Source of the DNA: an uncultured Alphaproteobacteria bacterium
GTDB taxonomy: Bacteria; Pseudomonadota; Alphaproteobacteria; UBA11222
NCBI GenBank assembly: GCA_937888955.1
Contig: CALAQW010000012.1
Span: 1 to 49,453, forward strand
Length of the DNA stretch: 49,453 nt
Direction: 5' to 3'
The notes beneath the pieces are model-generated. The model had not been told where the DNA came from and made no database searches. It saw only the letters and a list, made by a program, of their open reading frames with translations. A program made the translations under genes and the position numbers. Shown piece by piece: positions 1 to 49,453 of the stretch (positions within the stretch are counted from its first letter, which is position 1; the number at the start of each line of letters is the position of its first letter).

Positions 1-36
1 TCTGACCTATCAGCGCAGCGTGTGCTCTTCCGATCT
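1..36. other. Sequencing-adapter chimera at contig edge (artefact)
   Basis: Positions 20-36 read gtgtgctcttccgatct, the 3' end of the Illumina TruSeq index-side adapter. Positions 1-19 are the exact reverse complement of 37-55, so the adapter sits at the tip of a 19-nt inverted repeat. This is what a mis-joined or untrimmed read end leaves at the end of an assembled contig. Translated on the minus strand it adds the tell-tale residues RSEEHT to the hflX product. Real genomic sequence most likely starts at 37. This is seen directly; that it is a library artefact rather than biology is a near-certain inference. Confidence 0.96.
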
Positions 37-543
37 GCTGCGCTGATAGGTCAGATGCGCCAGTTCGACCTGCAAGCTGCCTTCACGGGTCCGCGCCCGC
101 GCGCCAAAGATTTCAAGGATAAGCCCGGTGCGGTCGATGACCTTCGCTGACCAGGCGCGCTCCAGATTGCGCTGCTGACCGGGGGTCAGGGTACCGTCGA
201 TGATGACGATGCTGGGGCAGAAATCCGCGATCAGACGCGCCAGCTCCTCAACCTTGCCACTGCCGAACAGTGTCGCTGGCCTGATTTTGGGAACTGGTAC
301 GACATCGGCGTGAATAATCTGCAGATTTATCGCCTCGGCAAGGCGCACCGCCTCTTCAAGGCGCGCAGCAGGTGATCGGTAGCGGTCATGACCGCTACCG
401 ATATCGGTTTTATCCTGCCGATGCAGATCGGGATAAAAAATGATGGCTGTTCCAGCACTGTCATGCTGGTCAGGCTGCATTTCCAACTTTTCCGCTTGTC
501 CAGCCTCTTCCAACAAGAAGTCAGACTTATCGTCAATCCGCAA
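37..543 (-). CDS. hflX: GTPase HflX, N-terminal part only (cut by contig edge)
   Basis: N-terminal about 169 residues of HflX, a ribosome-associated GTPase that splits stalled or heat-damaged ribosomes. What is visible is the HflX-specific N-terminal domain: a segment with LEEAVRLAEAINLQII, the glycine loop LFGSGKVEEL and the helical linker beginning GQQRNLERAW, up to LAHLTYQRS. The G domain (Walker A, NKxD) is missing because the contig ends in an adapter chimera, so this is a truncated record and not a pseudogene. The start is TTG, preceded by AGG at 6 nt; an internal ATG at codon 22 is the alternative. It lies 30 nt downstream of hfq, the usual hfq-hflX order, so co-transcription is likely. 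Confidence 0.93.
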
Positions 544-564
544 ACGGTTACCTGTTCAGATTAT

Positions 565-578
565 GTTAGCGCGCTAAC
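565..578. repeat. 14-bp perfect palindrome over the hfq stop codon
   Basis: GTTAGCGCGCTAAC is perfectly self-complementary and contains the hfq TAG stop, lying between hfq and hflX. It could form a short hairpin in the hfq-hflX mRNA or be a protein-binding site. It has no T-run, so it is not an intrinsic terminator. Function unknown. Confidence 0.5.
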
Positions 579-819
579 CTGCATCTTCAGCCGCGTCAAA
601 AAGTTGCACGGGGCTGGATGGCATTATGGTCGATATCGCATGCTTGTAAACGAGCTGGGACTGCGCATCCCGCCGCAGCAACACACAAAAATTATCGAAC
701 CATGTGATATATCCCTGCAATTTTACGCCATTGACCAGAAAAATGGTTAACGGGGTTTTGTTCTTGCGAACGGTATTAAGGAACACATCCTGCAAATTCT
801 GTGACTTTTCCGAAGCCAT
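574..819 (-). CDS. hfq: RNA chaperone Hfq
   Basis: 81-residue Sm-like protein that forms a hexameric ring and pairs small RNAs with mRNAs. The Sm1 region spans about residues 9-50 (including [18 protein letters not shown]) and the diagnostic Sm2 motif YKHAIST lies at 58-64. The C-terminal tail is short and acidic, as is usual in Alphaproteobacteria. I chose the ATG giving MASEKSQ because GGTGGAGG sits 9 nt upstream; the frame is open 16 codons further, but that extension is not conserved sequence. A TATAAT box lies at 876-881. hflX follows at once. Confidence 0.98.
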
Positions 820-875
820 AGCAATCGGCCTCCACCTTTCTAAACACACACACAAAGTTTTCCGCAAAGATTGTC

Positions 876-881
876 ATTATA
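876..881 (-). promoter_or_regulatory. Candidate hfq promoter -10 box
   Basis: A perfect TATAAT on the minus strand, 57 nt ahead of the hfq ATG. No good -35 hexamer lies 16-18 nt upstream, so an activator or an alternative promoter architecture may be needed. The position would give a leader of about 50 nt. Confidence 0.45.
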
Positions 882-975
882 ACCGGCATGAAACGCGCCT
901 GCGCACGGCCCCCTTTCGCCCCTGTCGGTCAAATTGCAAATTACGGCATTAGAACAGGATACACTGGCCCAATTC

Positions 976-993
976 GCACTGAATGTACAGTGC
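976..993. repeat. Inverted repeat between aminotransferase gene and hfq
   Basis: GCACTG, 6-nt spacer, CAGTGC, overlapping a second dyad TACAG-TG-CTGTA (986-997). It lies about 50 nt beyond the aminotransferase stop and upstream of the hfq promoter. It may be a factor-independent 3' hairpin (no T-run) or an operator for hfq. Function not assignable from sequence. Confidence 0.4.
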
Positions 994-1042
994 TGTATGT
1001 TGGATTGCATATCCAGTTTCAGTGATTTTATTTCTGTCTCCG

Positions 1043-1912
1043 CTAACCCCCTCCTCCAACAGACCCAAGATTCTCAATATAATGGGTGCGCAGGGTGTCG
1101 GTAACAACCCCGGGACCACCATTTCCGATCACAACCGCATCAATTTGACTGACCGGCATGACGAATAAGGTGGCGCTTGTCAAAAAGGCTTCCCGTGCTT
1201 GCGCAAGCTCGTCCAGATGGATCTTCCGCTCTGTAACGCGAATTCCCTTCTCGCGGGCCAGATTAAGAACACGCTGTCTTGTCACGCCGGGCAGAATATC
1301 CTCGCTGAGTGGCCGTGTAACCAGTGTGCCGTCCCGATCTACGATCCAGAAGGTCGAGGCAGCGCCTTCCGTGATATATCCGTCTTGATCCAGCATTAAC
1401 GCTTCAAACGCGCCAGATTCGACGGCTGTCTGTTTGGCCAGCATATTGGCAAGCAACGATACCGACTTGATATCGCGCCGCGACCAGCGCTGATCGAGCA
1501 TTGAAACAAGATGCACCCCCCGGGCCGCCTGCTCGGCCCGGCGCCCCATATCGATATGCCGACCTGAAATGATCAGTGTCGGAGAAACCGGATTACGCGG
1601 GAACGCATGATCGCGCGGGGCGACGCCGCGTGTTATCTGCAGGTAGATCAGGCCATCGGCGATCCGGTTGCGCTGCCTGATCTGTTCCAGCAGCAATGGC
1701 AATACGGCGCGTGTCACAGGCCAGGCGATCCGTAAGGCCGCGAGCGAGTTGCTCAACCGCGCCAGATGCTGTGACAAGTTCTGAATTCGGCCGCCGAAGA
1801 CAGGAAATACTTCATAGACCCCATCGGCAAATTGCAGCCCGCGATCTTCGACGTGTATCACTGCCGCACGATGTGGAAGGTAACGTCCGTTGACATAGAT
1901 TATCCGCGACAT
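1043..1912 (-). CDS. Class IV PLP aminotransferase (D-amino-acid aminotransferase-like)
   Basis: 289 residues, the length of the D-alanine/branched-chain aminotransferase fold-type IV family. The PLP-binding lysine is K149 in RRDIKSVSLLAN, and E182 in ITEGAASTFW is the conserved cofactor-ring contact. ILPGVTRQRVL (about 207-217) is the phosphate-binding stretch. It probably makes D-glutamate or D-alanine for the cell wall, but the family also includes branched-chain transaminase and aminodeoxychorismate lyase, so the substrate is inferred. The ATG is preceded by AGGAAAG. Placement between trkH and hfq recurs in related genomes as far as I recall. The C-terminus GGVGGGG is low-complexity. Confidence 0.85.
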   Translation of the reverse strand: MSRIIYVNGRYLPHRAAVIHVEDRGLQFADGVYEVFPVFGGRIQNLSQHLARLSNSLAALRIAWPVTRAVLPLLLEQIRQRNRIADGLIYLQITRGVAPRDHAFPRNPVSPTLIISGRHIDMGRRAEQAARGVHLVSMLDQRWSRRDIKSVSLLANMLAKQTAVESGAFEALMLDQDGYITEGAASTFWIVDRDGTLVTRPLSEDILPGVTRQRVLNLAREKGIRVTERKIHLDELAQAREAFLTSATLFVMPVSQIDAVVIGNGGPGVVTDTLRTHYIENLGSVGGGG

Positions 1913-1969
1913 ATGCAGTGAAACTTTCCTGTTGCTGTGTGCCCTGCCCGACCGATTCTGGCTGCATTT

Positions 1970-3427
1970 CTATCCGCGCCAGAATTCCGGGTTGAGCAAG
2001 GTAACCAATGTCAGCACTTCCATTCGACCGGTGATCATGCCGGCCATCGCGATGAACTTCGTCAAGTCCGGTGCGTCAGAAAATGCCTGCGCATCCCCAA
2101 AAAACATGGTCGCGGTCGGGCCCGCATTGGTCAGTGACGAGATCGCCATGGCTACTGATTGCTCGAAACTCACGCCGCTGATGCTCAGCCCAACCGTCAG
2201 CAAGGCCAGAACAAAGGCAAATAGCACAAACACCGACCAAATTGCATTGGACTGTTCAGGTTTTACCGTCATGCCCGCGTAACGCAGGCGAAAAACACCG
2301 CTTGGTTGGGTCAGATTGGATAATTCGTTGAGTGCCTGCTTGAACAGCAGAAACAGGCGCATCTGCTTGAACCCGCCGGTCGTCGAGCCCGTGCCGCCGC
2401 CCACCAGCATGGCGGCAAGCAACATCAGTGCGGTCACAAGCGGCAGATTTGCGATGTCGCCGCGCCAATAGCCTGTGGTCGTAAGCATTGAGACGGAATT
2501 GAAAACCGTATCGCGTGTAGTTTGCCAGTTCAGCCTTAGATCCCCAACCACCCAGATTGATGCGCCCGACAGTATGATCAAAACGGCCAGACACCCCAGG
2601 AAATACCGCACTTCCGGATCTGCCGCATAGCTGCGCCAGCGACCGTTTATCGCTGCCCAGTGCAGTGCAAGATTGATTGCACCGAGGATCATAAAGATCA
2701 TGATAATCAATTCGATCAGAACATTATCGAATGCGCCGATCGAACCGTCGCGGGTGCTGAAGCCGCCCGTCGATATGGTGGATAAGGCATGGCAAAAGGC
2801 GTCGAAACTCGTCATGCCCGCCGCGATCAAGGCAACAAAACATAGTAATGTCAGCAGAGCGTAAACGCGCAGCAGGGCGTGGCCGGTCTGGCGAATCCGC
2901 TTGAACAATGTTTCCCCCTCCCCATGGGGCATGGCAGTGAATTGTAGTTGCATGCCGCCAATTCCCAATGCGACGAAAATACCTGTCGCCGCCACGATCG
3001 TGTAAAATCCGCCAAGCCATTGTAACACCGCTCTCCAGACCAGAATTGCCTTTGGCTGGGATTCCAGGTTGGTAAGCAACGTCACGCCGGATGTCGTAAA
3101 CCCGGAAACTGCTTCGAACAGGGCTGCCACCCCACTCCGCTCCGTTACCTCAGAGAAGAAAATCGGCAGCGCGGCAAATAGCGGCAACACCGTCCAGATC
3201 AGAACAATCAGCAACAAGCTGCTGCGCTTGTCGAGCCTTGCCTCATAGCCACGCAGGCTGATGATCAAGCCGCCTGCAAAAAACGTTGTCAGTACCGCAG
3301 AGCTGAAAAAGACATAGGCATTTTCGCTATCGCCTTCCGACAGTGCCACGAAACCCGGCAGGAACATCGCAAGCGACAGCCCGACAAGTAACCATCCCAG
3401 GACGTAGAAGACCGGTCTAACCTTCAA
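1970..3427 (-). CDS. trkH: Potassium uptake protein TrkH (membrane subunit)
   Basis: 485-residue K+ translocating subunit of the Trk system. The four pore-loop filter regions characteristic of the SKT superfamily are all visible: TTSGVT (111-116), STGGFST, TTTGYW and SLTNAGP, separated by hydrophobic helices. GGGTGSTTGGFKQMR in the second half is also typical. The frame opens with TTG, with weak purine-rich sequence (AGAAGAGA) upstream and no nearby ATG, so TTG is the likely start. It follows trkA by 39 nt, so regulatory and membrane subunits form one operon downstream of ntrYX. Confidence 0.95.
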   Translation of the reverse strand: MKVRPVFYVLGWLLVGLSLAMFLPGFVALSEGDSENAYVFFSSAVLTTFFAGGLIISLRGYEARLDKRSSLLLIVLIWTVLPLFAALPIFFSEVTERSGVAALFEAVSGFTTSGVTLLTNLESQPKAILVWRAVLQWLGGFYTIVAATGIFVALGIGGMQLQFTAMPHGEGETLFKRIRQTGHALLRVYALLTLLCFVALIAAGMTSFDAFCHALSTISTGGFSTRDGSIGAFDNVLIELIIMIFMILGAINLALHWAAINGRWRSYAADPEVRYFLGCLAVLIILSGASIWVVGDLRLNWQTTRDTVFNSVSMLTTTGYWRGDIANLPLVTALMLLAAMLVGGGTGSTTGGFKQMRLFLLFKQALNELSNLTQPSGVFRLRYAGMTVKPEQSNAIWSVFVLFAFVLALLTVGLSISGVSFEQSVAMAISSLTNAGPTATMFFGDAQAFSDAPDLTKFIAMAGMITGRMEVLTLVTLLNPEFWRG

Positions 3428-3466
3428 GAATTCATCTCTTCTATCAGAAGCATTTCAGAAAAATAT

Positions 3467-4843
3467 TCAGAAATATTCGAGGCTTACGCGGAACATCTGC
3501 TCCACAGTCTTGACTTGCGCCGCGATTGCGAAAATTACCACCCTGTCGCCGGGCCGGATTACGGTATCACCGCGGGGGATGATGATCCTGTCCTCGCGCG
3601 CGACGGCGCCAATTATTATGCCGGACGGAATATCCGCTTCGCGCAAGGGTTTGCCGACAAGCGTCGCGGTTTCAAGTGCTTCCGCCTCAATCACCTCGGC
3701 CGCGCCATCCAGCAGACTGTGCAGCGCCTTGATGCGGCCTTTTCGCACATGTTGCAAAATCTTGGACACCGTCGTGGCGCGCGGGTCGATAAAGGTATCG
3801 ATACCCAAAGTGCGCATCAGGGTGCTGTAGTCGGAGTTGTTGATCAGGGTAATCGTGCGTTGGCAGCCGCTTTGCTTGGCAAGCACAGATGACAGAATAT
3901 TGACTTCGTCATCGTCGGTCAGGGCGACGACGGCTTCTGTTTCCGCGACATTCGCCTCGCGCAGGATGTCCTGATCCAGCCCGTCGCCATGCAAAACTGC
4001 CGTGCGCGACAGCTGATCGGCGGCTGCTTCTGCCTTGTCCTTGTTATATTCAATCAGCTTGACCCGTACCGACCGGTGCGAGTTTTCAAGCTCGCGCGCG
4101 ACAAACAGCCCGATATTGCCCGCGCCCAACAGGATGATGCGGCGCGCCTTCTGTTCCTCATGGCCAAAAAGCTGCAAGGCCCGCGATACATATTCGGTTG
4201 CTGCGGTGAAATAGACCTGGTCGCCGATCAGCATCTGATCATCACCATGGGGGACGATCAGCTTGCCATTGCGGACCAGTCCGACGATGACGATGCCAAG
4301 GTCGGGAAACAGCTCGGTCAGTTGCCTGAGCGGCGTATTGACCACCGGGCACCGGTCATCGAGATCGACCCCGACAAGCTGTACCCGCTCATCCACAAAT
4401 GGCACCGATTCAACTGAACCGGGCAAGTCAAGCCGCCGCAAGACGGCCCGCCCGACCTCGATTTCGGGTGAGATAATCACATCGATCGGCATATGATCGC
4501 GGCTGAACAGATTACGCCACTGTGATTGCAGATAGCTTTGATTGCGAACCCGCGCGACCTTGGTGGGCAGGCTGAACAGCGAATGGGCGACCTGGCAGGC
4601 GACCATGTTGACTTCGTCATTCTGGGTCACAGCGATGATCATATCGGCATCATTGGCCCCTGCCCTGTCCAATACATCCGGGTAGGAGGCATAGCCGACG
4701 ATCCCCTGCACATCGAGAGAGTCGCTGATGCGGCGTATGAGTTGCGGTGACTGGTCAATCACCGTGACATCATTTTGTTCCGCCGCGAGCTGCTTGGCGA
4801 TATTAAAGCCGACCTGGCCGGCCCCACAGACAATGACTTTCAC
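3467..4843 (-). CDS. trkA: Trk system regulatory subunit TrkA
   Basis: 458 residues, the exact usual length. It contains two tandem RCK units, each an NAD-binding Rossmann domain plus a TrkA-C domain: the first opens with VIVCGAGQVGFN at residue 3 and the second with RIILLGAGNIGLF near residue 233. It is a cytoplasmic ring that gates TrkH in response to nucleotides. I start it at a GTG (VKVIVCG) with GGGAG 10 nt upstream; the frame is open a further 24 codons but that stretch is not protein-like. The 147-nt gap from ntrX holds a small hairpin at 4912-4929. Confidence 0.96.
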   Translation of the reverse strand: MKVIVCGAGQVGFNIAKQLAAEQNDVTVIDQSPQLIRRISDSLDVQGIVGYASYPDVLDRAGANDADMIIAVTQNDEVNMVACQVAHSLFSLPTKVARVRNQSYLQSQWRNLFSRDHMPIDVIISPEIEVGRAVLRRLDLPGSVESVPFVDERVQLVGVDLDDRCPVVNTPLRQLTELFPDLGIVIVGLVRNGKLIVPHGDDQMLIGDQVYFTAATEYVSRALQLFGHEEQKARRIILLGAGNIGLFVARELENSHRSVRVKLIEYNKDKAEAAADQLSRTAVLHGDGLDQDILREANVAETEAVVALTDDDEVNILSSVLAKQSGCQRTITLINNSDYSTLMRTLGIDTFIDPRATTVSKILQHVRKGRIKALHSLLDGAAEVIEAEALETATLVGKPLREADIPSGIIIGAVAREDRIIIPRGDTVIRPGDRVVIFAIAAQVKTVEQMFRVSLEYF

Positions 4844-4911
4844 AGATCGACATCTCCCTCGCCGCACGACGATACGCCGTTCAGGCGGCGCGTCATACTC
4901 CGGGCCTGGCC

Positions 4912-4929
4912 GCATCTCCTAGCAGATGC
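4912..4929. repeat. Hairpin in the ntrX-trkA gap
   Basis: GCATCT, loop CCTAGC, AGATGC: a perfect 6-bp dyad. A second CGCCG/CGGCG dyad lies at 4875-4890. There is no T-run, so this may be an mRNA processing or partial-termination structure separating ntrYX from trkAH. Weak evidence. Confidence 0.35.
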
Positions 4930-4990
4930 TGCCGCGTCCTGACAATCCGAAGAAAAAATCCCGACAGAGAAATCACCGGACGGGAAAATC

Positions 4991-6400
4991 TCAGGCGCCG
5001 GCCTGGTCGCCACGGTTATTGGGATAAACACCGAGAGATTTCAACTTCCGGTGCAAGGCGGACCGCTCCATCCCGATGAAGGCGGCTGTGCGTGATATGT
5101 TACCGCCGAACCTGTCGATCTGCGCGATCAGATAGTCGCGCTCGAACATTTCGCGCGCCTCACGCAGCGGGATGGACATGGCGATTTCACTCGCGCCGCC
5201 CGCGCCGCCGCGCAGCAAGGGAGGGGTCGATGCCCCCAGCTCGACCGGCAGCAGTTCGGCGGTGATAGGCTGGTCAGGCATGTCGCCAACAAGGATCAAC
5301 AGCCGCTCCACGATATTGCGAAGCTGACGGACATTGCCGGGCCAATCGTAGGTTTGCAGTGTCGCAAGGGCATCGTCCGATATGACACGCGGCTTGCTGC
5401 GCAACGCAGCGGCAAGCCGCGTCATGAAATGTTCGATCAGAATCGGGATGTCGTCGCGCCGTTCACAAAGCGAGGGCACCTGTACGGGCACCACATTCAA
5501 CCGGTGAAACAGATCCTCGCGAAATTGCCCGTGATCGATCTTTTCGCGTAAATTCGTGCTGGTCGAGGAGACAACCCGCACGTCGACCTGCACCGGTTTG
5601 CTGCCACCAACCCGGTAAAATTTCTGATCGACGAGTACGCGAAGAATCTTTCCCTGCGTTTCGAGCGGCATATCGGCGACTTCATCGAGATACAGCGTCC
5701 CACCATGTGCCTGTTCGAACAGCCCGATTGTCGGCGCGCCGCCATCGGATGCGGGCTCCAAGCCGAACAGCTCGATTTCCATCCTCTCGGGCGACATATT
5801 TGCAGAATTGATCACGATGAATGGCCCGTGCGAACGGGTCGATTTCGAATGCAGCAGCCGGGCGGTGACTTCCTTGCCGCTGCCTGCAGGTCCGGTAATC
5901 AGCACCCGGCTGCCGGTCGCCGCAACCTTGTTGATGGTCTGCCGCAACTGATTGATTGCGCTGGACTTGCCGATCAGCTCTGTCTCACCGCCAAGCGCTG
6001 TCCGCATTTCCTCATTTTCGCGCCGCAACCGGTCGGTTTCGATGGCCCGGTCGATGGTCACCAGCAGATGATCCGCCTGAAACGGCTTTTCGATGAAATC
6101 ATAGGCCCCTTTTTTCATCGCGGAAACGGCCAATTCCACATTGCCATGTCCGCTGATGACGATAACGGGTAGATTTGGATGCTGTCCCTTTAACTGCTCA
6201 AGCAATTGCAGGCCGTCAAGGCGTGACCCTTCAAGCCAGATATCGAGCAAGACCAAGGATGGCCGACGGGTCCCGATTTCCTGCAACGCACTGTCGGAGC
6301 CCGCAGCGGCGCGCGGCTGAAACCCTTCATCCTCAAGGATTCCGGAAATCAGTTCCCGAATATCAGCTTCATCATCGACGACCAGAATATCACGCGACAT
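4991..6400 (-). CDS. ntrX: NtrX, response regulator of the NtrYX two-component system
   Basis: 469 residues: receiver domain (1-120, phospho-acceptor D53), AAA+ sigma-54-interaction-type domain (Walker A GPAGSGKE 170-177, Walker B TLYLDEVADMP) and a Fis-type helix-turn-helix (about 437-461). The L1 loop, where sigma-54 activators carry GAFTGA, is degenerate here (GLEPASDGGAPTIG, 213-226), so it is unlikely to activate sigma-54 RNA polymerase in the classical way. I chose the ATG giving MSRDILVVDDE, with AGGAAG upstream. It overlaps ntrY by 11 nt. The family controls nitrogen, redox and envelope genes in Alphaproteobacteria. Confidence 0.95.
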   Translation of the reverse strand: MSRDILVVDDEADIRELISGILEDEGFQPRAAAGSDSALQEIGTRRPSLVLLDIWLEGSRLDGLQLLEQLKGQHPNLPVIVISGHGNVELAVSAMKKGAYDFIEKPFQADHLLVTIDRAIETDRLRRENEEMRTALGGETELIGKSSAINQLRQTINKVAATGSRVLITGPAGSGKEVTARLLHSKSTRSHGPFIVINSANMSPERMEIELFGLEPASDGGAPTIGLFEQAHGGTLYLDEVADMPLETQGKILRVLVDQKFYRVGGSKPVQVDVRVVSSTSTNLREKIDHGQFREDLFHRLNVVPVQVPSLCERRDDIPILIEHFMTRLAAALRSKPRVISDDALATLQTYDWPGNVRQLRNIVERLLILVGDMPDQPITAELLPVELGASTPPLLRGGAGGASEIAMSIPLREAREMFERDYLIAQIDRFGGNISRTAAFIGMERSALHRKLKSLGVYPNNRGDQAGA

Positions 6401-8873
6401 CGGCTTCCTGCTCACTTGTTTTATCTGTTGTATTTTGGGCACTCATATCAGATTCCGCTGCAATTTCATTGTGATGGCGGCCACGTTCTGTATCGGTCAT
6501 GACGGGAAACTCAAGTTCGATCAACGCGCCGCTGATGGTGTCGGGGGCAATGTCGTTGCCGTCTTCAGGCAAATCGGCCAGTCTGATCCGCACCCCATGG
6601 TCATCGGCGATCTTGCGAACAATGGCGAGCCCCAGCCCGGTGCCCCGGTCACGCGTCGTGACATAGGGCTCGGTCAATCTGGCGCGGATTTCATTGGGCA
6701 AGCCACAGCCGTTATCGGCAACCGCAACCCGGACCCGACCATCCTGAATGGCGCTGAAAGAAATTTCGATGCGCCCCCTAAACATTTCATTTTCCCTTTT
6801 ACTCTCAATCGCTTCTCTCGCATTTTTTATAATGTTTGTAAAAGCCTGAGTGATCTGGGCACGATCGCATAAAATCGGAATATTACCTGTGGTCTGCTGC
6901 AATACGATATCGATTTCGGTATCGGTAAGTTGTTGCTGGAATACTGTTTGGCGAACGATTTCGACCAGGTTTTCGGGCTTCAGGACCGGGGCGGGCATGC
7001 GCGCGAAAGCGGAAAATTCGCCGACCAGATGGCCGATATCCCGCACCTGCCGGATGATTGTATCGGTGCAGCGGTCAAATGTTTCCGGATCGGTTTGGAT
7101 TTGCGGGCGGTATTTTCGACGCAATCGTTCAGCCGATAGCTGGATCGGGGTTAGCGGGTTCTTGATTTCATGAGCGATCCGCCGCGCGACATCAGCCCAG
7201 GCCGCCATGCGCTGTGCTGACACAAGCTCGGTAATATCTTCCAGCGTAACGACAAAACCCGATCGTTCCTGCGGTGTGGTGATCTCCGGCTGAACATGAT
7301 CCGTGACGATATTTTCAGCAGGTATCGGCGCATCAAGCAGGGGTTGTTCCGATCCCGCTCCCTTGATTTTAACGACTTTGACAAGCAGCATCCGCTTTTC
7401 GCCCAGAACGGGAATTTCAAGCTCATCCTCGACCATGCGCCCGGGACGGTTGGCGGCATCACGGACAAGCGGCTGCATTTGCGGCACGATATCGACAAGC
7501 TTCATCCCGGAAAGTTCTTCGCCGCGCGTGCCCAGCATGTTCAGCGCAGCATTGTTCGCCAGATTCACATTGCCGGTATCGTCAAGCCCGATAACGCCTG
7601 ATGTCACCCCCTGCAGGATCGCTTCGGTAAAGCGCCGCCGGCGATCAAGCAACTGGTTTGCGCCGACAAGTTCCTGCCGTTGCCCTTCGAGCTGACTGGT
7701 CATGCGGTTAAACGCGCGGCTCAATGCGCCCACCTCGTCCGCATTGCCAATCTCGGTTACGCGCGCTGTCAGATCTCCCGCGCTGACTTTTTCGGCTGCA
7801 ACGACAAGCCGGCCGATCGGTTCGACCAACCGGTTCGCAAGCCAAAATCCAAGCGCGATCGCCGCCAGCAGGACGAGCAGTGCAAGAACCAGATAGATCA
7901 ATGCAAAGGCGATCTGGATACTGCCACGCTCCCCTTCCATCGCGGCATAATCACGGGCCGCGCGCCGCGCCTGCATCGCCGTGTTCAACACCTGTGGATC
8001 GACATAACGGCTGACATACAAAAAGCCGTCGAGAAACTGGTCGATCTTGAACAGCGCCCAGACCTGACTGTCGCGTTCACTCGTCAACAGGATGACGTCG
8101 CCCTCCTGCGCCTGACGAATAGCCGCGGCAGGTGGTTCGATAAAGTTGAGGGTAAAGCTCATCCGCGACTGTGCCAGAATTTCACCCTGGCTTGTAATCA
8201 GATAAGCATCAGACAGCGATCGCAGTCGTGCCTGCTGTGTCATGATCTCGGAAAAACGCGTGGGGCTTTGGTAATAGAGTGCCCGGGCGCGGGTAATATC
8301 ATTGGCCATCGCAAGAATATCGCCACGAATGACGCGCTTATGTTCTTCGACATAGCTTTCAGCGACCGAAACAGACGATGAAATGACACGCGAAATCCGC
8401 TCACCGAACCAGGCCTGAAAGCCAAGATTGATCGTCAAAGTGGAATAAACGGCCATGATAATGGTGGGTGTAATTGCAACCAGCGCAAACATGGCGACAA
8501 GCCGGACATGCAGACGCGCACCCGCCGTGCCGCTGCGGCGCGCAATCCAGAGCGCGACAAGCCGCCAGGCAATCAGCGCCGTCAAAGCCAGCAGCAGGAC
8601 AAGATCAAGAAGCAGAAAACCCAGCACGACCTGCGGTGTGATGGGAAAGGGATAAGCTTCGGTAATGGCCAGATAAGTTGCAACGCCGGACAGCACGGCG
8701 GCAATGCCAAGCCCGATCGTCATCTTGCCGCCGGCGACTACTGGCCCGTAGCGATTGACGATTTGGCGGAATTTGCCGGTTGCTGCGTCTTGCTCTGCTT
8801 GTTCCATGGCCATCTGGTTTGCCATGCGCTCCCGTTTACCTGCGGTCTTCGGCATGCGGACACTGTTACTCAA
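6390..8873 (-). CDS. ntrY: NtrY, membrane sensor histidine kinase
   Basis: Up to 827 residues. Membrane segments at about 51-70, 82-107, 125-145 and 321-345; a periplasmic sensor region between the last two; HAMP (about 347-400); PAS (about 415-550); HisKA with the phospho-accepting H568 in [13 protein letters not shown]; HATPase with DNGCGLP and GTGLGLAIV. It phosphorylates NtrX. The start is uncertain: the longest frame begins with TTG, and ATGs at codons 7 and 17 are equally possible; none has a clear Shine-Dalgarno. A run of about 20 acidic or polar residues follows the kinase core. The gap from ntrC (192 nt) probably holds its own promoter. Confidence 0.94.
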   Translation of the reverse strand: MSNSVRMPKTAGKRERMANQMAMEQAEQDAATGKFRQIVNRYGPVVAGGKMTIGLGIAAVLSGVATYLAITEAYPFPITPQVVLGFLLLDLVLLLALTALIAWRLVALWIARRSGTAGARLHVRLVAMFALVAITPTIIMAVYSTLTINLGFQAWFGERISRVISSSVSVAESYVEEHKRVIRGDILAMANDITRARALYYQSPTRFSEIMTQQARLRSLSDAYLITSQGEILAQSRMSFTLNFIEPPAAAIRQAQEGDVILLTSERDSQVWALFKIDQFLDGFLYVSRYVDPQVLNTAMQARRAARDYAAMEGERGSIQIAFALIYLVLALLVLLAAIALGFWLANRLVEPIGRLVVAAEKVSAGDLTARVTEIGNADEVGALSRAFNRMTSQLEGQRQELVGANQLLDRRRRFTEAILQGVTSGVIGLDDTGNVNLANNAALNMLGTRGEELSGMKLVDIVPQMQPLVRDAANRPGRMVEDELEIPVLGEKRMLLVKVVKIKGAGSEQPLLDAPIPAENIVTDHVQPEITTPQERSGFVVTLEDITELVSAQRMAAWADVARRIAHEIKNPLTPIQLSAERLRRKYRPQIQTDPETFDRCTDTIIRQVRDIGHLVGEFSAFARMPAPVLKPENLVEIVRQTVFQQQLTDTEIDIVLQQTTGNIPILCDRAQITQAFTNIIKNAREAIESKRENEMFRGRIEISFSAIQDGRVRVAVADNGCGLPNEIRARLTEPYVTTRDRGTGLGLAIVRKIADDHGVRIRLADLPEDGNDIAPDTISGALIELEFPVMTDTERGRHHNEIAAESDMSAQNTTDKTSEQEADVA

Positions 8874-8947
8874 TTGATACGGTTTGGACGCGGATTTGGA
8901 TGAGTTCAGCGCTACATTTTTGCGAATACGGCATGATGTTGCAATAA

Positions 8948-8967
8948 GACAACAAAGATAGACAACA
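8948..8967. promoter_or_regulatory. Direct repeats upstream of ntrY (candidate operator)
   Basis: AGACAACA occurs twice with starts 12 bp apart (8948 and 8960), with a related reverse-oriented TGTTGC just before them (near 8937). The spacing and position in the ntrC-ntrY gap suit a regulator site, perhaps autoregulation by NtrX or control by NtrC, but no known consensus is matched. Confidence 0.3.
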
Positions 8968-9040
8968 TACAGCAGATCTCAGCCGGGCTGGGTGACAAAA
9001 TCAGGGCTTTATCTGCACGCTAATAGAGGATTTTGGACTT

Positions 9041-9059
9041 GCTGCGTAATATGCGCAGC
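9041..9059 (-). repeat. Hairpin just after ntrC
   Basis: GCTGCG, 7-nt loop, CGCAGC, lying 7 nt past the ntrC stop on the minus strand. There is no following T-run. It could be a weak or factor-assisted 3' end separating ntrBC from ntrYX. Confidence 0.4.
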
Positions 9060-9065
9060 CTGTCG

Positions 9066-10511
9066 TTAATGTGCGCCGCGTGTGACCGGAATATCCAGCT
9101 CGCGGATCTTCTTGCGCAGGGTGTTTCTGTTCAACCCCAAAAGCTCGGCTGCCTTGATCTGATTACCATGTGTAGAGGCAAGGCTGATCGCAATCAGGGG
9201 GCGTTCGATTTCGCGCAGAATACGCGAATAAAGGCCAGGTGCGGGCAACGCATCCCCATATTGCGCGAAATAGCGGGTCAGGTAACGCTCGACCGCTTCT
9301 CCCAGTCGTTCATCCTCACTCGTTTCGGTGTCGGGGATATGATTCTCTGTTTCCGACAGTTCCGCCTCGATAATTTCCGCCGTGATGACGTCATCGGAAT
9401 ATAGCGCGGCCAGCCGCCGGACCAGATTTTCGAGCTCGCGCACATTGCCGGGCCAGCGATATCTTTTAAGCCGTTCCATCGCGTGCCGGTCGATTGTCTT
9501 TGCGGGCAATCCTTCCGATTCAACCTGGGTCAGAAAATGCTGGATGAGGTCTGGAATATCCTGCGCGCGCTCGCGTAAAGGTGGCAGGCGGATCGGCACG
9601 ACATTCAGCCGATAGAACAAATCCTCGCGGAATGTTCCCTGATTGATAAGTTGCCGCAGGTCGCGGTTGGTCGCGGCGACAATCCGCACATCGGTATGGA
9701 TCGTCGTGCGCCCGCCGACTGAAGTATATTCACCTTCCTGCAGTACGCGCAGCAACCGGGTTTGCGCCTCGATTGGCATGTCCCCGATTTCATCGAGGAA
9801 CAGCGTGCCGCCCTCGGCCTGCTCGAACCGGCCGATATTCTTGTTGGCGGCCCCTGTGAAGGCGCCTTTCTCATGACCGAAAAGTTCGCTTTCGATCAAC
9901 TCGCGCGGGATCGCCGCCATATTGACGGCAACAAAGGCGCCATTGGCGCGCTTGCCATATTCGTGCAGCGCGCGCGCGATCAGCTCCTTACCCGTACCCG
10001 ATTCACCGGTAATCATGACCGTCAGGTCGGTTCCCATGAGCCGGGCCAAAACCCGATATATTTCCTGCATCGCGGGTGAGCGGCCGATCAGCGGGAGTTT
10101 TTCTTCCTCATCGGGTAAATTGACCGCGGCGGGAGCAGCCTCGCGGACGCTGAGCGCGCGTTGAACGAGCTTGGTGAGCTCATTCAGGTCAAACGGTTTG
10201 GGAAGATAGTCATAGGCCCCTTTCTCCGCCGCCTTCACGGCGGTCATGAGTGTGTTTTGCGCACTCATGACGATAATTGGCAAGTCAGGGCGATGCTTTT
10301 TGATCCGTGGCAGCAGGTCAAAGACGTTGCCGTCGGGCAAGACCACATCGGTAATCAGCAGATCACCTTCCCCTTCCGCGACCCAGCGCCATAAATTGGC
10401 GAGATTTCCTGCCGAACGAACCTGATATCCAACCCTGACCAGTGCCTGATTGAGCACCGTGCGGATTGCATTATCGTCATCGGCGACCAGAATCGTTTCA
10501 GTTGGGGACAT
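9066..10511 (-). CDS. ntrC: NtrC, nitrogen regulation response regulator (sigma-54 activator)
   Basis: 481 residues: receiver (phospho-acceptor D55 in [11 protein letters not shown]), AAA+ domain with Walker A GESGTGKE (169-176), an intact GAFTGA loop (216-221) and Walker [12 protein letters not shown], and a C-terminal Fis-type HTH ([21 protein letters not shown]). The intact GAFTGA means it should work with sigma-54, unlike the neighbouring NtrX. The start is the ATG of [13 protein letters not shown]. The frame is open for 91 more codons upstream, but that is antisense to the ntrB reading frame and not receiver-like. It overlaps the ntrB stop by 14 nt, so translation is coupled. Confidence 0.97.
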
Positions 10512-11691
10512 GATCTTCCTGCAGCCTTGCGCTTGTTTTGGTGCGAATGGGAAGCAGAATACGGAAAACCGTATGTCGCGGTTCGGATTCGCAGGTGATA
10601 ACCCCGCCATGATCGCCGATGATTTTCGCGACAAGCGACAGGCCAAGGCCAGTGCCATTCGGTTTGGTGCTGACGAATGGATCAAACATATGCGCCTTGA
10701 TATCCTCGGGAATGCCGGGGCCGTTATCCTTGATGCAAACCTCAAGCGGCAGAGACAGCCGGTCACGCCCCCCAGGTACCGCAAGCCGCACGCCGTGACG
10801 GTAGGCGGTGGAAATGGTGATTTCCGCCCCGTTCATGCCGTCCAGCGCTTCGGCTGCGTTCTTCACCAGGTTGAGAAATACCTGAATGAGCTGATCGCGG
10901 TCGCCCATGACGTCGGGCAACGAGGGATCATACGCTTCTGTAATTCGTAAATTCCGGGCAAAGCCTGCATCCGCAACGCGCCTGACATGTTCAAGCACCT
11001 GATGGATATTCAAGGGTTTGCGCTTCAGCGGCCGCTGATCGCTGAATGCCTCGACCCTGTCCACCAGTTTGCAAATTCTGTCCGCTTCCGCGCAGATCAA
11101 TTGCGTCAGAACCTTGTCGGTTTCGCTCGCATTCTGCTCGACAAGCTGCGCGGCGCCGCGAATACCCGAAAGCGGATTTTTGATTTCATGAGCCAGCATG
11201 CAGGCCATGCCGGTGACCGAACGCGCGGCGCTGCGATGGGTCAGCTGCTGATCCATCTGCCGGGCGATACTGCCCTCCTTGAGCACGATCAGCACCAGAT
11301 CGGGTTGCTCGGCAATGGCTGAAACATGCACATCGGCGACCCGTCGCCCGATATGGGGGGTGCTCAAATCAACGCTATATTCCTTGACCGACGCGCCGGC
11401 TGTGCGCACCTGCCCGACCAGCCCGAAAACCGGGCTGCCAAAGGGCAGAATATCTGTCAGTGACTGGACCCCCAGATGCGCGGCACTCGATTGAAAAAAC
11501 TGCTGCGCCTGCGCATTGGCATAGCAAATCTGATCATTCTCATCGACTACGATGACCGGATCGGGAATGGCGTCGAGAACCCAGCTGGCCTTCGGGGTTG
11601 AACGGCTGCCCTGCCGTCTTTTCAGCAACCGCAGACGTCCCGGTTTCTGTTCATTTTCAGGCTTTTCGCCGCCAGAAAAAATTGTTTCCAT
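10498..11691 (-). CDS. ntrB: NtrB, nitrogen regulation sensor histidine kinase
   Basis: 397-residue soluble kinase: an N-terminal PAS domain (about 35-140), HisKA with H168 in [13 protein letters not shown], and HATPase with [18 protein letters not shown] and GTGLGLSLV. No membrane segments. In the family it is controlled by PII (GlnB) and phosphorylates NtrC when nitrogen is scarce. The ATG overlaps the dusB stop by one base (TAATG), so dusB-ntrB-ntrC is one transcription unit. It carries an unusual basic stretch of about 20 residues before the PAS domain. Confidence 0.96.
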
Positions 11692-12689
11692 TACGCCGCA
11701 ACCCTTACACGCTCATCAAAAAAAGATTGTTCCAATGCATCGCTGACCTGCATTGGTTCGGTCATGCGCACAATTGCCCTGCGCAAATGCTCCGCTTCCC
11801 CGATGCCGTCATGAAATCCTGCTTCCGCCGCCAGATAGGCACAAAGATGCTTGCGCGCCGTCCTGACCCCGATGGCCGTCCCGTAATGATCAAGCATCAG
11901 CCGGTAATGGCGCAGGATGATTCGGCCGCGCGCGGCACGATCGGGGGCTGCAAGCTTCTGGCCGGTTGCAAGATAGTGCCGTATTTGATTGGGAAACCAG
12001 GGGCGTCCCTGTGCACCACGCCCCACCATGATTGCATCTGCCTGTGATGATTGCAGGGCGGCAACGGCATCTTCCTCACACGTGATGTCGCCATTCACGA
12101 CGACCGGAATGGTGACCGCTTGCTTGACCGCGGCAACGAATGCCCAGTCCGCGCGCCCATTATAGAACTGGCAGCGTGTCCGGCCATGCACCGTTACCCG
12201 GCTGGCGCCAACCGCTTCGGCGCGGCGGGCCAATTCCGGGGCATTCCGGTTTGCCGCATCCCAGCCGGTGCGCATCTTGACGCTGACCGGGATATTGACG
12301 GCCGCGACTGTTGCGGCGATCAACTGCTCGGCAAAGTCTGGATCGCGCATCAATGCCGATCCGGCTGTTGCACCTTTCACGACCTTTTTTGCGGGGCACC
12401 CCATATTGATATCGATCAATGTCGCGCCCAGATCTGCACAAAAACGCGCCGCCTCCCCCATCCAGTAAGGGTCGCAGCCCGCGATCTGTATCGCGAGCTC
12501 GTTTTCCTCACCATCAATATGAAGACGCCTTTGCAAGTCTATGGGGCGCATGAATATTTCACGGCTTGCGATCATCTCTGAAAAGGTCTGGTCAACCCCC
12601 AGGCCACGGACAATCATCCGCATGGGCGCATCGGTTATGCCTGCCATGGGGGCAAGCAAGACGGGAATTTCCTGACCGAATTTGAACAA
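11691..12689 (-). CDS. dusB: tRNA-dihydrouridine synthase DusB (NifR3)
   Basis: 332-residue FMN TIM-barrel enzyme that reduces uridine in the D-loop of tRNA. The motifs [14 protein letters not shown] (11-24) and [12 protein letters not shown] with catalytic C98 identify it, as do the flavin contacts VTVHGRTR and NGDI. It is the historic nifR3, first gene of the nifR3-ntrB-ntrC operon of Alphaproteobacteria. The start appears to be TTG (no ATG before the conserved core) with a poor ribosome-binding site. The DusB/DusA distinction rests on operon context. Confidence 0.95.
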
Positions 12690-12998
12690 TTTTTACGCAA
12701 TCCGCTTATTGACTAACGAATAGGCAGACTAAACCAATCCCGGGATGGCTGCAATTGTCCAGTGCCGCATTTTTTTGCAGTTTGAGGCTATTGGTCGGGG
12801 TGTGTCGGTTGGCGCCGGTTTGTCATATCGGGTGAATTTTCCGGAAACTGCATCATCTTTTGATATCGATGAATTGTTCGCCTGAAAAATGAATGTCATA
12901 AGATGACGCTGGCAGGAGCTAAACAATCACAGGTAGAAAATGTGCGCTGAAGCTTACTATTCGCAGGCCAGCCCGCGCACAACAGGTCGCAACAGCTT
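12690..12998. other. Divergent intergenic region, dusB-ntrBC operon / ispDF operon
   Basis: About 310 nt that must hold the promoters of both divergent operons. I see no credible coding frame, no clear -35/-10 pair and no match to the NtrC consensus (TGCAC-N7-GTGCA type). A long-range TCATCTT/AAGATGA dyad (about 12851 and 12899) is the only symmetry noticed. Confidence 0.6.
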
Positions 12999-14195
12999 AT
13001 GAGTAGCTATGCAGTCATATTGGCGGCCGGTCGCGGTAGCAGATTGGGGCAGCCGCAGCCAAAACAGTATCTGTCTGTCGGGGGCATGCCGATATTGCGC
13101 CGGACTGTTGAGGTCTTCACCCGACATCCTGAAATCGATCATGTTCAGCTTGTCATTCATCCCGATGACGCGGCGGACTATCGTCAGGCGGTTGCCGGGC
13201 TGTCATTGCGGGCAGCTGTGTTTGGCGGCGACAGCAGGCAGGAATCAGTCTTCAACGGGCTGATGAACTTGAATGCAGAGGCCGCGGATCTGGTGATGAT
13301 CCACGATGCGGCGCGTCCCTTCGTCAGCCCGGCGACGATCAGCGCCGCATTGGCTGCCTTGCGCGATCAGCCGGCGCTGGACGGGGTGGTTGCCGCAATT
13401 CCCCTCACCGACACGCTGAAACGCGTTGAAGACGGGCTGATCAGCGAAACTGTGCCGCGCGCCGATCTCTGGCGCGCGCAGACACCGCAACTGTTCCGGT
13501 TCGGTGCGATTGTCGCTGCGCATCGCGCGGCGGTTGGCGCGCAATTTACCGACGATGCGGCGGTTGCCGAAGCCGCGGGCCTGAAAATCGGGATCGTTCC
13601 CGACAGTGCGGCGAATTTCAAGATCACAACAATGGACGAGCTTGAACGCGCCAGACAAATCTGTGTGCCTGGTTCGGCTGCTTCCATCGCATCAACAATG
13701 GCGGTGACATTCGCGCCCAGGACCGGGTTGGGCTTTGACGTCCATCGTTTCGGCCCCGGCGATGCGGTGACCTTATGCGGTGTCTCGGTTCCTTGCGCCT
13801 ATGGGCTTATCGGCCATTCCGATGCAGATGTCGCCCTGCATGCGGTGACTGACGCGCTGTTGGGGGCATTGGGTGCAGGCGATATCGGCGATCATTTCCC
13901 ACCGTCTGACCCGCAATGGCGCGGCGCGGCCTCGGATATCTTTCTGCGCCATGCAGTAGCGCTTGCCACGCAGCAGGAAGCGGTCCTGCAGCATGTCGAT
14001 CTGACCCTGATCTGTGAAATCCCGAAAATCGCACCCCACCGGCAGGCGATGCGCGATAATCTGGCGCGGCTGCTCGCCCTGCCCCACCATGCTGTCAGCG
14101 TCAAGGCGACGACGACGGAAGGGCTTGGTTTCACCGGCCGCAAGGAAGGCATCGCCGCGCAGGCGATCGTTACGGTACAGCGACCGATCGCATAA
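12999..14195 (+). CDS. ispDF: Bifunctional IspD/IspF (MEP isoprenoid pathway)
   Basis: 398 residues, a fusion of two MEP-pathway enzymes. IspD (about 1-225): CTP-binding loop ILAAGRGSRLG, then VMIHDAARPFV and TDTLKRV; it converts MEP to CDP-ME. IspF (about 238-398): GLGFDVHRF with metal ligands D and H, GHSDADVALHAVTDALLGA, and KATTTEGLGFTGR; it makes ME-cPP. The intervening IspE is encoded elsewhere. The fusion is common in Alphaproteobacteria. The ATG follows an AGG about 13 nt away. First gene of a plus-strand run with pgpA and cinA. Confidence 0.97.
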   Translation: MSSYAVILAAGRGSRLGQPQPKQYLSVGGMPILRRTVEVFTRHPEIDHVQLVIHPDDAADYRQAVAGLSLRAAVFGGDSRQESVFNGLMNLNAEAADLVMIHDAARPFVSPATISAALAALRDQPALDGVVAAIPLTDTLKRVEDGLISETVPRADLWRAQTPQLFRFGAIVAAHRAAVGAQFTDDAAVAEAAGLKIGIVPDSAANFKITTMDELERARQICVPGSAASIASTMAVTFAPRTGLGFDVHRFGPGDAVTLCGVSVPCAYGLIGHSDADVALHAVTDALLGALGAGDIGDHFPPSDPQWRGAASDIFLRHAVALATQQEAVLQHVDLTLICEIPKIAPHRQAMRDNLARLLALPHHAVSVKATTTEGLGFTGRKEGIAAQAIVTVQRPIA

Positions 14196-14255
14196 GAATG
14201 GAAAGATTGCGGAAATGAAAATTTATGTGCCCGGAAAATCGCGCGAGTTGTGCGA

Positions 14256-14750
14256 ATGAAATTTAGCGCACCACCGCCATCGCTCGGGTTTCGGCATCCT
14301 GCCACGCTGATTGCCACCTGGTTCGGCGCGGGGCTTGCGCCTTATGCCCCGGGCACCTGGGGCTCTATCGCGGCCCTGCCCTTTGCCTGGGCAATTGCGT
14401 TCTGTTTCGGGCCGCTTGCCCTGCTTGCTGCGGCGATACTGATCTTTTTTATCGGTATCTGGGCTGCAGGTCGCTACGCGCAGGCGAGTGACGCCAAGGA
14501 TCCGGGGCAGATCGTGGTCGATGAGGTGGCCGGGCAATGGCTTGCGCTTGTCGCGGTTCCTCTCGACCCGTTCGCCTATCTTGCTGCCTTTGGTCTGTTC
14601 CGGCTATGCGACATCGCCAAACCGTGGCCCGCGAGCTGGGCGGACCGCAAACTTGGCGGCGGCGTTGGTGTAATGCTCGATGATATGATTGCGGGTGGTT
14701 ATGCGCTGTTGGTGATCCATATCATACTATATGCTATAACCATGTTCTAA
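14256..14750 (+). CDS. pgpA: Phosphatidylglycerophosphatase A
   Basis: 164-residue inner-membrane phosphatase converting phosphatidylglycerophosphate to phosphatidylglycerol. The family signature is complete: APYAPGTWGS near the N-terminus, DPGQIVVDEVAGQW (about 87-100) and VGVMLDDMIAG near the end, with three to four hydrophobic helices between. A GTG two codons upstream (14250) is an alternative start. It lies 60 nt after ispDF and 15 nt before cinA. Confidence 0.95.
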   Translation: MKFSAPPPSLGFRHPATLIATWFGAGLAPYAPGTWGSIAALPFAWAIAFCFGPLALLAAAILIFFIGIWAAGRYAQASDAKDPGQIVVDEVAGQWLALVAVPLDPFAYLAAFGLFRLCDIAKPWPASWADRKLGGGVGVMLDDMIAGGYALLVIHIILYAITMF

Positions 14751-14765
14751 GCGGAGTGATCGCAG

Positions 14766-15260
14766 ATGTTTCCCACACGTACGCTTAAGCTTGCCGAACT
14801 GCTGCTTGCCGATTGCAAGGCAGACGGGTTGCGGATTGCAACCGCCGAATCCTGTACAGGCGGGCTGGTGATGGGCTGCCTGACGGCTGTGGCGGGCTCG
14901 TCATCCGTCGTCGATCGCGGGTTTATTACCTATAGCAACGATGCAAAACGGGATCTGCTGGGCGTGCCTGGTGATCTTATTGCCGATATGGGGGCGGTCA
15001 GTGAGCCGGTCGCACGCATGATGGCCGAAGGGGCGGTCGAAAATTCCAATGCGCATCTGGCCGTTTCTGTGACAGGCATTGCCGGTCCGGGCGGTGGCAC
15101 CCCGATGAAGCCGGTGGGCACCGTACATATCGCGGCCGCGCGCGAACGCATGCCGATTTTACATGAAGAACATCATTTCGGTGACATTGGCCGGGAAGAA
15201 ATCCGCCTCGAAGCGGTCTATGCGGCTCTGGATCTGCTCTACCGTCACGTCGCGCGCTAA
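14766..15260 (+). CDS. cinA: CinA C-terminal-domain protein (nicotinamide-nucleotide amidohydrolase, PncC)
   Basis: 164 residues, the stand-alone deamidase domain without the N-terminal MoaB-like part. Conserved stretches: ATAESCTGGLVMGCLT (about 26-41) with the catalytic Ser, GFITYSNDAKRDLLGV, and VTGIAGPGGGTPMKPVGTV. It converts NMN to nicotinate mononucleotide in pyridine nucleotide salvage. GGAG lies 9 nt upstream of the ATG. The position after pgpA matches gene order in related genomes. Confidence 0.93.
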   Translation: MFPTRTLKLAELLLADCKADGLRIATAESCTGGLVMGCLTAVAGSSSVVDRGFITYSNDAKRDLLGVPGDLIADMGAVSEPVARMMAEGAVENSNAHLAVSVTGIAGPGGGTPMKPVGTVHIAAARERMPILHEEHHFGDIGREEIRLEAVYAALDLLYRHVAR

Positions 15261-15270
15261 TCAAACTGAT

Positions 15271-15756
15271 TTATGCGGTGTTGGCCTGCGCAGCGCGTGA
15301 ATCCCGCGCGCCATACAGGGACACCGCGCGTTCTTCGAATGCCTGTATGATGCGCTGCATGGCTTCCATGAAGACCGCATCCATCATTTTCTGGATGATT
15401 TTGCTGCTGAATTCGAAATCGATGTAAAAGCTGATGCGGCACCCGCCCTCATCCGCATCCTCGAACCGCCACTGATTTTTCAGCCGCCGGAACGGTCCGC
15501 GTGCATGCGCCACATCGATCCGCATATTATTCCGATCAAGGGTCACGCGGCTTGTATAGGTGCCGCGAAACATCTTGTAGGCGATAATCAGATCGGCCAT
15601 CACGATTTCGGTATCCCCTTCCCCTGCTTCGCGGCTGCGAATACGCGCACCGGCGCACCAGGGCAGGAAGGCGGGATAATTTTCGATGTCGGCGACAAGA
15701 GCATACATTTCTGCGGGTGTGAACGGCACCTGCCGTTCCTGCGCATGTTCAGGCAT
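15271..15756 (-). CDS. RatA/COQ10-like START-domain protein
   Basis: 161-residue protein of the polyketide cyclase/COQ10 (SRPBCC/START) family: an N-terminal VPFTPAEMYALVADIENYPAFLPWC, a central beta sheet and a long C-terminal amphipathic helix. Members bind lipophilic ligands such as ubiquinone (COQ10 function); in E. coli the homologue is called RatA and was reported to block 70S assembly. I favour the ubiquinone-related role but the sequence alone does not decide. The ATG sits 4 nt after the lipA stop, so the two are co-translated. The frame is open 26 codons further upstream, within lipA. Confidence 0.88.
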   Translation of the reverse strand: MPEHAQERQVPFTPAEMYALVADIENYPAFLPWCAGARIRSREAGEGDTEIVMADLIIAYKMFRGTYTSRVTLDRNNMRIDVAHARGPFRRLKNQWRFEDADEGGCRISFYIDFEFSSKIIQKMMDAVFMEAMQRIIQAFEERAVSLYGARDSRAAQANTA

Positions 15757-15760
15757 AGGC

Positions 15761-16756
15761 TCAGCTCTTGCCGGCGGTTTTTTGCAGCGCCTTTTGCCGT
15801 GCGGCGCGCAATTTGACGAAATCATCACCGGCATGGTGTGACGAACGCGTCAGCGGTGTTGCGGAAACCATCAAGAATCCTTTTGCATAGGCCATATCGC
15901 GATAGGAGGCGAATTCTTCCGGCGTCACAAAGCGGTCGATCGGATGATGCTTCCTTGTGGGTTGCAGATATTGCCCGATTGTCAAAAAGTCGATATCGGC
16001 GGACCGCATATCGTCCATTACCTGACCAACTTCCTCGCGTTCTTCACCCAGTCCGACCATGATTCCCGATTTGGTGAACATTTGCGGGTCAATTTCCTTC
16101 ACCTGCTGCAATAGCCGTAAAGAGTGGAAAAAGCGCGCACCGGGCCGAACCCGCGGATAAAGCCGTGGAACCGTCTCAAGATTATGATTGAAAACATCCG
16201 GCCGGGCCGCCACCACTTTTTCAAGCGCGTGTTTTTTTCGCAGAAAGTCGGGTGTCAGAACCTCGATCGTGGTGGTGGGCGCACGGTCGCGCACCGCTTC
16301 GATAACGGCCGCGAAATGCGCAGCCCCCCCATCGGCCAGATCGTCCCGGTCGACGGAGGTGATCACCACATGCGCAAGCCCCAGCTTTTCAACCGCCGCC
16401 GCCACATTGAAGGGCTCAAGCGGGTCGAGCGGGCCGGGCATCCCGGTTTTCACATTGCAGAAGGCGCAGGCCCGGGTGCAGGTATCGCCCATGATCATCA
16501 TGGTGGCATGGCCCTTTGCCCAGCATTCACCGACATTGGGACAGGCGGCTTCCTCGCAAACCGTGACAAGCTGATTGTCACGCATGATCTGCCGCGTGGC
16601 CATATATTCGCGCGAGGTCGGCGCCTTTACGCGCAGCCAGGCAGGCTTGCCCCGTTTTACCGGCTGGTCAGGCCGATGCGCCTTCTCCGGATGCCGTTCC
16701 ACCGCTGGCTTCGCCGCGCGGGCGGCGGCTGCCGGATCGTCGTTTATAGCGGGCAT
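15761..16756 (-). CDS. lipA: Lipoyl synthase LipA
   Basis: 331-residue radical-SAM enzyme inserting two sulfurs into protein-bound octanoyl groups. Auxiliary cluster cysteines C67, C72, C78 (CX4CX5C) and the SAM cluster C93, C97, C100 (CX3CX2C) are all present, as is the C-terminal RSSHHAG whose serine ligates the auxiliary cluster. The first about 40 residues are a charged, Ala-rich extension. The lipA then COQ10-like order is common in Alphaproteobacteria. Confidence 0.98.
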
Positions 16757-16880
16757 GTAAAATCTTTCACCAACAAGCGCACATATTCAGGATTGCCACC
16801 CTGATCATGTGCCCGAAAATGAATCGCTTCGCAGGCGTGATCACCTTATATGCTATATAGGCAGTCAAACAGGCCGGCGG

Positions 16881-16911
16881 CAGCATTTTATCAATTTGCA
16901 TATAAATGCTG
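16881..16911 (+). repeat. Hairpin in the lipA-queC intergenic region
   Basis: CAGCATTT and AAATGCTG form a perfect 8-bp stem with a 15-nt AT-rich loop, 75 nt before queC. There is no terminator T-run. It could be part of a queC leader structure or an operator. It does not match the preQ1 riboswitch classes I can recall. Confidence 0.45.
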
Positions 16912-16985
16912 AACATGCCCTGAATTTTTCGCACCGATGTGATCGCGCGGGTTCAGCCTGTTTTTTACCTGTTCAGCAAAGGATA

Positions 16986-17702
16986 ATGCAGGTTTTGTCA
17001 CGATTGACCAGAAAGGCCCTGGTTCTATTTTCCGGCGGGCAGGATTCCACGATCTGTCTTGCCTGGGCCTTGCAGCGCTATGCCGAAGTCGAAACGATCG
17101 GGTTCGATTATGGGCAACGCCACCGCGTGGAACTGGATTGCCGGCTGAAGCTGCGCAGCGAACTCATGGCAAACTTTCCCTGGGCCGCGCATCTGGGACC
17201 GGATCATCTGATCGATCTCGGGCTGCTTGGGGAAATCAGCGCGACCGCGCTGACAAGCGATGCAGAAATCGCGATGCGTGATGACGGGTTGCCAAACACC
17301 TTTGTGCCCGGTCGTAATCTGCTGTTTTTGACGCTTGCCGCAGCGATTGCCTATCGCCGCGGATTGAGTGTTCTGGTTGGCGGCATGTGCGAAACCGACT
17401 TTTCAGGTTATCCCGATTGCCGCGATGAAACCATCAAGGCCTTGGAAAAGGCGACCAATCTTGGTATGGAGCGCGACTTTGAATTTGCGACGCCATTGAT
17501 GTTTATCGACAAGGCCGGCAGTTGGCGGCTTGCGGCGGCGCTTGGCGGAGATGCGTTTATCAGTTTGCTGTGCGAACATACCCATACCTGCTATCTGGGC
17601 AGCCGTGACCGGCGTCATGCCTGGGGCTATGGCTGCGGCGACTGCCCTGCTTGTGAATTGCGCGCGCGCGGATACGCACAATGGCAGGAGGAGCGGCTTT
17701 GA
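16986..17702 (+). CDS. queC: 7-cyano-7-deazaguanine (preQ0) synthase QueC
   Basis: 238-residue ATP-dependent enzyme converting 7-carboxy-7-deazaguanine to preQ0 in queuosine synthesis. It shows the PP-loop [12 protein letters not shown] (about 15-26), [21 protein letters not shown], and a C-terminal zinc site of four cysteines (C-YLGS, then GCGDCPAC). The start is the ATG preceded by AAAGGA; the frame is open 59 codons upstream through the intergenic hairpin, which I regard as non-coding. It leads queC-queE-queD. Confidence 0.96.
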
Positions 17703-17753
17703 ACCGCCGGTTGCGCTGCTGAAAGACCCGGTCTGCAAGATTGTGATCTGTTG

Positions 17754-18392
17754 ATGACTTATTCAGTAAAAGAAATTTTCTATACCCTGCAGGGGGAAGG
17801 CATCAATGCAGGCCGCCCCGCTATTTTCTGCCGCTTTTCGGGGTGTAACTTATGGACCGGACGCGAGGCGGACAGAAAGAGCGCCATTTGCCAATTTTGC
17901 GACACCGACTTTGTCGGCACAGATGGCCCGGGCGGCGGGAAATTCGCAACAGCCGAGACGCTTGTTTCCGCAGCCCGCGCTTTATGGCCCGAAAACGCCG
18001 CGCATATACGACCATTCATTGTCTGCACGGGTGGCGAACCTTTGCTGCAGCTTGATGCGCCATTAATCGCGGCGCTGCATGAGGCGGGCTTTGAAATCGC
18101 GATTGAGACAAACGGCACCTTGCTGCCGCCTGAGGGCATAGACTGGATCTGTGTCAGCCCAAAGGCCGGTGCAGCATTGACTTTAACCTGTGGTGATGAG
18201 TTAAAGCTTGTCTATCCGCAGCAGGGCATTGACCCGGCGACGTTTGAAAAGCTTGATTTCACGCATTTTCAACTACAGCCAATGGATAATGCCCGGCAGC
18301 AGGAAAATACCGCGAAAGCGGCGGCCTATTGCCGTGACCATCCGCAATGGCGGTTAAGTCTGCAAACACATAAGTTTATCGGAATCCCCTGA
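17754..18392 (+). CDS. queE: 7-carboxy-7-deazaguanine synthase QueE
   Basis: 212-residue radical-SAM enzyme contracting 6-carboxytetrahydropterin to 7-carboxy-7-deazaguanine. FYTLQGEG near the N-terminus, the cluster cysteines in RFSGCNLW followed after 14 residues by CQFC (CX14CX2C, the QueE-specific variant spacing), and FIVCTGGEPLLQ identify it. Starts at ATG (an in-frame TTG precedes it). It lies 51 nt after queC and 14 nt before queD, so the three form an operon. Confidence 0.95.
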   Translation: MTYSVKEIFYTLQGEGINAGRPAIFCRFSGCNLWTGREADRKSAICQFCDTDFVGTDGPGGGKFATAETLVSAARALWPENAAHIRPFIVCTGGEPLLQLDAPLIAALHEAGFEIAIETNGTLLPPEGIDWICVSPKAGAALTLTCGDELKLVYPQQGIDPATFEKLDFTHFQLQPMDNARQQENTAKAAAYCRDHPQWRLSLQTHKFIGIP

Positions 18393-18406
18393 CAGAAACT
18401 GGTCTG

Positions 18407-18766
18407 ATGGAAATTAGTAAGCGTTTTCAATTCGATGCGGCTCATTTTATGCCGCATGCGCCAGATGGGCACCCTTATCGGCAGGTGCATGGCCATTCAT
18501 TCGAGGCGGAAATTACATTGATCGGCGAACCGGCAGCGGAAACCGGCTGGATTATCGATTTCGATGAGATCGACCGCCAGATCGCCGTGGTCCGCGACCG
18601 GCTCGATCATCGGATGCTGAACGATATCGCGGGACTTGAAACCCCGACATTGGAGCGGCTGACAGACTGGCTGTGGAGCGAACTGTCTGCGTTGCTGCCG
18701 GGCCTGTCACGTGTCTGCGTTTCACGCCCTTCCATCGGGCAAAGTTGCACCCGTCACGCAAACTGA
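18407..18766 (+). CDS. queD: 6-carboxytetrahydropterin synthase QueD-like, atypical active site
   Basis: 119 residues of the PTPS/QueD fold. The zinc ligands are present (AAHF with H13; VHGHSF with the HxH pair), as are GWIIDFDEI and LDHRMLND. Two expected active-site residues are not seen: where E. coli QueD has a Cys four residues before HGH, this protein has Tyr in HPYRQVHGH, and the C-terminal Glu of the VxET motif is replaced (CVSRPSIGQSC). I checked the other frames near the 3' end and found no motif that would suggest a frameshift. The operon position strongly implies the QueD step, perhaps by a variant subfamily. The symbol rests on context. Confidence 0.82.
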   Translation: MEISKRFQFDAAHFMPHAPDGHPYRQVHGHSFEAEITLIGEPAAETGWIIDFDEIDRQIAVVRDRLDHRMLNDIAGLETPTLERLTDWLWSELSALLPGLSRVCVSRPSIGQSCTRHAN

Positions 18767-18885
18767 CAAGAAATTAGATATTCTTCGGCTATGGGCTGCA
18801 TTTGCAGGCCAGGCATGCTTTCCCTTACAGCGATTTATGCTAATTTCCTCATGGGGATGGGGGTAATTTCAAAGGAAAGCATTTC

Positions 18886-19701
18886 ATGGACGATTCCTAT
18901 CAATACTATATCGAACAAGCAGTAACCTATGGCGCCTCGATTGTTGGCGCTCTGATCATTCTGATTGTCGGGTGGATTGCCGCTCGCCTGATTTCCAACT
19001 TTGTTCGCACGAAAGTGAAGGCGCGCGAGTCCGTTGACTCGACGATTGCCGAATTTGCGGCTGATCTGACGCGTTATACCATTCTGGCGTTTGTCATTAT
19101 CGCTGTCTTGAATCAGTTCGGTGTTCAAACGGCAAGCTTGATTGCCGTATTCGGCGCGGCGGGACTGGCAGTTGGCCTTGCCATGCAGGGAACCTTGAGC
19201 GATCTGGCATCAGGGGTAATGTTGCTGATCTTTCGGCCCTTTAAAATCGGCGACTATGTGGAAGCGGGCGGACAGGCAGGGACAATCCACTCCATTTCGC
19301 TGTTTGTGACGAAATTCAACACCCCCGACAATGTGCATATTATCGCGCCAAACAGCGATGTCTGGGGCTCGGCTGTGAAAAATTACAGCCACAACGCCAC
19401 CCGGCGCGTGGATATTGTTGTCGGCATTGCCTATGACGCGAATATCGACCAGGCGATGAATGCCGCGCGCGATGTCATGGTTTCAGACGCCCGTACCCTG
19501 GATGATCCCGAACCATTCGTGGCTGTCACCGATCTTGGCGACAGCAGTGTTAATCTTATCCTGCGGGTTTGGTGCGACAAGGCCGATTACTGGCCGGTGA
19601 AATTCGATCTCACCAAAACCATCAAGGAACGGCTCGATGCGGAAGGCATTGAAATTCCCTTCCCGCAACGGACTGTGCATTTGCTGAAGGAAGACAGCTA
19701 A
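18886..19701 (+). CDS. mscS: Small-conductance mechanosensitive channel, MscS type
   Basis: 271 residues, close to E. coli MscS (286). Three N-terminal helices (about 13-36, 62-82, 88-120), of which the third is the glycine/alanine-rich pore helix GAAGLAVGLAMQGTLSDLASG, followed by the beta domain (FKIGDYVEAGGQAGTI) and the C-terminal alpha/beta cage (VDIVVGIAYDANI). It releases solutes on osmotic downshock. AAAGGAAAG lies before the ATG. It appears to be a separate unit from queCED (119-nt gap). Its transcript probably ends at the terminator beyond tRNA-Glu (19879-19907). Confidence 0.94.
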   Translation: MDDSYQYYIEQAVTYGASIVGALIILIVGWIAARLISNFVRTKVKARESVDSTIAEFAADLTRYTILAFVIIAVLNQFGVQTASLIAVFGAAGLAVGLAMQGTLSDLASGVMLLIFRPFKIGDYVEAGGQAGTIHSISLFVTKFNTPDNVHIIAPNSDVWGSAVKNYSHNATRRVDIVVGIAYDANIDQAMNAARDVMVSDARTLDDPEPFVAVTDLGDSSVNLILRVWCDKADYWPVKFDLTKTIKERLDAEGIEIPFPQRTVHLLKEDS

Positions 19702-19748
19702 ATCGGGAAATGTGAAGTCACAAAAGCAAAGGCGGGTTCGCAAAGCAA

Positions 19749-19823
19749 TGGCACGCCCTAGGGGAATCGAACCCCTCTTTCCAGGTTGAAAACCTGGCGT
19801 CCTAACCGATAGACGAAGGGCGC
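19749..19823 (-). tRNA. tRNA-Glu (anticodon TTC)
   Basis: A full cloverleaf reads on the minus strand: acceptor GCGCCCT pairing AGGGCGT, anticodon stem CAGGT/ACCTG around a loop containing TTC, T-arm GGGGTTCGATTCCCC, discriminator G and an encoded CCA. A strong promoter precedes it (TTGCCA-17-TATAAA). Confidence 0.97.
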
Positions 19824-19847
19824 AGGTGACTCATTGCATGGCGCTGG

Positions 19848-19876
19848 TTTATAGGGTTAGCGCGCCCGCTTGGCAA
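19848..19876 (-). promoter_or_regulatory. Promoter of tRNA-Glu
   Basis: -35 TTGCCA (19871-19876), exactly 17-bp spacer, -10 TATAAA (19848-19853), placing the start point about 18 nt before the mature tRNA. It has the same layout as the promoter of tRNA-Pro in this window. Confidence 0.75.
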
Positions 19877-19878
19877 GA

Positions 19879-19907
19879 GGCGTCGGTGAAAAACCGGCGC
19901 CTTTTTT
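19879..19907 (+). terminator. Intrinsic terminator on the plus strand
   Basis: GGCGTCGGT, loop GAAAA, ACCGGCGCC (9-bp stem with one T-G wobble), then six Ts. The T-run follows the stem only on the plus strand, so it ends transcripts coming from mscS, not recJ. It abuts the -35 box of tRNA-Glu. Confidence 0.85.
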
Positions 19908-19912
19908 GTATC

Positions 19913-21724
19913 TCAAAGGCAATTGGCCACATCGTCGATATGCAATTGCACCTTGCGCATGCCGCGCCAGTTATTGGGGCGCAATTTACCCGCGATATGA
20001 AGCTTTCCCGCACGCATGCCTTTCAGCAAAACCGCACCTAATGCCGTATCCGCGCTGTTGAATGAAATACCCTGTAATTTGCTGCCGGCGTCATCGGCAA
20101 AAATGCAGCGAACATGTTTTTCCCCCACAATTGCCGAATCAATAATTCTGACATTCCCGAAAGCAAAGCGCGGCTCCGGATTGCCCGCCCCGAAAGGTCC
20201 GGCACCCGCCAACAGCTCGACCAACTCGCTATCCGCCGCACCAAGACCCAGTACAGCGTCGATACCGATGCCGCGTGCTATCGGCCTGTCGCGCGACTGT
20301 TCTGTAATCCGGCTCTCCAGAAACGAGACCAGGTCCGGCAACTTGTCGGTTGCCACCGTCAGCCCGGCCGCCATCTTGTGGCCGCCACCATTGATCAGAA
20401 GCCCTGCCTGTTTGGCCGCTGTCACCGCCGCCCCGAGATCAAGCCCCGCGACCGATCGGCCTGATCCCTTTCCGGTGCCGCCCCCTTCCCCTTCGGATTC
20501 CAGGGCAATGACGATGGCCGGCAGATGAAAGCGGTCCTTCAACCGGCTGGCAACGATGCCGATGACCCCTGGATGCCAGCCCTTGGCGGCAACAATGATG
20601 GCTGCTGCCTGCGGCCGCTCGGCCACTTGCCGCGCGGCCATTTCCTGCGCCTCGTCAAGCACTTGTGTCTCAATCGCACGGCGTTCGCTGTTATAAAGGT
20701 CAAGCTCCTGCGCGAGGGTCTGGGCATGTGCGGGATCTTCAGTGCTGAGCAATAGCGCGCCAAGTTCGGATCGCCCGACCCGGCCGCCCGCATTGATACG
20801 CGGCCCGAAAACAAACCCGGCATGATAGGTGGTGGGGGGCTCGTCGATGTCGGCAACATGCGCAAGCGCGCTCAGCCCCGCATTGCCCCGCCGCGCCATC
20901 ACCGCGAGCCCCTGTCTGACAAACGCACGATTAACACCGGTCAGCGGCACCACATCGCAAACCGTGCCAAGCGCCACAAGGTCAAGCCAGCGCATGAGAT
21001 TGGGCTCGTCACGGCCCGGCGCATTATAATACCCGCGCTCCCGAAGCAACCGGTTGACGGCGACAGCAAACAAAAACACGACACCGATTGCCGCAAGCTG
21101 GCCCTGGCCCGACCGGTCGTCCAGACGGTTTGGATTGACGATGGCGTATGCTTCGGGCAAAGCCGGCTCCGCCTGATGATGATCAAGCACGATGACATCA
21201 AGCCCGGCCTTGCGGCCGTCCGCGAGCGCGGCAAAGGCGGAGATACCGCAATCCAGCGTGATGACAAGCGATGCACCCTGCCCGGCAAGTTGCGCCATCG
21301 CGGCGCTGTTTGGGCCGTATCCTTCTGTCAGCCGATCCGGAATATAGAGTATCGGCGCATGGCCAAGCGCGCGCATAAACCGGTTTAACAATGCAGCGGA
21401 AGTTGCGCCATCAACATCATAATCTCCGAATAGCGCGACCGTCTCATTTGCGCTGATCGCATCGGCAAGCCGTGCTGCGGCGCGGTCCATATCGGCAAAC
21501 AGGGAAGGGTCGGGCAAATCGGCCTGAATTGTCGGATTGAGATAGGCATCCGCATTTTCAGGCGTGATGCCGCGATTGCTGAGCACCTGCCCGACAATGT
21601 CGGGCAGACCGCATCGCTGCGCAATGGCAATCGCCCGGCGCAGATCGCTGCCCCGTGCTTCCCAACGCTGTGCCAGCGCCGACTGCGCAACGCCCAGAAC
21701 GGCCGTGTCATCGGTTGCGCGCAT
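19913..21724 (-). CDS. recJ: Single-stranded-DNA exonuclease RecJ
   Basis: 603-residue 5'-3' ssDNA exonuclease of recombination and mismatch repair. DHH phosphoesterase motifs: FGDYDVDGATSAAL (about 100-113), ITLDCGISAF, VLDHHQAE (motif III) and GTVCDVVPL. DHHA1 domain with INGGGHKMAAGLTV and a C-terminal OB-like region with GAGNPEPRFAF. The ATG has only a weak GAG upstream. Its 146-nt leader toward glpX is packed with hairpins. It ends beside tRNA-Glu. Confidence 0.97.
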   Translation of the reverse strand: MRATDDTAVLGVAQSALAQRWEARGSDLRRAIAIAQRCGLPDIVGQVLSNRGITPENADAYLNPTIQADLPDPSLFADMDRAAARLADAISANETVALFGDYDVDGATSAALLNRFMRALGHAPILYIPDRLTEGYGPNSAAMAQLAGQGASLVITLDCGISAFAALADGRKAGLDVIVLDHHQAEPALPEAYAIVNPNRLDDRSGQGQLAAIGVVFLFAVAVNRLLRERGYYNAPGRDEPNLMRWLDLVALGTVCDVVPLTGVNRAFVRQGLAVMARRGNAGLSALAHVADIDEPPTTYHAGFVFGPRINAGGRVGRSELGALLLSTEDPAHAQTLAQELDLYNSERRAIETQVLDEAQEMAARQVAERPQAAAIIVAAKGWHPGVIGIVASRLKDRFHLPAIVIALESEGEGGGTGKGSGRSVAGLDLGAAVTAAKQAGLLINGGGHKMAAGLTVATDKLPDLVSFLESRITEQSRDRPIARGIGIDAVLGLGAADSELVELLAGAGPFGAGNPEPRFAFGNVRIIDSAIVGEKHVRCIFADDAGSKLQGISFNSADTALGAVLLKGMRAGKLHIAGKLRPNNWRGMRKVQLHIDDVANCL

Positions 21725-21752
21725 CGCTTCGATCTCAGCCCTCGATCAGGTC

Positions 21753-21792
21753 GACGCACCATGTTGCATTCGCCGCGCAACAGTGGTGCGTC
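21753..21792 (-). repeat. Long hairpin upstream of recJ
   Basis: GACGCACCATGTTGC (21753-21767) pairs with GCAACAGTGGTGCGTC (21777-21792): 15 bp with a single bulged G and a 9-nt loop. It lies 29 nt before the recJ start codon. A near-palindrome TTGCATCATGGTGCAA follows at 21798-21813, and ACTGTTGC boxes recur in both orientations. There is no T-run. It could be a leader structure controlling recJ or paired operator half-sites. Confidence 0.6.
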
Positions 21793-21835
21793 AACTGTTG
21801 CATCATGGTGCAAACTGTTGCGCGACACCGCGTCA

Positions 21836-21865
21836 CTGGCGACATGATCGCCCGGATGTCGCCAG
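21836..21865 (-). repeat. Hairpin immediately after glpX
   Basis: CTGGCGACAT and ATGTCGCCAG are perfect 10-bp arms around a 10-nt loop, starting 5 nt past the glpX stop. There is no T-run, so it would be a factor-assisted terminator or an RNA-stabilising 3' structure between glpX and recJ. Confidence 0.6.
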
Positions 21866-21870
21866 ACGGA

Positions 21871-22851
21871 TCAGGTGCCGAATTTACTCTCGCTGACATG
21901 ACGCGCTTTCACCCAGCGCACCGTGCCGGTCCGCGAGCGCATGACGACGGTGTGGGTCGTGACCGACCCGTCCGCCGCGCGATGGATGCCGTCCAGCATC
22001 GATCCGTCCGTGACGCCGGTCGCGGCAAAAATCACATCGCCCGAAGCCATTTCTTCCAGCGTATATTTATGATCCGGATTGGCGACCCCCATTTCGCGGG
22101 CGCGCTGGCGCTGCTCGTCATTGGCGAATACAAGCCGGCCCTGCATCTGCCCGCCGATCGAGCGCAGCGCGGCAGCCGCCAGCACTCCTTCCGGCGCACC
22201 GCCTGTGCCGATATAGATATCGATGCCTGTGCCCTTTTCGGTGGTCGCGATCACGCCGGCGACATCGCCATCGGGAATAAGCTGAATCCGCGCGCCGGCC
22301 TTGCGGATGCTCGCGATAATGTCGGCATGGCGCGGCCTGTCGAGCACGCAGGCGGTAATGTCTTCCACCGCAACGCCCTTGGCGGCCGCAAGCAGACGAA
22401 TATTTTCCTCAGGTTCGCGATCAAGATCGACGAGCCCGGGTTCAAATCCGCCACCGATCGCGATTTTTTCCATATAGACGTCGGGTGCGTTGAGCAGGTT
22501 GCCCTTCTCCGCAAAGGCGATGACCGCCAGCGCATTGGGCATCGATTTCGCGGTAATGGTTGTGCCTTCCAGCGGGTCAAGCGCGATATCGAGCGCAGGC
22601 CCCTTCCCCGTCCCGACCTTTTCGCCGATATACAGCATCGGCGCCTCGTCGCGTTCGCCTTCACCGATGACGATGGTGCCCTGAATGTCGAGCTTGTTCA
22701 GCGCTGTCCGCATGGCATCGACGGCGGCCTGGTCGGCAGCTTTTTCGTCGCCGCGCCCGGTCAGCCGCGATGCTGCGACCGCAGCGGCTTCGGTAACGCG
22801 CGCGATTTCCATGCTGAATACCCGGCTGAGCACTGGTTCCTGCCCTGACAT
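21871..22851 (-). CDS. glpX: Fructose-1,6-bisphosphatase, class II (GlpX)
   Basis: 326 residues, the usual GlpX length. Metal and substrate motifs: VIGEGERDEAPMLYIGE (about 61-77), DPLEGTTITAK (the class II DPxEGT signature), GTGGAPEGVLAAAAL and ATGVTDGSML. It hydrolyses fructose-1,6-bisphosphate in gluconeogenesis. Some class II enzymes also act on sedoheptulose bisphosphate; nothing here suggests a Calvin cycle. It lies between hom and recJ on the same strand, 63 nt after hom. Confidence 0.96.
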   Translation of the reverse strand: MSGQEPVLSRVFSMEIARVTEAAAVAASRLTGRGDEKAADQAAVDAMRTALNKLDIQGTIVIGEGERDEAPMLYIGEKVGTGKGPALDIALDPLEGTTITAKSMPNALAVIAFAEKGNLLNAPDVYMEKIAIGGGFEPGLVDLDREPEENIRLLAAAKGVAVEDITACVLDRPRHADIIASIRKAGARIQLIPDGDVAGVIATTEKGTGIDIYIGTGGAPEGVLAAAALRSIGGQMQGRLVFANDEQRQRAREMGVANPDHKYTLEEMASGDVIFAATGVTDGSMLDGIHRAADGSVTTHTVVMRSRTGTVRWVKARHVSESKFGT

Positions 22852-22914
22852 AATCTTCTTCCCCTGTTGTGGCTGCGGCGCGACCAGGCGATGACTGCGC
22901 CAAAACCGGATTTG

Positions 22915-24210
22915 TTAAAAACGTTCGATTCGAATAACCCGCGGCGATTCCGTTACGGGTTCAAGCGCTGCAATTTCATGCAGCACCCGGGCCATGCGTG
23001 CTTCTTCGGTCTTGTGCGTCAGCATGACGACGGGAACCGCGGCACCGGGCGAGCGGCCTCTTTGTATGATACTATCGATGGAAACGGAATGCTTGGCCAT
23101 CACAGCGGTGATACCAGCCATCGAGCCGGGCTGGTCAAGCAGTGTCAGCCGCACATAATAGGCGCCCTGCCACCTGTCCATCGGGCTGATTGGCGCATCT
23201 TCTAGCGTACTGGACGGGGTTGCGAATGGCGGCATGGCAAGCCCGCGCGCAATATCGACGATGTCTGCAATCACGGAAGACGCCGTGGGCTCCGCCCCTG
23301 CGCCGGGTCCGACGAACATGGTTTGGCCGGCGTAATTTCCGACTGCCACAACGGCATTCGTGACCCCGCTTACCTCCGCAATTGGTGTTTGCAGCGGCAC
23401 AAGGCAGGGATGCACCCGCTGTTCAATGCCCGCTTCGGTCCGGCGCGCCAATCCCAGCAATTTGATGCGGTAACCCAATTCGCGGGCGAACCGGATGTCG
23501 CTGGCCGTCAGATCCTCGATACCCTCGATGAACACCGCGTCGAACCGCACCTGACAGCCATAGGCAAGGCTTGTGAGTATGCTCAGCTTGTGGGCCGCAT
23601 CAATGCCGCCAATATCAAAGCTTGGATCGGATTCGGCATAGCCAAGCTGCTGCGCTTCAGCGAGCACAGCCGCAAATTCGGCGCCATGTTCCTCCATCTG
23701 CGTGAGGATGTAATTACAGGTGCCGTTCAGAATGCCGTAAATCCGCTCAAACCGGTTGGCCGCCAACCCTTCGCGTATTGCCTTGATGACCGGGATGCCG
23801 CCACAGACCGCCGCCTCATAACACAAGGCGCGATCCACTTTCTCGGCAAGCGCCGCCAGACTGCTGCCGTGAATAGCCAGTAGTGCCTTGTTAGCGGTCA
23901 CGACCTGCTTGCCGCACCGCAGTGCGGTTTCGACGATCTCGCGTGCAGGACCTTCGGCGCCGCCGACCAGTTCCACCACAACATCAACATCATCAGCCTG
24001 TGCAAGCGCGCAAGGATCATCATACCATGCCGCGGTGTCCGGCATGTCGAAATCACGCGGCTTGTCGCGATCGCGCGCGGACACTGCCGTAACCACCAGT
24101 TCGCGCCCGCACCGTTGGGCCAGCAGCTTTTCCTGTTCGCTCAAAAGCCGGATAACGCCACTGCCAACAGTGCCCAACCCGGCGATTCCAATACGTAATG
24201 CGTCGCTCAA
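22915..24210 (-). CDS. hom: Homoserine dehydrogenase
   Basis: 431 residues: N-terminal NAD(P) domain (RIGIAGLGTVGSGV, residues 6-19), catalytic domain with ILNGTCNYIL and the YAESDPSFDIGGIDAAHK substrate segment, and a C-terminal ACT domain (about 345-431; LLDQPGSMAGITAVMAKHSVSI) for threonine feedback. I start it at a TTG that overlaps the stop of the upstream aminotransferase (TTGA), because the conserved family N-terminus begins exactly there. A further 17 open codons upstream are less likely. It makes homoserine for methionine and threonine, upstream of the sulfhydrylase found at 32763. Confidence 0.96.
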   Translation of the reverse strand: MSDALRIGIAGLGTVGSGVIRLLSEQEKLLAQRCGRELVVTAVSARDRDKPRDFDMPDTAAWYDDPCALAQADDVDVVVELVGGAEGPAREIVETALRCGKQVVTANKALLAIHGSSLAALAEKVDRALCYEAAVCGGIPVIKAIREGLAANRFERIYGILNGTCNYILTQMEEHGAEFAAVLAEAQQLGYAESDPSFDIGGIDAAHKLSILTSLAYGCQVRFDAVFIEGIEDLTASDIRFARELGYRIKLLGLARRTEAGIEQRVHPCLVPLQTPIAEVSGVTNAVVAVGNYAGQTMFVGPGAGAEPTASSVIADIVDIARGLAMPPFATPSSTLEDAPISPMDRWQGAYYVRLTLLDQPGSMAGITAVMAKHSVSIDSIIQRGRSPGAAVPVVMLTHKTEEARMARVLHEIAALEPVTESPRVIRIERF

Positions 24211-25457
24211 GAGGAACCCACTCTTTGCTGTAATATCGGTGAATCGATGCCCGCGTCGCATTCGGCGAGAATCGCCTCGGCATTGGACAGGAAGCGGCGG
24301 ACATTACGGGCCGCCTGGCGGATGCGCTGCTCATTCTCGACCAGCCCGATCCGGACATGGCCATCGCCATATTCGCCAAACCCCAATCCCGGCGCGACCG
24401 CGACATCGGCATGTTGCAACAGCAATTTGGAAAACTGTAACGAGCCGAGTGCGCGAAACGGCTCGGGGATCGGGGCCCAGGCGAACATGGTGGCCGGCGG
24501 CGACGGAATCTCCCAACCCGCGCGGGACATGCTGTCGACAAGGGTATCGCGGCGCGTCTTGTAAATTGTGCGGATTTCATCGACACAATCCTGAGGACCG
24601 TTCAATGCAGCCGTGGCGGCCACTTGAATAGGCGTAAAGGCGCCATAATCGAGATAGGATTTGATTCGCGTCAACGCACCGATCAGCTTGGCGTTGCCTG
24701 CCGCAAACCCGATCCGCCAGCCCGGCATCGCATAAGTCTTGCTGAGCGAGGTGAATTCAACAGCGACTTCTTTCGCATGCGGCACCTGCAAAATGGAAGG
24801 CGGCGGATTATCGTCGAAATAGATTTCCGCATAGGCCAGATCCGATAAAACGATGATGTCATGTTTGCGGGCGAAATCGACGATCTGTTCGTAAAATGCC
24901 AGATCGACGACTTTCGCGGTCGGATTCGAGGGAAAATTGATAACCATTGCCGTTGGCGGCGGCACGCTGTGCCGTACAGCGCGTTCAAGCCCGGCGATAA
25001 ATTCCTCGGCCGTTTCGCCAACCTGCACATGCCGAACCACCGCGCCTGCAATGATGAAGCCATACGGATGAATTGGATAGGACGGGTTGGGCACCAGAAT
25101 GCCATCGCCCGGCGTCGTGATCGCCATGGCCAGATTGGCCAGCCCTTCTTTCGAGCCCAAAGTGGCAATCACTTCGGTTTCCGGATTGAGGCTGACATTG
25201 AATCTGCGCTCGTAATAGGCGGCCTGCGCGCGCCGCAAGCCCGGTATGCCCCGGGAGGCCGAATAACGATGGGTGCGGGGCTTTCTGACAGTCTCGATCA
25301 GCTTGTCGACGATATGGGGGGGTGTGGGCATGTCAGGATTACCCATACCGAAATCGATGATATCCCGTCCGTTTGCCCGCGCCTGCGCCTTCAGCCGATT
25401 TACCTCTTCAAAGACATAGGGTGGCAGGCGTTTTATACGGTGAAATTCGAAATCCAT
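24207..25457 (-). CDS. Class I/II aminotransferase, AlaC / LL-DAP aminotransferase-like
   Basis: 416-residue fold-type I PLP enzyme. The Schiff-base lysine is K240 in TSLSKTYAMPGWRIGF; NPSYPIHPYG and NFPSNPTAKV are typical. The closest family I recognise is AlaC (glutamate-pyruvate transaminase), often auto-named LL-diaminopimelate aminotransferase. Pairing with hom by a TTGA overlap is common in Alphaproteobacteria and suggests a role in the aspartate-family or alanine pathway. The substrate is not certain. Confidence 0.87.
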   Translation of the reverse strand: MDFEFHRIKRLPPYVFEEVNRLKAQARANGRDIIDFGMGNPDMPTPPHIVDKLIETVRKPRTHRYSASRGIPGLRRAQAAYYERRFNVSLNPETEVIATLGSKEGLANLAMAITTPGDGILVPNPSYPIHPYGFIIAGAVVRHVQVGETAEEFIAGLERAVRHSVPPPTAMVINFPSNPTAKVVDLAFYEQIVDFARKHDIIVLSDLAYAEIYFDDNPPPSILQVPHAKEVAVEFTSLSKTYAMPGWRIGFAAGNAKLIGALTRIKSYLDYGAFTPIQVAATAALNGPQDCVDEIRTIYKTRRDTLVDSMSRAGWEIPSPPATMFAWAPIPEPFRALGSLQFSKLLLQHADVAVAPGLGFGEYGDGHVRIGLVENEQRIRQAARNVRRFLSNAEAILAECDAGIDSPILQQRVGSS

Positions 25458-25765
25458 CTTGTTTCGTCTTACGTCGGTCGTCGTCAGATCAAAGTTACTG
25501 ACAAACTAGTTTAAACAGTTTCGCGGCTTTCGCCACATCCGAGCACATTTCTGCTGCAACAAAGCACATCGTGAAACGCGGGCGAACCGGATTTCCCATT
25601 CCGCCCGCTTTGCACGGAGATGACTCAGGTGAAAAGGCGACACTCGGCCTATATAGGCCTAAATCCACCTGCGGCGCGACCCGAAATTTGCCAATTTCAT
25701 TGCCCCGACGCGCTTGCCTGCATTGGCTCATCGCGCGAAAAACGGACGGTTGGTGTCGCGCCCCC
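25458..25765. other. Intergenic region with a perfect GGCCTATATAGGCC palindrome
   Basis: 308 nt between the lipoprotein gene and the aminotransferase-hom operon, both on minus. A short plus-strand frame exists (25571-25819), but its composition looks random and I do not call it. The clearest element is the 14-bp perfect palindrome GGCCTATATAGGCC at 25646-25659, about 190 nt upstream of the aminotransferase, a possible operator. No convincing terminator is seen after the lipoprotein gene. Confidence 0.5.
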
Positions 25766-27265
25766 TCATTCCAGATAGATTTCAGCCCGCCGGTTACCCG
25801 CTTCCCCCGCCGGAAGTGATTCCACGTAAATCGGTTCGCTATCGCTGACCGCTTCGACCACAATTGAGTCAGGGGCGACGCCGGCCCGGATGAGTTCATC
25901 AGCAACCGCGGCGGCGCGTTTCTGCGATATCCGCCAGTTCGTCATCATTTGCTGAACTTCGGGCATGTTCTGCGTCCGGCTCGATGCGTGCCCGAGAACA
26001 CGAATAATGCCCCTGCCCCGCTGATTATACTTGGCGGCGGCGGCACGGATTTTCTCCCGGTCCCGATTGTCAAGATTGGCGGAGCCGGACTTGAAGTAAA
26101 TCGTTTCGATCAACCCGGACGGAACACCGATAAATTGCGATAATGGTCGCTGTTCCGCCATTTGCCATTCCTGCTGCGCGGCTTGCGGCGCGGCGGCGGG
26201 TTGCTGCCATTGGTTCGGAGCGGTCATGGTCGTTTGCTGTGGCGGTGCAACCTGTTGTTGCGCGGCATATGGTGGCGCGGGTGCCAATGCAGGCGGCAAG
26301 GTCTGTGCCTCCGGTGTGCCAAGCGGCGGTACCTGCATGGCGGTGACCGGCGGCGGCATCTGCATCGGCCGTGGCGGTTGCGGCGCGAGCCCGGACCGCG
26401 CAATCGGTGCCGAAGGGGGTAAAGGCATGGCTTGCGCCGGGGTCGCTGCCCCTTGCGGAGGCGTTGTTGCACCGTAATCCGGCGCGGGCGGATAGCCTGG
26501 CAAGCGTTGTACCGGTGGCGGCGGGGTTATTTGTGCCGGCGGCACCGGTGCCGGTTGCGGGGTATTTCTGGCAATAACATTCTGGTCAACGGGTGCGGGT
26601 CGCGCATTCTGTACAGGCGGAATGGCGGGCGCAGGCGCAACCGGTTGCTTTGCTGTCGCAATTGGTGGCGGCGGCGGTTGAATGGCGCGCGCGGGCGGTG
26701 CCGTTGCGGTTGGCGCAGATGGCAGCGCTGTTGGTGGCGCCGGTGGTGGTGGCGCAGCAGCCTGCGTTTTGGCTGCAGGCGGCGCAATCGGTTCCTGTCG
26801 AACTGCCGGCTGCGGCACAGCAGGCACTTTGTTTGCTTCACGATTTGTTGCGGGCGCGGGAGCCACAACACGCGGCGGCGCCGCCGCCGCAACCTGTCCG
26901 CCACGCAAATTATCGTCGGTATATTGCGGGCCGCCCGGATCGCCATCTTCCTGATCCTGTTCCGCAGGCGGGGTTGCCGCGCGCAGGCCGGTCGGTACCT
27001 GTGCAGCCTTCTTACGCTCGCTTGGATCTGGCACAACACCATTTTCATCAGCGATCAGTGGCGGTGGCAGCGGGCTGTCCGATTCGTCGCTTCCGCCAAT
27101 ATTCTGCACCCATCCGGTGGGGTTCGAGCAAGCGGCGAGCAACAGCAAACAGCATGCGGCCACGCCGAGGCCGATATCCCGCCACGCAAATTCAGTGCGC
27201 CATTTTGCCTCATTCGAACGATGGGAAACTTGCATGGGAATACTGCTTTTTCCGTTTTTATTCAT
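25766..27265 (-). CDS. Proline-rich OmpA-family lipoprotein
   Basis: 499 residues from the chosen ATG. A lipoprotein signal ends in LLLLAAC (Cys about residue 46). There follows a very long Pro/Ala/Gln-rich linker (about 125-380) with repeated PPPP and PAP runs, then a C-terminal OmpA-like peptidoglycan-binding domain (about 385-499; GHASSRTQNMPEV, RISQKRAAAVADELIRAG). Likely an outer-membrane-anchored protein tethered to peptidoglycan, with the linker spanning the periplasm. The start is unclear: TTG at 27310, ATG at 27265 or ATG at 27235; none has a good ribosome site. Divergent from phaC. Confidence 0.85.
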   Translation of the reverse strand: MNKNGKSSIPMQVSHRSNEAKWRTEFAWRDIGLGVAACCLLLLAACSNPTGWVQNIGGSDESDSPLPPPLIADENGVVPDPSERKKAAQVPTGLRAATPPAEQDQEDGDPGGPQYTDDNLRGGQVAAAAPPRVVAPAPATNREANKVPAVPQPAVRQEPIAPPAAKTQAAAPPPPAPPTALPSAPTATAPPARAIQPPPPPIATAKQPVAPAPAIPPVQNARPAPVDQNVIARNTPQPAPVPPAQITPPPPVQRLPGYPPAPDYGATTPPQGAATPAQAMPLPPSAPIARSGLAPQPPRPMQMPPPVTAMQVPPLGTPEAQTLPPALAPAPPYAAQQQVAPPQQTTMTAPNQWQQPAAAPQAAQQEWQMAEQRPLSQFIGVPSGLIETIYFKSGSANLDNRDREKIRAAAAKYNQRGRGIIRVLGHASSRTQNMPEVQQMMTNWRISQKRAAAVADELIRAGVAPDSIVVEAVSDSEPIYVESLPAGEAGNRRAEIYLE

Positions 27266-27391
27266 AATGTTAGCAAGGGCTTTTGAGGGCCCGTTCACCC
27301 CTTTTTCCAACCGCGGATCCCTTTCCGGACAATTCGAAAATGCAGTCTTGTAACAATGTTGGGCTACTGACCTATATTGTTAGCATGGAGT

Positions 27392-27414
27392 TTGCATAAC
27401 CTTGCAGTATTGCA
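27392..27414 (+). promoter_or_regulatory. Triple TTGCA boxes upstream of phaC
   Basis: TTGCA occurs three times with starts at 27392, 27402 and 27410, 34-56 nt before the phaC ATG. TTGCA/TGC-rich boxes are a plausible target for a PhaR-type repressor of polyhydroxyalkanoate genes, but I cannot match a specific consensus. An AACAAT/ATTGTT dyad and a TGTTAGCA repeat (27268 and 27378) lie in the same divergent region. Confidence 0.35.
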
Positions 27415-27447
27415 TCACCAACAGAATGTTACTAACGAACGCACCTT

Positions 27448-29277
27448 ATGACTGGTAATCAAATGGATCAACAAGCACCAGATAATCCCGGTAATGCTAC
27501 TGCGGAATTTGCCCGAAATATGGTCAAAGTCGCAGAGCGAAGCCAAAAATTAATCAGCGAATTCGCACGTAGTCAGATGAATGGCGGCCAGGCCGGAATG
27601 CATCCGGAACTGGCGGAGACGGGGCGTGCCCGCTCGGTTGCGGATGCCTTTATAGCTTTATTGACGAATTTGGCAGGTAACCAGAGGCGGATGATGCAGG
27701 CGCAGCATGCCTTGCTCTCCTCCTATTTCGATCTGTGGCAAAGCATGACGAAGCGGCTGCTTGGTGAAGACGCGACACCTGTCATCGAACCGGCGCGAAC
27801 CGACAAGCGCTTTCGCGGTGAGGAATGGACCAGCAATGTCGTCTTTGACTATATCAAGCAATCCTATCTGCTGACCGCCAACTGGCTTCTGGATACGGTC
27901 CGCGATGTCGAGGGGCTGGACCCGCATCAGGCCCGGCTTGTCGAATTTCATACCCGCCAGTTCGTCGACGCGATCTCACCTTCCAATTTCGTTCTCACAA
28001 ACCCCGAAATTCTGCGCAGCACCTTGGAGCAGAATGGCGAAAATCTGGTGCGCGGGCTGGAAAATCTGCTGAGCGATCTGGAACGCGGGCGCGGCAAGCT
28101 GGCGATCCGCATGACGGATATGGACGCGTTCGAGATCGGCAAGAATATTGCCATTACGCCGGGAAAGGTCGTGTATGAGAATGCGCTGATGCAGCTCATT
28201 CAATATACGCCCACGACCGATACTGTCTATGAGCGGCCGCTGGTGATTTTCCCGCCCTGGATCAACAAATTCTACATTCTCGATCTGACGCAGGAGAAGT
28301 CTTTTATCCGCTGGGCGGTCTCCAAAGGCTATACCGTATTTGTCGTCTCCTGGGTGAACCCAAATGAAAAGCTGGCCCAGAAAACCTTTGAATCCTACAT
28401 GACCGAAGGGGTTTATGCGGCGCTCGATGCGATCGAGCAGGCAACCGGCATGCGCGAGGTGAATGCCATCGGCTATTGCATCGGGGGCACCCTGCTCGGT
28501 TCGTCGCTTGCCCATATGGCGGCGCATGGCGATGACCGCATCCGCAGCGCCACCTTCTTTGCGGCACAGATGGATTTCAGCGAGGCGGGCGAGCTTGATG
28601 TCTTTATCGACGAACCGCAGCTTCAGGATCTTGAACGCAAGATGGACAGCGCCGGCGGTTATCTCGCCGCCAATGAAATGGCGCATATGTTCAACACCTT
28701 GCGCTCGAACGATCTGATCTGGTCCTTCGTGATCAATAATTATCTGCTTGGCAAGGATCCTGCCCCTTTCGACCTGCTCTATTGGAACAGCGATCAGACC
28801 AATATGCCCAAGCAGATGCATCTGTTCTATCTGCGTGAATGTTATCTCAAGAACAATCTCGCCAAGGGAAAGATGAAACTGGGCGGCGAAACGCTCGATC
28901 TGGGGAAGGTGAAGATCCCGATCTATCTGCAATCCTCGCAGGATGACCATATCGCGCCCTACCGCTCGGTCTATAAGGCGACGAAGCTTTTCGGCGGCAA
29001 GAACCGGTTCATTATCGCGGGGTCAGGGCATATTGCAGGGGTGATCAATCCCCCCTCGGCCAACAAATATTGCCACTGGACGAATGACGCGCTGCCCGAC
29101 GATGTCGAGCAATGGTTCAATGACGCGACGCAGCATCCCGGCTCCTGGTGGGAGGACTGGCACAAATGGCAATCGCGCAAATCCGGCAAGAAAATACCCG
29201 CGCGGCAGCCCGGCGACGGCAAGCTGCCGGTGATCGAGGATGCGCCGGGCCGTTATGTCAAGGTGAAGGGCAGCTAA
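27448..29277 (+). CDS. phaC: Class I poly(3-hydroxyalkanoate) synthase PhaC
   Basis: 609 residues, class I size. The alpha/beta-hydrolase catalytic triad is visible: C344 in the lipase-like box GYCIGG, D500 in SSQDDHIAPY and H528 in GSGHIAGVINPP. The N-terminal about 200 residues are the synthase-specific helical domain. It polymerises hydroxyacyl-CoA (usually 3-hydroxybutyryl-CoA) into storage granules. No phaA, phaB, phaR or phasin gene is in the window, so precursor supply is encoded elsewhere. It converges with argC, with a CCCTGATCAGGG palindrome (29298-29309) at the junction. Confidence 0.97.
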   Translation: MTGNQMDQQAPDNPGNATAEFARNMVKVAERSQKLISEFARSQMNGGQAGMHPELAETGRARSVADAFIALLTNLAGNQRRMMQAQHALLSSYFDLWQSMTKRLLGEDATPVIEPARTDKRFRGEEWTSNVVFDYIKQSYLLTANWLLDTVRDVEGLDPHQARLVEFHTRQFVDAISPSNFVLTNPEILRSTLEQNGENLVRGLENLLSDLERGRGKLAIRMTDMDAFEIGKNIAITPGKVVYENALMQLIQYTPTTDTVYERPLVIFPPWINKFYILDLTQEKSFIRWAVSKGYTVFVVSWVNPNEKLAQKTFESYMTEGVYAALDAIEQATGMREVNAIGYCIGGTLLGSSLAHMAAHGDDRIRSATFFAAQMDFSEAGELDVFIDEPQLQDLERKMDSAGGYLAANEMAHMFNTLRSNDLIWSFVINNYLLGKDPAPFDLLYWNSDQTNMPKQMHLFYLRECYLKNNLAKGKMKLGGETLDLGKVKIPIYLQSSQDDHIAPYRSVYKATKLFGGKNRFIIAGSGHIAGVINPPSANKYCHWTNDALPDDVEQWFNDATQHPGSWWEDWHKWQSRKSGKKIPARQPGDGKLPVIEDAPGRYVKVKGS

Positions 29278-29303
29278 GGCTATAAATTACGGGCGCACCC
29301 TGA

Positions 29304-30347
29304 TCAGGGGAACAGGGCTTCCTGGGCAAGCCCTGTCTGCTCGGGCCAGCCAAACATCAGGTTCATGTTCTGCACCGCCTGTCCTGACGCGCCTTTCACC
29401 AGATTGTCGATCACCGACACAAGGATCAGCCGTCCCGGCCGCCGGTCTTCAACCGCGCCGATCAGCACATGGTTCGATCCGCGCACATGCCGGGTTGCGG
29501 GCACCGCGCCAAATGGCAGCACGCGCACGAAATATTCCCCGGCATAGCGTTCCTGCAAGGCGGCATGCGCATCCATGGCCGATACCCCGTCGGCAAGGGT
29601 GACATAGATCGTCGACAGGATACCGCGGTTCATCGGGATCAGATGCGGCGTGAAGGCGGGCATCACCGCGCTTCCGGCGGCCAGGCTCAATTCCTGATCA
29701 AGCTCCGCGGAATGGCGATGGCTGGCGACGCCATAGGCATGGATTGCCTCGCTCACCTCGGCAAACAGGCTGCCTTCCTTGAGCCCGCGCCCCGCGCCGG
29801 TCACCCCTGATTTGGAATCGATCACCACATCGCCGGGCTGGATGAGCTTTTGCGCAAATAGCGGCACAAGCGGCAGCAGCGCGCTTGTGGGATAGCAACC
29901 CGGACAGGCAACAAGCCGTGCCTGCGCGATCTGATCGCGATAAAGCTCGGTCAGGCCGTAAACCGCCGCATCCTGCAATTGCGGTGCGCGATGGGGATGG
30001 CCATACCACTGCGCATAGGCATCCAGATCAGTGAGCCGGAAGTCCGCCGACAGATCGATCACTTTCTTATGGGTGGGGATCGCCGCAATCACTTCCTGCG
30101 TCGTACCGTGCGGCAGGCCGCAGAAAATCACATCGAAATCATCCCAATTGAGCGCATCGATCGTGGTCAGCGGCGGCAGATCAAGCCCGGCCAGATGCGG
30201 ATAGACCGCGCCATAGCTTTCCCCCGCCTTACGGTCGGCGGTGATCGCGCCGATACGCGCCTTGGGATGATGTGTCAGCAGGCGCACAAGTTCAGCGCCC
30301 GTATAGCCACTTGCACCCAAAATCGCGATATTGACCTGCTCAACCAT
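29304..30347 (-). CDS. argC: N-acetyl-gamma-glutamyl-phosphate reductase ArgC
   Basis: 347 residues, type 1 ArgC. NADP-binding NIAILGASGYTGAEL (6-20), catalytic C151 in ACPGCYPTS, and HRHSAELDQELS in the substrate half. Third step of arginine synthesis. The start is the ATG of MVEQVNI with AGGA 8 nt upstream; the frame is open 32 codons higher but runs through a terminator hairpin and is not coding. The hairpin ends only 21 nt before the start codon, suggesting regulation by premature termination. Confidence 0.97.
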   Translation of the reverse strand: MVEQVNIAILGASGYTGAELVRLLTHHPKARIGAITADRKAGESYGAVYPHLAGLDLPPLTTIDALNWDDFDVIFCGLPHGTTQEVIAAIPTHKKVIDLSADFRLTDLDAYAQWYGHPHRAPQLQDAAVYGLTELYRDQIAQARLVACPGCYPTSALLPLVPLFAQKLIQPGDVVIDSKSGVTGAGRGLKEGSLFAEVSEAIHAYGVASHRHSAELDQELSLAAGSAVMPAFTPHLIPMNRGILSTIYVTLADGVSAMDAHAALQERYAGEYFVRVLPFGAVPATRHVRGSNHVLIGAVEDRRPGRLILVSVIDNLVKGASGQAVQNMNLMFGWPEQTGLAQEALFP

Positions 30348-30367
30348 GCTCTCGATCCTCACATAAC

Positions 30368-30391
30368 AAAAGGGCGCCCACCCGGACGCCC
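30368..30391 (-). terminator. Intrinsic terminator just ahead of argC
   Basis: On the minus strand GGGCGTCC, tetraloop GGGT, GGGCGCCC (8-bp GC-rich stem with one T-G pair), then TTTT. It separates the small membrane protein gene from argC. Only 21 nt remain before the argC ATG, too few for a promoter, so argC transcripts must pass through it or start within it. Confidence 0.75.
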
Positions 30392-30471
30392 CCTTTTCTA
30401 TACAGAAAAATTCGCTGCTGAAAAATATTGCGCTATGCCGCAATTGTTTTTTGGCCTTGCAAGCAAACCCG

Positions 30472-30768
30472 TCAGGGCTGCGCTGGTTGTTCCTCCGGCA
30501 CCTGTTTCACCAGCACAACACGGCATCCGCCATGGGTTTTCTCTAATGCCTTCCGAATAGCCCAGATGCCGGCAGGTATAGTAATTAATATGAGCGCGAT
30601 GGAATTGGCACTCCCGACATTGCTGGCATCATACCCAAAACGCGCAAACACCACAGTCAACAAAAGAGACAAGAGAAAACCGAAGAAAAACAAAACACAA
30701 TTCAGCCGCCAAAACATTGACCACCAGATTGATACCACCATCTTCCAGTCGATTTCGACTTCTTCCAT
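30472..30768 (-). CDS. Small two-helix membrane protein, unknown function
   Basis: 98 residues with two clear hydrophobic helices (about 16-41 and 54-72) and a short polar tail ending in Pro/Glu/Gln. The N-terminus is acidic (MEEVEIDWK). A good GGGGGTG ribosome site sits 7 nt before the ATG. I do not recognise a family. It stands alone between the rpsI terminator and the pre-argC terminator, so it is its own transcription unit and interrupts what is often a direct rpsI-argC neighbourhood. Base composition is more AT-rich than its neighbours, which may hint at later arrival. Confidence 0.72.
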   Translation of the reverse strand: MEEVEIDWKMVVSIWWSMFWRLNCVLFFFGFLLSLLLTVVFARFGYDASNVGSANSIALILITIPAGIWAIRKALEKTHGGCRVVLVKQVPEEQPAQP

Positions 30769-30902
30769 GAAAACACCCCCAAATTATTCAAGTCAGCTCA
30801 AAGCGGTAGAGAATTATGCCTGCTACCCAGAATATAACTCCCTACGTCACCGAGTTTAAATCCGGCCGGCTTCAGGTCAAGGAGCAACACTGCTTTCACA
30901 AC

Positions 30903-30929
30903 AAAAAGGGCCGCCGAAACCGGCAGCCC
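30903..30929 (-). terminator. Intrinsic terminator of the rplM-rpsI operon
   Basis: GGGCTGCCG, loop GTTT, CGGCGGCCC (9-bp stem, one T-G pair), then five Ts on the minus strand, 28 nt past the rpsI stop. Confidence 0.88.
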
Positions 30930-30957
30930 TTTTGCTGAAGCGTATGTTGTTTCCAGA

Positions 30958-31479
30958 TCAGCGTTTCGAGAACTGGAAGCTGCGGCGGGCTTTGGCGCGG
31001 CCGTATTTCTTCCGTTCCACAACACGCGAATCGCGGGTCAGGAAGCCACCCTGGCGCAAGCTCGGGCGCAGCCCCGGCTCGTAATTGGTCAGCGCTTTGG
31101 AGATGCCATGCCGCACGGCACCGGCCTGCCCCGACAGACCGCCGCCCGTCACGGTGCAATCCACATCGAACTGATCGGTGCGCTGGGTCACCTCGAAAGG
31201 CTGGCGCAGGATCATCCGCAGCACGGGCCGCGCGAAATAGATATCGATATCACGGCCATTCACCGTTACCCGGCCATTACCCGGCTTGATCCAGACCCGC
31301 GCGACAGCATTTTTTCGTTTACCGGTGGCGTAAGCACGCCCCTGCGCGTCGATTTGCGGCTCGGCAGTGATTGTCTGGCTTTCGTCAGGGGTTTCAACTG
31401 CAATGTCGGCAGCGTTTTCTTCCTGCTTTTCGGCCAATGCCTCTTTCAGGTCTTCAAGACCTTTCTTTTCTTCCGCCAT
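30958..31479 (-). CDS. rpsI: 30S ribosomal protein S9
   Basis: 173 residues. The S9 core starts near residue 48 ([15 protein letters not shown]) and ends in the typical [11 protein letters not shown], whose last arginine reaches the P-site tRNA. The first about 45 residues form an acidic, Glu/Ala-rich extension longer than in E. coli S9 (130 residues), which is a common alphaproteobacterial feature. It follows rplM by 3 nt in the conserved rplM-rpsI operon. Confidence 0.98.
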
Positions 31480-31482
31480 GAT

Positions 31483-31947
31483 TTACTGACCCCTTGCGTT
31501 CTTGGCGTTCAATGCGCGGAAATCGACTTGTTCGGGCGATTGCGCCGCGTGCGGATGCTCGGCTCCTGCATAAACCCGTAAATTGCTGAGCTGCTGCCGA
31601 CCGAGCGGGCCGCGCGGCAGCATCCGCTGCACCGCCTTGGTCAGCACCCGCTCCGGGTGCGCGCCATCAAGGATCTGATGCGCCTTGCGCTCCTTGATGC
31701 CACCGGGATAGCCGGTATGCCAGAAATAGGTTTTATCGTCACGCTTGCGCCCGGTCAGCTTGACCTTGTCCGCATTGATCACGATCACATTGTCACCGCA
31801 GTCAAGATGCGGTGTATACATCGGCTTATGTTTGCCCCGAAGCCGCGTGGCGATGAACGCCGCCAGCCGGCCCAGCACAACATCTTCCGCGTCGATGAGC
31901 AGCCATTTCTTCTCGATATCGGAAGCTTTGGCGGAATAGGTTGTCAT
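31483..31947 (-). CDS. rplM: 50S ribosomal protein L13
   Basis: 154 residues with the L13 signature: [19 protein letters not shown] (about 15-33), [20 protein letters not shown], and [20 protein letters not shown]. Start at the ATG of [10 protein letters not shown] with GGAG 8 nt upstream. An upstream open stretch of 18 codons is not part of L13. A sigma-70-like promoter sits 44 nt ahead. Confidence 0.98.
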
Positions 31948-31990
31948 TACGTTTCTCCAAGACCCTCGATCCCATGGGGAATGGCGGCGG

Positions 31991-32018
31991 AGTATGGTCA
32001 AAAAAAAGCCGATGTCAA
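31991..32018 (-). promoter_or_regulatory. Promoter of rplM-rpsI
   Basis: -35 TTGACA (32013-32018) and -10 CATACT (31991-31996) with a 16-bp spacer that includes eight consecutive Ts. The predicted transcript starts about 37 nt before the rplM ATG. Confidence 0.65.
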
Positions 32019-32207
32019 CCGAATTATTCTGAAATAACAGCGCAAAAACAATCAGTTACAAATACGGTACTATAATACCTCGATTGCCGGGCGCAGGCCG
32101 CATGCCTGTTCTCGTCCAGTTTGTATCCAAAAACGCTGATATGATCGCCGCCCGGATTGCCCTATGCTCCTGTTTACGCTTTGCACTGCAACGGTTGGAG
32201 TATGAAT

Positions 32208-32645
32208 ATGACCGACTATTCAGATGCGTTTCTTGCCGACATCTTCGCGGCAACCCGCCATATTGCGGTTGTCGGGGCGAGCCCCAAGGCAAACCGCCCC
32301 AGTTTCGGGGTGATGCGCTTTCTGCTGGACCGGGGGTATGAGGTCTATCCGGTCAATCCGGGCGTCGCGGGCCAGAAGATCCTCGACAGGCCTGTTTACG
32401 CCACGCTCAGCGATATACCGGCGCAGATCGATATGGTGGATATCTTCCGGCAATCGGATGCGGTCGGGCCGATCGTTGAAGAAAGTATCGCGATCGGCGC
32501 CAAATTCGTCTGGATGCAACTGGGCGTCATCAATGTTCAGGCCGCAAGGCAGGCGGAAGCGGCCGGGCTGAAAGTCGTGATGGACCGCTGCCCCAAAATC
32601 GATCTGCCGCGGGTCGCGCATCTGCTGCACCGCAAGGCAAACTAA
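32208..32645 (+). CDS. CoA-binding domain protein (YccU-like)
   Basis: 145 residues, a stand-alone Rossmann CoA-binding domain: HIAVVGASPKANRPSFGVMRFL near the N-terminus, YPVNPGVAG, DMVDIFRQSDAVGPIVEE and VWMQLGVIN, with a conserved C-terminal VVMDRCPKID whose Cys-Pro is typical. Function in the family is not established; it may sense acyl-CoA levels. I chose the second ATG of an ATGAATATG pair because GGAG then lies 7 nt away. It precedes the sulfhydrylase gene, an arrangement I recall from other Alphaproteobacteria. Confidence 0.88.
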   Translation: MTDYSDAFLADIFAATRHIAVVGASPKANRPSFGVMRFLLDRGYEVYPVNPGVAGQKILDRPVYATLSDIPAQIDMVDIFRQSDAVGPIVEESIAIGAKFVWMQLGVINVQAARQAEAAGLKVVMDRCPKIDLPRVAHLLHRKAN

Positions 32646-32663
32646 CAATCCTGTTAAACTGCC

Positions 32664-32701
32664 GGGCGATTGCGATAGGATCATCCCCGCAATCAATGCC
32701 C
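32664..32701 (+). promoter_or_regulatory. Stem-loop in the leader of the sulfhydrylase gene
   Basis: GGGC-GATTGCG (32664-32674) pairs with CGCAATC-AAT-GCCC (32688-32701): 7 plus 4 bp with an AAT bulge; an inner GGA/TCC can also pair. It lies about 60 nt before the start codon of a methionine gene, where SAM-sensing RNAs are frequent, but it does not match the SAM-II core as I know it. It may be a new leader or a simple 3' hairpin of the upstream gene. Confidence 0.4.
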
Positions 32702-32762
32702 GTCCGAAGGCACAATCAACCGAAAAGACAATAGATGCTCAAGATGCTCAAGGATTACGCCC

Positions 32763-34043
32763 ATGACTGACTCTGACTACGGATTCGATACATTGTCGAT
32801 ACATGCGGGCGCGGCGCCCGATCCCACGACCGGTGCGCGGGCGACGCCGATCTATCAGACGACCTCCTATGTATTCCAGGATGTCGATCATGCCGCCGCT
32901 TTGTTCAATCTGGAACAATTCGGGAATATTTATTCGCGGATCGGCAATCCGACCAATGCGGTTCTTGAAGACCGGATTGCCGCGCTTGAAGGTGGCACCG
33001 CGGCGCTTGCCGTGGCATCGGGCCATGCTGCGCAGTTGATTGTTTTCCACACATTGCTGTCGGCGGGCGATGAATTCGTCGCCGCCAACAAGCTGTATGG
33101 CGGCTCGATGAACCAGTTTGCCCATGCCTTTGCCAAGATGGGCTGGCATGTCAATTGGGCCGATGCGGCCGAACCCGAAAGTTTCCGCGCCGCAATCACA
33201 CCGAAAACCAAGGCGATCTTTATCGAAAGCCTGGCAAATCCGGGCGGCGTTGTTTGTGATATTGCCGCGATCGCGAAGATCGCCGACGAGGCCGGCATTC
33301 CCCTGATCGTCGATAATACCCTTGCGACCCCCTATCTGTGCCGCCCATTCGATCATGGCGCGCATATCGTGGTCCACAGCGCGACGAAATTTCTGGGCGG
33401 GCACGGCAATTCGGTGGGCGGGCTGATCGTCGATGGCGGCCGCTTCGACTGGTCGAACGGCAAATTCCCCACCCTGTCCGAACCCAATGACAGCTATCAC
33501 GGTATGAAGCTGCATGAGACGTTCGGCGATATCGCATTCGCGATTGCCTGCCGCACGTTGGGGCTGCGGGATCTTGGCCCTGCCCTTGCGCCGATGAATG
33601 CATTTCTTCTGCTGACCGGTATCGAGACATTGCCGTTGCGGATGCGCCGGCACTGCGACAATGCGCTGCAGGTGGCGCGCTTTCTTTCCGCGCATGAGGA
33701 CGTAGAATGGGTGTCCTATGCCGGACTACCCGACAGCCCCTATCGCGCGCTTGCGGAAAAATACCTGCCGCAAGGTGCCGGCGCTGTTTTCACATTCGGC
33801 GTCAAAGGCGGCTATGCTGCGGGAACCAAACTTGTCGGTCGGGTCAAGCTTTTGAGCCATCTTGCAAATGTCGGCGATACCCGGAGCCTGATCATTCATC
33901 CGGCGTCGACGACCCATCGTCAACTCGAAGAGAAAGAGGCGATTGCGGCCGGCGCGGGGCCCGAGGTCGTGCGGCTTTCAATCGGTATCGAGGACCCCAA
34001 GGACATCATCGCCGATCTCGCGCAGGCCTTGTCGGGCAGCTAG
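32763..34043 (+). CDS. O-acetylhomoserine (or O-succinylhomoserine) sulfhydrylase
   Basis: 426-residue Cys/Met-metabolism PLP enzyme. The Schiff-base lysine is K209 in VVHSATKFLGGHG; YSRIGNPTNAVLEDR, ASGHAAQL and SLIIHPASTTHRQL are family signatures. The length (about 430) and GNSVGGLIVD favour the MetY type over MetB/MetC. It joins sulfide to activated homoserine to give homocysteine. AAGGA lies ahead of the ATG, within a tandem GATGCTCAA repeat (32733-32751). Confidence 0.92.
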   Translation: MTDSDYGFDTLSIHAGAAPDPTTGARATPIYQTTSYVFQDVDHAAALFNLEQFGNIYSRIGNPTNAVLEDRIAALEGGTAALAVASGHAAQLIVFHTLLSAGDEFVAANKLYGGSMNQFAHAFAKMGWHVNWADAAEPESFRAAITPKTKAIFIESLANPGGVVCDIAAIAKIADEAGIPLIVDNTLATPYLCRPFDHGAHIVVHSATKFLGGHGNSVGGLIVDGGRFDWSNGKFPTLSEPNDSYHGMKLHETFGDIAFAIACRTLGLRDLGPALAPMNAFLLLTGIETLPLRMRRHCDNALQVARFLSAHEDVEWVSYAGLPDSPYRALAEKYLPQGAGAVFTFGVKGGYAAGTKLVGRVKLLSHLANVGDTRSLIIHPASTTHRQLEEKEAIAAGAGPEVVRLSIGIEDPKDIIADLAQALSGS

Positions 34044-34096
34044 TCATGCATATCGTCGCCCCGCTTCCACACTATCTTCCCATAGAGAGGTGATCG

Positions 34097-35191
34097 TTGA
34101 ATAAACGCGTTATCTGGATTGCGGGGGGCGTTGTCCTTGGCGTTGCCGCACTGGCCATATTTGTTCTGATCATTACGGGCAACGGCGATGAGACGCAGCT
34201 AATCGCCAGCGGCCGCATTGAGGGGCGGCTGACGACGCTAAGTGCCAAATCACCTGCCGAAATCGACGAGATCTTTGTCGATGAGGGGATGTTTGTCGAG
34301 CGTGCGCAGCCGCTTGCCCGTCTTGAGGACCCCACACAGCGCGCCCGGGTCGCAGCCGCGCGCGAGCAGCTTGCCGCCTTGCGCAAGAAGCAGGAGGGGC
34401 TGACGATCGAGCTTCAGGCGCTTGAGCGGCAGACCGATCTGCAGATCGCACAGGCGAAGGTCGCGCTGAGCGAGGCAACCTCCCGTGTCACGCGGGCGGA
34501 GGCGGATTACGCACAGGCCAAGCGCGATTTCGAACGCTATCAGAAGCTGGCGCAAAGCAATGTTATCTCGCAGCAGCGGATGGAGGAAGTGCGGTTGCGT
34601 GAAACGATGAGCTTCGAGGGGTTGAAGGAGGCCGAGGCCGTTCATAACCGCGCGCAGAAGACGCTCCAGCTTGCGCAATTGCAAATTGATTTCATTGCCG
34701 CCAAACGCGCGGAACTTGAATCATTGACCCGCGAGATCGGACGCGCCGAAGCCGCATTGACCGAACAGAAATCCTATGTCGACGCCTTCAGTATCGAGAG
34801 CCCGCTCAGCGGTACAGTATTGGCCAGAATGATCGAAATCGGCGAACGGGTGAATGCGGGCACGCCGCTTTTCACGCTTGTCGATCTCGATAAGCTGTAT
34901 GTGAAAGTCTATATCCCCGAACCCGATATTGGCAAAATCACCTTAGGCCAGCCAGCCCGGATTCAGGTGGATTCTCATCCTGATCGGTTTTTTAGCGCAA
35001 AAGTGAGCAAGATTGCGCAACAGGCTGAATTTACGCCAAAAAATGTCGAGACGCGGGAAGAGCGGGTGAAGCTTGTATTCGCCGTTGAACTGTCACTGAC
35101 CGAGAATCCGGGTGGTATTTTAAAGCCCGGCATGCCGGCCGACGGGATTATTGATCTGGCGTCCGCTGACGCGCAAAACAGTCCAGATTGA
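34097..35191 (+). CDS. HlyD-family membrane fusion protein (YbhG-like)
   Basis: 364 residues: one N-terminal membrane anchor (about 6-28), a biotinyl/lipoyl-like half (about 40-75; GRIEGRLTTLSAKSPAEIDE), a long coiled coil (about 85-215, rich in Glu/Gln/Arg), then the second lipoyl half (ESPLSGTVLARMIEIGERV) and a beta-barrel (VKVYIPEPDIGKITLGQPARIQVD). It is the periplasmic adaptor for the ABC exporter encoded next. The start is TTG with AGAGAGGTGATC upstream. Gene order matches E. coli ybhGFSR. Confidence 0.92.
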   Translation: MNKRVIWIAGGVVLGVAALAIFVLIITGNGDETQLIASGRIEGRLTTLSAKSPAEIDEIFVDEGMFVERAQPLARLEDPTQRARVAAAREQLAALRKKQEGLTIELQALERQTDLQIAQAKVALSEATSRVTRAEADYAQAKRDFERYQKLAQSNVISQQRMEEVRLRETMSFEGLKEAEAVHNRAQKTLQLAQLQIDFIAAKRAELESLTREIGRAEAALTEQKSYVDAFSIESPLSGTVLARMIEIGERVNAGTPLFTLVDLDKLYVKVYIPEPDIGKITLGQPARIQVDSHPDRFFSAKVSKIAQQAEFTPKNVETREERVKLVFAVELSLTENPGGILKPGMPADGIIDLASADAQNSPD

Positions 35192-35223
35192 GCTTACTTG
35201 CCACCCACGGCTGCGCAAGACCC

Positions 35224-35240
35224 GCAGGATATGATCCTGC
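35224..35240. repeat. 17-bp palindrome between the adaptor and ATPase genes
   Basis: GCAGGAT-ATG-ATCCTGC, perfect 7-bp arms, 22 nt before the ATPase start. It may be an operator for a second promoter or an intercistronic mRNA hairpin. Confidence 0.45.
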
Positions 35241-35261
35241 ACTGTTGGAAGGGTTGCTAAC

Positions 35262-37295
35262 TTGTCCATGACGGAGGTGTCGGAACAAAGCCTTGACCCG
35301 GCCAAAGGGACAGACAAGGCGCTGCCTGTCATAGCGGTCGATGATTTGCACAAAAGCTATGGCCGAAAGCGGGTGAAGGCGGTCGATGGCCTGTCATTCC
35401 GCGTCGAAAAGGGAGAGATTTTCGGGCTGCTCGGTCCCGATGGCGCGGGCAAGACAAGCGTTATTCAAATACTTGCGGGTGTATTGAGCGCAAATCGCGG
35501 CGCAGCCCAGGTGGCCGGCATCAATTGCTTGCGCGCGCCTGAACGGGTGAAGCGGCTTATCGGCTATATGCCGCAAGGGCTTGGCCTTAACCTGTATGAC
35601 AGCCTGTCGGTTGCCGAGAATATCGAATTCTTCCGCCAGTTGCGGCAGGTGCCGGCCAGCCAGTTTTACGAAAACCGCGACCGCCTGCTCGACATGACCC
35701 GGCTATCGCCTTTTCTGGATCGGCCGGCGGGCAAATTATCGGGCGGCATGCGGCAGAAGCTGGCGCTGATCTGCACGCTTGTCCATCTGCCTGATATTCT
35801 GCTGCTTGATGAGCCGACAACCGGTGTCGATCCAATCTCGCGGCGCGACTTCTGGACAATTATCCATGATCTGGTGGCCGAGCGCGCCGTCACCGTATTG
35901 CTGACCACCTCCTATATGGATGAGGCAGAGCGATGCCATGAGGTTGCACTGATGCATGCGGGGCGTGAAATCGCAAGCGGCGAACCCGAGCAGCTGATCG
36001 CGGAAATGGGGGCTGTCAATATCGCGCTGCGCTGCGCGGAACCCGAGCGGCTGCTCAACCTCGTGCGCCGATGGCCCGAGGTCGAGAATGCCGCGCTGTT
36101 TGGCAGTGAAGTCCGCTTGATGGTGACCGACCCGGCATTTGATCTTGACGCTGCATTGCACGCGGCCGACATCACCGACTTCACCCAAAGGCGGAATCCG
36201 GCGGGGCTTGAGGAAGTGTTCGTGCATGCCCTGCGCCAGCCGGAAAATGGCGTTGGCAGCGGGCCGGACGGGACTGTGCCACAGTCCGGCCTGACCGATA
36301 CCGACGCGGATGAGAATGGACTGAGCCTGAGCAAATCCGCCCGCGCGGGAAGCGATGGCGAACATGCGGTGGTGACCGAAGGGCTGACTTGCCGGTTTGG
36401 CGACTTCACTGCTGTCGATGCGGTAAGCCTGTCTGTCAGGCGCGGTGAGATTGTGGGATTGCTCGGCCCGAACGGTGCCGGCAAGACGACATTGATCAAA
36501 ATGCTGTGCGGTTTGTTGCCGCCGAGCGAAGGGCGCGCCGAGGTGGCCGGGTATGAGGTGACACGCGCGGCCCACCCGCTCCGCTTCGAGATCGGCTATA
36601 TGTCGCAGCGCTTCTCGCTTTACCGGGATTTGCCGGTCGACAGTAACCTGAAACTCTGCGCTGGCCTCTATGGGCTTGCGCCCGCGCAGCGCACGGCGCG
36701 GATCGACAGGCTTTTGTCTGAACTCGAACTGTCGGCCTATCGCGACCGTCTGACAAAATCCCTGCCGCTCGGGATCCGGCAAAGGCTGGCGCTGGCCAAT
36801 GCCCTGCTGCACAGCCCGTCGATCCTGTTCCTTGATGAGCCGACTTCCGGGGTCGATCCGATTGCGCGGCGGCGCTTCTGGAATATTGTGCACCTGCTGG
36901 CACGCCGTGAAGGTGTCACCGTTATCGTCTCGACCCATTACATGGATGAGGCTGAACATTGCGACCGGCTTGGCTTCATGCAGCAAGGACGGCTGATCGC
37001 GCTTGATACGCCGCAGGCGCTCGCGCAACAGGCTGAACAGCGCGCAGGCCCGCTCGTCACGGTGCGCAGCGACGATTTTGCCCGCTGCTTCGCGGAACTG
37101 CGGCCAAGATTCCCCACAGCGATGCTGCATGGGCGACGCATCCAGTGGCAATCGGCAAAGCCGGAAGATGATATGGCGCAAGCACGCCGTCTGCTTGCCG
37201 GTATCGCACCGCATGCTGACATCGCCAGCCAGCCCCTGTCCATGGAAGAAACTTTTGTCAGCTTCCTCACATTCGACAGGCAATCCGATGTTTAG
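35262..37295 (+). CDS. Tandem ABC ATPase (YbhF-like)
   Basis: 677 residues with two nucleotide-binding domains. NBD1: Walker A GPDGAGKT (58-65), signature LSGGMRQ (159-165), Walker B ILLLDEP. NBD2: Walker A GPNGAGKT (402-409), a non-canonical signature LPLGIRQ (501-507) and Walker B ILFLDEP. A polar linker (about 328-368) joins them. The variant signature is, as I recall, usual for the second domain of RbbA/YbhF-type exporters. TTG start with GGAAGGG 8 nt upstream (an ATG two codons later is possible). It overlaps the first permease by 8 nt. Confidence 0.94.
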   Translation: MSMTEVSEQSLDPAKGTDKALPVIAVDDLHKSYGRKRVKAVDGLSFRVEKGEIFGLLGPDGAGKTSVIQILAGVLSANRGAAQVAGINCLRAPERVKRLIGYMPQGLGLNLYDSLSVAENIEFFRQLRQVPASQFYENRDRLLDMTRLSPFLDRPAGKLSGGMRQKLALICTLVHLPDILLLDEPTTGVDPISRRDFWTIIHDLVAERAVTVLLTTSYMDEAERCHEVALMHAGREIASGEPEQLIAEMGAVNIALRCAEPERLLNLVRRWPEVENAALFGSEVRLMVTDPAFDLDAALHAADITDFTQRRNPAGLEEVFVHALRQPENGVGSGPDGTVPQSGLTDTDADENGLSLSKSARAGSDGEHAVVTEGLTCRFGDFTAVDAVSLSVRRGEIVGLLGPNGAGKTTLIKMLCGLLPPSEGRAEVAGYEVTRAAHPLRFEIGYMSQRFSLYRDLPVDSNLKLCAGLYGLAPAQRTARIDRLLSELELSAYRDRLTKSLPLGIRQRLALANALLHSPSILFLDEPTSGVDPIARRRFWNIVHLLARREGVTVIVSTHYMDEAEHCDRLGFMQQGRLIALDTPQALAQQAEQRAGPLVTVRSDDFARCFAELRPRFPTAMLHGRRIQWQSAKPEDDMAQARRLLAGIAPHADIASQPLSMEETFVSFLTFDRQSDV

Positions 37296-38421
37296 CCGCA
37301 CGATCGCCATTGCCCGCAAGGAAGTGCGCGAACTGCTGCGCGATCCGATCTATCTCGGGCTTGCCTTCGTGGTGCCGATCACCTTGATGCTGCTGCTCGG
37401 CTACGGGCTCAGCATGGATGTCAAACATCTGCCGATCGTATTTGTCGATCAGGACCGGACACCGATCAGCCGAGGCTATATCGACGGCTATATTCATTCC
37501 GAATATTTCGATCTGGTCGGGGTGACAAGCGAGCCGCGTAGCGCGGAATTGTTACTGCGGCGGGGCACCGCGCGCACCATTATCGAAATCCCGCCCGACT
37601 TCAGCCGCAAGTTGTTGGCGGGCGAGCAGGTGGCGCTCGGGGTGACCGTGGATGGTTCCTTTCCGACGCGCGGCAGCGTCGCTGTGGGGTATGTCAGTGC
37701 AGTTAATGCGCTTTATAATCAACAGCTTATCACGGATTTTTTAGCCACGCGGGGGCTGCGCGATACAACGATCGTGCCGGTGCAGATGGCGTTGTCGGTC
37801 TGGTACAATCCGTCGCTTGAAAGCAAGAATTTCATCGTGCCGGGAGAGATGGTCATCATTCTGATGCTGTTTCCGGCCTTGCTTGGCGCATTGCTGATCG
37901 TGCGGGAGCGCGAAATCGGCACGATCTTCAACCTGTTTGCGGCACCCGTGCGCCGGTGGGAAATTATCGCGGGCAAGGCGCTGCCCTATATCGGGGTCGC
38001 CTTTCTGGATTACCTGATCCTTTTCTTCATGAGCGTTTATCTGTTCCAGGTGCGCTTTATCGGCAGTTTCCTTGTCGTAACGGGTGGTGCCCTGCTCTAT
38101 TCCGCCTGCACGATCGGGGTCGGGCTTCTGATTTCGATCTTCACCCGCAGCCAGCTTGCGGCGATGCTGCTGACATTTCTTGTCACCGTGACCCCGGCGG
38201 TTAATTTCTCGGGCTTTCTTGCACCTGTCGCAAGCCAGGATGCGGTGGGCCAGTTCATCGCCCAGCTGATCCCGGCCACCTACTTCATGGAAATCGTGCG
38301 CGGCAGCTTCCTCAAAGGTCTGGGCTTTGCGTCCTACTGGAGTGATTTGCTGGCAATGGCGGGCTACACGGCGGTGATTTACGCGATTGCCTGGGCCGGG
38401 CTGCGCAAGAGGATCGGCTGA
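37288..38421 (+). CDS. ABC-2 type permease (YbhS-like)
   Basis: 377 residues: one N-terminal helix (about 20-40), a large extracytoplasmic domain, then about five C-terminal helices, the ABC-2 exporter plan. It contains LLREIGTIFNL-like coupling sequence (VREREIGTIFNLFAAP), the conserved ABC-2 cytoplasmic motif. It starts at the ATG inside the last codons of the ATPase gene and shares the TGATG junction with the second permease. With HlyD and the ATPase it should form a four-component exporter; cargo unknown (drugs or cations in E. coli relatives). Confidence 0.92.
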   Translation: MFSRTIAIARKEVRELLRDPIYLGLAFVVPITLMLLLGYGLSMDVKHLPIVFVDQDRTPISRGYIDGYIHSEYFDLVGVTSEPRSAELLLRRGTARTIIEIPPDFSRKLLAGEQVALGVTVDGSFPTRGSVAVGYVSAVNALYNQQLITDFLATRGLRDTTIVPVQMALSVWYNPSLESKNFIVPGEMVIILMLFPALLGALLIVREREIGTIFNLFAAPVRRWEIIAGKALPYIGVAFLDYLILFFMSVYLFQVRFIGSFLVVTGGALLYSACTIGVGLLISIFTRSQLAAMLLTFLVTVTPAVNFSGFLAPVASQDAVGQFIAQLIPATYFMEIVRGSFLKGLGFASYWSDLLAMAGYTAVIYAIAWAGLRKRIG

Positions 38422-39551
38422 TGCTGTCACGTCTTTCCGCAATGATCGTTAAGGAATTCGGCGAGCTGCGCCGTGATATTCCGATTTTGCTGATCCTGAT
38501 CTGGGGTTTTACCGGCATAATCTATTCCGCAGGTCATGCGATCTCGATGGAGATCCGCGACTATCCGGTGGTCGTCTATGACATGGCGCAGAGCCGCACC
38601 AGCCGCGAGCTTATCTCCCGGCTGCACAAACCCTATTTCAAGATCGTGGCGCATCTGCGCAATGAAGACGCCGTGGTGCGTTATCTCGATCAGGGCAAGG
38701 CGAGCCTCGCCATCATCATCCCGCCCGAATTCGAACGCCGCGTCAATGCGGGCGAAACCGCGCAGTTTCAGATTCTGTCGGACGGTACCCTGTCGATGTC
38801 GGCGACCATCGCGGGCGGGCATATCGCAACGATCGCCAGCGAGTTCGGGCTGGAATTGCTGAGCCGCACATCGGCCATGCAGGCGGGCGCGGCGACGGCC
38901 CTGCCCCGGGTCGATGCGCGGATCCGCGTCGCCTATAACGCCAATCTCGTCAATGCCTGGTTTTCCGCAATGCTGGAGCTGTTCAATATCACCACCATGG
39001 TGGCCGCGCTTCTGACTGCCGCCGCCATGGTGCGCGAGAAGGAATATGGCACCCTTGAACAGTTGCTGGTCAGCCCGCTGCGCCCCGCGGAATTGTTTAT
39101 CGCCAAGGTCATACCAACGGTTGTCATCGTCCCGCTGCTTGCTTTGGGATCGTTATTCACGATTCTGCAGGGGGTGTTTGATGTCCCGATCCGGGGATCG
39201 ATCCTGTTGTTCTATCTGGTGTCGCTTGTCTATGTGTTCGCCGCAGCAAGCCTTGGGCTGGCGATTGCGGTTGTGGCGCGCAATGTGGCGCAGGCGATGA
39301 TGATCCTGCTGCTGTTCCTGTTTCCGATGATGTTTTTATCGGGCGCCTTCACCCCGCCCGAAAGCATGGCGACCTGGATGCGCTATGCCAGCCTGATTTC
39401 GCCGATGCGCTATTATCTCGATTTCGGTTATCAGGTCCTGTTCAAGGGCAACGGCATCGCAGAAATCTGGCACGATATTCTGGGTATCTTCGCGGTCGGC
39501 AGCGTGATGTTCGGGATTGCCGTGTGGCGATTCCGCCGGCTGATCGCATAA
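38421..39551 (+). CDS. ABC-2 type permease (YbhR-like)
   Basis: 376 residues with the same plan as the preceding gene: one helix near the N-terminus, an extracytoplasmic domain, and C-terminal helices. The ABC-2 coupling motif is VREKEYGTLEQLLVSPLRP and the late helix region contains MFLSGAFTPPESMATWMRY. The two permeases are clearly paralogous and probably heterodimerise. Last gene of the exporter operon. It converges with the SGNH-protein gene 32 nt away; no clear terminator is seen. Confidence 0.92.
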   Translation: MLSRLSAMIVKEFGELRRDIPILLILIWGFTGIIYSAGHAISMEIRDYPVVVYDMAQSRTSRELISRLHKPYFKIVAHLRNEDAVVRYLDQGKASLAIIIPPEFERRVNAGETAQFQILSDGTLSMSATIAGGHIATIASEFGLELLSRTSAMQAGAATALPRVDARIRVAYNANLVNAWFSAMLELFNITTMVAALLTAAAMVREKEYGTLEQLLVSPLRPAELFIAKVIPTVVIVPLLALGSLFTILQGVFDVPIRGSILLFYLVSLVYVFAAASLGLAIAVVARNVAQAMMILLLFLFPMMFLSGAFTPPESMATWMRYASLISPMRYYLDFGYQVLFKGNGIAEIWHDILGIFAVGSVMFGIAVWRFRRLIA

Positions 39552-39583
39552 AGATAAAGCGCCCGGCCATCAGCCGATACGGA

Positions 39584-40705
39584 TCAATCGGCGGTGTCGG
39601 GAAAGGGGCGCGGTTGCATGCCGGGCGCGAGCAGATCGAAATTGCTCCCCGCTACCTCCTCACCCGTCATTGCAGCCGCCAGATCGCGCATCAGCTCATC
39701 GGCGGCCGCCACCGAATAATGCAGCGGATCCCAGTAATTTTCATCACGGGTCGTAAACGGGCTTGCGATCATGAAATCGGCGACGCGCATGTTGGGGATA
39801 TCGGCCGCAAGACGCGCAATCCGTTGTTTGCATTCAAACCATTCACGCCCCGGAATGCTATCGGCCAATGGGTGCTGCGCCCGGTGATAAGGGGCAAAGA
39901 ACAGCAGCTTTTGCGTGTCGGCGGGCAATCCGCGCAATAGCTCCGCCAGCATGGGATGCGTCGGGAAAGTCAGCCTGTCGGGGGCGAAATCGCCACCGGC
40001 CTTGGGTGCCTGTATATTCAATTCGCGCATTTTCACAAGTGACTGACGGACCTTGCCAAGATCATATTCCGACGGGTCAGGCAGAAAATCAGTGTAACCG
40101 TCGCGCCCGTATTTTACCGCGCGCAGGCCCAGCATGGTGGCGAGTTGCCGCCCGGTCTGCTCCAGCGTGAAAAAATCGAAATGATGCAGAAAATCGTTCC
40201 AGCGATTTTCATCATACATCCATTCAGGAAACGGGCGCGGGGTGTATTTTTCAAAGCTGTCGCCCGTGCCGCACCAGACAAGATCAACGCCCATGATCAG
40301 AAATTGCATCTCCGGGTGATGCCGGCCAAACAGCGCAAGCATCCGGTATTGCTCGTAAGCCGTGGCGCTGTTCATCGCCAGATTGACAAACTTGCCATCA
40401 AGCAGCCCATCCAGCATGTCAGGGCGCAGCAATCTGCTTGTCGAGGTGCCGATAATGGCGCTGTCAAAGCGGTCGGCCCGTGCGAGCGCCGGGAACGAAA
40501 AGCGCGCATTCGATGAAATTGGCACCCGATCAAGCGGCGGTGAGACCGGCAATGTATCGAAAGGATCCACAATGATGATGAGCGCCATGACCACGAAGGC
40601 AAGCGCTGCCGCACCGCAAAAAAACCAGCCTGCGGTCTGCCGCCACTTACGATGATCGCCAGCCTGATCGGATGATGGATCAGAACTGGAAGTAGATGAA
40701 CTCAC
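39584..40705 (-). CDS. SGNH/DltD-like protein partnered with an MBOAT
   Basis: 373 residues from the chosen GTG: one N-terminal membrane helix (about 27-47), then an exported domain with GTSTSR (86-91, nucleophile-loop position) and a C-terminal DPLHYS (326-331) offering the Asp/His of an SGNH hydrolase. This resembles the DltD, AlgX/AlgJ and PatB partners of MBOAT acyltransferases, which hand acyl groups to a polymer in the periplasm. GTG has GGGGGA 8 nt upstream; a TTG six codons earlier is less supported. It overlaps the MBOAT gene by 26 nt. Confidence 0.78.
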   Translation of the reverse strand: MSSSTSSSDPSSDQAGDHRKWRQTAGWFFCGAAALAFVVMALIIIVDPFDTLPVSPPLDRVPISSNARFSFPALARADRFDSAIIGTSTSRLLRPDMLDGLLDGKFVNLAMNSATAYEQYRMLALFGRHHPEMQFLIMGVDLVWCGTGDSFEKYTPRPFPEWMYDENRWNDFLHHFDFFTLEQTGRQLATMLGLRAVKYGRDGYTDFLPDPSEYDLGKVRQSLVKMRELNIQAPKAGGDFAPDRLTFPTHPMLAELLRGLPADTQKLLFFAPYHRAQHPLADSIPGREWFECKQRIARLAADIPNMRVADFMIASPFTTRDENYWDPLHYSVAAADELMRDLAAAMTGEEVAGSNFDLLAPGMQPRPFPDTAD

Positions 40706-42095
40706 TCTGAAGTCCCCCGCCAATCAGTAAAATCATGCCGACAAGCGCCAATGCGGCAAACAGCCCGACCCATCGCGACGGCCGCAGTTGATCGAGAATA
40801 AATTTCTGGCTGGTCGGTCCGGCAAACGCGGCGATGCCGCCGGCAATCAGCGCCGACAAAATCAGCGGACTGTCGATTGTGGTGCCGCCACGTCCGTGCA
40901 ATCCGAACCAGGATTGATAAATCGACCAGGTTGCAGCGAAATCTTCCGTCCGGAACAGGATCCATGAGGCAGCAACAAACCCCATTGTGCAAACCCAGCC
41001 AAGCAGCGCCGGCATGCGCAGGCCAAGATGCCGCCACAACCCGTTAATCCCCACCGCAAGCCCATGTGCGCCGCCCCACACGACATAACTCCAGGCTGCC
41101 CCGTGCCACAGCCCGCCAAGCAGCATCGTCAGGAAAGAATTACGCATCTGGACAAGGATTCCGCCGCGATTGCCGCCAAACGGGATATAGAGATAGTCAC
41201 GCAGGAACCGGCTCAATGTCATATGCCAGCGGCGCCAGAAATCCTGGATCGAGGTGGCACGATAGGGTGCATTGAAATTGATGGGCAATAGAAAGCCGAA
41301 CATCAGACCAAGCCCGATCGCCATGTCGGAATAGCCCGAAAAATCAAAGTATAGCTGCAAAAAATAGGCATAGGTGGCAAGCCATGCCTCCCCCAGATTC
41401 AGCGTACCGCCCTCAAGCACGCGATTGAACATCGGACTGCCAATCCGTGCCGCAACATCGGCAATCAGCACTTTTTTGCCCAGCCCCACCAGAAACAGCA
41501 TGCCGCCACGCGCCAGTCGTTCTTCCAGCCCCGGGCGGCGCGGATCAAGCCGGAATTGCGGAATAATCTCGTTATGGCGGACGATGGGGCCTGCGACGAG
41601 TTGCGGAAAAAAGGAGACAAACAGCAGATATTCACGGAAGCCATGCACAGACACGGATTTCCCGTCCCGTGCCGCACGGTGTAAATCGACGGCATAGGAA
41701 ATTTGCTGAAAGGTGTAAAAGCTGATCCCGAGCGGCAGGATGATACCAATCGGCTCATCGGACCAAAGTCCGACAACAGCCAGCGTCCCGGCAATGAAAT
41801 CGGCATATTTGAATATGCCGATAAGCAGCAGATTAAACAGCACTGCAATGAGCGGCAAGGAGCGGTGCATCCCGGCACCCCCGCCACTGCGCGCGAACCA
41901 GCGCAGCAGCAGCCAGTTGCCGACAGCCGAACCAAACAGCAATGGCAGAAACCGGATATCCCAATAGCCATAAAAAAGCAGCGACGCGGCAATCAGACAC
42001 CATTGCCGTGGCCGGTTATGCGCAGCCAGCCGGTAATAGACAAGCAGTGTGGCGGGCACGAAAAGCAGGATGAATATTTCGGAATTGAACAGCAT
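40680..42095 (-). CDS. MBOAT-family membrane O-acyltransferase (AlgI/PatA-like)
   Basis: 471 residues, about 10-12 hydrophobic helices. MBOAT marks: the DFSGYSDMAIGLGLMFG segment (251-267), NFNAPYRATSIQDFWRRWHMTLS with H291, and the catalytic H331 in GLWHGAAWSYVVWGGAHG. Members move acyl groups, usually acetyl, across the membrane onto alginate, peptidoglycan or teichoic acid. No polysaccharide synthesis genes are nearby, so the acceptor is open; peptidoglycan (PatA/PatB style) is one candidate. It follows the SDR gene by 9 nt. Confidence 0.92.
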   Translation of the reverse strand: MLFNSEIFILLFVPATLLVYYRLAAHNRPRQWCLIAASLLFYGYWDIRFLPLLFGSAVGNWLLLRWFARSGGGAGMHRSLPLIAVLFNLLLIGIFKYADFIAGTLAVVGLWSDEPIGIILPLGISFYTFQQISYAVDLHRAARDGKSVSVHGFREYLLFVSFFPQLVAGPIVRHNEIIPQFRLDPRRPGLEERLARGGMLFLVGLGKKVLIADVAARIGSPMFNRVLEGGTLNLGEAWLATYAYFLQLYFDFSGYSDMAIGLGLMFGFLLPINFNAPYRATSIQDFWRRWHMTLSRFLRDYLYIPFGGNRGGILVQMRNSFLTMLLGGLWHGAAWSYVVWGGAHGLAVGINGLWRHLGLRMPALLGWVCTMGFVAASWILFRTEDFAATWSIYQSWFGLHGRGGTTIDSPLILSALIAGGIAAFAGPTSQKFILDQLRPSRWVGLFAALALVGMILLIGGGLQSEFIYFQF

Positions 42096-42104
42096 ATAGG
42101 GCGA

Positions 42105-42971
42105 TTACACCGCAAGCTCGCCTGCCGCGCGCATGCGGGCGATCCCCTCGGCAAACCCGATCGGTGTAAAACCAAGCCGCCTGGCAGCGGGTGTGACGTC
42201 AAAATCCTTATCTTCGGTCAGCCGCCTGACCTCGTCAGGACCGATTGTCGGCAGAAACGGCAAGATAGCTGTCAATGGCGCCGCAAACCCAAGCAAGCTG
42301 GCGGGTACGGCAATTATGCACGGTCGGCGGCCGACCGCCTCTCCGCAAATAGTGACAATTTCGCGATAGGATAATGCTTGTCCGCCCGGCAAGGTTATCG
42401 GACCTTCCCCCACATCCTTGCAGGCGGCGGTGCAGGCCGCGCGCGCGACATCATCGCGGTGAACCGGCTGCATCAATGCCTGTCCGCCAAGCGGCAGTGG
42501 CAGCACCGGCAGTTTGCGGATGAGACCGGCAAGCCGCCTGATATTATTGTCCTGGCCGCCATAGATCATTGTGGGATGAATGATCAGCCCGTTTCCATGC
42601 GCATCCCGATGGGCGTCTTCCGCATCGCTGACATCGGCTGCCTTTTGATCGGGAAAGCGGGTGAATTTCCGTGTTGAACCAAGCGTAATCAGCCGCGTTC
42701 CTGACGATGGCAGCGCCGCGATGATATTGCGTGTATAGCGCGCATGCGCCGCATTGATAACGCAATCCACATCCTCAAGTGCGGCCTGTAGCTGTGCCTT
42801 GTCACCCCCTGCATCAGCCGTGCGGAATATGATGCCAGCAGGTGATGAATTCACCGCCGTACGGGCAATGACAATAGTCATGTAACCGGCATCGCGCAGC
42901 TGCGCTGCGATGACTTTCCCTGTATTGCCGGTGCCGCCGATGACAGCGACTTTTTTCCAGTTAAAATTCAT
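42105..42971 (-). CDS. Atypical SDR / NmrA-like NAD(P)-binding protein
   Basis: 288 residues: an N-terminal Rossmann motif GGTGNTG (12-18) and the atypical-SDR pattern of residues, with IIHPTMIYGGQDNNIRRL as in complex-I-associated NDUFA9-like and epimerase-like proteins. No classical YxxxK is evident, so it may bind nucleotide without catalysis. It leads the MBOAT-SGNH genes at close spacing and may belong to the same operon, though its link to acylation is only positional. No strong ribosome site precedes the ATG. Confidence 0.8.
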   Translation of the reverse strand: MNFNWKKVAVIGGTGNTGKVIAAQLRDAGYMTIVIARTAVNSSPAGIIFRTADAGGDKAQLQAALEDVDCVINAAHARYTRNIIAALPSSGTRLITLGSTRKFTRFPDQKAADVSDAEDAHRDAHGNGLIIHPTMIYGGQDNNIRRLAGLIRKLPVLPLPLGGQALMQPVHRDDVARAACTAACKDVGEGPITLPGGQALSYREIVTICGEAVGRRPCIIAVPASLLGFAAPLTAILPFLPTIGPDEVRRLTEDKDFDVTPAARRLGFTPIGFAEGIARMRAAGELAV

Positions 42972-43090
42972 TAATGAAACTAGTCAAAAACTTAACCAAC
43001 AAAAACCTAGGTAAATTTTGCTTTTCGTTAGGACCAGTTACATACTGCGTACCCCATACTGATAGCAATTGACCATGTGATCGCTCATAG

Positions 43091-45265
43091 ATGCTGCCGG
43101 CATTCTTTTCTTCTCTTCTCGTTCAGGCTGGCGCGTTGGCGTTATCGCTGTATAGCGGGTTCACAAATAGACGTCAGTTTTTTTGGTGGATGTTGGCGCT
43201 TATCGCTGCGGCTTTGGCGACGACCACTCTTGTGATCCTTTCTATTGACCGGGACGCACCAATTTTTTCCGGTCCATTATCCGGACTTTATGCCGCGCTA
43301 TACCTTGTTGTTTCCGTTGGGGTTTTTGCGCTCGTTATTCAGTTAAGACAGCTTAACGCCGGGGCGGGCGGCATTGCCGCGGATATGCTTACGCAACTTT
43401 CGGGGATTCTCGATGCCTCGCCAATTCCATTTGTTATAACGCGTCTGGCTGATGCGCATATCGTCTATGTTAACGCGGCGGCGTGCCGCTTATTCGCCGC
43501 ATCGCGCGAACAGATGCTCGGCGCTGATATCGGGCGATTTTTTCCCGATCAAGAAGGATTTGAAGGGCGTCTGACAGTTGCCAGACAACATGAGTCCTAC
43601 GCACATCAGGATGTTACCTATGTAACGCTTACCGGCCAGACCCTGCACGCACGCAGTTCGGGTACAAAGCTTACCATCGATAATCAGGACCATATGCTGA
43701 GTTCGATCATCGATGTCTCGACTGAGAAACAGGCGGAAGCGGATCTGAAAGACAGTGAAGGCAAATTCAGCGCCTTGTTCTACCAATCGATCGTCGGCAT
43801 CCAGATCTTTAAGCCCGATGGGGAAATCGAGGCAGTCAACCCGGCGTTCGAGCAGCTTTGGGGGATCAAGTTCGACGAAATTCGCGACTATAACATACTG
43901 AAAGACCCGCAAATCAGGGCCATTGACGGGGATGATATCGACAAGCTTTTTGCCGGTCAGGAATTGATCGATTTTCCCACGATCACCTACGAGATGAGCT
44001 TTCCCGAGCAAAAACCCAGCATCAGCCGGACGATTTCACCGCGCGCTTTTTCCATCAGGAATGAGCGTGGCGATATCACCCAGATTGTCGTCATGCATCT
44101 GGATATAACCGAACGGGCAAAGGCAGAAGAACAGCTCAAACAAGCCCAGAAAATGGAAGCGTTCGGGCAACTTACAGGCGGCATCGCACATGATTTCAAT
44201 AATCTTCTGGCGGTCATTCTGGGCAATCTGGATCTGGCGGCGGATCAGCGTCGTGACGATGCCGATCTTGCACGGCTGCTTGAACCCGCCATACGGGCGA
44301 GCGAGCGGGGTGCGGAACTTGTGCAGCAATTGCTGGCATTTTCGCGCCGGCAACCCTTGCAGCCACAGCCGATAAAGCTTCAGGAAAACATCCTCGACAT
44401 GATCGGCATCCTGCAGCGGACATTGGGTGAGGATATCGAGATTGGCACGAAATTCAGCGATGGCGGCGCCGAATGTATGGCCGATCCCGCGCAGCTCGAA
44501 AGCGCCCTGCTCAATCTGGCGGTCAATGCCCGGCACGCCATGCCGCAAAATGGCAAGCTGACGATCGAAACGGCCGAAGTCTGGCTCGACGAACATTATG
44601 CGGCCACACGGTTCGAGGTAACGCCAGGCCCCTATCTCATGCTCGCGGTGAGCGATACAGGGATCGGCATGCCACCCGATGTGGCGGCACGGGCATTCGA
44701 TCCGTTTTTCACCACAAAGGGCAATAGCGGGACCGGGCTCGGGCTCAGCATGGTCTACGGGTTTGCAAAACAGTCAGGAGGACATGTCGCGATTTATAGC
44801 GAAGAGGGCCATGGGACAACGGTCCGGCTATACCTGCCGAAGGCATCCCATGAGGTGCAACTTCCCCGGCCTGAAACCGGCGATATATCGGCCGCCGTCG
44901 CGGGAACGAAACTGCTTGTTGTCGAAGATGATGACGATGTGCGCGATCTGACGGAGACTTTGCTCAAGAGCCTTGCCTGCCACCCTGTGTTGGCGTCTTC
45001 CGGAGCGGAAGCCCTGGCTATGCTTGGGCAATCAGGTCCGTTCGATGTGCTGCTGACCGATGTCGTCCTGCCGGGCGGATTGAGTGGTGTCGATATCGCG
45101 CGTCAGGCTGAACGGCTGCAACCGGGTATCAAGGTGATGTTCATGTCCGGCTATACCGAAAATGCGGTGATTCATCATGGCAAGCTCGATGAAGGGGTCA
45201 TCCTGCTGCAAAAGCCCTTCCGCCGGGCGGATATGGCGCAGAAACTGACCGAGGCGTTGACGTAG
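43091..45265 (+). CDS. Hybrid histidine kinase with two PAS domains and receiver (CckA-like core)
   Basis: 724 residues: three hydrophobic helices (about 5-20, 33-51, 66-84), PAS (about 100-215), PAS (about 222-345), HisKA with H367 in GGIAHDFNNLLA, HATPase (NLAVNARHAM, SDTGIGM, GTGLGLSMV) and a C-terminal receiver (607-724) with D657 in LLTDVVLP. The HDFNN box is that of the CckA class, but the sensor part differs and no chpT or ctrA is adjacent, so I call it an orphan hybrid kinase. No clear Shine-Dalgarno precedes the ATG. It diverges from the SDR gene. Confidence 0.92.
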   Translation: MLPAFFSSLLVQAGALALSLYSGFTNRRQFFWWMLALIAAALATTTLVILSIDRDAPIFSGPLSGLYAALYLVVSVGVFALVIQLRQLNAGAGGIAADMLTQLSGILDASPIPFVITRLADAHIVYVNAAACRLFAASREQMLGADIGRFFPDQEGFEGRLTVARQHESYAHQDVTYVTLTGQTLHARSSGTKLTIDNQDHMLSSIIDVSTEKQAEADLKDSEGKFSALFYQSIVGIQIFKPDGEIEAVNPAFEQLWGIKFDEIRDYNILKDPQIRAIDGDDIDKLFAGQELIDFPTITYEMSFPEQKPSISRTISPRAFSIRNERGDITQIVVMHLDITERAKAEEQLKQAQKMEAFGQLTGGIAHDFNNLLAVILGNLDLAADQRRDDADLARLLEPAIRASERGAELVQQLLAFSRRQPLQPQPIKLQENILDMIGILQRTLGEDIEIGTKFSDGGAECMADPAQLESALLNLAVNARHAMPQNGKLTIETAEVWLDEHYAATRFEVTPGPYLMLAVSDTGIGMPPDVAARAFDPFFTTKGNSGTGLGLSMVYGFAKQSGGHVAIYSEEGHGTTVRLYLPKASHEVQLPRPETGDISAAVAGTKLLVVEDDDDVRDLTETLLKSLACHPVLASSGAEALAMLGQSGPFDVLLTDVVLPGGLSGVDIARQAERLQPGIKVMFMSGYTENAVIHHGKLDEGVILLQKPFRRADMAQKLTEALT

Positions 45266-45292
45266 CCGCGCGTCACACCCCGCAGCCATGCA

Positions 45293-46408
45293 TCAGCCAG
45301 GCGCGGTACCTGGCTCAAGCGCACGTCCGCTACGCCATTGCCGCACTGCCCGCATCTGGATCAATGTGACGCTCAGCAAAAGCAAGGCGCCAAGCTGGTG
45401 CAAGATGGCGAGCTTGAACGGAACAACCGCAATCAATGTCCAGATGCCCAGTGCGAACTGCCCTGCAACAACACATGCTGTCAGCAGGATGCTTGCTTTC
45501 ACCCGCCCCGGTACATGCGCCCGGAAACCTGCCAGCAGGCTCCATAATGCGACGAGCGCGATAATCGCCGCCATCACCCGATGATTGAATTGCACCATGG
45601 TGATGTTTTCGAACAGATTGAGATAGGCAGGCGTTTCGAGCCACAGCCCCTTGGGTATCCAACGGCCATCCATCAGCGGCCAGCTATTATAGGTCAGACC
45701 GGCATCAAGCCCCGCGACAAGCGCGCCCAGCAGAACCTGCAAGAAAACCAGCAGGCAAAGCAGTTTCGACAGCCAGATAAGTGATCCGCTGCCCGCAACT
45801 GTGATCTGCGTACGGTTCGCCTTGCTGCCATGCAGGTAACCAAGCGCGATCCAGAAAATATAGCCATAAAGGAAAAACGCCATTCCCAGATGCGCGGCCA
45901 GCCGGTACTGACTGACATCGACCCGGTCGACAAGCCCGCTTTTGACCATGTACCAGCCCAATGCACCCTGCGCACCGCCAAGCGCGAACATGGTCAGCAT
46001 GTGGGGGATATCCCTTGCGCTGAATCGTTTGCGCCACAGGAAATATAAAAACGGGACCAGAAACAAAACGCCGGCCATCCGCCCCAGCAGCCGGTGCAAC
46101 CACTCCCACCAATAGATACGCTTGAATTCGGCAAGGCTCATGCCTTTGTTGATCCGCGTATATTCCGGGATCTGCTTGTATTTCGCGAATTCCGCTTCCC
46201 AGGACGGCTGATCCAGCGGAGGTATGACACCGGTCACAGGCTGCCACTCGGTTATCGACAGCCCTGAATCGGTCAGCCTTGTTGTCCCGCCAACCACGAC
46301 GATCAATGCGATAAATCCGCATAAACAGAACAACCACCGCGCAATATCGCGTTTTGGCGGGATTATCTGCAATTCCTGGGCGAACATTCGATCGGGGCGG
46401 CGGCTCAT
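45293..46408 (-). CDS. ctaA: Heme A synthase (COX15/CtaA type 2)
   Basis: 371 residues with eight predicted helices. Characteristic blocks: VVVGGTTRLTDSGLSITEWQPVTG (helix 1 end), YWWEWLHRLLGR with a heme-ligand His, AAHLGMAF, GLDAGLTYNSWPLMDG, and VQFNHRVMA plus LHQLGALLLL with further His ligands. It oxidises heme O to heme A for an aa3-type oxidase, implying aerobic respiration. I start it at the ATG right after a GTG, with AGGGA upstream. Confidence 0.97.
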   Translation of the reverse strand: MSRRPDRMFAQELQIIPPKRDIARWLFCLCGFIALIVVVGGTTRLTDSGLSITEWQPVTGVIPPLDQPSWEAEFAKYKQIPEYTRINKGMSLAEFKRIYWWEWLHRLLGRMAGVLFLVPFLYFLWRKRFSARDIPHMLTMFALGGAQGALGWYMVKSGLVDRVDVSQYRLAAHLGMAFFLYGYIFWIALGYLHGSKANRTQITVAGSGSLIWLSKLLCLLVFLQVLLGALVAGLDAGLTYNSWPLMDGRWIPKGLWLETPAYLNLFENITMVQFNHRVMAAIIALVALWSLLAGFRAHVPGRVKASILLTACVVAGQFALGIWTLIAVVPFKLAILHQLGALLLLSVTLIQMRAVRQWRSGRALEPGTAPG

Positions 46409-46551
46409 CACGGGTTTCCCTGGTGGTGGCGGGGCCTCAGTGCTGGACGCTCGGGGGTTAAATATGCCATGTGCTTGCCGGGATCAGGCGAGCCGGATTG
46501 ACGCGCGGCCCCTGACGTAATGCCGTCTGATATTAAAGCGAGCGGGAGATA

Positions 46552-46749
46552 ATGCCGGTCAGAACACGTAAATTGCTGGGAACCTTCCTGCTGATCGTCT
46601 GGATGACCGCCTATACGCTGGGCTGCATGCTGATCGGTGTTCACTGGCTACCTGACAATCATTGGGCGCGTTTGCTTTTCTATCCCCTGGCCGGAATCCT
46701 GTGGGTATTCCCTGCGCGGCCGCTTTTCATCTGGATGCGGGGCGGCTGA
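46552..46749 (+). CDS. DUF2842 small membrane protein
   Basis: 65 residues with two hydrophobic helices (about 8-28 and 38-58). The pattern RTRKLLGTFLLIVWM near the start and GILWVFPARPLFIWM near the end fit DUF2842, a short family found in Alphaproteobacteria; its function is unknown. GGGAG lies close before the ATG. It is alone on the plus strand between ctaA and tRNA-Pro. Confidence 0.85.
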   Translation: MPVRTRKLLGTFLLIVWMTAYTLGCMLIGVHWLPDNHWARLLFYPLAGILWVFPARPLFIWMRGG

Positions 46750-46765
46750 GCGATCCGCGAGAAGA

Positions 46766-46842
46766 TGGTCGGAGCGGCGGGATTCGAACCCACGACCCCT
46801 TGTCCCCCAGACAAGTGCGCTACCAGGCTGCGCTACGCTCCG
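46766..46842 (-). tRNA. tRNA-Pro (anticodon GGG)
   Basis: Minus-strand cloverleaf: acceptor CGGAGCG/CGCTCCG, D-arm with GCCTGGTAGCGC, anticodon stem CTTGT/ACAAG around a loop with GGG, T-arm GTGGGTTCGAATCCCGC, discriminator A and an encoded CCA. Confidence 0.97.
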
Positions 46843-46891
46843 ACATTCTGTGCGACGCGCGTCGATTGGGCCGCGAGTCGCGAAGGCGCGC

Positions 46892-46920
46892 ACTATAGCC
46901 GCCGCATTCGGACGCGGCAA
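46892..46920 (-). promoter_or_regulatory. Promoter of tRNA-Pro
   Basis: -35 TTGCCG (46915-46920), 17-bp spacer, -10 TATAGT (46892-46897). A 12-bp perfect palindrome CGACGCGCGTCG (46853-46864) lies between the start point and the tRNA. Confidence 0.7.
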
Positions 46921-47025
46921 TCGCTAGTCTTCCATCAATCAGGAATAAGTTGCGGTTTTGTCGTCAGCCCCCAAGGCAGCCCCGCTGACAGCCTTCGTAT
47001 CAGGTGATTACGCGCCCCGTCTGAT

Positions 47026-47643
47026 CTAGTCGCCAAGTGTGCGCAGCGCCCTTGCGATCGCTTCAAGATCGGTCAGGGCATTTTCAATGGCCGCCCGGTT
47101 AGCCGGCGAAATGCCGGCTTGTGATGCGGCAGCCACGGCAGCCATGGCAGATGGTTCAGCAGCGCCCACCGGCGCGGGCGCGATCAGCGGCAATTGATCG
47201 CCGCCATCTGTTTCCGTTCCGCCGCCTTCGTGCGGATTTGTTGCGGACGAGGTGAGAGCTGAAGGCTCAGACAGCGGCGCACGATCGTCATTTGCGTTCC
47301 GGGTGTCTTCCGCCTCGAAAGTATCTGCCGTCCCGGGGGAATTGGCCGATCGGCCGATATCGACAACAAAGCGTTGCCCCTTTTCTTTCAGAACCTTCTG
47401 GACGCCCTTGATCGTATAGCCATCGCTATAGAGCAGAATCCGAATGCCGCGCAGCAGATCGATATCGCCCGGTCGGTAATAACGCCGGCCGCCCGCGCGT
47501 TTCATCGGTTTGATCTGACTGAATTTGCTTTCCCAGAAACGCAGGACATGCTGCGGAACATCAAGTTCCGCTGCTACCTCACTGATCGTCCGGAATGCTT
47601 CTGCAGATTTCGCCACGTCCTGCTCAGCGCGTTCCGTCCGCAT
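47026..47643 (-). CDS. MerR-family transcriptional regulator downstream of ihfA
   Basis: 205 residues. The N-terminal MerR winged helix (about 15-85; [39 protein letters not shown]) is clear. The rest is low-complexity Ala/Pro/Glu with no recognised effector domain. This regulator in the plsX-fabH-ihfA cluster is conserved in Alphaproteobacteria but its targets are not known to me. Three starts compete (GTG 47652, ATG 47649, ATG 47643); I chose the last because AGG is then 8 nt away. It overlaps ihfA by 20 nt. Confidence 0.9.
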
Positions 47644-47947
47644 CGTCATCACCTGATGCAGGCGTCTTGTTGATGTGATCCTTCAAAACATGCGAGGCGC
47701 GGAAGGATAATACCCGCCGCGGCGCGATCGGCACTTCCTCACCGGTCTTGGGATTACGGCCGATGCGTCCACCCTTTTCGCGGACCGAGAATGTTCCGAA
47801 GGAGGAAATTTTGACGGTGTTCCCCGCCACCAGCTCATCGCAAATCTCAGCGAGAATGGATTCGACCAAGGCCGAGGATTCATTCCGGGAAAGCCCGACT
47901 TCCTGATAAACGGCTTCGCACAGATGTGCCCGCGTCACTGTGTTCAT
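47624..47947 (-). CDS. ihfA: Integration host factor subunit alpha
   Basis: 107-residue HU/IHF-family DNA-bending protein. The beta-arm region [19 protein letters not shown] carries the Pro that intercalates at the bend, and [22 protein letters not shown] is the IHF core. The alpha assignment rests on sequence and on the fabH-ihfA-merR context. The acidic C-terminal tail is short. It follows fabH after 167 nt, which leaves room for its own promoter. Confidence 0.96.
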
Positions 47948-48114
47948 GCTATTCTTCCAGAGGGCGCCATAGATTGAATATGACTAACAGTTTGCGTCAG
48001 AAAAGGCGGAAATGTCAAAGCGATACACGCCTTGTTTCATGATGTTTATGATGATTTTTCCCGCAAGTGTCGCAAAATTACGTCGCCTGGCGTTCGGCAT
48101 CTACAGCAAAGCAC

Positions 48115-49092
48115 CTACCAGCGTACAAGCGTGGCGCCCCAGGTAAAGCCGCCGCCCATTGCTTCCATCAACACCAGATCGCCTTGCTTGATGCGGCCAT
48201 CGCGCAGGGCGCAATCGACCGCAAGCGGAACAGATGCCGCCGACGTATTGCCATGTAAAGCAACGGTTTGCACGACACGCTCTTCAGGAACCCCGAGCTT
48301 TTTTGCCGTCGCATCGATGATCCGCTTATTGGCCTGATGCGGCACGACCCAGTCGATATCGTCGGCACCCAGACCATTTGCTTCAAGCGTTTCGCGGACG
48401 ACCGCTGCCATATTGGTCACCGCATGCCGGAAAACCTCACGCCCGTTCATGCGGACATGACCGGTCGTTCCGGTCGAAGACGGCCCACCATCCACATACA
48501 GCATGTCATTGTACCGACCATCCGCATGCAGATGGGATGACAGAATACCGCGATCATCGGCTGTGCCATTTCCAGGGCGGGCAGACAACACAAAGGCCCC
48601 TGCCCCGTCCCCGAACAGGACGCAGGTGGTCCGGTCTTCCCAATCCAGGATTTTCGAAAAACTCTCCGCACCGATCACAAGCGCATTCCGAAACTGCCCG
48701 GCTTTCAGGAAATTATCGGCGACCGACAAGGCATAGATGAAGCCCGAACACACTGCCTGAATGTCGAATGCCGCGCCTTTTGTGACGCCAAGCGCGGCCT
48801 GCACACGGGTTGCGGTTGCGGGAAATGTCTGATCGGGTGTTGCTGTCGCCAGAACGATCAGATCGATCTCCTCGGCAGCGATGCCCCCAGCCTCCAAAGC
48901 CTGTTTGGCGGCGGCAATGGCCATATCGGATGTCAATTCGCCATCAGCGACAATATGCCGTTCACGAATGCCGGAGCGTTCGACGATCCAGTCGTCGCTG
49001 GTATCGACCATCTGCGACAGTTCAGCATTCGTCAGGGTTTTGGCCGGCAGATAACTTCCGATCCCGGTCACGACCGATCTGATGATACTCAC
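48115..49092 (-). CDS. fabH: 3-oxoacyl-ACP synthase III FabH
   Basis: 325-residue ketoacyl synthase starting fatty-acid chains from acetyl-CoA and malonyl-ACP. The Cys-His-Asn triad is C115 (AVCSG), H252 (PHQAN) and N282 (HGNTSAAS). The start is GTG overlapping the plsX stop (GTGA), so translation is coupled. Confidence 0.98.
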
Positions 49093-49453
49093 GAAACACC
49101 CACCTTTGTGTTTTTCTGTTGCCCTGTTTCGTCTTCTCGCGAAATCTTCACGGCACCCGCACGCGCCTGTGCATATTGTTTCAAATCAGCATCGATCCGG
49201 TTGATGATTTTCTGCCGCGCCATTTCAAGCCCGACATCGATGGCGTGGGCGAAGCCGACCTCGTCCGTACCGCCATGGCTTTTGATCACAAGCCCGTTCA
49301 GGCCAAGGAAAATGCCGCCATTATGGGCCCTTGGATCGAATTTCTCCTTTAGAAGACCAAAAACGTTTCGCGCAATCAGATAAGCAATCTTGCCCCGCCA
49401 TGATCCACCAAACGCGTCCGCAAGTGTCTGAAAAATGTCGTTCACCGGATTTG
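49089..49453 (-). CDS. plsX: Phosphate acyltransferase PlsX, C-terminal part (runs off window)
   Basis: About 120 C-terminal residues: [21 protein letters not shown] is the conserved PlsX segment, preceded by [12 protein letters not shown]. PlsX makes acyl-phosphate from acyl-ACP for phospholipid synthesis. The frame stays open to the window edge, so the gene starts outside; the GTG at 49445 is internal, not the start. The last about 25 residues after the core are polar and variable. Confidence 0.95.

Follow-up and report, generated by a model that had tools for sequence, protein, structure and literature searches.

To our knowledge, systems of sites that organise bacterial chromosomes are known in few lineages, and Alphaproteobacteria lack both Noc and SlmA. 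Arrays of short direct and inverted repeats at helical spacing form the plasmid centromeres of the omega, TubR and ParR type, and the operators of PutA proteins with an RHH domain contain the sequence GTTGCA and are known only from the put region. The nucleoid-occlusion proteins Noc and SlmA have around 70 and 24-52 sequence-specific sites, respectively, dispersed over the chromosome (PMC4726725). In Caulobacter the MerR-like protein ZapT links the divisome and the terminus, and its ten sites are reported to be mostly inside ORFs and to have no consensus (PMC7188993). BldC is described as binding direct repeats of variable number head to tail, with one subunit per 9 bp (PMC5859096), and the sites of PhaR share the letters TGCA and are single palindromes located in promoters (PMC12542648).

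The locus considered here belongs to a window of 49,453 nucleotides, namely the whole stretch of DNA that was analysed, which derives from the genome of an uncultured alphaproteobacterium (G000). A gap of 146 bp extends from the stop of glpX (21871, minus strand) to the start of recJ (21724, minus strand) and contains about ten GCRMCA hexamers in 107 bp, placed in both orientations, with AYGCRACAGTT as the extended unit. The two flanking genes are often found together: of the 110 loci examined by tblastn, 96 have a recJ match alongside glpX. A preliminary description of the gap had reported three hairpins, all of which are present, and recurring ACTGTTGC boxes in direct and inverted orientation, of which three were found, one on the minus and two on the plus strand. 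The features of the gap and of its flanks are the following, the gene names being those of the preliminary description.

19913-21724, minus strand: recJ-like gene, 31 bp downstream of the array core; its adjacency to glpX was established by tblastn
21753-21792, no strand assigned: bulged stem, in which the inverted words GCACCA/TGTTGC stand against GCAACA/TGGTGC
21755-21827, minus strand: array core of GCRMCA words, conserved in G001, a second genome of the window's genus
21756-21761, 21777-21782 and 21822-21827, plus strand: GCRMCA words of the array core
21762-21767, 21784-21789, 21796-21801, 21806-21811 and 21816-21821, minus strand: GCRMCA words of the array core
21777-21784 (minus strand), 21794-21801 (plus strand) and 21814-21821 (plus strand): the three ACTGTTGC boxes
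21798-21813, no strand assigned: near-palindrome TTGCATCATGGTGCAA with one mismatched pair, formed by two words tail to tail, TTGCATCA (variant word) and TGGTGCAA
21836-21865, no strand assigned: perfect 10-bp stem with one word per arm; no counterpart was aligned in G001
21839-21844 (plus strand) and 21857-21862 (minus strand): two further words, GCGACA, in the arms of the 10-bp stem
21871-22851, minus strand: glpX-like gene, upstream of the gap

The excess of symmetry attributed to the gap in the preliminary description is borne out as a clustering of words beyond chance. The window as a whole has 40 copies of TGKTGCR (complement YGCAMCA), against about 39 expected, but seven of them are crowded into 62 bp of the gap; elsewhere no 100-bp interval holds more than two, and the maximum reached in 60 first-order Markov sequences was three. 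GCRMCA attains eight words per 75 bp in the gap, compared with at most five in 100 fourth-order Markov sequences. The words, rather than the hairpins, form the unit of the locus, and similar arrays exist elsewhere in the genome; both points had escaped the preliminary description. Scanning of positions 21600-22000 revealed no terminator-like or promoter-like site, including sigma-70-like ones. Two other symmetric elements were observed in the window: a perfect 19-bp inverted repeat at the contig end (positions 1-55) around GTGTGCTCTTCCGATCT, which we take to be an Illumina adapter and hence a library artefact and not biology, and a perfect loop-free palindrome of 28 bp at positions 375-402, ATCGGTAGCGGTCATGACCGCTACCGAT.

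Further arrays were sought in G000 and in G001, the one other genome of the same genus available for comparison, so that the comparison within the genus rests on these two; four genomes of a sister genus (G002-G005, completeness 64-97%) were searched as well. BLAST with 166 bp at the gap gave no second copy in G000, and in G001 it recovered two sites, namely the orthologous gap and a stretch within an lpd/merA-like gene. A three-word pattern with free spacing of 3-16 matched at 24 places in G000 and at 20 in G001, and the reversed-pattern control at none in either genome; in G002-G005 there were 0, 1, 8 and 6 matches, which on inspection by eye looked like ordinary GC-rich sequence. Two further patterns and a weight matrix applied to 1.38 Mb of G001 yielded additional arrays, and the matrix returned seven strong, scattered arrays scoring 61-102, compared with 43.9 reached by Markov-3 sequences and at most 43.1 by reversed contigs. 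The array at rplY scores only 49.7 and was retained because its partner was found in G000, and the peaks scoring 46-55 at C22 258.9 kb, C22 267.0 kb and C24 73.4 kb of G001 were not counted as arrays. Inspection by eye led to the dropping of G000 C11:19237, C11:25410 and other GCGCCA-rich pattern matches, and of a cluster in an MCP gene in G001 C17. The palindrome was rejected as the array unit: TTGCNNCATGNNGCAA occurs at the window locus alone among the six genomes, and TGCRMCATGKYGCA is found in five places, one of which is the recJ array while the remaining four are not arrays when read.

At least 11 arrays were found in G000, where the recJ array has at least ten sisters, and 12 in G001. 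The preliminary description had named the lack of conservation and of a second copy as grounds for dismissing the locus; arrays occur instead elsewhere in the genome and are conserved in G001. The arrays are dispersed, in agreement with its suggestion of a small dispersed repeat element, but none of them is a sequence copy of another, so that this part of the suggestion does not hold. Eleven array pairs occupy gene positions common to G000 and G001, and they are given below together with a twelfth array, with the basis on which the neighbouring genes were named where recorded.

Array 1: upstream of recJ, in the window; G001 C13:320.1 kb
Array 2: between a PAS histidine kinase gene and a nitronate monooxygenase gene (Pfam)
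Array 3: inside a cobB/cobQ-like gene, between the CbiA and GATase_3 domains (Pfam)
Array 4: upstream of an SDR gene
Array 5: between a nitroreductase-like gene and an MBL gene
Array 6: inside an ORF without Pfam match, read as anti-sigma-like
Array 7: inside the lpd/merA-like gene (named by eye)
Array 8: in the terminal part of a hydrolase-like gene that converges with a pyruvate-kinase-like gene (named by eye)
Array 9: 3' end of a cofD-like gene, with a cofC-like gene following (named by eye)
Array 10: inside glnE (Pfam); partner found by tblastn, 84.5% identity
Array 11: upstream of rplY, beside a glycosyltransferase gene (Pfam); partner confirmed in G000
Array 12: between grpE-like and dnaK-like genes (by eye); recorded in G001 alone

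Four arrays are thus located inside coding sequence (the cobB-like gene, glnE, the lpd-like gene and the anti-sigma-like ORF) and a fifth occupies the terminal part of a gene, and the neighbours of the arrays have no common function. In G001 the arrays are distributed on eight contigs (C3, C6, C7, C8, C12, C13, C16 and C22). The spread along the chromosome may be uneven, because the 319 kb read of C23 and C24 contain no strong array, where about two would be expected from the density elsewhere. On C22 the GC-skew minimum is at 188.1 kb and the arrays at 54.9, 157.6 and 314.3 kb lie within about 135 kb of it; the same contig also has canonical parS sites at two positions, 198157 and 200891, next to frames resembling mnmG and parA. 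As a separate observation, the cofD- and cofC-like genes at C22:314 kb, identified by eye, suggest the synthesis of coenzyme F420 in an alphaproteobacterium, and in G000 the loci C86:14310 and C177:39993 share the cofD-end array together with its flanks, owing either to duplication or to assembly overlap.

The spacing of the words is periodic. In 23 arrays comprising 162 words (definition GCNMCA), same-strand pairs up to 46 bp apart are grouped in four bands, with 79 pairs at 8-13 bp, 72 at 19-24, 55 at 29-34 and 41 at 39-45, separated by troughs with three pairs at 14-18 bp, one at 25-28 and three at 35-38; the stray pairs are one at 2 bp and two at 46 bp. The period is 10-11 bp, which places one word per turn of the DNA, on one face. 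The trough at 14-18 bp is not a search artefact, since the main search pattern permitted spacings of 9-22 evenly. Where an array is coding, spacings in multiples of three may in addition be favoured by the reading frame.

The comparison of the 11 pairs indicates that the words are retained between the two species. Of the GCRMCA words of G000, 61 of 79 inside the arrays and 39 of 104 outside still match GCRMCA in G001 (Fisher p = 1e-7), a count that leaves out words aligned to three or more gaps and in which conservation is favoured by the choice of the pairs, made partly because both species matched the pattern. The fixed letters G, C, C and A are kept at 290 of 316 positions in the arrays and at 334 of 416 outside, whereas for the degenerate letters R and M the figures are 115 of 158 and 175 of 208, respectively, so that these letters drift faster in the arrays. 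The retention of the fixed letters together with the drift of R and M is characteristic of selection on a degenerate consensus rather than on the exact sequence. In eight pairs, the lpd pair being left out, 348 of 425 columns are identical in the words and 309 of 455 in the spacers; where the encoded residue is the same in both species, the codon is also the same for 72 of 91 residues in four coding or gene-end arrays, compared with 777 of 1196 elsewhere. In two pairs the arrays differ in length by roughly one unit, 11 and 12 bp, which one member has gained or the other has lost.

Chance or compositional clustering of the words, which are moderately common in the window (219 GCRMCA), is scarcely conceivable and is taken as refuted: the gap exceeds the Markov controls for both words, the seven strong arrays exceed the reversed-sequence control, and the words are helically phased and retained across species. 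A structured RNA, either the recJ leader proposed in the preliminary description or a 3' end, with hairpins that function in the transcript, is highly improbable, although the minus-strand fold of the gap reaches -62.9 kcal/mol (z -2.1; plus strand z -1.8) and the pairing of the bulged stem is partly maintained in G001, where the outer 9 bp persist, one C-G pair having been replaced by T-A in a compensatory change (GACGCACCA/TGGTGCGTC to GATGCACCA/TGGTGCATC, two sequences compared). This single change fits the array unit, which has Y before GC, as well as an RNA, and the pairing in G001 is limited to these nine outer pairs, the inner stem and the third hairpin not being kept. Moreover, the folding z-scores of 18 arrays on both strands are weak and vary without pattern from -4.6 to +1.95, several arrays consist of direct repeats only, in which such hairpins are impossible, the arrays are oriented either way relative to genes or lie within them, and Rfam gives no match at the gap and only two tRNAs across the whole window. 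The hairpins are by-products of the array, because the words stand in opposite orientations. An origin of the arrays as remnants or copies of mobile elements (REP- or MITE-like, or transposase-site arrays at transposon ends) is improbable. It would agree with the finding that glpX and recJ are nearly contiguous in three of the four sister-genus genomes, from which the array gap is missing as if it had been inserted; in the fourth genome, G002, the two genes are separated by a gap of different sequence and without array. The G002 gap has inverted repeats of its own, for example GACATTTGAA...TTCAAATGTC. A second point in its favour is given by G132, a genome of another alphaproteobacterial family. 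A strict three-word pattern matched 63 of 385 alphaproteobacterial genomes, by eye mostly in simple tandem repeats, and the number of separate loci matched in G000 (five) and in G001 (four) is approached in G132 only, which contains at least five dispersed, non-identical arrays with an 11-bp unit, GCRACATNNAC, followed in several cases by TTTTT. Two of the G132 loci share about 220 bp, and these arrays, which may be a mobile or duplicated element, are taken as a system different from that of G000 and G001. Against a mobile origin, the arrays of the genus share no sequence beyond the words, the 166 bp at the gap being single-copy in G000, and the same 11 positions are occupied in two species; in addition, the lpd-like array arose by substitutions inside the gene, since the aligned genes of two sister-genus genomes show neither an indel nor an array.

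On balance, the recJ-glpX gap is best regarded as a candidate binding-site array, recognised by a single DNA-binding protein that oligomerises and probably acts at the level of the chromosome. The putative protein would occupy each helical turn with a single protomer (or dimer) and would oligomerise along the array, and its main job would be the marking, compacting or anchoring of the nucleoid rather than the control of recJ. A chromosome-level role is favoured because of the intragenic and convergent placement of arrays and of the lack of a shared function among their neighbours, and of the scattering of the seven strong arrays over the 1.38 Mb of G001 scanned. The main alternative, possible though less likely, is that the arrays are operators of one global transcription regulator that binds direct repeats, as BldC- or OmpR-like proteins do, and that the recJ array controls recJ. 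Arrays are indeed located just upstream of recJ, rplY, the SDR gene, the MBL gene, the dnaK-like gene and the PAS histidine kinase gene, several of them shortly before the start codon (31 bp for recJ) as operators would be, and direct repeats of variable number correspond to the operator style of BldC (PMC5859096). However, four arrays are inside genes, one is between convergent gene ends, the neighbours lack a common theme and no sigma-70-like promoter is present around the gap. Of the three options of the preliminary description, whose interpretation is supported in part, the "cluster of operator sites" comes closest. The oligomerising protein with a chromosome-level role could, in a bolder and rather doubtful version, represent a novel type of nucleoid-marking system that spans the chromosome, in which an alphaproteobacterial protein would polymerise on phased arrays placed every ~100-300 kb, the intragenic ones being codon-bent, and would couple chromosome position to division or compaction. 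The arrays, with their clear word, phasing and coding placement, are a ready bait for the missing binder, and the helical phasing of a degenerate word combined with its cross-species retention is a computational signature usable on other genomes.

None of Noc, SlmA, ZapT and BldC matches the arrays in motif or distribution, and a literature search limited to open-licence papers, hence weak, found no description of such word arrays. The arrays resemble BldC operators in having direct repeats that vary in number and are spaced by about one turn of the helix, but the repeat of BldC is AATTNNNNC and its action is at promoters, while here the word is GCRMCA and many arrays are elsewhere. The word core TGCAAC is the complement of the GTTGCA of PutA operators, which are known only from the put region, in contrast to the many loci of the arrays; PutA with an RHH domain was also rejected as the binder, since RHH-bearing PutA proteins are longer than ~1,060 codons and the whole PutA-like frames of both genera, with 1,041-1,063 codons, were judged too short. 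With the centromeres of the omega, TubR and ParR type the arrays have in common short repeats, direct and inverted, at helical spacing; those centromeres are plasmid-borne beside partition genes, whereas the arrays are chromosomal and at many loci, and no partition genes were found beside them in the stretches read. The 16-bp palindrome of parS, TGTTTCACGTGAAACA, is absent from the recJ array and its canonical copies sit separately on C22 of G001; as the usual partition sites are present there, the arrays are something else. The arrays near the GC-skew minimum and the two parS sites of C22 therefore correspond neither to parS nor to a terminus-only system of the MatP/ZapT type, which the three C22 arrays exclude. 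The arrays share with ZapT the alphaproteobacterial host and the presence of sites within ORFs, and differ from it in that the ZapT sites are biased to ter. Finally, they are dispersed over the chromosome like the sites of Noc and SlmA, but those sites, which are scarce at the terminus, are palindromes, while the sites described here are multi-word, helically phased arrays.
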